Source of the DNA: Eubacteriales bacterium
GTDB lineage: Bacteria; Bacillota; Clostridia; Monoglobales; Firm-18
DNA length: 43,823 nt
Assembly (NCBI GenBank): GCA_028697835.1
Contig: JAQVDK010000007.1
Location: forward strand, 1-43,823
Direction: 5' to 3'
Positions 1 to 43,823 of the stretch are shown here, piece by piece. Position 1 is the first letter of the stretch, and each line of letters opens with the position of its first letter. Position numbers and translations under genes: made by a program. The notes beneath the pieces are model-generated. The model saw only the letters and a program-made list of their open reading frames with translations, was not told the origin of the DNA and made no database searches.

Positions 1-2
1 AC

Positions 3-398
3 AACATAACAAGGGAAAATTTCCCACACATTAGAGTGGTTGAGTATATACATAATATGGACGAAGTTTTAAATGCGGCGGATATTGTGGTTGCCCGAGC
101 GGGAGCAATTACGATAAGCGAGATTACCGCCTTAGGAAAGGCCGCTGTTTTAATACCGTCGCCCAATGTTACCGACAACCACCAGGAATACAACGCAAGA
201 GCCCTTGAGGACAGGGGCGCGGCAATTGTTTTTACGGAAAAAGAGCTTTCCGAAGAAACTTTTGCAAGAACAATAATGGAGCTTGCCTTTGACAGGGAAA
301 TTCTTGAGAAAATGAGCAAAAATTCCTTTGTGGCAGGCATAAAGGACGGTACTGAAAAAATTTACACAGAGATTCAAAAGCTGTTAAAAAATAAATAA
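3..398 (+). CDS. murG: UDP-N-acetylglucosamine--N-acetylmuramyl-(pentapeptide) transferase MurG, C-terminal part (5' truncated by window edge)
   Basis: Reading frame is open to the window start (NITRENFPHIRVVEYIHNMDEVLNAADIVVARAGAITISEITALGKAAVLIPSPNVTDNHQEYNA), matching the MurG C-terminal UDP-GlcNAc binding region. Confidence 0.93.
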   Translation, partial: NITRENFPHIRVVEYIHNMDEVLNAADIVVARAGAITISEITALGKAAVLIPSPNVTDNHQEYNARALEDRGAAIVFTEKELSEETFARTIMELAFDREILEKMSKNSFVAGIKDGTEKIYTEIQKLLKNK

Positions 399-462
399 TG
401 AAAAAATTCCCACTCCTAAAACTGCAAATAGTGTATAAACTATACTTTGAAGGAGTGAGAAT

Positions 463-1212
463 ATGAAAATTAAAAAGATAATATTGGTATTGGCAGTTTC
501 GCTGTCATTTGCTTTTAGTGCCGGGGCAAAATCATACTTTGACCAACAAAATCATCCGGCTCGGATAATAATAACGGGCTCGATTGTAAATGTGCGCTCA
601 GGCCCTTCAACACGCCATACCATTTTACACAGGCTATACAGAAATAACATTGTTGACTGCCACGGCAGGCTTGCAGGCTGGTATGTAATACATCTTAGCG
701 ACGATACGGTAGGTTTGGTTTCCGGGGACTATGCAAAAGGGTATTATCCGCCCACATCTACCCCACAGCCTACTAAACCACCATCCCCGCCCAGCCCCAC
801 AAAAACACCCGGCTCGGTTGTAAGCGGCCTTTCGGCAGACGAGCAGCAGATGCTAAACTTGGTAAACCAGGCAAGAAGCCAAAACGGGCTTCCCGCCTTG
901 AAGGCTAATTTAGAGCTTGCAAGGGTTGCAAGAATCAAGTCGCAGGATATGGTTGACAACAACTATTTTTCCCACACCTCACCTGTTTACGGCTCACCCT
1001 TCCAAATGATGAAGGCGTTTGGCATAACCTACAGGACCGCTGGCGAAAACTTGGCGGCAAACAGCACTGTTCAAGCCGCCCACAATGCGCTTATGAACTC
1101 CCCGGGGCATAGGGCAAATATTTTAAATTCTTCCTATACGGAAATAGGCATAGGCATTGTATCAAGCCCTAAATACGGAAAAATGTTCACTCAAATGTTT
1201 ATTGGAAGGTAA
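463..1212 (+). CDS. Secreted SH3b + CAP (SCP/PR-1-like, YkwD-type) domain protein
   Basis: Signal peptide MKIKKIILVLAVSLSFAFSAGA; SH3b-like GSIVNVRSGPSTRHTILHRL; Pro/Thr linker; CAP motifs LVNQARSQNGLPAL, HTSPVYGSPFQMM, AGENLA, NSPGHRANILN. Confidence 0.9.
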   Translation: MKIKKIILVLAVSLSFAFSAGAKSYFDQQNHPARIIITGSIVNVRSGPSTRHTILHRLYRNNIVDCHGRLAGWYVIHLSDDTVGLVSGDYAKGYYPPTSTPQPTKPPSPPSPTKTPGSVVSGLSADEQQMLNLVNQARSQNGLPALKANLELARVARIKSQDMVDNNYFSHTSPVYGSPFQMMKAFGITYRTAGENLAANSTVQAAHNALMNSPGHRANILNSSYTEIGIGIVSSPKYGKMFTQMFIGR

Positions 1213-1248
1213 GCTGCGATTTATTTTGCACGGTTTTCTAAAAACTAA

Positions 1249-1283
1249 AAAAAGCGGGAAGCCAAAAGGCTGTCCCGCTTTTT
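1249..1283. terminator. Bidirectional rho-independent terminator
   Basis: AAAAAGCGGGA-agccaaaaggctg-TCCCGCTTTTT between convergent genes. Confidence 0.85.
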
Positions 1284-1284
1284 G

Positions 1285-2307
1285 TTAATTTATATCAGGA
1301 GTAAAGTTCAGGTCCTCAACCTCACCTTTTTTGGGGCGCTCCATAAGCTCAGAAACCGCTTCTCTTGGATTTTTGCCTTCAAAAAGCACTTCATATGCCT
1401 TTTGGGTTATGGGCATATCCACGTTGTATTTTTTAGCTAATTTGTAGGCGGACATTGTGGTTTTTACACCTTCTACAACCATTTTTACTTCCTCTTGGGC
1501 CTGCTTGGGGGTTTTTCCCTGCCCTATTAAAATTCCTGCCCTTCTGTTTCGAGAGTGCATACTGGTGCAGGTTACAATAAGGTCACCTATGCCTGTAAGC
1601 CCTGCAAAGGTTTCAAGGTGTCCGCCCATTGCACGGCCCAGCCGAATCATCTCCGCCATTCCTCGGGTTATAAGCGCTGCTTTTGTATTGTCGCCAAAGC
1701 CCAGACCGTCGCTTATGCCGGCGCACAGGGCAATAATGTTTTTAAGGGAGCCGCCAAGCTCCACGCCTATAATGTCCTGGCTTGTGTAAATTCTAAAGTT
1801 TGGTGTCATAAACAAATCCTGAATATATTGCGCAATTTCAAGGTCCGCATGTGCAACCACGTTTGTGGTGGGCAGGTTGCGGGCAACCTCTTCCGCATGG
1901 GAAGGACCTGACATGGCGGCAACCTTTGCCTGCGGTATTTCGTTTAGTATAATCTCGGAAAGGCGCATAAGCGTATCTTCGTCAAAGCCCTTTGAGATAT
2001 TGACAATGATTTGCCCTTCCCTTACAAAAGGCGACAGGGCTTTTGCAGTTTGCCGAACACCGTGAGAAGGGGTGGCAATTACGATAAGTTCGGCACCATT
2101 CGCACATTTTTTTATATCGTCTGTAAAAGAAATGTTTTCAGGCAAAACAATGCCGGGTAAAAAGGGCTTGTTTTCCCTGTATTTGGCAAGGTCCTCGCTT
2201 TCCCTTTTCGAATATGACCACAAAGATACATTGTGCCCGTTTTCCGCAAGCATTTTGCTAAATGCCGTTCCCCAGCTTCCGGAGCCTATAACTGCAATGT
2301 CAGCCAT
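1285..2307 (-). CDS. gpsA: Glycerol-3-phosphate dehydrogenase [NAD(P)+]
   Basis: N-terminal GSGSWGTAFSKMLAENGHNVSLWS, GPSHAEEVA, ELGGSLKNIIALCAGISDGLGFGDNTKAALITRG. Confidence 0.97.
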   Translation of the reverse strand: MADIAVIGSGSWGTAFSKMLAENGHNVSLWSYSKRESEDLAKYRENKPFLPGIVLPENISFTDDIKKCANGAELIVIATPSHGVRQTAKALSPFVREGQIIVNISKGFDEDTLMRLSEIILNEIPQAKVAAMSGPSHAEEVARNLPTTNVVAHADLEIAQYIQDLFMTPNFRIYTSQDIIGVELGGSLKNIIALCAGISDGLGFGDNTKAALITRGMAEMIRLGRAMGGHLETFAGLTGIGDLIVTCTSMHSRNRRAGILIGQGKTPKQAQEEVKMVVEGVKTTMSAYKLAKKYNVDMPITQKAYEVLFEGKNPREAVSELMERPKKGEVEDLNFTPDIN

Positions 2308-2902
2308 CGTTTTTCCTCCTAAAACAGTTTTCCTCTCCAGCCAAAAGGCGTTTAATGTTCTGGCGATGCATAAACACGCTCAAAGCCCCTACAACAACTG
2401 CAAAAACAATGTATGAAGGCTTTGCGGGGTGAAATATGATTGTTAGTATAGGAAATGCCACAGCGCCTATAACAGAGCCCAAAGAAACATAGCCTGTTAT
2501 AAACATTATAAGCACACAGCCTACAAATATGACAAGCCCAATGCGAAAATCCGTAAAAAATATTGCCACGGTTGAAACCAAAACGCCTTTTCCGCCCTTG
2601 AATTTATAAATTGCAGGAAAGTTATGCCCAAAGATTGTGCCAAGGGAAGCCGCAAAAACAGCCGTTTTATTGTCCGGCATTATAAGGTATGCCAGTAAAA
2701 TGGCACAAACCGCTTTAAGGGCATCGCCAATAAAGACCAAAACAGCGGTCCTTAACCTAAAATTTCTTAAAGTGTTGGTAAAGCCGGCATTTCCGCTGCC
2801 AAAATCCCGCACATCTTTTTTCTCAAGAAGCTTGGTCAGTATAATAGAAAAATTTACACAGCCAAACAAATAACCTATTAAAAATAATACTAAAAGCTTC
2901 AT
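2300..2902 (-). CDS. plsY: Acyl-phosphate glycerol-3-phosphate acyltransferase PlsY
   Basis: GSGNAGFTNTLR, GHNFPAIYKFKGGKGV motifs; multi-pass membrane protein; overlaps gpsA start. Confidence 0.96.
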   Translation of the reverse strand: MKLLVLFLIGYLFGCVNFSIILTKLLEKKDVRDFGSGNAGFTNTLRNFRLRTAVLVFIGDALKAVCAILLAYLIMPDNKTAVFAASLGTIFGHNFPAIYKFKGGKGVLVSTVAIFFTDFRIGLVIFVGCVLIMFITGYVSLGSVIGAVAFPILTIIFHPAKPSYIVFAVVVGALSVFMHRQNIKRLLAGEENCFRRKNDG

Positions 2903-2932
2903 AAGCTACCCCACTTTCGCCATTTTTGACGA

Positions 2933-4252
2933 TTAGTCATTTCTTTCTCTTGTTATAATCCGAATAGGAGTACCCTCAAACCCAAAGGTTTCCCTAAGCT
3001 GGTTTTCCAAATACCGCATGTATGAAAAATGTGCCAACTTTTCATCGTTGACAAAGGCAACAAAGGTAGGAGGACGTGTGGAAACCTGTGTCATGTAATA
3101 AATCTTCAGCCTTTTTCCCTTGTCGGAAGGCGGCTGGACCTTGGCGGTTGCATCGTTTAAAACATCGTTTAACATTCCTGTTGAAATACGCATGGCATTT
3201 TGGTCATAAACAAATTTAATCATTTCAAAAAGCCTGTGTACTCTAAGGCCTGTTTTTGCCGAAATAAACATAACAGGCGCATAAAGCATAAACGGAAGCT
3301 TCTCCTGTACCTGCTTTCGATAGTTGTTCATGGTGTTGGTTTCTTTTTCAATCAAATCCCATTTGTTTACGACTATAATGCAGGCTTTGCCGCTTTCGTG
3401 GGCATATCCCGCTATTTTTGTGTCCTGCTCCGTAACGCCTTCTTCGGCGTCTATCATGATTAGGGCAACTTCAGCCCTGTCAACAGCGGACAGGGAGCGG
3501 ACAACGCTGTATCTTTCAATGCTGTCGGTTATTTTCCCACGCCTTCGCATTCCTGCGGTGTCGATGAACAAATATTTATCTTCGCCATGGGTGTAATATG
3601 TGTCAATGGCATCGCGGGTTGTTCCTGCTATTGGAGTTACGATTACCCGCTCCTCACCTAAAATTCTGTTTATCAAAGACGATTTTCCCACATTTGGTTT
3701 TCCCACTATTGTAACTTTTATAACATCATCATCTTCGTCTTCGGAAATATCCTCGGGAAGGTATTTGAAAACCTCGTCTAAAAGGTCGCCTATACCCATT
3801 CCGTGGATACCGGAAACAGCAATAGGGTCGCCTATGCCTAAATTGTAAAAATCGTACATTTGAAGGGGAGCGCTTCCCGGAGTGTCGGATTTGTTGCATG
3901 CCAAAACCACGGGCTTGCCGCTTTTTAGAAGCATGGTGGCAACCTCTGCGTCGTTTGCCGTCAAGCCCTCTTTTACATCCACCACCAAAATAATTACATG
4001 GGCGGTGTCGATGGCAAGCTGCGCCTGCTCTCTCATTTGTGATAAAATTCTGTCTTTGGATGCAGGCTCAATCCCACCCGTATCCACCAAATTAAAGGCG
4101 CGCCCGTTCCACTCTGCCTGGGCATAAATTCTGTCACGGGTGACGCCGGGGGTATCTTCCACAATGGAAATGCGCCTTCCTACTATTTTATTGAATATGG
4201 TAGATTTGCCGACGTTTGGGCGGCCTACAATTGCAATTGTTGGTTTAGACAT
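2933..4252 (-). CDS. der: Ribosome biogenesis GTPase Der (EngA)
   Basis: Two tandem G domains (GRPNVGKSTIFN; GKPNVGKSSLINR) plus C-terminal KH-like domain. Confidence 0.98.
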   Translation of the reverse strand: MSKPTIAIVGRPNVGKSTIFNKIVGRRISIVEDTPGVTRDRIYAQAEWNGRAFNLVDTGGIEPASKDRILSQMREQAQLAIDTAHVIILVVDVKEGLTANDAEVATMLLKSGKPVVLACNKSDTPGSAPLQMYDFYNLGIGDPIAVSGIHGMGIGDLLDEVFKYLPEDISEDEDDDVIKVTIVGKPNVGKSSLINRILGEERVIVTPIAGTTRDAIDTYYTHGEDKYLFIDTAGMRRRGKITDSIERYSVVRSLSAVDRAEVALIMIDAEEGVTEQDTKIAGYAHESGKACIIVVNKWDLIEKETNTMNNYRKQVQEKLPFMLYAPVMFISAKTGLRVHRLFEMIKFVYDQNAMRISTGMLNDVLNDATAKVQPPSDKGKRLKIYYMTQVSTRPPTFVAFVNDEKLAHFSYMRYLENQLRETFGFEGTPIRIITRERND

Positions 4253-4300
4253 TTTATTGCCATTCTCCTTCCGCCAAAGTGACAGTTTTGTATGCAGTGC

Positions 4301-4334
4301 AAAAAGACCGCAATTTTCTTTGCGGTCTCTTTTT
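4301..4334 (-). terminator. Rho-independent terminator downstream of rpmF
   Basis: AAAAAGAGACCGCAAAGAAAATTGCGGTCTTTTT on minus strand. Confidence 0.75.
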
Positions 4335-4338
4335 AATA

Positions 4339-4524
4339 TTACGCATCTTTTTTCAATACATCCTTGCCTTTATAAAAGCCGCAAGCGCCACATACCCTGT
4401 GAGGCATTTTATATTGCTGACATTGCGGGCATTTGACCATACCCGGTATTGCAAGCTTCCAATGGGCGCGTCTGTTATCACGTCTTTGTTTGGATACCCT
4501 TCTTTTTGGTACTGCCATTATCAT
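4339..4524 (-). CDS. rpmF: 50S ribosomal protein L32
   Basis: [24 protein letters not shown]...[22 protein letters not shown]; the actual start may be the second Met (MAVPKRR). Confidence 0.97.
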
Positions 4525-4550
4525 TCACCTCCAAATAAATTGCCTGCCGT

Positions 4551-5003
4551 TTACTTTAGCAGCTTTTTCAAAGCGGCCAGTCGCTCGTCGATAATATCAT
4601 GTTTGCAATCGCAATTTTTTTCGTTTAAATTTGTGCCGCAAATAGGGCACAAACCTTTGCAATCCTCGTGGCATAAGAATTTCATGGGCAAAGCGGAATA
4701 AAAGTTTTTCTCGGCTATATCGCCCATGTCCAAAATAGTGCCATGCAGTGAAACTTCGTTTTCGCCCACAACCTCGCTGATGGAAAAAGGCAGCTTTGTT
4801 TTTACGGGCACAAGGCAACGGTCGCAAATGGTTTCGATATCACAATCAACATCTGCGTCGATATTTATACTGCCGGAAAAGTTGTAAACCTTTCCCGAAA
4901 GTTTCAAGCTGGCAGCAAGATTGCTTTCGAAAACGTCAACCTTGCCACTTATAGGTATTTTGGCGCCTTCATTGCCAATTATAGATTTAACATCAATATT
5001 CAT
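4551..5003 (-). CDS. YceD/DUF177 family protein (rpmF partner)
   Basis: Cys motif CDRCLVPV and CHEDCKGLCPICGTNLNEKNCDC; immediately upstream of rpmF as is typical; start trimmed to MNIDVKSI. Confidence 0.88.
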   Translation of the reverse strand: MNIDVKSIIGNEGAKIPISGKVDVFESNLAASLKLSGKVYNFSGSINIDADVDCDIETICDRCLVPVKTKLPFSISEVVGENEVSLHGTILDMGDIAEKNFYSALPMKFLCHEDCKGLCPICGTNLNEKNCDCKHDIIDERLAALKKLLK

Positions 5004-5064
5004 GACCGTTATTATACAATTTTTTAGCCGTTTTGTCAACTGTTTTTTAAACTTTGCACCAATT

Positions 5065-6264
5065 TTAAGCCTTTGACACAAGCTCCAGCGTTTCTTTTGC
5101 AATCATAAGTTCTTCGTTTGTGGGGATTACAAGGGTGCGAACGGTCGCGTCATCTGCGCTTATGTCTATTTCCTTGCCTCTTATCTCGTTTTTCTCAAGG
5201 TCTATTTTTATGCCCAAAAACTGTAAGTCATTTACAAGAGACTTTCTCATGTAAGCGTTGTTTTCGCCAATCCCCGCAGTAAATATGATAGCGTCAACCC
5301 CGCCTAAAATAGCGGAATAGGTGCCTATATATTTTCTTACGTTATATATGAAAATATTTTCCGCAAGTGCCGCACGGTCGTTTCCATCTTTTGATGCAGC
5401 CTCAAGGTCTCTAAAGTCGCTGCTTACTCCCGAAACCCCAAAAACGCCGGATTTTTTGTTTAAAACAATGTTTATATCCTCAATTGAAAGGTTTTCCTTT
5501 TCCATAAGGAAAAGAACAATAGCTGGGTCAATATCCCCGGAGCGGGTACCCATGGGAACACCTGCAAGGGGAGTAAAGCCCATTGTGGTGTCAATGGATT
5601 TTCCCTTGTTTATGGCACTAATGCTGGAGCCGTTTCCAAGGTGCAATGTTATCAGCTTAAGCTCATCCAGTGGTTTTCCCAGCATTTGCGCCGCCCTTTC
5701 GGCAACGTATTTGTGGGATGTTCCGTGGAAACCATATTTTCTGATTTTATATTTTTCGTAGTATTCATAAGGTAGGGCATACATAAATGCCTCTTTGGGC
5801 ATGGTCTGGTGAAAAGCCGTATCAAAAACCGCAACATGCGGAATGTTTGGCATTGCCTGTTTGCAGGCATTAATGCCTATGAGATTGGGAGGGTTGTGAA
5901 GGGGTGCAAGGTCTTTGCAATCTTCAATAGCTTTTATAACTTCATCGTCAATTATAACGGATTGTTTAAAATGCTCCCCACCGTGTACCACCCTGTGACC
6001 TACGGCGCCGATTTCGCCCATATCTGATATTACGCCATGCTCCTTGTCAATCAAAGCGTCAATAACAAGCTTTATAGCTTCGTTATGTGTCTTCATAGGT
6101 GAAACAATAACAATCGGCTCCTTATCACCTGGAGTGTGCTTGAGCTGTGAGCCTTCTATTCCTATGCGCTCGCACAGTCCTTTTGCAAGCACTTTTTTGT
6201 TATCAACATTAATTAGCTGATATTTAAGAGAAGAACTACCTGCATTTATTACTAAAATATTCAA
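5065..6264 (-). CDS. ackA: Acetate kinase
   Basis: [51 protein letters not shown] start (6262-6264) preceded by AGGAAG. Confidence 0.97.
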
Positions 6265-6283
6265 AAATAAGACTTCCTTTCTG

Positions 6284-7381
<1,098 letters not shown>

Positions 7382-7458
7382 CTATAATGGGCATAAGCAA
7401 ATTTATAATATCTTACCCTTTGCACAAGAAATAAATACCATACAGGCTGGGTGATACT

Positions 7459-8616
7459 ATGAAAACAGTAGGAATTATCTGCGAATACAACCCTTTTCAC
7501 AAGGGGCATTTATACCAAATACAACAAACAAAAAAGCTGTGCCAAGCCGACTTAGTGGTCGCTGTTATGAGCGGCAGCTTTGTGCAAAGGGGCGAGTGCG
7601 CTTTTTGCGACAAATGGGCAAGGGCAAAAATGGCTCTTTTTTGCGGTGTTGATTTGGTAGTAGAGCTTCCTGTGGTATATTCTTCCCAATCTGCAGAATT
7701 TTTTGCACAAGGTGCAGTAAAAATTTTAAATGAAATTGGCGTTGATTATATCAGCTTTGGAGTTGAAAATGATAATATCGAAGATTTAAAATCAGCGGCA
7801 CAGTTTCTTTTGGAGGAGCCGCCAAAATATAAAAAAGAACTGTCAAAAGCTCTTGATACGGGAATGAGCTTTCCTGCCGCAAGGGAAGCGGCGGCGGCAG
7901 CCTGCCATGTTAAGGGCGTACTTTCAACGCCCAATAATATTTTGGCGGTGGAATATTTAAAGGCTCTTTTTAAAATCGGCTCAAAAATTGAGCCTGTTGC
8001 GGTTTTAAGAAAAGGCTCCGAGCACGACGGTGTGGGAAGTGCCTCGTATATTAGAAAAGCGGGCATTGACAATGCAAAAGAGTATCTGCCAAAGAAGGCA
8101 TACGACATTATAATGGAAGAAATTCAAAAAGGAGCGGCACCTGTAAGGCCATCTGCCATGGATAGCATTATTGTCTCCCGCCTTAGGCTTATGGAAGCAT
8201 TGGAGATTGCAAACATCGTTGATGTAGGAGAAGGGCTTGAAAACCGCATAAAAGAAGGGGCAAGGCTTTATTCTACCGTTTGGGATATTGCGGATTATGT
8301 CAAAACAAAACGCTATACCCATTCCAGAATACGCCGAATTATGATAAACAGCCTTTTAGGCATTACGCAAGACCATGTAACCGCAGACCCTGAATATATA
8401 AGGGTTTTGGGCATGAATAAAAAGGGGATGGAGGTTTTGCGGAAAATAAAGAAAAAAGGGAGCCTTCCCATCATCACCAAAACGGCTGATGCAAAAAGCT
8501 CCCCAATGCTTAAGCTTGATTTAAAGGCTACGGATATTTACTCTCTTGCATATCCGAATCCTGCTTTGCGAAAGGGCGGGCTGGACTTTATAAAATCCCC
8601 CGTGGTTATTGAATAA
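7459..8616 (+). CDS. tmcAL: tRNA(Met) cytidine acetate ligase TmcAL (YlbM-like nucleotidyltransferase)
   Basis: MKTVGIICEYNPFHKGHLYQI, MSGSFVQRGECAFCDKWARAKMAL. Confidence 0.93.
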   Translation: MKTVGIICEYNPFHKGHLYQIQQTKKLCQADLVVAVMSGSFVQRGECAFCDKWARAKMALFCGVDLVVELPVVYSSQSAEFFAQGAVKILNEIGVDYISFGVENDNIEDLKSAAQFLLEEPPKYKKELSKALDTGMSFPAAREAAAAACHVKGVLSTPNNILAVEYLKALFKIGSKIEPVAVLRKGSEHDGVGSASYIRKAGIDNAKEYLPKKAYDIIMEEIQKGAAPVRPSAMDSIIVSRLRLMEALEIANIVDVGEGLENRIKEGARLYSTVWDIADYVKTKRYTHSRIRRIMINSLLGITQDHVTADPEYIRVLGMNKKGMEVLRKIKKKGSLPIITKTADAKSSPMLKLDLKATDIYSLAYPNPALRKGGLDFIKSPVVIE

Positions 8617-9627
8617 TTACTGCATTTTTTCAAAATTGTCGATGTGTATTTGCCCTTCAAAGAAGTAGGCATTGTTAAGGCCCAAAACTTCCGTAAAGAA
8701 TTTTAGCGGAACGTATGTGAAACCGTCTTTTAATTCTGCGGCAACTGGAAGGTTTAAGATTTGTTCGCCTATTGTAAATGCTGTGTCCCCCACCGTTACG
8801 CTGCGGCTTTCGTCGTCCCAGCCGACGGTATAGCCCAAAGCCTCGCTAACAGCCCTTACGGGGACCATAATTTCATTGCCGATGGCATATGCATTCGGCT
8901 TTTTTATGATTGTATCTTCGCCCACAACAATAGGAGCGTAAGGAACCGCCTGCAGGATTTCGGAAAGGTACGCTTCGTCTTTGTCTGTATCTGTCACAGG
9001 CTCCTTTTCTTCGGGAAGGACAACAATCCTCTTTGGCGTTGTGATTGCCGGAATGCTTCGTGTTGAAACGTCGTAGTTTACCAGTAGTTTTTTATTTGCC
9101 AGCTCTTCTTTTGTGTAATCAACCTTCTCGAGTTTTCCGTCGGCTGCGGCATAGATTTCGGTATCTTCCCCCAAGTTAAGCTTTAAGGTTTTGTCCCCGC
9201 TTACAAGGTCGCTGTCGAAAAGGTCTGCTTTGGAAAACAGCCCTTCTTCGGCAAATGTAGCCACATCAACGCTGTATTGCGGCGGATATATCATAATCAT
9301 GGGTCTGTTTGAAGGCACATACCCCGTAATTTCAACGCCTTTTTCAATATCAGTGGCGTTTGAGGAGAGAGGGGGAATAATCAGGGTGTCGCCGCTTATG
9401 TAAAAATAAGCGTCAATTTCCCCGCTGCTGTTTGCAAGGGCGATTTTTTTAAGCCCGTCATCCTCGTTCTCTTCAATTTCCGCCACCACTCCTGTATGGG
9501 AAATGTACCAGCCGACAGGAGATGGCTCGTTATCCGTCGGGTTTTCACCCTCAAAAGCCAATGCAAGCATTTGCATGGAAAGTATGGTTGCCAAAGCGGC
9601 AATTGCTGTTTTTTTAAATAGTTTCAT
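8617..9627 (-). CDS. Secreted protein with C-terminal copper amine oxidase N-terminal-like (stalk) domain
   Basis: Signal peptide MKLFKKTAIAALATILSMQMLALA; C-term VPVRAVSEALGYTVGWDDESRSVTV...YVPLKFFTEVLG. Confidence 0.85.
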   Translation of the reverse strand: MKLFKKTAIAALATILSMQMLALAFEGENPTDNEPSPVGWYISHTGVVAEIEENEDDGLKKIALANSSGEIDAYFYISGDTLIIPPLSSNATDIEKGVEITGYVPSNRPMIMIYPPQYSVDVATFAEEGLFSKADLFDSDLVSGDKTLKLNLGEDTEIYAAADGKLEKVDYTKEELANKKLLVNYDVSTRSIPAITTPKRIVVLPEEKEPVTDTDKDEAYLSEILQAVPYAPIVVGEDTIIKKPNAYAIGNEIMVPVRAVSEALGYTVGWDDESRSVTVGDTAFTIGEQILNLPVAAELKDGFTYVPLKFFTEVLGLNNAYFFEGQIHIDNFEKMQ

Positions 9628-9820
9628 TGCAAAAAAACCTCCTTTTGTGTTATCTTTCATTCTTTAGACTTTCCTTTTCGGGAAAAAGTTTCATCTGCAT
9701 TAAAAATACTTGAAGAAAAAATCGAAAAATGTTACAATATATATAATGGGGTATTATGAGGCATTGATTTTTTAAGGTGCTTTTAAGCGCACGAAAAATA
9801 CGGACAATCCAAGAAAAATG

Positions 9821-9860
9821 AAATATTGACAAATAATTGCTAACATGTTATTATAAACCC
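9821..9860 (+). promoter_or_regulatory. SigmaA-type promoter upstream of hydE
   Basis: TTGACA - 17 nt (aataattgctaacatgt) - TATTAT in the sequence ttgacaaataattgctaacatgttattat. Confidence 0.7.
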
Positions 9861-9887
9861 AATATATGAATTAGACGGAGGTCTAAT

Positions 9888-10931
9888 ATGAAGACTTTGG
9901 TGGATAAACTGATTGAAAATAGAACTTTGACAAGGGACGAATTTATCACCCTTATTAATTCAAGGAACGAGGAAATAAGCGAATACATATTCGAAAATGC
10001 AAGGCGCACCAGTGAAAAACACTTCGGAAAGAATGTATATATAAGAGGGCTTATAGAATTTACAAACTATTGCAGAAACGATTGCTACTATTGCGGCATA
10101 AGGAAAAGCAATGCAAATTGCGAAAGGTACAGGCTTTCAAAAGAAGAAATTTTACAGTGCTGCAAAAACGGGTATGATTTGGGCTTTAGAACCTTTGTTT
10201 TGCAAGGCGGAGAAGATGGATTCTTCTCTGATGATGATATGTGCGATATCATAAGCCAAATAAGGCAAGCCTATCCGGATTGCGCCATAACCCTTTCATT
10301 TGGAGAGCGTTCGTATGATTCTTACAAACGCTTTTTTGAAAGCGGCGCAAATCGTTATTTGCTGCGGCATGAAACGGCTGACGCCGAGCATTACAAAAAG
10401 CTTCATCCCAAAGGCCTTGATTTGGAGAATAGAAAAAAATGCCTTTATCATTTAAAAGAGATAGGCTATCAGGTGGGCACCGGCTTTATGGTTGGCTCGC
10501 CGTATCAAACGGTGGAAAATTTAGTCGATGATTTGCTGTTTATAAAAGAATTCAGTCCCCACATGGTAGGGATTGGTCCTTTTATTCCCCATGGGGATAC
10601 GATTTTTGCCGATGAAAAGCCGGGCAGCCTGGAGCTTACCCTGTTTTTAACGGGAATTATAAGGTTGATGCTGCCAAATGTCCTTTTGCCCGCTACAACG
10701 GCAGTAGGCACCGTTGACCCTTTGGGCAGGGAAAAATCCATTTTGGCGGGGGCGAATGTTTTAATGCCTAATTTATCGCCCGCCGGTGTGCGAAGCAAAT
10801 ATTTGCTTTATGACGGCAAGATATGCACGGGCGAGGAGGCGGCGGAGTGTAGAGTCTGCCTGCAAAAAAGGGTTGAAAGCATTGGATATAAAATAGTTGT
10901 TGACAGGGGAGACTATGTACCTGAAGTTTAA
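9888..10931 (+). CDS. hydE: [FeFe] hydrogenase H-cluster radical SAM maturase HydE
   Basis: IEFTNYCRNDCYYCGIRKSN (CX3CX2C), FVLQGGED, RYLLRHETADAEHYKKLHP, DMVGIGPFIPH-like (HMVGIGPFIPHGDT). Confidence 0.94.
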   Translation: MKTLVDKLIENRTLTRDEFITLINSRNEEISEYIFENARRTSEKHFGKNVYIRGLIEFTNYCRNDCYYCGIRKSNANCERYRLSKEEILQCCKNGYDLGFRTFVLQGGEDGFFSDDDMCDIISQIRQAYPDCAITLSFGERSYDSYKRFFESGANRYLLRHETADAEHYKKLHPKGLDLENRKKCLYHLKEIGYQVGTGFMVGSPYQTVENLVDDLLFIKEFSPHMVGIGPFIPHGDTIFADEKPGSLELTLFLTGIIRLMLPNVLLPATTAVGTVDPLGREKSILAGANVLMPNLSPAGVRSKYLLYDGKICTGEEAAECRVCLQKRVESIGYKIVVDRGDYVPEV

Positions 10932-10939
10932 AATAGGCG

Positions 10940-11713
10940 GTGTGTTTTTTGCTTAACAGGTTTACAAGAGCTGAAATTTTGCTTGGCAAAGAAACAATGG
11001 ATAGATTAGAAAATGCAAAGGTTGCGGTGTTTGGTGTGGGAGGCGTGGGCTCATACGCTGCGGAAGCCCTTGCAAGGAGCGGGGTAGGAAGCATAACCGT
11101 GGTGGATGATGACAAAGTATGCCTTACAAACATCAACAGACAGCTTATTGCCACCCAAAAGACCGTTGGCAAGGTAAAAGTGGAGGTTATGAAAGAAAGA
11201 ATTCTTGAGATTAACCCAAAGGCGCAGGTTTTTGCATTTCAAACATTTTACGGACCGGAAACAGCCTCACAGTTTGACCTTGGTGAATATGATTATATAG
11301 TTGACGCAATAGATACCGTAACATCCAAGCTTGTTTTAATAGAAAACGCCAAAAAGGCAGGCACTCCCATAATAAGCTGTATGGGGGCGGGGAATAAGCT
11401 GGACCCCACAAAATTCGAAGTGGATGATATATACAATACAACTGTGTGCCCTTTAGCTAAAGTTATGCGAAAGGAGCTTCGGGCAAGGGGGATAGACTCC
11501 TTAAAGGTTGTATATTCCAAAGAACCTGCCCTAACACCCTTTGAAAGAGAGGAGACAAGCTGCAAGCATAACTGCGTTTGCCCCCCGGGAACAAGGCGAA
11601 ACTGCAGCGTGCGCAGGCAAATACCGGGAAGTGTGTCTTTTGTGCCGCCGGTGGCGGGGCTGATTATAGCCGGCGAGGTTATAAAAGACATAGGTCGCAC
11701 TATAAGGGAGTGA
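10940..11713 (+). CDS. tcdA: tRNA threonylcarbamoyladenosine dehydratase (TcdA/CsdL-like, ThiF/E1 superfamily)
   Basis: FTRAEILLGKETMDRLENAKVAVFGVGGVGSYAAEALARSGVG...DIDKVCLTNINRQ-type motif (DDDKVCLTNINRQ). Confidence 0.92.
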   Translation: MCFLLNRFTRAEILLGKETMDRLENAKVAVFGVGGVGSYAAEALARSGVGSITVVDDDKVCLTNINRQLIATQKTVGKVKVEVMKERILEINPKAQVFAFQTFYGPETASQFDLGEYDYIVDAIDTVTSKLVLIENAKKAGTPIISCMGAGNKLDPTKFEVDDIYNTTVCPLAKVMRKELRARGIDSLKVVYSKEPALTPFEREETSCKHNCVCPPGTRRNCSVRRQIPGSVSFVPPVAGLIIAGEVIKDIGRTIRE

Positions 11714-11718
11714 TAAAA

Positions 11719-12609
11719 ATGCAAGCGGACTATATTGAAAAAATAGTAAAAAGTATAGAGCCTTTTCAAAAAATGTATAATGTTATAAGACTTGTTGACC
11801 CAAAGGTTAACAAGGTGCTTTATCTTAAAGGCAACGAGCCTGTGGAGATGGAATCAAAGTGCTTTGAATTTTGGAACAAAAACGAGCATTGCCAAAATTG
11901 TGTTTCCATAAGGGCGCATTTGGAAAAGGATACCTTTGTCAAAATTGAATATGTTAAGGATAATATTTATATGATAACCGCGCTGCCTGTAAATATCGGC
12001 GGCAGGGAAGTTGTTGTGGAGCTTTTAAAGAATGTTACAAGCAGTATTATTATAGAAGATGAAAATTTCAGAAGCACTCCCGAGGTTTATACCATGATAG
12101 AGGCTATAAACGCCTTTGCTCTAAAAGACAATCTTACAAATGCATATAACCGAAGGTATATAAACGAAACCCTTACTTTGGACCTTATAAGCGCCACCCT
12201 TACGGAAAAACCTCTTTGCCTTATCATGGCGGATATTGACCGATTTAAAGAAATAAATGATAAATACGGACATGTTGCAGGGGATAATGTAATAAAATCT
12301 TTTGCAGATATTTTGATAGACTCCATTAGCGGGCATGAAGGTTGGGTAGGCAGGTTTGGCGGGGAGGAGTTTTTATGCTGCCTGACAAATTCAACCTTGG
12401 AGGACGCCGTCCAAATAGCGGAAAAAATACGAAAACGGGTTGAGGAAACAACTTTTTACGCAGGTGAAAATAAAATGTCCATAACCGCAAGCTTTGGAGT
12501 TTACTGTGCAAAGCCCAAGGTGGACACCCAAGCATCGAATTTGCTTGACCTTGTGGACAAAAATCTTTACAATGCAAAGGTGAAAGGCAGAAACAGGGTG
12601 GAATATTAA
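11719..12609 (+). CDS. Diguanylate cyclase (GGDEF domain) with N-terminal Cys-containing PAS-like sensor
   Basis: DNLTNAYNRRYINE, MADIDRFKEINDKYGHVAGD, RFGGEEFLCCL; start trimmed to ATG 11719. Confidence 0.92.
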   Translation: MQADYIEKIVKSIEPFQKMYNVIRLVDPKVNKVLYLKGNEPVEMESKCFEFWNKNEHCQNCVSIRAHLEKDTFVKIEYVKDNIYMITALPVNIGGREVVVELLKNVTSSIIIEDENFRSTPEVYTMIEAINAFALKDNLTNAYNRRYINETLTLDLISATLTEKPLCLIMADIDRFKEINDKYGHVAGDNVIKSFADILIDSISGHEGWVGRFGGEEFLCCLTNSTLEDAVQIAEKIRKRVEETTFYAGENKMSITASFGVYCAKPKVDTQASNLLDLVDKNLYNAKVKGRNRVEY

Positions 12610-12738
12610 CCTTTGCCAAATAGCAGTTAAATTGGGGAGTATGCTAAAATTTATTTAAATACTTGTTTTTTTGTGGTAAAAATGTTATAATGTTAGAACG
12701 AAAAAAATTTTACGTTAAAATATACGGAGTATTGGTCT

Positions 12739-13467
12739 ATGCCTAAATTTTTTGTAAATGAGGGTCAGATAAAAGATGGTCTGATTTCCATAATAGGGGA
12801 TGATGTATCCCATATTTCCAGGGTTTTGCGAATGGCGCAGGGGGATTTGCTTACCGTCTGCGACAAAGTGGGGCATGACTACCATGTTCGCATACAGAAA
12901 ATAGACAAGGCGGAAATTATAGCAGAAATTTTGGAAAAATACCCATGCAAGGCAGAGCCCAATGTCGAAGCGGTGCTTTTTCAATGTATGCCCAAGCAGG
13001 GTAAAATGGAATATATCATTCAAAAAACCACAGAGCTTGGTGTATCAAAAATTGTTCCCGTTTTTTCAAAACGCTGCGTGGTAAGGCCAACGGGAAAGTT
13101 GTCGGATAAAATAAAAAGATGGCAAAAAATTGCCCTTGAGGCGGCAAAGCAAAGCGGCAGGGGAGTTGTGCCAAAGGTTTTAGAGCCCGTAGGCTTTAAA
13201 GAGGCCATCGACCATATGTTGGAGCTTGAAAAGGCATTTATGCTTTACGAGGAAGAAGAAAACAACCGAATTAAGTCGATTTTACAAGAAGAATTCAAAC
13301 AAATTGGTTTTATTGTAGGCCCTGAAGGAGGCTTTGACGAAAGCGAAGCCGCTTTTGCCAAGGAAAAAGGCATACCCGCCATAACCTTGGGAAACAGGAT
13401 TCTTCGCACGGAAACCGCAGGGGCGGCTGTTTTGCCCATTATAATGTATTCCCAGAATGACATATAA
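12739..13467 (+). CDS. rsmE: 16S rRNA m3U1498 methyltransferase RsmE
   Basis: HISRVLRMAQGD, QCMPKQGKMEYIIQKTTELGV, GPEGGFDESEAAFA, LGNRILRTETAG. Confidence 0.95.
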   Translation: MPKFFVNEGQIKDGLISIIGDDVSHISRVLRMAQGDLLTVCDKVGHDYHVRIQKIDKAEIIAEILEKYPCKAEPNVEAVLFQCMPKQGKMEYIIQKTTELGVSKIVPVFSKRCVVRPTGKLSDKIKRWQKIALEAAKQSGRGVVPKVLEPVGFKEAIDHMLELEKAFMLYEEEENNRIKSILQEEFKQIGFIVGPEGGFDESEAAFAKEKGIPAITLGNRILRTETAGAAVLPIIMYSQNDI

Positions 13468-13480
13468 GGAGTGTTCAATA

Positions 13481-13954
13481 GTGAATAAAAAGCATAAAAT
13501 TAGCATGACCGAAAAAATTGCAAATGATTTTCTGTTGCAGTTTGCTTACGGCATTGCATCTTCGATTGTTTTGCTTTTCATATACAATGCAAGCCTGTTT
13601 AGGTATGGCGGAGCAATAGGAAGCGCCATGCCCAAGGTGTTGTGGACACTTTTTGGGATATCGCTTGCAGGCGGTGTGGCTTATGTTGGGGCATGGAGGA
13701 AAACCAAAAGAAACGGTTTTAAAATCGCTGCAATTTATCTGTTTGTAACTGCGGCAGGATTTTTTTGGTGCGTAGGCCTGCAGAAAATTGCATTCTACTT
13801 AAAATCCTTCATACCTTCTCTTGGATATTTTGCAAACACAAAACGTTTGATGGAAATGCTTTTTATTGTCATTGGCTTGTCGATTGTTGTCGAAATTGTT
13901 GTGTATTGGTATAGGTTGCGTGCCTTAAGGGGTAAAAGGGTTAAAAAAATCTGA
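13481..13954 (+). CDS. Hypothetical multi-pass membrane protein
   Basis: ORF with about 4 hydrophobic segments; GTG start at 13481 after AAGGAG; no family recognised. Confidence 0.65.
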   Translation: MNKKHKISMTEKIANDFLLQFAYGIASSIVLLFIYNASLFRYGGAIGSAMPKVLWTLFGISLAGGVAYVGAWRKTKRNGFKIAAIYLFVTAAGFFWCVGLQKIAFYLKSFIPSLGYFANTKRLMEMLFIVIGLSIVVEIVVYWYRLRALRGKRVKKI

Positions 13955-13967
13955 ATTTTGGAATACT

Positions 13968-13993
13968 AAAGTCCGATAACATCGGACTTTTGT
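13968..13993 (+). terminator. Rho-independent terminator
   Basis: AAAGTCCGAT-AAC-ATCGGACTTTTGTT. Confidence 0.85.
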
Positions 13994-14059
13994 TAATTAT
14001 CGCACTTTTTAAATTTGTCAAAAAACACTTTTAATCGGAAAAGGGAGGTAAAAATTTTA

Positions 14060-15313
14060 ATGAGTATTCAATCCGTGGAAATTAAAAACGGTGTGAAATT
14101 GCACTATCTTCATACTAAAAAATTTAAAACCAACTCTTTGGGCGTTTATTTCCACAGGCCCATGCAAAAAAGCGAGGCTACAATAAACGCCCTGCTTTCC
14201 AATGTGATAAAAAGGGGCTGTCCTCTTTTCCCCCGGACAAAAGAGCTTGCCAGGCAGCTTGAGGCACTTTACGGCTCGAAGGTTGTCTCGGGCGTGCGAA
14301 AAAAAGGAGATTCTCAGGTAATTTATATTAATTTTGAGTTTGTTAACGAAAATTATGTTTTAAAGTCGCAGCCTGTGATGGAAAATATTTTGGACCTTGT
14401 AAAGAGCATGGTTTTTGCTCAGGAGGGCTTTTTAAAGGAGTATGTAAGCCAGGAAAAGGAAAATTTAAAACAGCTTATTATGGCGCAGATGAACGATAAA
14501 AGGGCATATGCCGCCCAGCGCTGCGTAGAAATCATGTGTAAGCAGGAGCCTTACGGAATTTGCGAGCTTGGGTTTATAGACGATGTTGACGGCATAAACG
14601 AGGGGGACCTTTTTGAGCATTATAAAAACGTTGTTTTAAAAAGCCCCGTTGATATATTTATAACCGGTGATGTGGATATTTTCTGGGTAGAACAAAAAAT
14701 TAAGGAAATGCTTGAATATATTGAGGTAAAATCTGTGAAATATCCCGAAACGGTTATAATAAAGGATATAGGGGAAATTAAAAATGTTACTGAAACCCAG
14801 AATATTGCCCAAGGGAAGCTTAGCCTTGGTTTTAGGACAAAAACTGCAAGCTGGGATGAAAAATACCCTGCATTGCTTATTTATAACGCTGTGTTTGGCG
14901 GCGGGCCTTTCTCAAAGCTTTTCAATAATGTGCGCGAGAAGCTTTCGCTGGCTTATTATGCAAGCTCCCGCCTTGATATGTTCAAAGGTGTTATGATTGT
15001 AAACTCGGGTATTGAAGTGGCAAACTTCCAAAAGGCTTATGATGAAATTATGACTCAGTTTAAAGCTATGGCAAATGGCGATATTACTGACGAGGAAATG
15101 TCTGCGGCTGTGCTTTCCACTGTGAATAATATAAGGTCAATGACGGACAGTGCCATGGTGATGGAGGATTATTGGCTTGGGCGCCTTATAACAGGCACCG
15201 CTTTGGATATAGACGAGCTTATAAGCATGCTAAAGCGGGTTACAAAACAGCAGGTGATTGAGGTTGCGCAAAATGTTGACCTTGATACTGTGTACTTTTT
15301 GAAAGGAGTGTAG
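14060..15313 (+). CDS. yfmF: M16-family peptidase-like protein, YfmF type (EF-P 5-aminopentanol modification-associated)
   Basis: M16 fold (RGCPLFPRTKELARQLEALYGSKV; FGGGPFSKLFNNVREKLSLAYYASSRLD) without HxxEH; paired with YfmH-like gene. Confidence 0.85.
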   Translation: MSIQSVEIKNGVKLHYLHTKKFKTNSLGVYFHRPMQKSEATINALLSNVIKRGCPLFPRTKELARQLEALYGSKVVSGVRKKGDSQVIYINFEFVNENYVLKSQPVMENILDLVKSMVFAQEGFLKEYVSQEKENLKQLIMAQMNDKRAYAAQRCVEIMCKQEPYGICELGFIDDVDGINEGDLFEHYKNVVLKSPVDIFITGDVDIFWVEQKIKEMLEYIEVKSVKYPETVIIKDIGEIKNVTETQNIAQGKLSLGFRTKTASWDEKYPALLIYNAVFGGGPFSKLFNNVREKLSLAYYASSRLDMFKGVMIVNSGIEVANFQKAYDEIMTQFKAMANGDITDEEMSAAVLSTVNNIRSMTDSAMVMEDYWLGRLITGTALDIDELISMLKRVTKQQVIEVAQNVDLDTVYFLKGV

Positions 15314-15318
15314 TCTTA

Positions 15319-16593
15319 ATGGAGTTTGAAAAAATATATAATAAAAAACTAAACGAAACTTTATATAAAGGCCGGCATAAAAGCGGGCTTATGGTATATG
15401 TACTGCCAAAGCAGGGCTTTAGCAAAAGCTATGCCAGCTTTGCCGCAAGGGTTGGCTCCATTGACAATGAATTTATAGCCCCCGGCGATACGGAGCCTAC
15501 CAAAATTCCCGACGGGGTTGCCCACTTTTTAGAGCATAAAATGTTTGAACAGCCCGACGGCACCAACTCCTTCGACAGCTTTAGCAAGACGGGCGCCTCG
15601 GCAAATGCTTATACAAGCTTTACCACAACAGCCTATATTTTTTCAAGCACGGACAGGTTTTATGAAAATCTTGAAATACTTCTTGACTATGTTGAAAAGC
15701 CCCATTTTACCGATGAAAATGTGGCTAAAGAGCAGGGGATTATCGGTCAGGAAATACGAATGTATGACGACGACCCAAACTGGAGGGTTTTCTTCAACCT
15801 TTTGACCGCCCTTTATGAAAAGCACCCTGTTAGAAACGACATTGCGGGAACTGTGGAGAGTATTGCGAAAATTGACAAGGACCTTCTTTATAAATGCTAC
15901 CACAGCTTTTACAACCCGTCGAATATGATTTTGTTTACCTGCGGGGATGTGGAGTGCGACAAGGTTGCGCAGGTTGTGGATAAATATGTGACCAACGCTC
16001 CCCTTGGCGAGATTAAAAGAATTTTCCCAAACGAGCCGGAAAATGTGAATAAAAAGCTTGTGGAGCAGAAATTAAGCGTTGCAAATCCGCTTTTTATGAT
16101 TGGATTTAAGGATAATGACTTAGGCAAAACAGGCAGCGAAATGATGAGGAAAATTATTGTTACCGAGATTTTAAACAGAATGCTTGTTGGAAAAAGCAGC
16201 AAAACTTACAACAGTCTGTATGAAAAGGGTCTTATAAACGACAGCTTTTTCTTTGAATATAGCTGCGAGGCGGACTATGCTTTTGCGGCAATGGGAGGAG
16301 AGAGCACAGACCCAAATGCCGCAAAGGAAGAAATTTTAGAAGGAATAAAAAAGGCAGAGCTTTTGGAAGAAGATTTTTTAAGATGCAAAAAGTCTTTGAT
16401 TGGCAGGTTCCTAAGGATGTTCAACAGTGTGGAAGGGCTGTCCAATGTGTTTGTTAGCAGTATTTTCCAAGGCATGGATATGTTTGAATACCTTGACATA
16501 TGCGAAAGCGTGACTCTTGAAGAAGCACGCCTTCGGAAAGAATATTTGTTTAGGGAAGAAAATTGTGCCATGTCTATTGTTTGGCCCAACTAA
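15319..16593 (+). CDS. yfmH: M16-family zinc peptidase, YfmH type
   Basis: HxxEH zinc motif in GVAHFLEHKMFE; ASANAYTSFTTTAYIFSS. Confidence 0.88.
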   Translation: MEFEKIYNKKLNETLYKGRHKSGLMVYVLPKQGFSKSYASFAARVGSIDNEFIAPGDTEPTKIPDGVAHFLEHKMFEQPDGTNSFDSFSKTGASANAYTSFTTTAYIFSSTDRFYENLEILLDYVEKPHFTDENVAKEQGIIGQEIRMYDDDPNWRVFFNLLTALYEKHPVRNDIAGTVESIAKIDKDLLYKCYHSFYNPSNMILFTCGDVECDKVAQVVDKYVTNAPLGEIKRIFPNEPENVNKKLVEQKLSVANPLFMIGFKDNDLGKTGSEMMRKIIVTEILNRMLVGKSSKTYNSLYEKGLINDSFFFEYSCEADYAFAAMGGESTDPNAAKEEILEGIKKAELLEEDFLRCKKSLIGRFLRMFNSVEGLSNVFVSSIFQGMDMFEYLDICESVTLEEARLRKEYLFREENCAMSIVWPN

Positions 16594-16602
16594 AAAGGAG
16601 CC

Positions 16603-17295
16603 CTACTTTTGTTCTTCTATAAGGCTGTAGAGCTTTGACAGTGCCGAGAAGATGCCGCCAACATCATCAATAATGCCATGTTTGACGGCTTCTTCTCCAA
16701 ACAGGATTGTTCCTACATCGTTTGCAATAATTCCTGTTTGATGAACCAACTCGTTAAAGTCCTCTGCGGGAATTTTAGAGTTTCTGACAATGAAATCCAC
16801 GACTCTTTCTTGTACCTTGTTAAAATAGTCATATGTTTGTGAAGTTCCAATAACCACACCGCTCATTCTTATGGGGTGTATGGTCATTGTGGCGCTTGGC
16901 ACGATAAACGAATGCTTTGCCGCCACCGCAAGAGGAACACCTATGCTATGCCCCCCGCCTAAAACCAAAGACACCGTGGGCTTGGACATGGAAGAAATCA
17001 TTTCAGCTATTGCAAGCCCGGCTTCCACGTCGCCGCCGACGGTGTTTAGGATAACCAAAAGGCCTTTTATGGTATCGTCTTGCTCTATGCTTACAAGCTG
17101 GGGGATAACGTGTTCATATTTTGTGGTTTTATTTTGGGGCGGAAGCACCATATGCCCTTCTATTTGTCCGATAATTGTAAGAGAATGGATTTTGTGCGGC
17201 GCATTTTCGGAGATGGTAATACCGCTGTCGTTTTGGGGCGGCATCATCCCTTCGCCATTTTGTGGGGTGTTTTCCATGGTGGTTTTGCTGTCCAA
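16603..17295 (-). CDS. tepA: ClpP-like serine protease, TepA/YmfB type (translocation-enhancing protein)
   Basis: NTVGGDVEAGLAIAEMI, GGGHSIGVPLA (Ser nucleophile), TMTIHPIRMSG; probable TTG start 17295 after GAAGG. Confidence 0.85.
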   Translation of the reverse strand: MDSKTTMENTPQNGEGMMPPQNDSGITISENAPHKIHSLTIIGQIEGHMVLPPQNKTTKYEHVIPQLVSIEQDDTIKGLLVILNTVGGDVEAGLAIAEMISSMSKPTVSLVLGGGHSIGVPLAVAAKHSFIVPSATMTIHPIRMSGVVIGTSQTYDYFNKVQERVVDFIVRNSKIPAEDFNELVHQTGIIANDVGTILFGEEAVKHGIIDDVGGIFSALSKLYSLIEEQK

Positions 17296-17331
17296 TATAT
17301 CACAACCTTCCAAGAATATATTATTATATTC

Positions 17332-17360
17332 TTGTCAATTTAATATACATCTGTTATAAT
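17332..17360 (+). promoter_or_regulatory. SigmaA-type promoter for metA
   Basis: TTGTCA - 17 nt - TATAAT (extended TG). Confidence 0.7.
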
Positions 17361-17407
17361 TTATATATCGTGCTATACACATCATTGTAACGAAAGGGAT
17401 GATAAAG

Positions 17408-18325
17408 ATGCCTATTAAAATTGCAGATGATTTGCCTGCCAGAAAAACTCTTGAGGCTGAAAATATATTTGTTATGAGCGAAAAGCGTGCGCTAAGTCAG
17501 GACATAAGGCCGCTTAAGATTGCTATTTTAAACTTGATGCCCACGAAAATAACCACCGAAACGCAGCTTCTTCGCCTGCTTGGAAACAGCCCGCTGCAGG
17601 TTGATATAGAGCTTTTGAACACAAAAAGCTATCAAAGCAAAAACACTCCCGAGGAGCATCTTTTGACGTTTTACAAAACCTTTGACGATATTAAGGACCA
17701 AAAATTTGACGGAATGATTATAACCGGCGCCCCCGTGGAAAAGATGGAGTTTGAAGAAGTTGACTATTGGGACGAGCTTTGCGAAATCATGGAGTGGACC
17801 AAGGGAAATGTAACCTCAACATTACATATATGCTGGGGTGCTCAAGCGGGGCTATATTATCATTATAATGTGCCAAAATATACTTTGGACAAAAAAGTGT
17901 TTGGAGTGTTCAAGCACAGGGTAACCCGTAAAACAAAAATGCTAATGCGAGGCTTTGACGACCATTTCTTTGCGCCCCATTCCCGATATACCGAGGTGCG
18001 TGCCGAGGATATTGCAAAGGTTCCAAAGCTTGAGATTTTGTCCGTTTCGGACGAGGCGGGGGTTTATTTGGTGACAACAAAGGGCGGAAAGCAGATTTTC
18101 GTCATGGGGCATTCCGAGTACGATGCGGTGACCTTAAGCCAGGAATATCACCGTGATATTGACAGAGGGCTTGACATAGACGTTCCAAAAAACTATTTTC
18201 CCAATGACGATGCAAAAAAACAGCCCTTGGTAACGTGGCGTGCGCATGCTAATTTGCTTTTTGCAAACTGGCTTAACTACCATGTTTACCAGACCACTCC
18301 ATACGATTTGAATAAAATTAAGTGA
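17408..18325 (+). CDS. metA: Homoserine O-acyltransferase MetA (acetyl-CoA specificity predicted)
   Basis: [67 protein letters not shown]. Confidence 0.95.
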
Positions 18326-18337
18326 GGGGATTTGTAT

Positions 18338-18982
18338 ATGGCAAATGAAAAGAAAATATCCTTTGAAGTCATAAAAAGGCTGCCAAGATACTACAGGTAC
18401 TTAGGCGAGCTTAAAAGCAACAATATTACAAGAATTTCATCTAAGGAGCTAAGCCGCAGGATGAACGTTACCGCATCCCAAATCCGACAGGATTTAAACT
18501 GCTTTGGCGGGTTTGGGCAGCAAGGCTATGGCTATAACGTGGAAGACTTACATGAAGCCATAGGCGATATTTTGGGTCTTAACAACGGGCATAAGACGAT
18601 TATAGTGGGAGCGGGAAACTTAGGGCGTGCCCTTGCAAATTACAAGTCGTTTGAAAAACGGGGCTTTAAGCTTGTTGGGATTTTTGATATTAACAACATA
18701 AAAATCGGGCAAAATATTGCCGGTCTTGATGTTCTGGACTTTAACGAGGCGGAAAAATATATACCCGACCTTGCGCCGGACATTGCCATCATTACAGTTC
18801 CGAAGGAAGCGGCGGGCAGCGTCGCAAAGAAGGTTATATCCCTTGGAATCAAGGGGCTTTTAAACTTTTCTTATACGGATATAGACGTGCCCGACGGCGT
18901 GGAAATTGAAAATGTTCATTTAAGCGACAGCCTTATGACTTTGTCATACAAGCTTGAGCAGCAAAAGAAACTCAACCAATAA
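18338..18982 (+). CDS. rex: Redox-sensing transcriptional repressor Rex
   Basis: RLPRYYRYL, SSKELSRRMNVTASQIRQDLNCFGGFGQQGYGYNV, GAGNLGRALANY. Confidence 0.97.
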   Translation: MANEKKISFEVIKRLPRYYRYLGELKSNNITRISSKELSRRMNVTASQIRQDLNCFGGFGQQGYGYNVEDLHEAIGDILGLNNGHKTIIVGAGNLGRALANYKSFEKRGFKLVGIFDINNIKIGQNIAGLDVLDFNEAEKYIPDLAPDIAIITVPKEAAGSVAKKVISLGIKGLLNFSYTDIDVPDGVEIENVHLSDSLMTLSYKLEQQKKLNQ

Positions 18983-19012
18983 TAATCAAATATTATTTAT
19001 GGAAAAGAGGGC

Positions 19013-19693
19013 TTGAAATTGGTAAAGAATCCTCCTGAAATCGAAGGAATGCTAAGAAGGCACATGATAAAAGTCCCCGAAGCCATATCCGCCGCAAGCG
19101 GAATTAAAATATTTGGAAGACTTATAAAATCCTTGGTGTTTACAACTGATGTTGCGGTAATTAGAAACTGCAATGCCAATGCGGTAATTGCGGTATATCC
19201 TTTCACGCCCCAGCCTGCCATAAGCCATGCAATAATACAGGTGTCCGACGTGCCTGTGTTTTGCGGCGTGGGCGGCGGGATAACCGGCGGCAAACGCTCC
19301 ATAAATCTTGCTCTTGACGCGGAAAACCAGGGGGCGATTGGTGTTGTTGTAAATGCGCCCACCACAAATTCAACCATATCAAAAATGCGTGATAGGATTG
19401 ATATTCCTATTGTGGTTACCGTTGTTTCGGAAAAAACGGATTTTGCAGCCAGGGTAAAGGCAGGGGCAAGTATTTTTAACGTTTCGGGTGCCGGAAAAAC
19501 AATCGAAATAATCCAAAGGATAAGGGATGTGCTTCCGGACATTGCCATAATTGCCACAGGCGGGCCGAGTGAGGAGACGATTTCGAAAACAATAGAGGCA
19601 GGGGCTAATGCCATAACCTATACGCCGCCTACTCCTGGAGAGATTTTGAAAAAGATTATGTCCGAGTACAGAACCGGCAGTAACATTATGTAA
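19013..19693 (+). CDS. Uncharacterised TIM-barrel (IMPDH/ThiG-like) protein annotated as 'hydrolase' in clostridia
   Basis: beta/alpha-barrel pattern: VPVFCGVGGGITGGKRSINLA, AGASIFNVSGAGKTIEIIQRI, IIATGGPSEETISKTIEAGANAITYTPPTPGEI. Confidence 0.65.
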   Translation: MKLVKNPPEIEGMLRRHMIKVPEAISAASGIKIFGRLIKSLVFTTDVAVIRNCNANAVIAVYPFTPQPAISHAIIQVSDVPVFCGVGGGITGGKRSINLALDAENQGAIGVVVNAPTTNSTISKMRDRIDIPIVVTVVSEKTDFAARVKAGASIFNVSGAGKTIEIIQRIRDVLPDIAIIATGGPSEETISKTIEAGANAITYTPPTPGEILKKIMSEYRTGSNIM

Positions 19694-19697
19694 AAAC

Positions 19698-19726
19698 TTG
19701 AAATAAATGCGCTAATATGTTAAAAT
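19698..19726 (+). promoter_or_regulatory. SigmaA-type promoter for secA
   Basis: TTGAAA - 17 nt - TAAAAT. Confidence 0.6.
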
Positions 19727-19797
19727 TATACTTATGTTTTTCGAGAGCAAAGTATGTGTTTAGGCCCTAAAGTGTGAAAACAGACGAGGTGTAGTTA

Positions 19798-22527
19798 ATG
19801 AAAAAGTTTTTTGAGAGGATTATGGGAACGTACAGCGACAGGGAGCTTAGGCGTATTATGCCTATAGCCGACAAGGTGGACTCTTACGAGGAAATAATGA
19901 AGGGCTATACTGACAGCCAACTTCGCGGGAAAACTGCGGAGTTTAAAGAGCGCCTTTCAAAAGGTGAAACCCTTGATGATATACTTCCCGAAGCATATGC
20001 AGTTGTAAGAGAGGCGGCATGGCGTGTTTTAGGCATGCGCCATTTTAAGGTGCAGATAATCGGCGGAATTGTGCTGCATCAGGGGCGTATTGCCGAGATG
20101 AAAACCGGTGAGGGAAAAACCCTTGTTGCTACATTGCCGGCATATCTGAACGCCTTGACGGGTCAAGGCGTTCATATTGTAACGGTAAACGACTACCTTG
20201 CAAAGCGTGACAGTGAATGGATGGGAAAGGTATATAATTATTTGGGCCTTTCCGTTGGACTTATTGTGCATGGTTTGGACAGTGGGCAGCGTAGGGAAGC
20301 TTATGCTGCGGACATTACCTATGGCACAAACAACGAATTTGGTTTTGACTATTTGCGTGACAACATGGTTATATACAAGGAGCATAAGGTGCAAAGAGGG
20401 CATGCCTTTGCCATTGTGGACGAAGTGGACAGCATTTTGATTGACGAGGCAAGAACTCCCCTTATTATATCGGGTGAAGGGGATAAGTCCACCATTCTTT
20501 ATGAAAGAGCCGACAAATTTGCAAGGACTTTAAAGCCTTTAAGAATTAAAGAATCCGACGACAAGCAGCACGACGACGATGTTGACGCTGATTATATAAT
20601 AGATGAAAAAGCAAACACCGCCACCCTTACGGAAAAGGGGATTAAAAAGGCGGAGGGTTTTTTCGGTATTGAAAACCTTTCCGATTCGGAGAATCTTGCC
20701 ATATCCCACCATATTAACCAAGCTATTCGTGCCCATGGCATTATGCAGCGGGACAAGGATTATGTGGTGAAAGATGGAGAGGTTATTATTGTTGACGAAT
20801 TTACAGGCCGCCTGATGATGGGCAGAAGGTACAGCGACGGTCTGCACCAGGCTATTGAAGCTAAGGAAGGTGTAAAGGTCGAGCGTGAGAGCAAAACCTT
20901 GGCAACCATAACTTTTCAGAATTATTTTAGGCTTTATAAAAAGCTGTCCGGCATGACAGGTACGGCACAAACGGAGGAAGAAGAATTTCGTGCCATATAC
21001 AAGCTGGACGTTATTGTTATACCAACCAATAAACCTATGATAAGAGAAGACCTTCCGGATGCCGTATATAAAAACGAAAGAGGAAAGATAAAAGCTGTCA
21101 TAGAGCAGATTAAACAGTGCCATGCAAAGGGGCAGCCTGTCCTTGTGGGCACTATTACCATAGAAAAATCCGAGCAGCTTTCAAAGGAGCTTAAAAAAAT
21201 CGGTATTCCCCATGAGGTTTTGAATGCCAAATTCCACGAAAAAGAGGCAGAAATCGTCTCTCAAGCGGGTAAAAAGGGTGCGGTTACCATTGCTACAAAC
21301 ATGGCGGGGCGCGGCACCGACATTGTTCTTGGCGGAAATGCCGAATTTATGGCTAAGCGTGAAATGCAGAAGATGGGCTTTGAGCCTTATTTGATAAGCG
21401 AATCGACAAGCTATGCCGACACCGACGATGAAGAAATCCTAAATGCAAGGAAGGTTTATAAGGAGCTGTATGAAAAATACAAGCCGGTTGTGGAAGCCGA
21501 GCGCAAGGAAGTTATCGAGGCAGGCGGCTTGTTTATTATCGGCACCGAGCGCCATGAAAGCAGGCGCATTGACAACCAGCTCAGAGGCCGCTCCGGTCGT
21601 CAGGGCGATGTTGGTGTGTCTAAATTTTATATTTCTCTGGAAGATGACCTAATGCGCCTTTTCGGCTCCGACAGGCTTACAAGAATGGTTGAAACCTTAG
21701 GCCTTGAAGAGGACCAGCCCATAGAGGCGAAGATGCTTACCAATGCTATAGAAAGCGCTCAAAAGAAGGTTGAGGGCAGAAACTTTAACATTAGAAAGCA
21801 TGTTTTGCAATATGACGATGTTATGAACCAACAGCGTGAAATAATCTACAAGCAAAGAAGCCAGGTTCTTGACGGTGAAAACCTAAGAGATTACTTTGTT
21901 TCCATGATTTCGTTTGTTGCCGACAATATTGTGGAAAACACCGTAGGTCAGGCACAGTATGAGGACGATTTTTCATGGGAACAGTTTTTCCCGCTTATGC
22001 TTGAAAAGTTTGGCATTGTTGTAAATTTAAGTGAAGATAAGCGCAGGGAAATGACAAAAGAAAGCCTAAAAGAGTTTATAGTAAATCTGGCTATGCAGGT
22101 ATATGAGCAAAAGGAAAAGGAAATCGGCGAAGAGACCATGCGGGAGCTTGAGCGTGTTATCCTTCTTCAGGTTGTTGACCAAAAATGGATGGACCATATA
22201 GATGCCATGGACCAGCTGCGCTCCGGTATAGGGCTTCGTGCGTATGCACAGCATGACCCTGTTGTGGAATATAAATTCGAAGGTATGGACATGTTTGACG
22301 AGATGATTGCAAACATAAAAACCGATGCGGTAAGACATATTTTTCATGCCCGTATAAAAAATCAAGAGGTCAAGCGTGAGCAGGTTGCCAAGCCCACTTT
22401 TGCATCCCATGGAGGAAGCGGTGAGCTGGAAGGGCAAAAGCCTGTTGTAAAGGGCAAGAAAATTGGAAGAAACGAGCCATGCCCATGCGGCAGCGGCAAA
22501 AAATATAAAAAATGCTGTGGACAGTAA
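19798..22527 (+). CDS. secA: Preprotein translocase ATPase SecA
   Basis: [57 protein letters not shown]-terminal SEC-C zinc motif [14 protein letters not shown]. Confidence 0.99.
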
Positions 22528-22541
22528 AAGGAAGTGATTTT

Positions 22542-23664
22542 GTGATAGAATTTGAAGAATACCGTATTTCTTTGGACGCCTTAAGAAAAGACATTACAGA
22601 TTTGGGGGATTCACTTTGACATTTCGGGAATCCTTGCGAAAATAGAAGAGCTTGACAAACAAAGCGCCGAGCCCGATTTTTATTCGGATATGCAAAGGGC
22701 TCAAAAGGTGTTGCAGCAGCTAAAGCACTTAAAGGATAAGATGGACCGCTTCGAGAACTTGCGAAGCACCTGGGAAGACCTTGTGACATTGGTTTCGCTT
22801 GGTATAGAGATGGAGGACGGGTCCGTACTTGATGAAATTAAAGAAGGGTATTCCAATTTAACGAAAACCCTTGAAAATATGCGCCTTGAAACATTGCTTT
22901 CCGGCACATACGACAAAAACAACGCCATTTTATCCCTTCATGCGGGGGCAGGTGGGACAGAGGCCCAGGATTGGAATGGAATGCTGCTTCGCATGTTTAC
23001 ACGCTGGGCGGAGCGGAGGGGTTTTCAGACTGAAACTCTGGACTATCTTGCAGGCGATGAGGCGGGGGTTAAAAGTGCTGCCATTTTGATTGAAGGACCG
23101 AATGCATACGGCTATGCAAAATCCGAGATGGGAGTGCACAGGCTGGTTAGAATTTCTCCCTTTGATGCGTCGGGCAGAAGGCATACATCCTTTGCCTCTG
23201 TTGAAGTTATGCCTGAAATTGACGATGACATCGAGATTAATATAAATCCTGAGGATTTGCGGGTTGACACCTTCCGTGCAAGCGGAGCGGGCGGACAGCA
23301 CGTTAACAAAACAGACAGCGCCATCAGGATAACCCACATTCCCACAGGTATTGTTGTATCCTGCCAGTCCGAGCGCTCGCAGCATAAAAACCGGGAAACA
23401 GCCATGAAAATGCTAAAATCCAAGCTTGTTCAGCTTGCAGAGCAGGAAAAAAAGGAAAAAATCGAGGATTTAAAGGGCGTGCAAAAGGAAATTGCATGGG
23501 GAAGCCAAATTCGCTCATATGTTTTCCACCCGTACAATATGGTTAAAGATCATAGGACCGGCTTCGAAGTAGGAAATATCGAAGCTGTTATGGACGGGGA
23601 CATAGACGGGTTTATTAACGCATACCTGAAGGCCCAATCCCTTGGTCAGCTTAATTTAAAGTAA
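22542..23664 (+). CDS. prfB: Peptide chain release factor 2 with programmed +1 frameshift (join 22542..22616, 22618..23664)
   Basis: Short ORF GTG ATA GAA...TTG GGG GAT TCA CTT TGA C (CTT-TGA-C slip site at 22614-22620), then [24 protein letters not shown]...; GGQ in [19 protein letters not shown] motif [20 protein letters not shown]. Confidence 0.95.
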
Positions 23665-23692
23665 AAGTCTTATGCTATTGGAGGAGTTGTGC

Positions 23693-24760
23693 TTGTTTGA
23701 CAAACTGTCAGTTATAGAAAAAAGGTATGAGGAGCTTTGCAATTTAGTCAGCGACCCGCAGGTTATATCCGACCAAAAAAAGTTTGCCGCCCTTTGCAAG
23801 GAACAGTCGGATATCGAGCTTATTGTTGAAAAATATCGGGAATATAGGGCTGCAAAAAATGCAGCAGATGAGGCAATGGAAATGCTTGGCGAAAAGCTTG
23901 ACAAGGATTTTCGAGACCTTGTTCAGGCTGAGCTCGAGGAAAGCAAAGACAAAATGGATTCCCTTGAGGCTGAGCTTAAAATCCTGCTGCTTCCCAAAGA
24001 CCCCAACGACGATAAAAACGTTATTGTGGAAATACGCGGCGGTGCAGGAGGGGACGAAGCTGCTCTTTTTGCAGCGGACCTTTTGCGTATGTATTCCATG
24101 TATGCGGAAATGAAGCGTTGGAAGGTTGAAACATTAAGCCTTAATGCTACGGAGCTTGGCGGTATAAAGGAAATTTCCTTTGAAATTGCCGGTCAGGGCG
24201 CCTATAGCAGGTTAAAATATGAAAGCGGTGTCCACAGGGTGCAAAGGATTCCCTCAACAGAAAGCGGCGGAAGAATCCATACCTCAACGGTGACGGTTGC
24301 TGTTTTGCCAACAGCTGAGGATATTGAGGTTGAAATAAACCCCAACGATTTGCGAATTGACGTTTTTCGCTCCGGCGGACCGGGCGGACAGTCTGTTAAC
24401 ACTACAGACTCCGCTGTGCGTATAACCCATATTCCAACCGGTCTTGTGGTTTCCTGCCAGGACGAAAAATCGCAGCACAAAAATAAAGATAAGGCAATGA
24501 AAATTTTGCGCTCAAGGCTTTATGACCTGATGCAAGCCCAGCAAAATTTGGAGATTGCCCAACAGCGCAAAAGTCAGGTTGGAACAGGTGACAGAAGCGA
24601 GAGAATCCGCACCTATAACTTCCCGCAAGGAAGGGTTACAGACCATAGAATCGGGCTTACATTACATAGGCTGGATTCTATTTTAGACGGCGATTTGGAC
24701 GAAATCATAGACGCTCTTATAACTTATTTCCAATCGGAAAAGCTAAGGGGCGAGCAGTAA
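23693..24760 (+). CDS. prfA: Peptide chain release factor 1
   Basis: [38 protein letters not shown]; likely TTG start at 23693 after GGAGGAG (the longer ORF starts at 23672). Confidence 0.95.
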
Positions 24761-24791
24761 ATCCGTGCTTTATTTTTCCTATGGAAAGGAA

Positions 24792-25814
24792 ATGTATAGG
24801 TTGAAAACAGAAAAACTTTCCACTTCAAATAAAGATATAGCCCGTGCCGCAGCATTGCTGAAAGGCGGCGGGCTTGTTGCGTTTCCTACGGAAACTGTTT
24901 ATGGACTGGGGGCAAATGCCTTGGACGGGAGTGCTGTGGAAAAAATTTTTAAGGCAAAAGGCAGACCTTCCGATAATCCGCTTATTGTTCATATATATGA
25001 CATAAATCAGGTTAGCAGCCTGGTTTTGGAGGTAAATGATAATGCTAAAAGGCTAATGGAAGCTTTTTGGCCCGGTCCTATAACCATAGTTATGAAAAAA
25101 AGCGATAAAATTCCTTCTTCGGTAAGTGCAGGCCTTGATACCGTGGGCGTACGCATGCCCGAAAACCCTGTTGCCCTTCGTTTTTTAAAGGCGTGCGGTG
25201 TTCCTGTTGCAGCCCCGTCGGCAAACACTTCGGGAAAACCCAGCCCAACCCTTGCAAGCCATGTGGCGGAGGATTTGGACGGCAAAATTGATGCAATTAT
25301 TGACGGTGGGCAGTGCAGTGTGGGCCTTGAATCCACTGTGATTGACGTAAGCTCCGAAGTGCCAATGCTGCTAAGGCCCGGCGGCATTACGTTTGAGCAG
25401 CTTACCGAGGTTTTGGGTCATGTGGTGTTGGCTTTTGAATGCAAGGAAGGGGCGGCGCCACGCTCGCCGGGTTTAAAGTATCAGCACTATTCACCCTCGG
25501 CGCCTGTGTATGTTGTTCGAGGCGATTTTGACGAATATGTGATTCAAAACAGCAAAAAATACGAAAAAGTGGGCGTTATAACTTCAAACAAGGCAGATTA
25601 CCCGTCAAATTGCATCGTAAAGCGCTTTGACAGCGAGCCTGCTTCATATGCAGCAAATTTATTTGCTTACCTTCGCAGTTTGGACGGGGAAGGTGTGCAG
25701 GTTATATTTGCACAGGACATAGACTGTAAAGGCATAAACCTTGCCACAAATAACCGGCTTTACAAGGCTGCAGGGTATAAAATTGCAAATTTCAAAGGAG
25801 GAAGATTAATATAA
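24792..25814 (+). CDS. ywlC: L-threonylcarbamoyladenylate synthase (Sua5/YwlC)
   Basis: LLKGGGLVAFPTETVYGLGANALD, KAKGRPSDNPLIVHI, APSANTSGKPSPT; C-terminal Sua5 domain; exact start uncertain. Confidence 0.93.
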   Translation: MYRLKTEKLSTSNKDIARAAALLKGGGLVAFPTETVYGLGANALDGSAVEKIFKAKGRPSDNPLIVHIYDINQVSSLVLEVNDNAKRLMEAFWPGPITIVMKKSDKIPSSVSAGLDTVGVRMPENPVALRFLKACGVPVAAPSANTSGKPSPTLASHVAEDLDGKIDAIIDGGQCSVGLESTVIDVSSEVPMLLRPGGITFEQLTEVLGHVVLAFECKEGAAPRSPGLKYQHYSPSAPVYVVRGDFDEYVIQNSKKYEKVGVITSNKADYPSNCIVKRFDSEPASYAANLFAYLRSLDGEGVQVIFAQDIDCKGINLATNNRLYKAAGYKIANFKGGRLI

Positions 25815-26239
25815 ATATTTTGATTGTTTGCACGGGAAATACCTGTAGAAGCCCCATGGCGGAAAGGATATTTAAGGAGTTTTTGCCGGGGCATAACATA
25901 TCTTCTGCTGGGGTGCGGACGGTGGACGGGCTTTTTGCAAGTGAAAACGCAGTTTCGGTCATGGAGGAAAAGGGGCATGACCTTTCAAATCACAGGTCAA
26001 GGCAAATTACGGAGGAAATGGCTAAAGGCAGCGATTTGATTTTGTGTATGACCAAAGGTCATAAAGAATATATTTTGCCTGTAAATGAAAACACCTTTAC
26101 AATAGGCGAATATGCCGAAACTTTTGAGGAAATAGCCGACCCGTTCGCAGGAAGCATAGAAGAATACAGACGTTGCAGGGACCAGCTATACCGCCTTTTG
26201 GAAATTGTTGCGGAGAAAATAAAAAATGAAAATAGATAG
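25811..26239 (+). CDS. ywlE: Low-molecular-weight protein (arginine/tyrosine) phosphatase, YwlE-like; probable non-canonical start
   Basis: (I/M)NILIVCTGNTCRSPMAERIF P-loop CX5R; SD GGAGG at 25797-25801; the annotated ORF (TTG 25820) lacks beta1 residues. Confidence 0.9.
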   Translation: MNILIVCTGNTCRSPMAERIFKEFLPGHNISSAGVRTVDGLFASENAVSVMEEKGHDLSNHRSRQITEEMAKGSDLILCMTKGHKEYILPVNENTFTIGEYAETFEEIADPFAGSIEEYRRCRDQLYRLLEIVAEKIKNENR

Positions 26240-26672
26240 TCTTTGCGTCTGCAATTTGGATAAGGTTTTGGAGATAGAAAAGAAGTGTTTTTCTGACCCA
26301 TGGACGAAAACTATGTTCCTTTCGGAAATATCAAGCAAATTTGCTTGGTTTTTTACCGCCTGCGAAGAAGATGAGATTGTAGGCTTTGCAGGTATCCGTT
26401 GTGTGCTTGACGAAGCGGAAATTATAAATATTGCAGTTTTACCCGAGTATCAAAGGCGTGGCATAGGACAAATGCTTTTGGACAAGCTGATTGCCTTTGC
26501 CAAGGAGAAAGGTGCATCTTTTGTAAGCCTTGAAGTGCGAAAATCAAACCAAGCGGCAAGGCGCCTTTACTTAAATAATGGCTTTAAAGAAATTGGAGTG
26601 CGAAAGGGCTATTATGAAAAAGGCAGAGAAGACGCCGTAATTATGAGGTTTGATGCGGAAAAGTTTTCCTAA
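26226..26672 (+). CDS. rimI: Ribosomal protein alanine N-acetyltransferase RimI (GNAT)
   Basis: IAVLPEYQRRGIGQMLLDKLI, LEVRKSNQAARRLYLNNGFKEIGVRKGYY; next to tsaD. Confidence 0.92.
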   Translation: MKIDSLCVCNLDKVLEIEKKCFSDPWTKTMFLSEISSKFAWFFTACEEDEIVGFAGIRCVLDEAEIINIAVLPEYQRRGIGQMLLDKLIAFAKEKGASFVSLEVRKSNQAARRLYLNNGFKEIGVRKGYYEKGREDAVIMRFDAEKFS

Positions 26673-26684
26673 GGAGGAATTATT

Positions 26685-27707
26685 TTGACAACAGGACATA
26701 TACTTGCAATAGAGTCGTCTTGCGACGAAACAGCCGCGGCCGTTTTGGAATTTGGCGGTGGCTTTAATGTAAGGTCGAACATTATTGCATCACAAATAGA
26801 GCTTCACAAAATCTATGGCGGGGTTGTGCCTGAAATAGCATCTCGAAAGCATATTGAAAGCGTTACAAAGGTAGCGCAGCAGGCGCTGATTGAGGCGGGC
26901 GTGGGGTTTGACAAAATAGACGCCGTTGCCGTAACATATGCGCCCGGGCTTGTGGGCGCCTTGTTGGTAGGTGTAAGCTATGCAAAATCCTTGGCATTTT
27001 CCCTTAAAAAGCCTTTAATACCTGTTCACCATATTGAGGCGCATATTTGTGCCAACTTTATATCCTCGCCCGATTTAAAGCCTCCCTTTGTGTGCCTTGT
27101 GGCGTCGGGAGGGCACTGTACAGTTGCTTTGGTTGAAAGCTATACGGATTATCATGTTATGGCAACTACCAGGGATGACGCACCGGGGGAGGCTTTTGAC
27201 AAGATAGCCCGTGTTTTGGGACTGGGGTATCCGGGAGGACCAGCCATACAGCAAGCGGCGGAAAATGGGCGCGCCAGCGCCTTTTCCTTTCCACAGGTCC
27301 AATTTAACGATTCTTTGGATTTTAGCTTTAGCGGCGTAAAAACTTCGGTTATAAACATGGTTCATAATTTTACCCAAAAAGATAATCCCGTCCCGGTAGA
27401 AGACATTGCGGCATCTTTTCAGCAGGCAGTGTGCGAGGTTTTGGCAGACAGGCTTGAAGCTTGCGCAAAAAAAGCCAATGTTAAAAATATAGCTTTGGCT
27501 GGGGGCGTGGCGTCTAATACGCTTTTGAGGAAGCTTTGCAAAGAAAGGGCAGAAAGACAAGGACTTGGGTTTTACTGCCCGCCGCCTGTTTTATGTACGG
27601 ATAACGCTGTTATGATTGCCGCAAGGGCATATTTTGACTTTATCAAAGGAAAGTTTGGCGGCTTGGATTTGAATGCAATAGCAAATCTTGACATTGCAAA
27701 AATGTGA
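26685..27707 (+). CDS. tsaD: tRNA N6-adenosine threonylcarbamoyltransferase TsaD
   Basis: AIESSCDETAAAVL, VVPEIASRKHIE, HHIEAH, LVASGGHC, DDAPGEAFDKIARVLGLGYPGGP, SFSGVKT. Confidence 0.98.
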   Translation: MTTGHILAIESSCDETAAAVLEFGGGFNVRSNIIASQIELHKIYGGVVPEIASRKHIESVTKVAQQALIEAGVGFDKIDAVAVTYAPGLVGALLVGVSYAKSLAFSLKKPLIPVHHIEAHICANFISSPDLKPPFVCLVASGGHCTVALVESYTDYHVMATTRDDAPGEAFDKIARVLGLGYPGGPAIQQAAENGRASAFSFPQVQFNDSLDFSFSGVKTSVINMVHNFTQKDNPVPVEDIAASFQQAVCEVLADRLEACAKKANVKNIALAGGVASNTLLRKLCKERAERQGLGFYCPPPVLCTDNAVMIAARAYFDFIKGKFGGLDLNAIANLDIAKM

Positions 27708-27760
27708 CATATTTCTACAGAAAAATAATTTTATGTAAACAGAATTAATTATTTTTTAAC

Positions 27761-27864
27761 TGTGGAAAGAGTGAACAAGTTATGGACTGACCTGTGGAAA
27801 ACTCTTGTTTTTCCCTGTAATAAGCAGGTGAATCTGTGGAAAACTTTGTGGATAGTGTGGAATA
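27761..27864 (+). promoter_or_regulatory. Cluster of DnaA-box-like nonamers
   Basis: Five same-strand TGTGGANNN nonamers: 27761 TGTGGAAAG, 27793 TGTGGAAAA, 27835 TGTGGAAAA, 27847 TGTGGATAG, 27856 TGTGGAATA; preceded by an AT-rich tract. Confidence 0.55.
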
Positions 27865-27952
27865 ACTTTTCAAAAAGATAGAAATGTTACAGAATTATGT
27901 CAAACCTCAACTAAAATTTGTAAAAACATATAAAAAAGTGGAGGAAGAACCG

Positions 27953-29608
27953 ATGGGGCTAAGAAGTAGGCAGACTTTTCTGCAGGGTGCTTTAATTCTT
28001 GTGATTTCGAGCATTTTCGTTAAAATATTTGGTGCGGTATTTAAAATACCCCTTGTCAGGCTGATAGAGGAGGACGGTATCGGGTTTTTTAATACTGCAT
28101 ACACTTTGTACGCATTTTTTGTTTTGGCGGCAAGGGGGATTTCCGTTGCGGTATCGAAGATGGTTGCCGAAAGCAATACCTTGGGAAATGCAAGGGAATC
28201 CAACAGAATTTTAAAAATTTCACTGGTTATTTTGGGAAGCATAGGTGTGGTAGGAACAGGATTTTTATATTTTTATGCCGAGGGCTTTGCAGCCTTGCTT
28301 AAAAATCCCAATGCGTCCGCCAGCATAAAAGCAATAGCGCCGTCGGTTATGTTTGTAGCATTGGTTTCGGCTTTCAGAGGATATTTTCAAGGGCAGCAGA
28401 ACATGTATCCCACAGCCTTTTCAGAGGTTATAGAATCCTTTGGAAAGCTGGTTTTCGGAATTGCCTTGGCTTGGCTTTTCATAGGCGAAAGTGTGGAGAA
28501 GGCTGCAACGGGTGCGGTTTTTGGCGTCACCACCAGCACTTTTTTAAGCCTTGTGTTTATTGTGTTGTTTTTTGCAATAACAAAGCGCGAGCGCAGCATT
28601 TCCATCGTAGGAAGGCTAAGAAGCAGGAGGGAGATAGCAAAGGAGCTTGTTGTAATTGCTTTTCCCATTACAATCGGCGTTGCCGTATCCAGCCTTACAA
28701 ATGTGGTGGATATGATGACGATAACACGGCGCCTTCAGGATATTACCCAGGTTACACCGGAGTTTATGGAAAAGTATAAAAGCCTGATTAATGCCGAAAG
28801 CTTCAGCGGGGCAATAGACAGCGACCTTGCAAACAAGCTGTATGGCCTTTATTCCGGCTATGCGCTTCAAATGTTTAACCTGCCCCTTACAATGATAGTT
28901 GCCCTTGCTACGAGCGTTTTGCCCGCAATATCCGGGGCACTTGCAAAGCATGACATGAACATGGTTGACAAAACCGTCAAAAGCGTTATAAAAACCACTA
29001 TTTTGTTTTCGTTGCCGGCATCGGTCGGTCTTGCGGTTTTGGCAGAGCCTGTTTTGCTGCTTATTTTAAACAGCTCTCTTGCGGCGAATCTGCTTAGCGT
29101 GGTTTGTGTGGCGATTGTGTTTGTGTCCTTGGTTCAGGTTACCAATGCCATTTTGCAGGCTTATGGAAAAATGACCGTGCCTGTTGTTAATATGGTAATT
29201 GGCGGAGCGGTCAAGGTTGTGTGCAATTATGCTTTGATAGCAAATCCGGCTTTAAACATAGACGGGGCGCCCATAGGGACAATAGCCTGTTATTTTGTTA
29301 TAACGGTCTTGAACTTTATCCATATTAAAAGAGTGTGCGGTGTAAAGTTTGGCGTTTTGGACCTTGCTGTAAAGCCTATTTTGGCTTCGGCGGGAATGGG
29401 GGCTGTTGTTTATTATGCAATGGTATGGTTTGGTAACATAGGCCTTGGTCTTAAAGCAGGTGTTTTGCCTGCCATAGTGGTTGGCGTGGCGGTTTATGTT
29501 GTTTTAGCTTTTGCATTGGGGGCTGTAAGAGAAGTTGATATTTTGATGCTTCCGGGAGGCAGGGCAATAGCATATAAATTAAAAAGAATGAAACTACTTA
29601 GGAGTTGA
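27953..29608 (+). CDS. MATE/MOP-superfamily lipid II/polysaccharide flippase, SpoVB (YabM)-like
   Basis: SRQTFLQGALILVISSIFVKIFGAVFKIPLVRLIEEDGIGFFNTAYTLYAFFVLAARGISVAVSKMVAE; start trimmed to ATG 27953 after GGAGGAAG; yabO/P/Q synteny. Confidence 0.85.
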   Translation: MGLRSRQTFLQGALILVISSIFVKIFGAVFKIPLVRLIEEDGIGFFNTAYTLYAFFVLAARGISVAVSKMVAESNTLGNARESNRILKISLVILGSIGVVGTGFLYFYAEGFAALLKNPNASASIKAIAPSVMFVALVSAFRGYFQGQQNMYPTAFSEVIESFGKLVFGIALAWLFIGESVEKAATGAVFGVTTSTFLSLVFIVLFFAITKRERSISIVGRLRSRREIAKELVVIAFPITIGVAVSSLTNVVDMMTITRRLQDITQVTPEFMEKYKSLINAESFSGAIDSDLANKLYGLYSGYALQMFNLPLTMIVALATSVLPAISGALAKHDMNMVDKTVKSVIKTTILFSLPASVGLAVLAEPVLLLILNSSLAANLLSVVCVAIVFVSLVQVTNAILQAYGKMTVPVVNMVIGGAVKVVCNYALIANPALNIDGAPIGTIACYFVITVLNFIHIKRVCGVKFGVLDLAVKPILASAGMGAVVYYAMVWFGNIGLGLKAGVLPAIVVGVAVYVVLAFALGAVREVDILMLPGGRAIAYKLKRMKLLRS

Positions 29609-29612
29609 TGGT

Positions 29613-29855
29613 GTGCGTCTTGATAAATTTTTAAAGGTATCCAGGATTATAAAGCGAAGAACCGTTGCAAATGAAGCCTGCAACGCCGGCAGGGTGTCTG
29701 TAAACGGGAAGGTTGCAAAAGCTTCCACCGAGGTGCGTGAGGGGGATGTTATTGAAATTCGCTTTGGCGAAAAGGTTTTTAAGGCTGAGGTTTTAAAGAC
29801 TATGGAGCATGTTTCAAAAAATGAAGCCGGTGAATTATATAAGGTGGTTTTGTAA
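29613..29855 (+). CDS. rqcP: S4-domain RNA-binding protein RqcP (YabO)
   Basis: MRLDKFLKVSRIIKRRTVANEACNAGRVSVNGKVAKASTEVREGDVIEI. Confidence 0.93.
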   Translation: MRLDKFLKVSRIIKRRTVANEACNAGRVSVNGKVAKASTEVREGDVIEIRFGEKVFKAEVLKTMEHVSKNEAGELYKVVL

Positions 29856-29911
29856 TAATTTAAAACACCTTTCATATATATTAATATAAAAATATTGAGG
29901 GGTGTTTTTTT

Positions 29912-30184
29912 ATGGAAGAAAGAGCAAAAGCAAATATAATAATAGAGGACCGCTCAAAGCTCATTGCCACCGGAGTTATAGATGTGGACAGCTTTGACAA
30001 TGAAAGTGCAATATTGCTGACTGAGCTTGGGGCGCTGTTTGTAAAGGGCTCAAATTTCAGGATAAACAAGCTTAATGTGGATGTTGGAGAGTTGGTTATC
30101 GAAGGGGAAATAGACAGTTGTGTTTATAGTGAAAGCTATGCCCATAAAAAACAGGGAAGCTTTCTTTCAAGAATGTTCAAGTAG
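29912..30184 (+). CDS. yabP: Sporulation protein YabP
   Basis: IIEDRSKLIATGVIDVDSFDNESAILLTELGALFVKGSNFRINKLNVDVGELVIEGEI; synteny with rqcP and yabQ. Confidence 0.9.
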   Translation: MEERAKANIIIEDRSKLIATGVIDVDSFDNESAILLTELGALFVKGSNFRINKLNVDVGELVIEGEIDSCVYSESYAHKKQGSFLSRMFK

Positions 30185-30194
30185 GTGACTTTGC

Positions 30195-30683
30195 TTGGAA
30201 ATTACTACTTCTAACCAACTATTTATTTTTGGCGTTTGCGTTTTATGCGGCGTGGCAGTGGGGCTTCTTTATGATTTTTTCAGAATTATAAGAAGGCTTT
30301 TTAAAACAAGGCAAACGGTGGCTGCCACTCAAGATTTGCTGTTTTGGATATTGGTGTGCGTGGTGTTTTTTGCAATTTCTTTAAACATAAACAGCGGAGA
30401 GATGAGGCTGTACCAATTTTTGGGCGCCGCAATTGGCGCAACAGCGTATTTTCTTACCATAAGCAAGTTTGTTGTTAGGGCTTGCGTGGTTTTAATACGG
30501 TTTGCGGCAAGGGTTATTATAAAAATCATAAGCCTTTTGCTTATGCCGGTAATTTGGTTTTATAAGCTGATAAAAAGGCCCTTGTTTTTTGTAATAAACA
30601 TTGGCGTAAAAAGCGGTTTTCGCGCCCGCCGCAATGTTTTATTTTCTTTATCACATTTCAACAAATATATTAAAAGAATTTAA
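30195..30683 (+). CDS. yabQ: Spore cortex biosynthesis protein YabQ
   Basis: Multi-pass membrane N-terminus GVAVGLLYDFFRIIRRLFKTRQTVAATQDLLFWI. Confidence 0.88.
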   Translation: MEITTSNQLFIFGVCVLCGVAVGLLYDFFRIIRRLFKTRQTVAATQDLLFWILVCVVFFAISLNINSGEMRLYQFLGAAIGATAYFLTISKFVVRACVVLIRFAARVIIKIISLLLMPVIWFYKLIKRPLFFVINIGVKSGFRARRNVLFSLSHFNKYIKRI

Positions 30684-30746
30684 CGAAAAACTATTTACAT
30701 ATTCCAAAAAATGTTGTATAATAGCTATTGAAGTGTATTTAGGGGG

Positions 30747-31067
30747 ATGGAAATGGGCGGGAAGACTTTTAGCAAAGCCAAAAAGCCTAATTTACAGGGC
30801 AAAAAGCTAAGGCTTGTTGTCTTTTTCGTCATTTTTGGGTATTTTGTCTGGGTGTTTACAATGCAGCAGATAGAAATATTTAAAAGCAAAAAGAAACTTG
30901 CCGAAATAAACGCTGAGATTGCCTACCAGAAAGAAATTCAAGAAGACCTTCTTAAACAAAAAGAGCTTATAAACTCTCCTGAATATATGGAAAATTTGGC
31001 GAGGACCGAGCTGGGATACGCTCGCCCCGATGAAATCATTTTCTTTGATGCTACACTAAAAAATTAG
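30747..31067 (+). CDS. divIC: Septum formation initiator (DivIC/FtsB family)
   Basis: One TM then coiled coil; YMENLARTELGYARPDEIIF. Confidence 0.88.
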   Translation: MEMGGKTFSKAKKPNLQGKKLRLVVFFVIFGYFVWVFTMQQIEIFKSKKKLAEINAEIAYQKEIQEDLLKQKELINSPEYMENLARTELGYARPDEIIFFDATLKN

Positions 31068-31147
31068 TTTTTTTGGATGGGGATGGCAAGGCCATGTCCA
31101 ATCGATATATAATATTAGACAAGCTTTAAGGAGGATTTAATTTAAGT

Positions 31148-31576
31148 ATGAAATTGCAAGTAGGCAAAATTGTTGAGGGGAAGGTCACCGGTATTACGAA
31201 TTTCGGGGCATTTGTTCAGCTTCCCAATGGCAAAACCGGCCTTGTCCACATCTCAGAGGTGGCTCTATCCTATGTAAAGGATATCAACGACCACCTTAAA
31301 ATCAGCGACACTGTCAAAGCAAAGGTAATTTCCGTTGATGAAAAGGGCAAGATAAGCCTGTCGATTAAAAAGGCTATTGAGGAACAACAAAAATTAGAGG
31401 CAGGCAGACCTGCGGAAGTAGAGTTTGTTTCCAAAAGGTCAACTGCGGAGCTTTCTTTTGAAGAAAAGATGAGAATATTCATGCAGGACAGCGACGAGAG
31501 AATGTCCGATTTGCGCCGCAATATGGATTCCAAAAGAGGAGGAGGATATAGGCGCTCTTCATCTGCCCATGTATAA
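31148..31576 (+). CDS. S1 RNA-binding domain protein (YabR-like)
   Basis: VGKIVEGKVTGITNFGAFVQLPNGKTGLVHISEVALSYVKDINDHLKISDTVKAKVISVDEKGKISLSIKK. Confidence 0.92.
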   Translation: MKLQVGKIVEGKVTGITNFGAFVQLPNGKTGLVHISEVALSYVKDINDHLKISDTVKAKVISVDEKGKISLSIKKAIEEQQKLEAGRPAEVEFVSKRSTAELSFEEKMRIFMQDSDERMSDLRRNMDSKRGGGYRRSSSAHV

Positions 31577-31720
31577 ATAATTCCCGATATAAAACGGTTT
31601 TATAGGTTGAAAACGGCAACTTATTTGTTGCCTTTTTTACGTTAAGGAAATAACTGTTAAATGATTGTCTCGTGAAATGTTGTTTGCATATACTTTGCGC
31701 ACGATATGCCCATATCAGCT

Positions 31721-31783
31721 TGTGGGCGCTGCCTGTTTGCCAGCGGGTGCTACCCGCTTGCCTGTGGGTGCTACCCGCCAAAT
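31721..31783. repeat. 21-bp tandem repeat, 3 units
   Basis: TGTGGGCGCTGCCTGTTTGCC / AGCGGGTGCTACCCGCTTGCC / TGTGGGTGCTACCCGCCAAAT; units contain a (C/T)GGGTGCTACCCG dyad. Confidence 0.85.
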
Positions 31784-31793
31784 CTTTGCAGCT

Positions 31794-31830
31794 AAAAAAC
31801 CTCCCCAAAACGCATTTTGGGGAGGTTTTT
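31794..31830. terminator. Strong bidirectional rho-independent terminator
   Basis: AAAAAACCTCCCCAAAA-CGCA-TTTTGGGGAGGTTTTT. Confidence 0.92.
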
Positions 31831-31849
31831 ATACATATGCTATAAAGCT

Positions 31850-33859
31850 TTATTTTATTGTAATGCTGTTTCTAAATTCGGCAGGGGTCATTGAAAATTC
31901 CTTTTTAAAAAGTCTTATAAAATGTTCAACGTTTGGATACCCAACTTGTTCGGAAATGTTTTCAATAGCCATTCCGCTGCCTTTGAGCAGGTTTTTTGCT
32001 TTATCCATGCGGATTTGCTTTACAATGTCTCCAAAAGTTGAGCCGGTGCCCTCTTTTATATATTTTGACAAATAGGGCTTTGACAAAAAGAATTTTTCTG
32101 AAAGGGCTTCAAGCGAAACTGTTTTGTAATTTTCCTGTATATAGTTTAAGATATCGGTCATTCTTTGGTCTTCACGCTTTAAATGCTGAATTTCGTTAAT
32201 CTGGTTTACGGCAACTGCCAGTGCGGCAATGGACGCATTTATAATGTCTGTTTCAATGCCTGCACCCCAGTACATTTTTTCGTTGCTTTTCACGCCCACA
32301 TAAGCAATAGCTTTAGAGTGGGAGCCTATTGAAAGAGAGTGCTCTTCGTAAATCTCAAGCTCGTAATCCACGCCAAAATGCTCTTTAATTCCGTTGCTTA
32401 CAGCATCCAGCCTTCCGTTTCCTTGGGCGGTAACTGTTTGCGTTTTGCCGCCATGGCAAATTGTAATGTCGGCTGTTATATAATCCTTTTCACGCCTGAA
32501 GTGGCTTTCGGGGATTTGGAATATATGGGAGCTTCGAAGATATTTTTCTTCGAAAATTCTGTAAATATCTTCGGGGGAAAGCTCTTTGTGCGCCTTGTCG
32601 GAAGCATCTTTAACAATATATCCGAAAGGCTCTCGCATTTGCTTTGGAAGGTCAATACCAAAGTTTCTTTGAAGTATATACGCCACACCGCCCTTGCCGG
32701 ATTGGCTGTTTATACGGATAACGTCCGAATCGTATTGGCGACCTATGTCCATGGGGTCTATGGGTAGATAAGGCACTTCCCAATACGGGGTTTTCTTATC
32801 TTCTCTCCATTTCATGCCTTTTGCAATAGCATCCTGATGAGAGCCGGAAAATGCGGTAAACACCAAGTCTCCAGCATAAGGCTGTCGGGCGTCAACAGTC
32901 ATTCCTGTCAGGTTTTCATAGCTTTCTCGAATCTTTGCCATGTTGCTAAAGTCAAGCCCCGGGTCAACTCCGTGGGAATACAAGTTCATGGCCATTGTTA
33001 TTATGTCCAGGTTTCCTGTTCGCTCGCCGTTTCCAAATAAAGTTCCCTCAACCCTGTCTGCCCCTGCAAGCATGCCAAATTCCGCATCACTTATAGCGCA
33101 GCCCCTGTCGTTGTGTGGGTGCAGGCATAGGATTATAGAATCCCTGTATTTTAAATTCTTGTGCATGTATTCCACCTGGCTTGCAAAAACATGGGGCATT
33201 GCATTTTGTACGGTTGTAGGCAGGTTTATAATAGCCTTTTTATCAGGCGTGGGCTGCCATACGTCTAAAACCGCATTACAAACCTCAAGGGCATATTCCG
33301 GCTCTGTTCCGGAAAAGCTTTCAGGGCTGTATTGGAAGGAATAATTGCCTTCCTCCGACTCGGCAAGCTCTTTCAAAAGAAGGGCGCCGTCAATTGCAAG
33401 CTGCTTTATTTCTTCTTTTGATTTTCCGAAAACCTGCTCCCTTTGTGCTACGGACACAGAGTTGTAAAGATGAATTATGGCATGAGGAGCGCCCTTTACC
33501 GCTTCAAAGGTTTTGCGTATTATATGAGGCCTTGCCTGGGTTAAAACCTGAATGGAAACGTCCCTTGGAATCATGTCCTCTTCGATTAGCTTTCTTAAAA
33601 ACTGAAATTCCGTTTCCGATGCGGCAGGAAAGCCCACTTCAATTTCCTTAAAGCCAATTTCCAGCAGCAATTTAAAAAACTCGACCTTTTCCTCAAGACC
33701 CATAGGCTCAATGAGTGCCTGGTTGCCGTCTCGAAGGTCCACGCTGCACCATATCGGCGCCTTATCTATATAGTCTTTTTTTACCCAGTCGTATGTAACA
33801 ACCGGGGGCATGTAATACATTCTTTTATACTTTTTGTGATTCTCCATTTTGCTTACCAC
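31850..33859 (-). CDS. leuA: 2-isopropylmalate synthase (type 2 LeuA) fused to C-terminal AraC-type DNA-binding domain
   Basis: N-term [54 protein letters not shown]-term [83 protein letters not shown] (two HTHs). Confidence 0.93.
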
Positions 33860-33967
33860 CTATTTTTATGATTTTATATATCATAGCATAGGTTGTTGGA
33901 AAATGTAAGTGTTAAAATTAATCATTTTTATTGATGTTTTTTAATCAGGTGCTTTTGTAGTAAATAT

Positions 33968-33994
33968 AAAACCACCAGAATGACTGGTGGTTTT
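33968..33994 (-). terminator. Rho-independent terminator of the flavodiiron operon
   Basis: AAAACCACCAG-TCATT-CTGGTGGTTTT (minus strand), perfect 11-bp stem. Confidence 0.9.
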
Positions 33995-33999
33995 GGTTG

Positions 34000-35196
34000 T
34001 TAATTTGTATCTTGGCAAAGCGCCTTTGCAATTTCGGTGGCTTTATTAAAGTCGTCTTCGTCGGGGTTCCAGTTGCATTTTACCTCGGGCTCAATAACGT
34101 CAAAGCCTGCGCTTTCCAACCTTTCCCTAAGCAGCTTTGTTGACTCTCCGCTCCAGCCGTAGCAGCCGAAAACCGCCGCACGTTTTTCTTTGAACCTAAG
34201 CTCTTTCAAAAAATCAAGCCATCCTGCAACGGAAGATAAAATGCCTTGGTTTACGGTGGGCGAGCCCACTGCTATTGCCTTTGATTTAAAGACCTCTGTC
34301 ATAATGTCGTTTTTATCGTGATTTGCAATATTGAAAATTTTAACCTTAGTATCAGGCGAAATTCGTGAAATTTCCCTGCCAATCTTGTGGGCAAGCTTTT
34401 TTGTCCCGTCCCACATGGTGTCATAAGCAATTGTTATTTGGTTTTCTTTATAGTTTTGAGACCACTCATAATATTTTTCAACTATTTGCATTGGGTTGTC
34501 GCTCCAGATGGCACCGTGGCTTGTGGCAATTATGTCTATGGGCAAATTTAAGCTTTGAATTTCTTCGATTTTCTTTTTAACAAGAGGGGAGAATGGGTTT
34601 AATATATTGGCGTAATACTTCATTGCCTCTGCCCATAGGTGGCAAAAATCCGCCTTGTCGTTAAAAAGCTCTTCCACTGCATAGTGTTGACCAAAAGCGT
34701 CGTTTGAAAAAAGGATGTTGTCTTCTGTCATGTAGGTTGCCATGCTATCGGGCCAATGCAGCATCTTCATTTCAACGAATATTAGCTTTTTTCCGTTTCC
34801 TATATCAATGGAGTCACCGGTTTTTACAACTTTAAAATTCCACTCCGGATGGTGGTACTGACCTACCAAGGATTTTACGCAGCTTGCTGTGCAGTAGATG
34901 GGGGTGTCGGGTATTTTTTCCATAAGCTCAGGAAGACCGCCGCTATGGTCAACCTCCCCGTGGTTCATAACAATAAAATCGATGGAATTAAGGTCGATTT
35001 CACTTTGCAAATTATCTACAAATTCAGTGGAATGAGGCAGCCAAACAGTGTCAATAAGCACTGTTTTTTCCTCTTGAATCAGGTATGCATTTTGGCTGGA
35101 GCCATGGTTGATGGAATAATCCGCACCATGGAACGACTCCAATTCCCAATCCATTTTTCCTATCCAATATACATTGTTTTTAATGTGTTTTTTCAT
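34000..35196 (-). CDS. FprA-family A-type flavodiiron protein
   Basis: Metallo-beta-lactamase diiron motif MNHGEVDHSGG, HWPDSMATYM, SNDAFGQHYA; flavodoxin domain IAYDTMWDGTKKLAHKIG, GSPTVNQGIL, GCYGWSGES. Confidence 0.95.
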   Translation of the reverse strand: MKKHIKNNVYWIGKMDWELESFHGADYSINHGSSQNAYLIQEEKTVLIDTVWLPHSTEFVDNLQSEIDLNSIDFIVMNHGEVDHSGGLPELMEKIPDTPIYCTASCVKSLVGQYHHPEWNFKVVKTGDSIDIGNGKKLIFVEMKMLHWPDSMATYMTEDNILFSNDAFGQHYAVEELFNDKADFCHLWAEAMKYYANILNPFSPLVKKKIEEIQSLNLPIDIIATSHGAIWSDNPMQIVEKYYEWSQNYKENQITIAYDTMWDGTKKLAHKIGREISRISPDTKVKIFNIANHDKNDIMTEVFKSKAIAVGSPTVNQGILSSVAGWLDFLKELRFKEKRAAVFGCYGWSGESTKLLRERLESAGFDVIEPEVKCNWNPDEDDFNKATEIAKALCQDTN

Positions 35197-35218
35197 GCTT
35201 TTCCTCCGTAATATAGTA

Positions 35219-36424
35219 TTATTCTGACAATAGTCGTTTTTCGCCTGTAATTTCTTGAATAGGCTTTATGTTTTGAGTAACTTCCACCACTCCCATATAT
35301 TCGCCTTTTTCGTTTCGTACGGCAAAATACCTGATTAGAATATATTTTTCGCCCATTTTAATCCAAAAATCCTCATGGTCCTTTTTGCCGCTTTTAAAGT
35401 CTGCAACTATTTTTTCAACCACATTAACGCTTGCAGGCGGGTGGCAATTTGAAACATTGCGACCTATAACCGCCTTTGTGCGTGGGAAAATGCGCTCTGT
35501 ACTTTCGGAAAAGTACTTTACAACGTCGCTTTTATCTACGAATGTAATGTCAAAGGGCAGTGTGTTTAGCATGTGAATAAGCTCGTCTGTTTTAAAAATG
35601 CCAGTGGGCAGATTGATAACTCCGGGTAAGGACTCTTCTTTTTTTATGGTTTCCCGAGCCTGCTGTGTAGGGTTCCACACAGGCACATCTTCTATTATAA
35701 AGCCAATCTCGCCGCTTTCATCGGCGATTTTTTTCCATTCGTCCTGAGTCAAGGTGTCAAGCAGCATGGGAATAAGGATATTTTCTTCTTTATAAATCAT
35801 TTCTATAACCTTTTCCACAGCATCTTCGATTTTTTGCTTTAATGTGTCGGCACAAACGTCTGTGCCGGAAAGAAGTTTAATGGCTTCTTTTATCTGCTCT
35901 CTGATTTCATCGTCAACACCCCACATAACCTTCGGCGGAGCGGTGATTCCGTATTTCTCCATATACGGGAACAAAAGGTTTTCTTTTCTCAGATAGTGAA
36001 TATCAATCAAAGACAAGCCTTCAAGTCCCTTTTTCAAAGAGTCAACGGCGCTTTTGTCGGGTATCAAAGGAATATGGGGCATAATTTGTGTTTGAATCAG
36101 CTCTTCGATAAAACGGTTTTCAAGCATCAGCACATTTGCAGGGTGACCGGGAATTTCGGTCTGGTCAGCCGCCTGATGTATTTGCTCGATGGAGCCTTTA
36201 AAAACAGCGGCATGAACATCACAAAGGCTCTGCACCTCTTCGACGGGAAGACCCTCGGCTATTAAAGCCTGCTCCGCTTCGGAAATTTCCATTGCGGAAA
36301 CTCCGTCAAAAGCTTCTTCAAATTTCTTTTTTACATCATCAACGCTTTTTCCTTGGTGAAGCTCGGAAATGATTTCTTTGATAACCTTTTTGCGATACTC
36401 CCGATTGTTAATTTGCTCGCTCAA
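35219..36424 (-). CDS. DUF438 protein with hemerythrin-like (HHE) and PAS domains
   Basis: DUF438 N-term (LHQGKSVDDVKKKFEEAFDGVSAMEISEAEQALIAEG), HPANVLMLENRFIEELIQ, C-terminal PAS (AVIGRNVSNCHPPASVNVVEKIVADFKSGKKDHEDFWI). Confidence 0.9.
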   Translation of the reverse strand: MSEQINNREYRKKVIKEIISELHQGKSVDDVKKKFEEAFDGVSAMEISEAEQALIAEGLPVEEVQSLCDVHAAVFKGSIEQIHQAADQTEIPGHPANVLMLENRFIEELIQTQIMPHIPLIPDKSAVDSLKKGLEGLSLIDIHYLRKENLLFPYMEKYGITAPPKVMWGVDDEIREQIKEAIKLLSGTDVCADTLKQKIEDAVEKVIEMIYKEENILIPMLLDTLTQDEWKKIADESGEIGFIIEDVPVWNPTQQARETIKKEESLPGVINLPTGIFKTDELIHMLNTLPFDITFVDKSDVVKYFSESTERIFPRTKAVIGRNVSNCHPPASVNVVEKIVADFKSGKKDHEDFWIKMGEKYILIRYFAVRNEKGEYMGVVEVTQNIKPIQEITGEKRLLSE

Positions 36425-36440
36425 TTTGTAAGCACCTCCG

Positions 36441-36671
36441 TTATATTATTATATTGTATCCACGCTCGGCAAACTGCCCCTTGACATATTCCAAGTCGAT
36501 TTTTTTCATGGCGGCGCCTTTTGGAATTGTCATAAACCTGCCTGCCGTTTTAATCATGCCGGGCCTTAGAATATCTGTAAATCCAATTTCGGCAAGAATA
36601 TTTGCAATATCAGGGTCCTCGTTACACAGCTCAAAAACAGTTTTATTGAAATCTATAACTTTATCCGCCAT
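36441..36671 (-). CDS. DUF1858 domain protein (ScdA-N-like)
   Basis: MADKVIDFNKTVFELCNEDPDIANILAEIGFTDILRPGMIKTAGRFMTIPKGAAMKKIDLEYV; ATG 36671 after AAGGTGG. Confidence 0.85.
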   Translation of the reverse strand: MADKVIDFNKTVFELCNEDPDIANILAEIGFTDILRPGMIKTAGRFMTIPKGAAMKKIDLEYVKGQFAERGYNIII

Positions 36672-36736
36672 ATAAAGCGCCACCTTTTCATACTAATATA
36701 CTATATTTTATTTTAACATTAATCGACAAAAATTTA

Positions 36737-36752
36737 TGTGACCTAAATCACG
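36737..36752. promoter_or_regulatory. CRP/FNR-family binding site
   Basis: TGTGA-CCTAAA-TCACG palindrome. Confidence 0.65.
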
Positions 36753-36838
36753 CTTTGTACGGTTTTTTGCTTTTATAGTAAATTGTTCCCATGACGGGAG
36801 GTTTTTATATGTTTTTTGCGCAGAAAAAATTATAATTC

Positions 36839-36876
36839 AAAAAGACCTTCAGGTTTTAAAAACCGAAGACTTTTTT
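36839..36876. terminator. Bidirectional rho-independent terminator (imperfect stem)
   Basis: AAAAAGACCTTCAGGTTTTAAAAACCGAAGACTTTTTT. Confidence 0.65.
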
Positions 36877-37120
36877 ATAGGACCTGCGAAACCTCTCCCA
36901 TATCGAATATTTCCTCGTAGGTTACGCCAAAAAATTTAGTCATTATATTAATCTCTCGCATGTCAAACTGCCCCAAGCCGTTTTCCTTTCTGTTATAGGT
37001 GGCGGTGGAAATGCCTAAAATGTTTGCTATGTCGCTTTGGGTAACCGCCCTTTCTGCACGAAGACCTTTTAGCTTTAATATTGGTTTTAAGCTTCTTTTT
37101 TTGTAGATTTTAAGTTTCAT
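36875..37120 (-). CDS. XRE-family HTH transcriptional regulator
   Basis: LRAERAVTQSDIANILGISTATYNRKENGLGQFDMREINIMTKFFGVTYEEIF; start trimmed to ATG 37120 after AGAGGTG. Confidence 0.85.
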   Translation of the reverse strand: MKLKIYKKRSLKPILKLKGLRAERAVTQSDIANILGISTATYNRKENGLGQFDMREINIMTKFFGVTYEEIFDMGEVSQVL

Positions 37121-37133
37121 TTCAACACCTCTT

Positions 37134-37189
37134 TTTCTCGTTTTGGGTAATTTTAACAATATTATAAACCCGAAACGAGAAAATGTCAA
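37134..37189 (-). promoter_or_regulatory. Consensus sigmaA promoter with 15-bp inverted-repeat operator for the XRE gene
   Basis: -35 TTGACA (37189-37184), 17-nt spacer, -10 TATAAT (37166-37161); dyad arms 37134-37148 TTTCTCGTTTTGGGT and 37168-37182 ACCCGAAACGAGAAA (1 mismatch). Confidence 0.8.
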
Positions 37190-37215
37190 GAGGTTTTTTA
37201 ATGCTTTTTTTCAAA

Positions 37216-37268
37216 ATGAGTATTTTATTGTTGACTTTTTGCGGTTGATGTATTAAAATATTACTCAT
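37216..37268 (+). promoter_or_regulatory. Promoter with flanking inverted repeat for the S24 repressor gene
   Basis: TTGACT (37231-37236) - 17 nt - TAAAAT (37254-37259); flanking ATGAGTATTTTA (37216-37227) and TAAAATATTACTCAT (37254-37268). Confidence 0.7.
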
Positions 37269-37284
37269 AAAGGGAGGCGAGCAT

Positions 37285-37911
37285 ATGATAGCCCAAAGGT
37301 TAAAGCAGCTTAGGCTTGAGCGAGGAATGAACAAAAAAGAAACAGCAAATCTTTTTAACATGCCTTATACCACATACAACAACTATGAAACCGGAGTCAG
37401 AGAGCCAAGCTTTGAAACACTTATAAGCTTTGCGAAGGAGTATAAGGTTAGTGTGGACTATATTTTAGGTACGGTGGGGGAAGAAGGAAGGGGGGGCGTT
37501 TATCCATACGATAACGTGCTTGCGATAAAAACCCGAAAAATTCGCATGGTGGGGGAAATTGCCTGCGGCAAGCCTATATTTGCCAATGAGGATTTTGACA
37601 GTTACGTAGAATGCGGCGCAGATGTCCGGGCGGACTTTTGCGTAAGGGCTGTTGGGGACAGCATGATAAACGCAAGGATTCATGATGGGGATATAGTTTT
37701 CATTCGGGAACAGCCGGACGTGGAAAACGGGGAAATAGCCGCAGTTGTAATCGAAGATACGGTTACGTTAAAAAGGGTGTATAAAAAAACCAACAGCATC
37801 CTGTTAGTGCCGGAAAATCCTGTATACGAGCCGCAAATTTATACCAACGAAGAATTGGACCAAATAAGAATTTTAGGAAAGGCAGTAGCCTTTCAAAGTG
37901 ATATTAAATAA
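37285..37911 (+). CDS. CI/LexA-like repressor: XRE HTH + peptidase S24 domain
   Basis: HTH RLKQLRLERGMNKKETANLFNMPYTTYNNYETGVREPSFETL; S24 GEIACGKPIFA, CVRAVGDSMINARIHDGDIVFIR, DTVTLKRVYK. Confidence 0.92.
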   Translation: MIAQRLKQLRLERGMNKKETANLFNMPYTTYNNYETGVREPSFETLISFAKEYKVSVDYILGTVGEEGRGGVYPYDNVLAIKTRKIRMVGEIACGKPIFANEDFDSYVECGADVRADFCVRAVGDSMINARIHDGDIVFIREQPDVENGEIAAVVIEDTVTLKRVYKKTNSILLVPENPVYEPQIYTNEELDQIRILGKAVAFQSDIK

Positions 37912-37934
37912 ACCGTGCAGCTTTTGCACGGTTT
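37910..37934. terminator. Rho-independent terminator
   Basis: AAACCGTGCA-GCTTT-TGCACGGTTT. Confidence 0.8.
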
Positions 37935-37946
37935 ATTTATGGCAAT

Positions 37947-38561
37947 TTAGCGGTTTTTAATGGCGGCGTCCTTTATTGTTTCGGCAATGTTCAAACAAGC
38001 ACAAAACGCTGCCTTCATTGCATCAAATATGCTTTTCCATTTGATAATTTCCAAGGGAGCATGGTTCATGCTTAAAAATTCTTTCATGAAATTTTGATAA
38101 AACAGATATTTTTCTTTTTCAAAACGCTCTATTTCAGACATAATATAATCAAATCTCTTTGACCTTTTAAAGTGCTCAAACTCCGTTGCGGCTTTGACCA
38201 AATATGTGCATGCCCTTAAAATAATATCTGCAAATGTTTTTGCCTGCACTACAGTGCAATTTACGGAGAATATATCAAACACAGCGGCAATTTCATAAAT
38301 TGCGGTTGTGGCATTTTCAATGCTTTTTGAAATAAGGATAATATCTTCTCTTTCAATGGGCGGCAAAAAAGAGCGGGCAAGGTGCTCATATATTTTATTT
38401 TTAAAATCGCTACCTTCAACCTTTGCTTTGTATATTGCCGTTATGCCATCTGAAGGGCTTGAGTCGGGTGACAGCATAAGGCAAAGGCTTTGGGCAGCTT
38501 TTTGGCAGATTTGCAACTGTTTTATAAACAGCTTAAAATAATTCACATCTTTTACAGCCAA
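37947..38561 (-). CDS. DUF47/PhoU-like phosphate transport accessory protein
   Basis: Helical protein overlapping/adjacent to PiT transporter; IYEHLARSFLPPIEREDIILISKSIENATTAIYEIA; probable TTG start 38561. Confidence 0.8.
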   Translation of the reverse strand: MAVKDVNYFKLFIKQLQICQKAAQSLCLMLSPDSSPSDGITAIYKAKVEGSDFKNKIYEHLARSFLPPIEREDIILISKSIENATTAIYEIAAVFDIFSVNCTVVQAKTFADIILRACTYLVKAATEFEHFKRSKRFDYIMSEIERFEKEKYLFYQNFMKEFLSMNHAPLEIIKWKSIFDAMKAAFCACLNIAETIKDAAIKNR

Positions 38562-38578
38562 GCAATTACCACCTTTTG

Positions 38579-39604
38579 TCAGAGAAATTTTATAAAAATT
38601 TTCGCCAAAACATAAGCCAAAAGAGCGCACCCGGGAAAGGTTAAAATCCAGGCAAAAGCCATATCGCTTACAACTTTCCAGTTAACACAAGACAGCCGCC
38701 TCGAGGCGCCTACACCCATAATGGCTGTTGTTTTGGTGTGGGTTGTGCTTACGGGAAGCCCCAACAAAGATGATAAAATCAAACACAAAGACGCCGCGCT
38801 GTCCGCTGCAAAGCCTTGATAGGGCGAAAGCTTAACCATGTCCATGCCAACTGACTTTATAATCCTATACCCTCCAACAGAGGTGCCAAGCCCCATGACA
38901 AACGAACAAACTATAATCAGCCATACAGGGATTTCAAATGTTCCGTCAGGGTGGATGGATACCATTTTACTGTTGTAAATATATATACCCAGCAAAAAGG
39001 TGCCCATAAATTTTTGTCCGTCCTGTGCCCCATGTGCAAAAGCCATGGCAGCCGCGGCAACCCTCTGAGCCCAGTTAAAGAATATGTTGGCGGCTAACCT
39101 GTCTTTGTTTTTGAAAAAAACCTCAATTAATTTCGATAGCACATATCCCATGCCAAAGCCCAAGATGGAGGAAACTCCAAGACCGACTATAACCTTTGTC
39201 CACTCTTTTTGATTTATGCTGCCAAGCCCCTTTAGGGCTATAGCCCCGCCGGTTATGCCTGCAATAAGGGAATGGCTTTCACTGGTGGGAATGCCAAAGT
39301 ACCATGCGCCGGTTGCCCACAAGACTATTGCAAGCATGGAGGAAGCTAAAACCGCCAGTGCCAGGCCGCTTTCTTCTCCTTTTAGATTTACGATGTTGCC
39401 AAGAGTTTCGGCAACCCTTGCGTTAAATAATGTCATAACAAAAGCGCCTAAAAAATTAAAGACAACTGCCATTTTGACCGCACCGGCGGGTGTAATTGCC
39501 CGGGTTGAAACTGCTGTTGCGATAGCGTTTGGAGCGTCCGTCCAGCCATTTACAAACACAACACCGAGCATTAACACTGATAAAATAATTAATGATATTG
39601 ACAA
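38579..39604 (-). CDS. pit: PiT-family inorganic phosphate transporter
   Basis: VFVNGWTDAPNAIATAVSTRAI, GIPTSESHSLIAGITGG, GLPVSTTHTKTTAIMGVGA. Confidence 0.95.
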   Translation of the reverse strand: MSISLIILSVLMLGVVFVNGWTDAPNAIATAVSTRAITPAGAVKMAVVFNFLGAFVMTLFNARVAETLGNIVNLKGEESGLALAVLASSMLAIVLWATGAWYFGIPTSESHSLIAGITGGAIALKGLGSINQKEWTKVIVGLGVSSILGFGMGYVLSKLIEVFFKNKDRLAANIFFNWAQRVAAAAMAFAHGAQDGQKFMGTFLLGIYIYNSKMVSIHPDGTFEIPVWLIIVCSFVMGLGTSVGGYRIIKSVGMDMVKLSPYQGFAADSAASLCLILSSLLGLPVSTTHTKTTAIMGVGASRRLSCVNWKVVSDMAFAWILTFPGCALLAYVLAKIFIKFL

Positions 39605-39612
39605 ATAGCTCC

Positions 39613-39638
39613 CCCCTTTAATATATATATTAAAGGGG
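39613..39638. repeat. 26-bp perfect palindrome overlapping the pit ribosome-binding site
   Basis: CCCCTTTAATATATATATTAAAGGGG. Confidence 0.85.
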
Positions 39639-39724
39639 AAAGCCTTTTAGTTGCCCAATTTAAAATTCAACAGTTTGAATAAAAATACAGATTAATTTTT
39701 GTTCAATTTTTATGTTTGAAGAAT

Positions 39725-39753
39725 TTGACATACCTGGAATAAAGGTATATTAT
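39725..39753 (+). promoter_or_regulatory. SigmaA-type promoter for hppA
   Basis: TTGACA - 17 nt - TATTAT. Confidence 0.8.
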
Positions 39754-39847
39754 ATTTAATATGTATAATAAGATGGGCAGCTTTGGTTTTTTCTTGCTTT
39801 GGGCGCATTGCCAAAACTAAATATTATTTTGAAAAGAGGAGTGGAAA

Positions 39848-41947
39848 ATGTCTATAGGAGAAAACACAGTTTATCTAATTGCACTGGCAGTATCAATACT
39901 TGCTTTTGCGGTATCATTTTACTTTTACCGCTGGGTCGGCAATCAAAGCTCCAGCAATAAGCGTATTGCTTATGTGGGCGATTTAATTAGAAACGGCGCC
40001 AACACATTTTTGCGCCGAGAGTATAGTATTCTTGCGCGCTTTGCAGGAATCATTGCAATTTTAATTCTAATTTTTCTTCCCGAGCCTATATGGGCCGGAA
40101 AGCCTGTTAACAATGTAATTATGGCTATTTCCTATATATTGGGAAATGTTTTTTCGGCTCTTGCAGGCAAGATAGGAATAGAGGTTGCCACAATTGCAAA
40201 CAAAAAGACCGCCGAAGCAGCAAAAAAAGGTATTAAGCCTGCTTTCCTGGTTGGTTTCAGGGGCGGTGCGGTCATGGGTATGGCTGTTGTGGGCGCAAGC
40301 CTTTTTGGCGTAACCCTTATATATGTTCTTACAAAGGCATATAACCCGGCAAGTGCTATTTTAGGCTTTAGCTTTGGTGCAAGCTCGCTGGCTTTGTTTG
40401 CAAAGGCGGGAGGTGGCATATTTACCAAAACAGCCGATATAAGCGCTGACCTTTGCGGAAAGGTTGAATTGGGAATACCGGAGGATGACCCTCGAAATCC
40501 TGCCGTTATAGCCGACAATGTGGGCGATAATGTTGGTGACGTGGCAGGCATGGGTGCCGACCTTTTTGACTCTAACGTTGCGTCAATGGCAGCGGCATTG
40601 GTTATGGCAGTCACTTTGGACAAAACCGCTGGGGGCAGCAGCAACATTGTTATGATATTCTGCTATGCGGCATTAGGGTTGCTATCCTCAATAATTGGCG
40701 TATTGCTTGCTAAAATGGGCGAAAATGGCGACCCAACTCGTGCGCTAAACTCAAGTACTTATACCACCACAATAATATTTGCGATTTTAACAGCGGGAAC
40801 TACTTGGGCGTTTAATTTCAAATGGGAAATTTGGGGAGCAACCATGATTGGTCTTGTTGTGGGAGTTATTATTGGACTTGCAAGCGACTATTTCACAAAC
40901 GATAATAAAAACCCCGTTAGAAATGTTGCAAAAGCTTCAAAATCAGGACCTGCTTTTACAATTATTTCAGGCGTTTCGTATGGATTTTTAAGCGTTCTGC
41001 CATCAATGGTGGGTATAGCTGTTTCCGCCCTTTTGGCATATAATATTTGTGCGGGATTGGGCGAAGGATATGCAATGTTTGGCATTTCCATGGCGGCCAT
41101 GGGTATGCTGTCCATAGTGGGAATGATAATATCAAACGATGCATACGGTCCTATTGTTGACAATGCCAGGGGAATGGCGGAAATGGGCGATTTGGGAGAC
41201 GATGTTCTTGCCATTACTGATGAGCTCGACAGCGCCGGAAACACCGTCAAGGCTGTAACCAAAGGTTTTGCCATAGGTGCGGCGGGTCTTACAATTATCG
41301 CACTTTTAGGCGCATTTATGTCGGAAGTGAATGTTGTAGCAAAGCAAAAGGGCCTGGAGCTTTTAGTAGGCTTTGATATTATAAATCCTGTTGTTTTCTT
41401 TGGTTTGATAGTTGGAGCAGCAATTCCTGCGGTTTTCTCTGCTATGCTGATGCTTGGCGTAGATAAAAACGCCCAAAGAATGGTAGCTGAAATCCATAGG
41501 CAATTTAAAGAAATTGCAGGTCTTAGGGAAGGCAAAGAGGGAGTTTCCCCCGACTATGACAAATGTATTGATATTGCCACAACAGGCGCGTTAAAAGAGC
41601 TTATTCCGGCGGGCTTGATGGCTATAGTTACCACGGTAGCAGTAGGATTTATAGGCGGAGTTCAGGCAATCGGCGGCTTTTTGACAGGAAACATAGTAAG
41701 CGGGCTTTTACTGGCTTTGTTTATGTCAAATTGCGGGGGCTTGTGGGACAATGCCAAAAAGTATGTTGAGGCAGGTAACGAAGGCGGCAAAGGCTCGGAT
41801 ACACACAAGGCTGCTGTTGTAGGGGATACCGTGGGCGACCCGTTCAAGGATACGGCAGGCCCTTCTATAAACACTCAAGTGACGGTTGTCTCCTTGGTTT
41901 CGTCAATTATGGCTGCGCTGTTTTTAACATATAATCTTTTTGGATAA
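39848..41947 (+). CDS. hppA: Membrane-bound ion-translocating pyrophosphatase (H+-PPase)
   Basis: IADNVGDNVGDVAGMGADLFDSNVAS, DNARGMAEM, GDTVGDPFKDTAGPSINT. Confidence 0.97.
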   Translation: MSIGENTVYLIALAVSILAFAVSFYFYRWVGNQSSSNKRIAYVGDLIRNGANTFLRREYSILARFAGIIAILILIFLPEPIWAGKPVNNVIMAISYILGNVFSALAGKIGIEVATIANKKTAEAAKKGIKPAFLVGFRGGAVMGMAVVGASLFGVTLIYVLTKAYNPASAILGFSFGASSLALFAKAGGGIFTKTADISADLCGKVELGIPEDDPRNPAVIADNVGDNVGDVAGMGADLFDSNVASMAAALVMAVTLDKTAGGSSNIVMIFCYAALGLLSSIIGVLLAKMGENGDPTRALNSSTYTTTIIFAILTAGTTWAFNFKWEIWGATMIGLVVGVIIGLASDYFTNDNKNPVRNVAKASKSGPAFTIISGVSYGFLSVLPSMVGIAVSALLAYNICAGLGEGYAMFGISMAAMGMLSIVGMIISNDAYGPIVDNARGMAEMGDLGDDVLAITDELDSAGNTVKAVTKGFAIGAAGLTIIALLGAFMSEVNVVAKQKGLELLVGFDIINPVVFFGLIVGAAIPAVFSAMLMLGVDKNAQRMVAEIHRQFKEIAGLREGKEGVSPDYDKCIDIATTGALKELIPAGLMAIVTTVAVGFIGGVQAIGGFLTGNIVSGLLLALFMSNCGGLWDNAKKYVEAGNEGGKGSDTHKAAVVGDTVGDPFKDTAGPSINTQVTVVSLVSSIMAALFLTYNLFG

Positions 41948-41957
41948 GATAATGTAA

Positions 41958-42002
41958 GAAAAAGCCTCTAAACTCTTGAAAACAGTGTTTAGGGGCTTTT
42001 TT
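41958..42002 (+). terminator. Rho-independent terminator after hppA
   Basis: AAAAAGCCTCTAAACTC...GTGTTTAGGGGCTTTTTT. Confidence 0.85.
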
Positions 42003-42085
42003 AACATAAGCTTACGATTTGCAAGAGAAAATCTGTCTTAGTTTGGTCAGTTTGACGAAAAATATAAAAAAATTTACGAAAAATA

Positions 42086-42114
42086 TTGACAAACACAGAG
42101 TTATATGCTAAAAT
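42086..42114 (+). promoter_or_regulatory. SigmaA-type promoter for tRNA-Trp
   Basis: TTGACA - 17 nt - TAAAAT. Confidence 0.8.
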
Positions 42115-42136
42115 CCTTATTGTTGTCTATAAGATA

Positions 42137-42211
42137 GGGGCATAGCTCAGTTGGTAGAGCAACGGTCTCCAAAACCGTGTGCCGAGGGTTCGAATCCTTC
42201 TGCCCCTGCCA
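42137..42211 (+). tRNA. tRNA-Trp (anticodon CCA), CCA encoded
   Basis: AGGGGCA...TGCCCCTG-CCA acceptor; D-arm GCTCAGTTGGTAGAGC; anticodon arm ACGGT-CTCCAAA-ACCGT; T-arm GAGGGTTCGAATCCTTC. Confidence 0.97.
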
Positions 42212-42330
42212 TATGAAAAGCCAGTAATCATAAGGGTTGCTGGCTTTTTGCTTTTTTATTTCAGGTTGTAAAAAATCCTGTTTTGGTGTTTATTTGGTGT
42301 TTATCGTACAAAAAAACGCTTTTTATGCGG

Positions 42331-42602
42331 TCAATTTGCTTGTTTATTTTCCTGTGTCGGCTTCAATATATTTTGCAATATTTTGGCCGCTCGTTCATCG
42401 GCTGATTTAATTGCGTGAGTATAAATATTTCCGGTGGTAGACAAATTGGAATGTCCGAGCCTTTTTGATACCGTCCTTTGTGTCGTTTGCAATTATAAGC
42501 GCAGCATTGGTGTGCCTTAAAGAGTGAATGGAAACCGAAGGAAGATTATCTTTCTTATAAATTTGTTAAACCAACCAGTTTTAATCCAGCGGTCGCCTTG
42601 TC
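42331..42602 (-). pseudogene. Degraded tyrosine recombinase/integrase, C-terminal remnant
   Basis: Minus-strand fragments in different frames: ...KKDNLPSVSIHSLRHTNAALIIANDTK... then TVSKRLGHSNLSTTGNIYTHAIKSADERAAKILQNILKPTQENKQAN*; in-frame stops upstream. Confidence 0.88.
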
Positions 42603-42607
42603 ATAAA

Positions 42608-42652
42608 AAACCTCCAAATCAGCGTCTTTATTTAACACCGATTTGGAGGTTT
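42608..42652 (-). terminator. Rho-independent terminator of SLH-protein gene
   Basis: AAACCTCCAAATC...GATTTGGAGGTTT, 13-bp perfect stem. Confidence 0.75.
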
Positions 42653-42694
42653 AAACAATTTTTGAAAAATCTCTTTACATTCTTTTAATTCTTA

Positions 42695-43823
42695 TCAATT
42701 GCTGTTGTGTACGCTCATAATGTCATTATAAGCCCAATGTTCTGAAGATAAATCTGTAAACTTTTGTGCATATGAAATTGCTACAACTTTTATTATCCTG
42801 TTTACAATTACAACAAATTCTGCTCTGGTCATTTGTTGGTCCGGCTTGAACGTGCCGTCGTCATAACCTTTTAAATAACCTAACTTTGCAAATGCTGCAA
42901 TGTAATTTTCTGCCCAATGTCCATTTACATCATTAAATTCGCTCTTCTCATCTTTAAGTTCAAGGTTTAGAATACTTGCAGCAATTTTTACGAACTGTGC
43001 TCTTGTTAAGCCTTGTTCACCTTTGAAGCTTCCATCTTCAAAACCGTCAATAATATTTGCACTTTGGAAATATGCAACTGCTTCATTTATATCATCTTTT
43101 ACATCTGGTAGATTTGATGCTATTTCTCCTTTTTTACCAAATTCGGTCAAGTTATATAGTGCCTCGACTATATCATATCTTGTTGCTATTTCATCAGGTG
43201 CAAACATATTTTCGCTTTTAGGTCTTATATATCTTGTTGTGTTCGCGTTATCTTTAAGTCTTACTGTGTTGGGCTCTGCTTTAATATTGATTGTTTTAAC
43301 TATGCTGCTTGTTTTACCTATCTCAATAGTTTTTAATGTAATATCTTTAGTGATGATAATAGGTCTTTCATATTTTGTACTGCTTGCAGTTGGTGTTGTT
43401 CCGTCTGTAGTATAATAAATACTGCTGTTATCAAGTGATGGTTTTAGGGTTAATAAGGATTGCTTTAACATCGTCTGCTCAGTTGCGGTTGAAGATGCGC
43501 CGCCGCCTGAATTTGTAGCGGCTGGGCGTGTAGGTCCAATATAAGTAATCGAATAAACAGAGAACTTTTTAACATGCAATGTTATATATTCGCTTCCTAT
43601 TTCTACATATTCCCCATCTTCGTTTTTACTTTCCGCATTATCCGGCAATGGTTCAACCTGCGCTCCGTGCATACGATAGATTTCAATTCTTCTGTTTTTT
43701 GCTTGAGTCGGAATCGGAATAATAATAGTAACCAGTTCGTTTGTAGTATAGATGTCTTTTATTGTGTTATTCTTATTAAAGGATAAATTCAGCGAAATAG
43801 GTATTATCCTTCTGGAAGCAGCA
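42695..43823 (-). CDS. SLH-domain surface protein with chitobiase/FN3-like domain (5' end beyond window)
   Basis: Frame stays open to the window edge upstream of the listed Met; IYYTTDGTTPTASSTKYERPIIITKDITLKTI; SLH repeats (AVAYFQSANIIDGFEDGSFKGEQGLTRAQFVKIAAS; FNDVNGHWAENYIAAFAKLGYLKGYDDGTFKPDQQMTRAEFVVIVNRI; FTDLSSEHWAYNDI). Confidence 0.88.
   Translation of the reverse strand, partial: AASRRIIPISLNLSFNKNNTIKDIYTTNELVTIIIPIPTQAKNRRIEIYRMHGAQVEPLPDNAESKNEDGEYVEIGSEYITLHVKKFSVYSITYIGPTRPAATNSGGGASSTATEQTMLKQSLLTLKPSLDNSSIYYTTDGTTPTASSTKYERPIIITKDITLKTIEIGKTSSIVKTINIKAEPNTVRLKDNANTTRYIRPKSENMFAPDEIATRYDIVEALYNLTEFGKKGEIASNLPDVKDDINEAVAYFQSANIIDGFEDGSFKGEQGLTRAQFVKIAASILNLELKDEKSEFNDVNGHWAENYIAAFAKLGYLKGYDDGTFKPDQQMTRAEFVVIVNRIIKVVAISYAQKFTDLSSEHWAYNDIMSVHNSN

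Follow-up and report, generated by a model that had tools for sequence, protein, structure and literature searches.

Clusters of DnaA boxes outside oriC are already known in Bacillus subtilis, and recent reviews give each of them little weight. Of the eight regions bound with high affinity by DnaA in this organism, one lies downstream of gcp and ydiF. It contains 10 DnaA sites, has an apparent Kd of 0.15 uM for ATP-DnaA, and its DNA was recovered at 55 nM 16-fold more with ATP-DnaA than with ADP-DnaA (PMC4447404). The gcp gene is located at 628 kb of 4.2 Mb, and gcp and ywlC are flanked by two of the strongest DnaA sites outside oriC (PMC4447404). DnaA appears to repress ywlC and regulates sporulation through sda (PMC4447404). 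Deletion of six clusters outside oriC results in early initiation, according to the accounts of Okumura 2012 given in PMC5295017 and PMC13220808. B. subtilis clusters with a significant datA-like role in the control of initiation are stated not to have been identified (PMC5295017).

The array described here was found in a Clostridia bacterium (Eubacteriales; GCA_028697835.1, contig JAQVDK010000007.1), in a stretch of 43,823 nucleotides, the whole of which was analysed and is called the window. Like the B. subtilis gcp/ydiF cluster, it is situated directly 3' of tsaD (gcp), comprises many DnaA boxes and is outside oriC; the convergent ABC-F neighbour of the B. subtilis cluster is common to the sampled array-bearing Bacilli. 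Unlike that cluster, the array is followed by a co-directional gene for a spoVB-like flippase and has five boxes, known from sequence alone, against the 10 sites listed for B. subtilis. The ywlC gene is a homologue of tsaC, and gcp and ywlC are both t6A genes. Escherichia coli datA, likewise a group of DnaA boxes in non-coding DNA at a distance from oriC, lowers initiation and serves here as a working analogy only. It has a different gene neighbourhood, works together with IHF and stimulates the hydrolysis of DnaA-bound ATP. IHF is reportedly absent from B. subtilis, where no datA-like ATP-hydrolysis activity is known (PMC13220808, PMC5295017). The bipartite oriC of Firmicutes (rpmH-dnaA and dnaA-dnaN) shares with the array its DnaA boxes, AT-rich DNA and the 12-bp spacing, but its boxes are on both strands, the 9-bp spacing is rare, and it is located beside dnaA at the GC-skew switch. 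The sda and ywlC promoters of B. subtilis also carry DnaA-box arrays outside oriC; these are upstream of the regulated gene, whereas the present array is at the 3' end of tsaD and the gene next to it varies.

The box array between tsaD and the spoVB-like gene

Five TGTGGA boxes, all on the plus strand, occupy 104 bp of the gap between the two genes, 54-157 nt past the tsaD stop codon. Their coordinates and strand, first proposed in an earlier note on this DNA, were confirmed by reading, as were the direct adjacency of boxes 4 and 5 and the AT-rich stretch (27721-27757) ahead of the boxes. None of the five is an exact copy of the perfect box, TGTGGATAA; three deviate from it by one mismatch and two by two. 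With at least three DnaA boxes at a mean spacing below 100 bp, the array falls within the gcp/tsaD type of cluster.

Features of the tsaD-spoVB interval and the associated genes (positions in the window)
Feature	Position	Strand	Sequence or remarks
tsaC	24765-25814		Same gene run as tsaD, upstream of tsaD
tsaD (gcp), t6A tRNA-modification gene	26685-27707	+	Pfam TsaD 5.5e-94; NCBIfam TIGR03723 above cut-off
TTATGTAAAC block	27731-27740	+	Conserved 5' of the array in same-family relatives (alignment of G000, G001, G004, G005); not a DnaA box
DnaA box 1	27761-27769	+	TGTGGAAAG; not kept within the family (alignment)
DnaA box 2	27793-27801	+	TGTGGAAAA; upstream box, 42-43 bp ahead of the triplet
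DnaA box 3	27835-27843	+	TGTGGAAAA; triplet position 0
DnaA box 4	27847-27855	+	TGTGGATAG; triplet position +12
DnaA box 5	27856-27864	+	TGTGGAATA; triplet position +21, 9 after box 4
TTATGTCAA block	27895-27903	+	Conserved 3' of the array within the family (alignment)
spoVB/MurJ-like flippase	27953-29608	+	Pfam Polysacc_synt and MurJ; top NCBIfam match spore_V_B below cut-off

The window contains 34 copies of TGTGGA on both strands, and its densest 105-bp single-strand stretch holds 5. After dinucleotide shuffling of the window (n=300), the densest stretch held one copy in 213 shuffles and two in 87. Box density was assessed genome-wide by pattern search. With up to three mismatches, CTGTGGAAAACTNTGTGGATA matched the array and one further place, on contig C73 (two mismatches); the core of the array, CTGTGGAAAACTTTGTGGATA, has no further close copy in the genome, and the exact triplet TGTGGA-N6-TGTGGA-N3-TGTGGA occurs in a single place, the array itself.

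C73 also carries a second conserved DnaA-box group (G000:C73:18464-18492; L012 9965-9993; loci L071 and L072), which reads TGTGGATAA-AGTGGAAAA-N3-TGTGGATAA with spacings of 9 and then 12. It is located between hisD and bofA, next to spoVAC and sigF, and is also present in G002 and G004. Beside both box groups there is a TTATGTNAA(C) motif (27731-27740 and 27895-27903 in the window; L012, L071 and L072), which also occurs once near dnaA (C70, about 1581) and once near dnaN (C53). This motif is not a DnaA box and is possibly the site of a partner protein; its significance was computed within the window only, where TTATGTNAAC has one copy, in the 5' block, against 0.54 expected.

An Rfam scan of the array region gave no match to an RNA element up to E = 1. 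A promoter-like site on the minus strand, TTGACA-N17-TATCTT, overlaps the conserved block 3' of the array, but its -10 element is not preserved in the alignment of relatives, and the promoter and terminator scan, combined with the alignment, revealed neither a terminator nor a conserved antisense promoter at the array. The ATG of the spoVB-like gene is preceded by GGAGG. The earlier description of the flanking genes as all running one way holds for the main genes between 9.9 and 31.6 kb, which are on the plus strand, and fails for an unannotated minus-strand ORF of 236 aa at 16.6-17.3 kb. Further on, a minus-strand ORF of 669 aa (31850-33859) encodes a 2-isopropylmalate synthase (HMGL-like, IPMS_D2, LeuA_dimer) with a C-terminal AraC-type helix-turn-helix domain (HTH_18).

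Distribution and geometry of the arrays 3' of tsaD

A search of 40 genomes anchored on SpoVB orthologues found the array in its own family alone. It is present between tsaD and spoVB in four other genera of the family, where successive boxes begin at intervals of 43, 12 and 9 bp. One locus of the family (L018) has a degraded box at triplet position 0, and in genus g4, where SpoVB is located elsewhere, the tsaD 3' region retains weak boxes only. The family-specific element hinted at by this search was rejected when anchoring on tsaD revealed a wide distribution. A tsaD region was scored as positive when at least three DnaA boxes were present within 130 bp, inside 500 bp of the tsaD stop, the cut-offs being set during the work. 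The phylum sample comprised 146 genomes of 100 families, with Bacilli sampled via divergent TsaD. Its tsaD loci were not picked for the cluster; in part it consists of best TsaD matches, and four genomes of family f100 were included for a triplet held elsewhere. In this sample the cluster is present 3' of tsaD in 78 genomes and in 51 families. Only 13 of 1155 other 500-bp windows were positive (Fisher p ~6e-70 against the 3' tsaD regions, relatedness ignored), and the regions 5' of tsaD, most of them coding, were positive in 2 of 148 cases (1/89, 1/30 and 0/29). A comparable density of TGTGGA at random intergenic sites, named in the earlier note as grounds against its reading, was thus found neither in these background windows nor in the shuffles and the pattern search, and the conservation in relatives that it named as a check extends from the other genera of the family to the phylum.

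Among eighty named TsaD loci, 3' clusters occur in Clostridia, Negativicutes and Bacilli, with every triplet on the tsaD strand; the carriers include Sporomusa, Alkaliphilus, Kroppenstedtia, Brevibacillus and Thermovorax. When presence and absence were placed on the TsaD tree, 29 changes were required, whereas shuffled labels required 50 on average and never fewer than 41; the array is therefore inherited, having been lost and/or gained many times. In an exact-triplet search of 399 genomes, 9 of the 15 genomes with a copy among the matches listed had it directly 3' of tsaD; the remaining listed triplets are inside coding sequences (trmE, for example), at the gyrA 3' end, in gaps elsewhere and, in family f100, after argH. 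In that family (L206-L209) the exact 0/12/21 triplet follows argH, and the tsaD 3' end retains a pair, with a TGGGGATAA box some 43 bp further along; possibly part of the array was duplicated or relocated.

The geometry of the array recurs along with its place. Of the 564 boxes in 85 positive loci, 489 share the strand of tsaD and 75 are opposite to it. The spacings that stand out are 9 bp (67 loci), 12 (60), 21 (44), 42 (25), 43 (25), 44 (16) and 54 (28). An upstream box, often a 9-bp pair, followed after 42 bp by a triplet at 0/12/21 is matched to varying degrees by 45 loci, the fit being anchored by box score, so that box conservation there is partly by construction. The layout of pair, 42 bp and triplet recurs in Clostridia, Negativicutes and Bacilli. 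The upstream box, 42-43 bp and then 12 bp are also found among the compared loci of Bacilli (L328 and L329, for example), all from species other than B. subtilis.

The gene after the array differs by lineage. It encodes a spoVB-like protein, in the own family only, or elsewhere Lgt, a radical SAM protein, a Mur ligase (murC), a 2-hydroxyacid dehydrogenase, a transglycosylase, a histidine kinase, IspD or a NuoE-like protein, and in Bacilli a convergent ABC-F protein; in 24 of the 85 loci the next ORF is on the opposite strand. Since the downstream gene varies, the array is linked to tsaD, and control of the next gene is disfavoured.

Origin, gene control and chance as alternative readings

The array is outside oriC, being neither adjacent to dnaA or dnaN nor at a switch of GC skew. 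As the earlier note had observed, neither gene is nearby: dnaA is on contig C70 and dnaN on C53. On C70, dnaA adjoins rqcH and parAB, and the contig stops 15 nt past the dnaA stop; upstream of dnaA (L011) there are rqcH and then parA/parB in place of rpmH, and the dnaA-dnaN gap coincides with a break in the assembly. The DnaA protein encoded here has the usual C-terminal region, as judged by eye. The suggestion that the array is a relic or secondary origin draws on its dense boxes beside an AT-rich stretch and on the absence of a TGTGGA box from the dnaA leader of the studied genome. However, a box cluster with spacings of 43 and 12 bp is present at the end of the dnaN contig of the same genome (L046), and the dnaA-dnaN gap carries boxes in the relatives G001 and G002. 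The skew check named in the earlier note gave no switch: GC skew in the window is +0.15 and +0.20 on either side of the cluster. In three complete array-bearing Bacillota genomes (G091, G256 and G177) the sign of the skew is the same on both sides of tsaD (-0.23/-0.24, -0.04/-0.16 and +0.24/+0.22) and flips at dnaA (-0.23/+0.17, -0.16/+0.19 and -0.25/+0.15). In ten cluster-positive genomes with both genes on one contig, tsaD is about 150-720 kb from dnaA, 8-25% of the chromosome (hand-derived). The layout of the dnaA regions of 18 genomes also differs, with boxes on both strands, the 12-bp spacing in 14, the 9-bp spacing in 2 and the triplet in none. An origin, relic or secondary, is extremely unlikely, and this reading was rejected on GC skew and location. 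That the array is a chance clustering in TG-rich, AT-rich intergenic sequence, in which weak boxes are more numerous, has a probability close to nil: three boxes per 105 bp were reached in 0 of 300 shuffles of the window, clusters within 200 bp downstream of tsaD number 71 in 146 real regions against 10 in 2920 shuffled ones, and strand and spacing recur across loci. Shuffles and conservation together refute chance.

Two readings assign the array to the control of a neighbouring gene. DnaA bound to it might control transcription of the spoVB-like gene and the sporulation block, as the earlier note had also proposed. Arrays of the own family, where present, do precede spoVB, and DnaA acts on sporulation in B. 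subtilis through sda (PMC4447404). Against this, the next gene and its strand differ between lineages, whereas the tsaD linkage is constant; outside the family the array is followed by lgt, murC, ispD and the other genes named above, or faces a convergent gene. Such control is quite improbable, and a spoVB promoter element was rejected, the next gene being variable. Alternatively, the array might have a cis effect on tsaD itself, with DnaA at the 3' end of the gene blocking read-through or antisense transcription or otherwise coupling t6A modification to the state of DnaA or of replication. It keeps to tsaD whichever gene comes next, tsaC is upstream in the same gene run, and in B. subtilis the DnaA sites flanking gcp and ywlC, the latter apparently repressed by DnaA, provide a parallel (PMC4447404). 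Its position past the stop codon, however, rules out ordinary promoter repression of tsaD, the scan described above showed neither a terminator nor a conserved antisense promoter, and an action in cis on tsaD is unlikely.

A predicted DnaA platform and its meaning

The region is probably a tsaD-linked DnaA-box cluster of the B. subtilis 3'-gcp kind, predicted by analogy to bind ATP-DnaA and to restrain initiation. It looks like an old, shared DnaA brake or sink rather than a second origin. The binding of DnaA is expected from the behaviour of the B. subtilis region, and the braking function from the early initiation of the strain deleted for six clusters. The idea of an ectopic DnaA-binding locus put forward in the earlier note is supported in its titration part by the B. 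subtilis 3'-gcp site (PMC4447404) and by conservation across Bacillota; datA and DARS remain analogies only.

The same-strand boxes at fixed spacing (upstream box, 42 bp, triplet at 0/12/21) would form a platform for the assembly of DnaA. Spaced by 21 and 42-43 bp, or approximately two and four turns of the helix, boxes 2, 3 and 5 would lie on one face of the DNA, and this shared face would favour cooperative binding. DnaA bound at the array would be withdrawn from oriC. Each copy of the site would for this reason act as a brake on re-initiation, and the number of copies would double on passage of the replication fork.

About half of the sampled families have no array 3' of tsaD, and the array is therefore dispensable or replaceable. 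Titration alone leaves the linkage to tsaD unexplained, since a pure titration site needs neither one fixed gene neighbour nor fixed spacing. It is conceivable, though doubtful, that Bacillota possessed the array 3' of tsaD as an ancient cis element before Bacilli and Clostridia split, and that it links DnaA to t6A tRNA modification: occupancy by DnaA at tsaD, and at tsaC/ywlC, would match decoding capacity to chromosome replication, over and above titration.

In the literature searched, no description of a phylum-wide conserved strand and spacing of the array was found, nor any paper treating DnaA, tsaD and the DnaA box together; the primary paper on the clusters is known via reviews, and the novelty is to that extent uncertain. 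Retention of place, strand and spacing of the putative DnaA brake in about half of the sampled families, despite exchange of the neighbouring gene, points to selection on the array. Its conservation raises the question of why it is found beside a t6A gene, and the tsaD array offers a phylum-wide site for testing the titration of the initiator.
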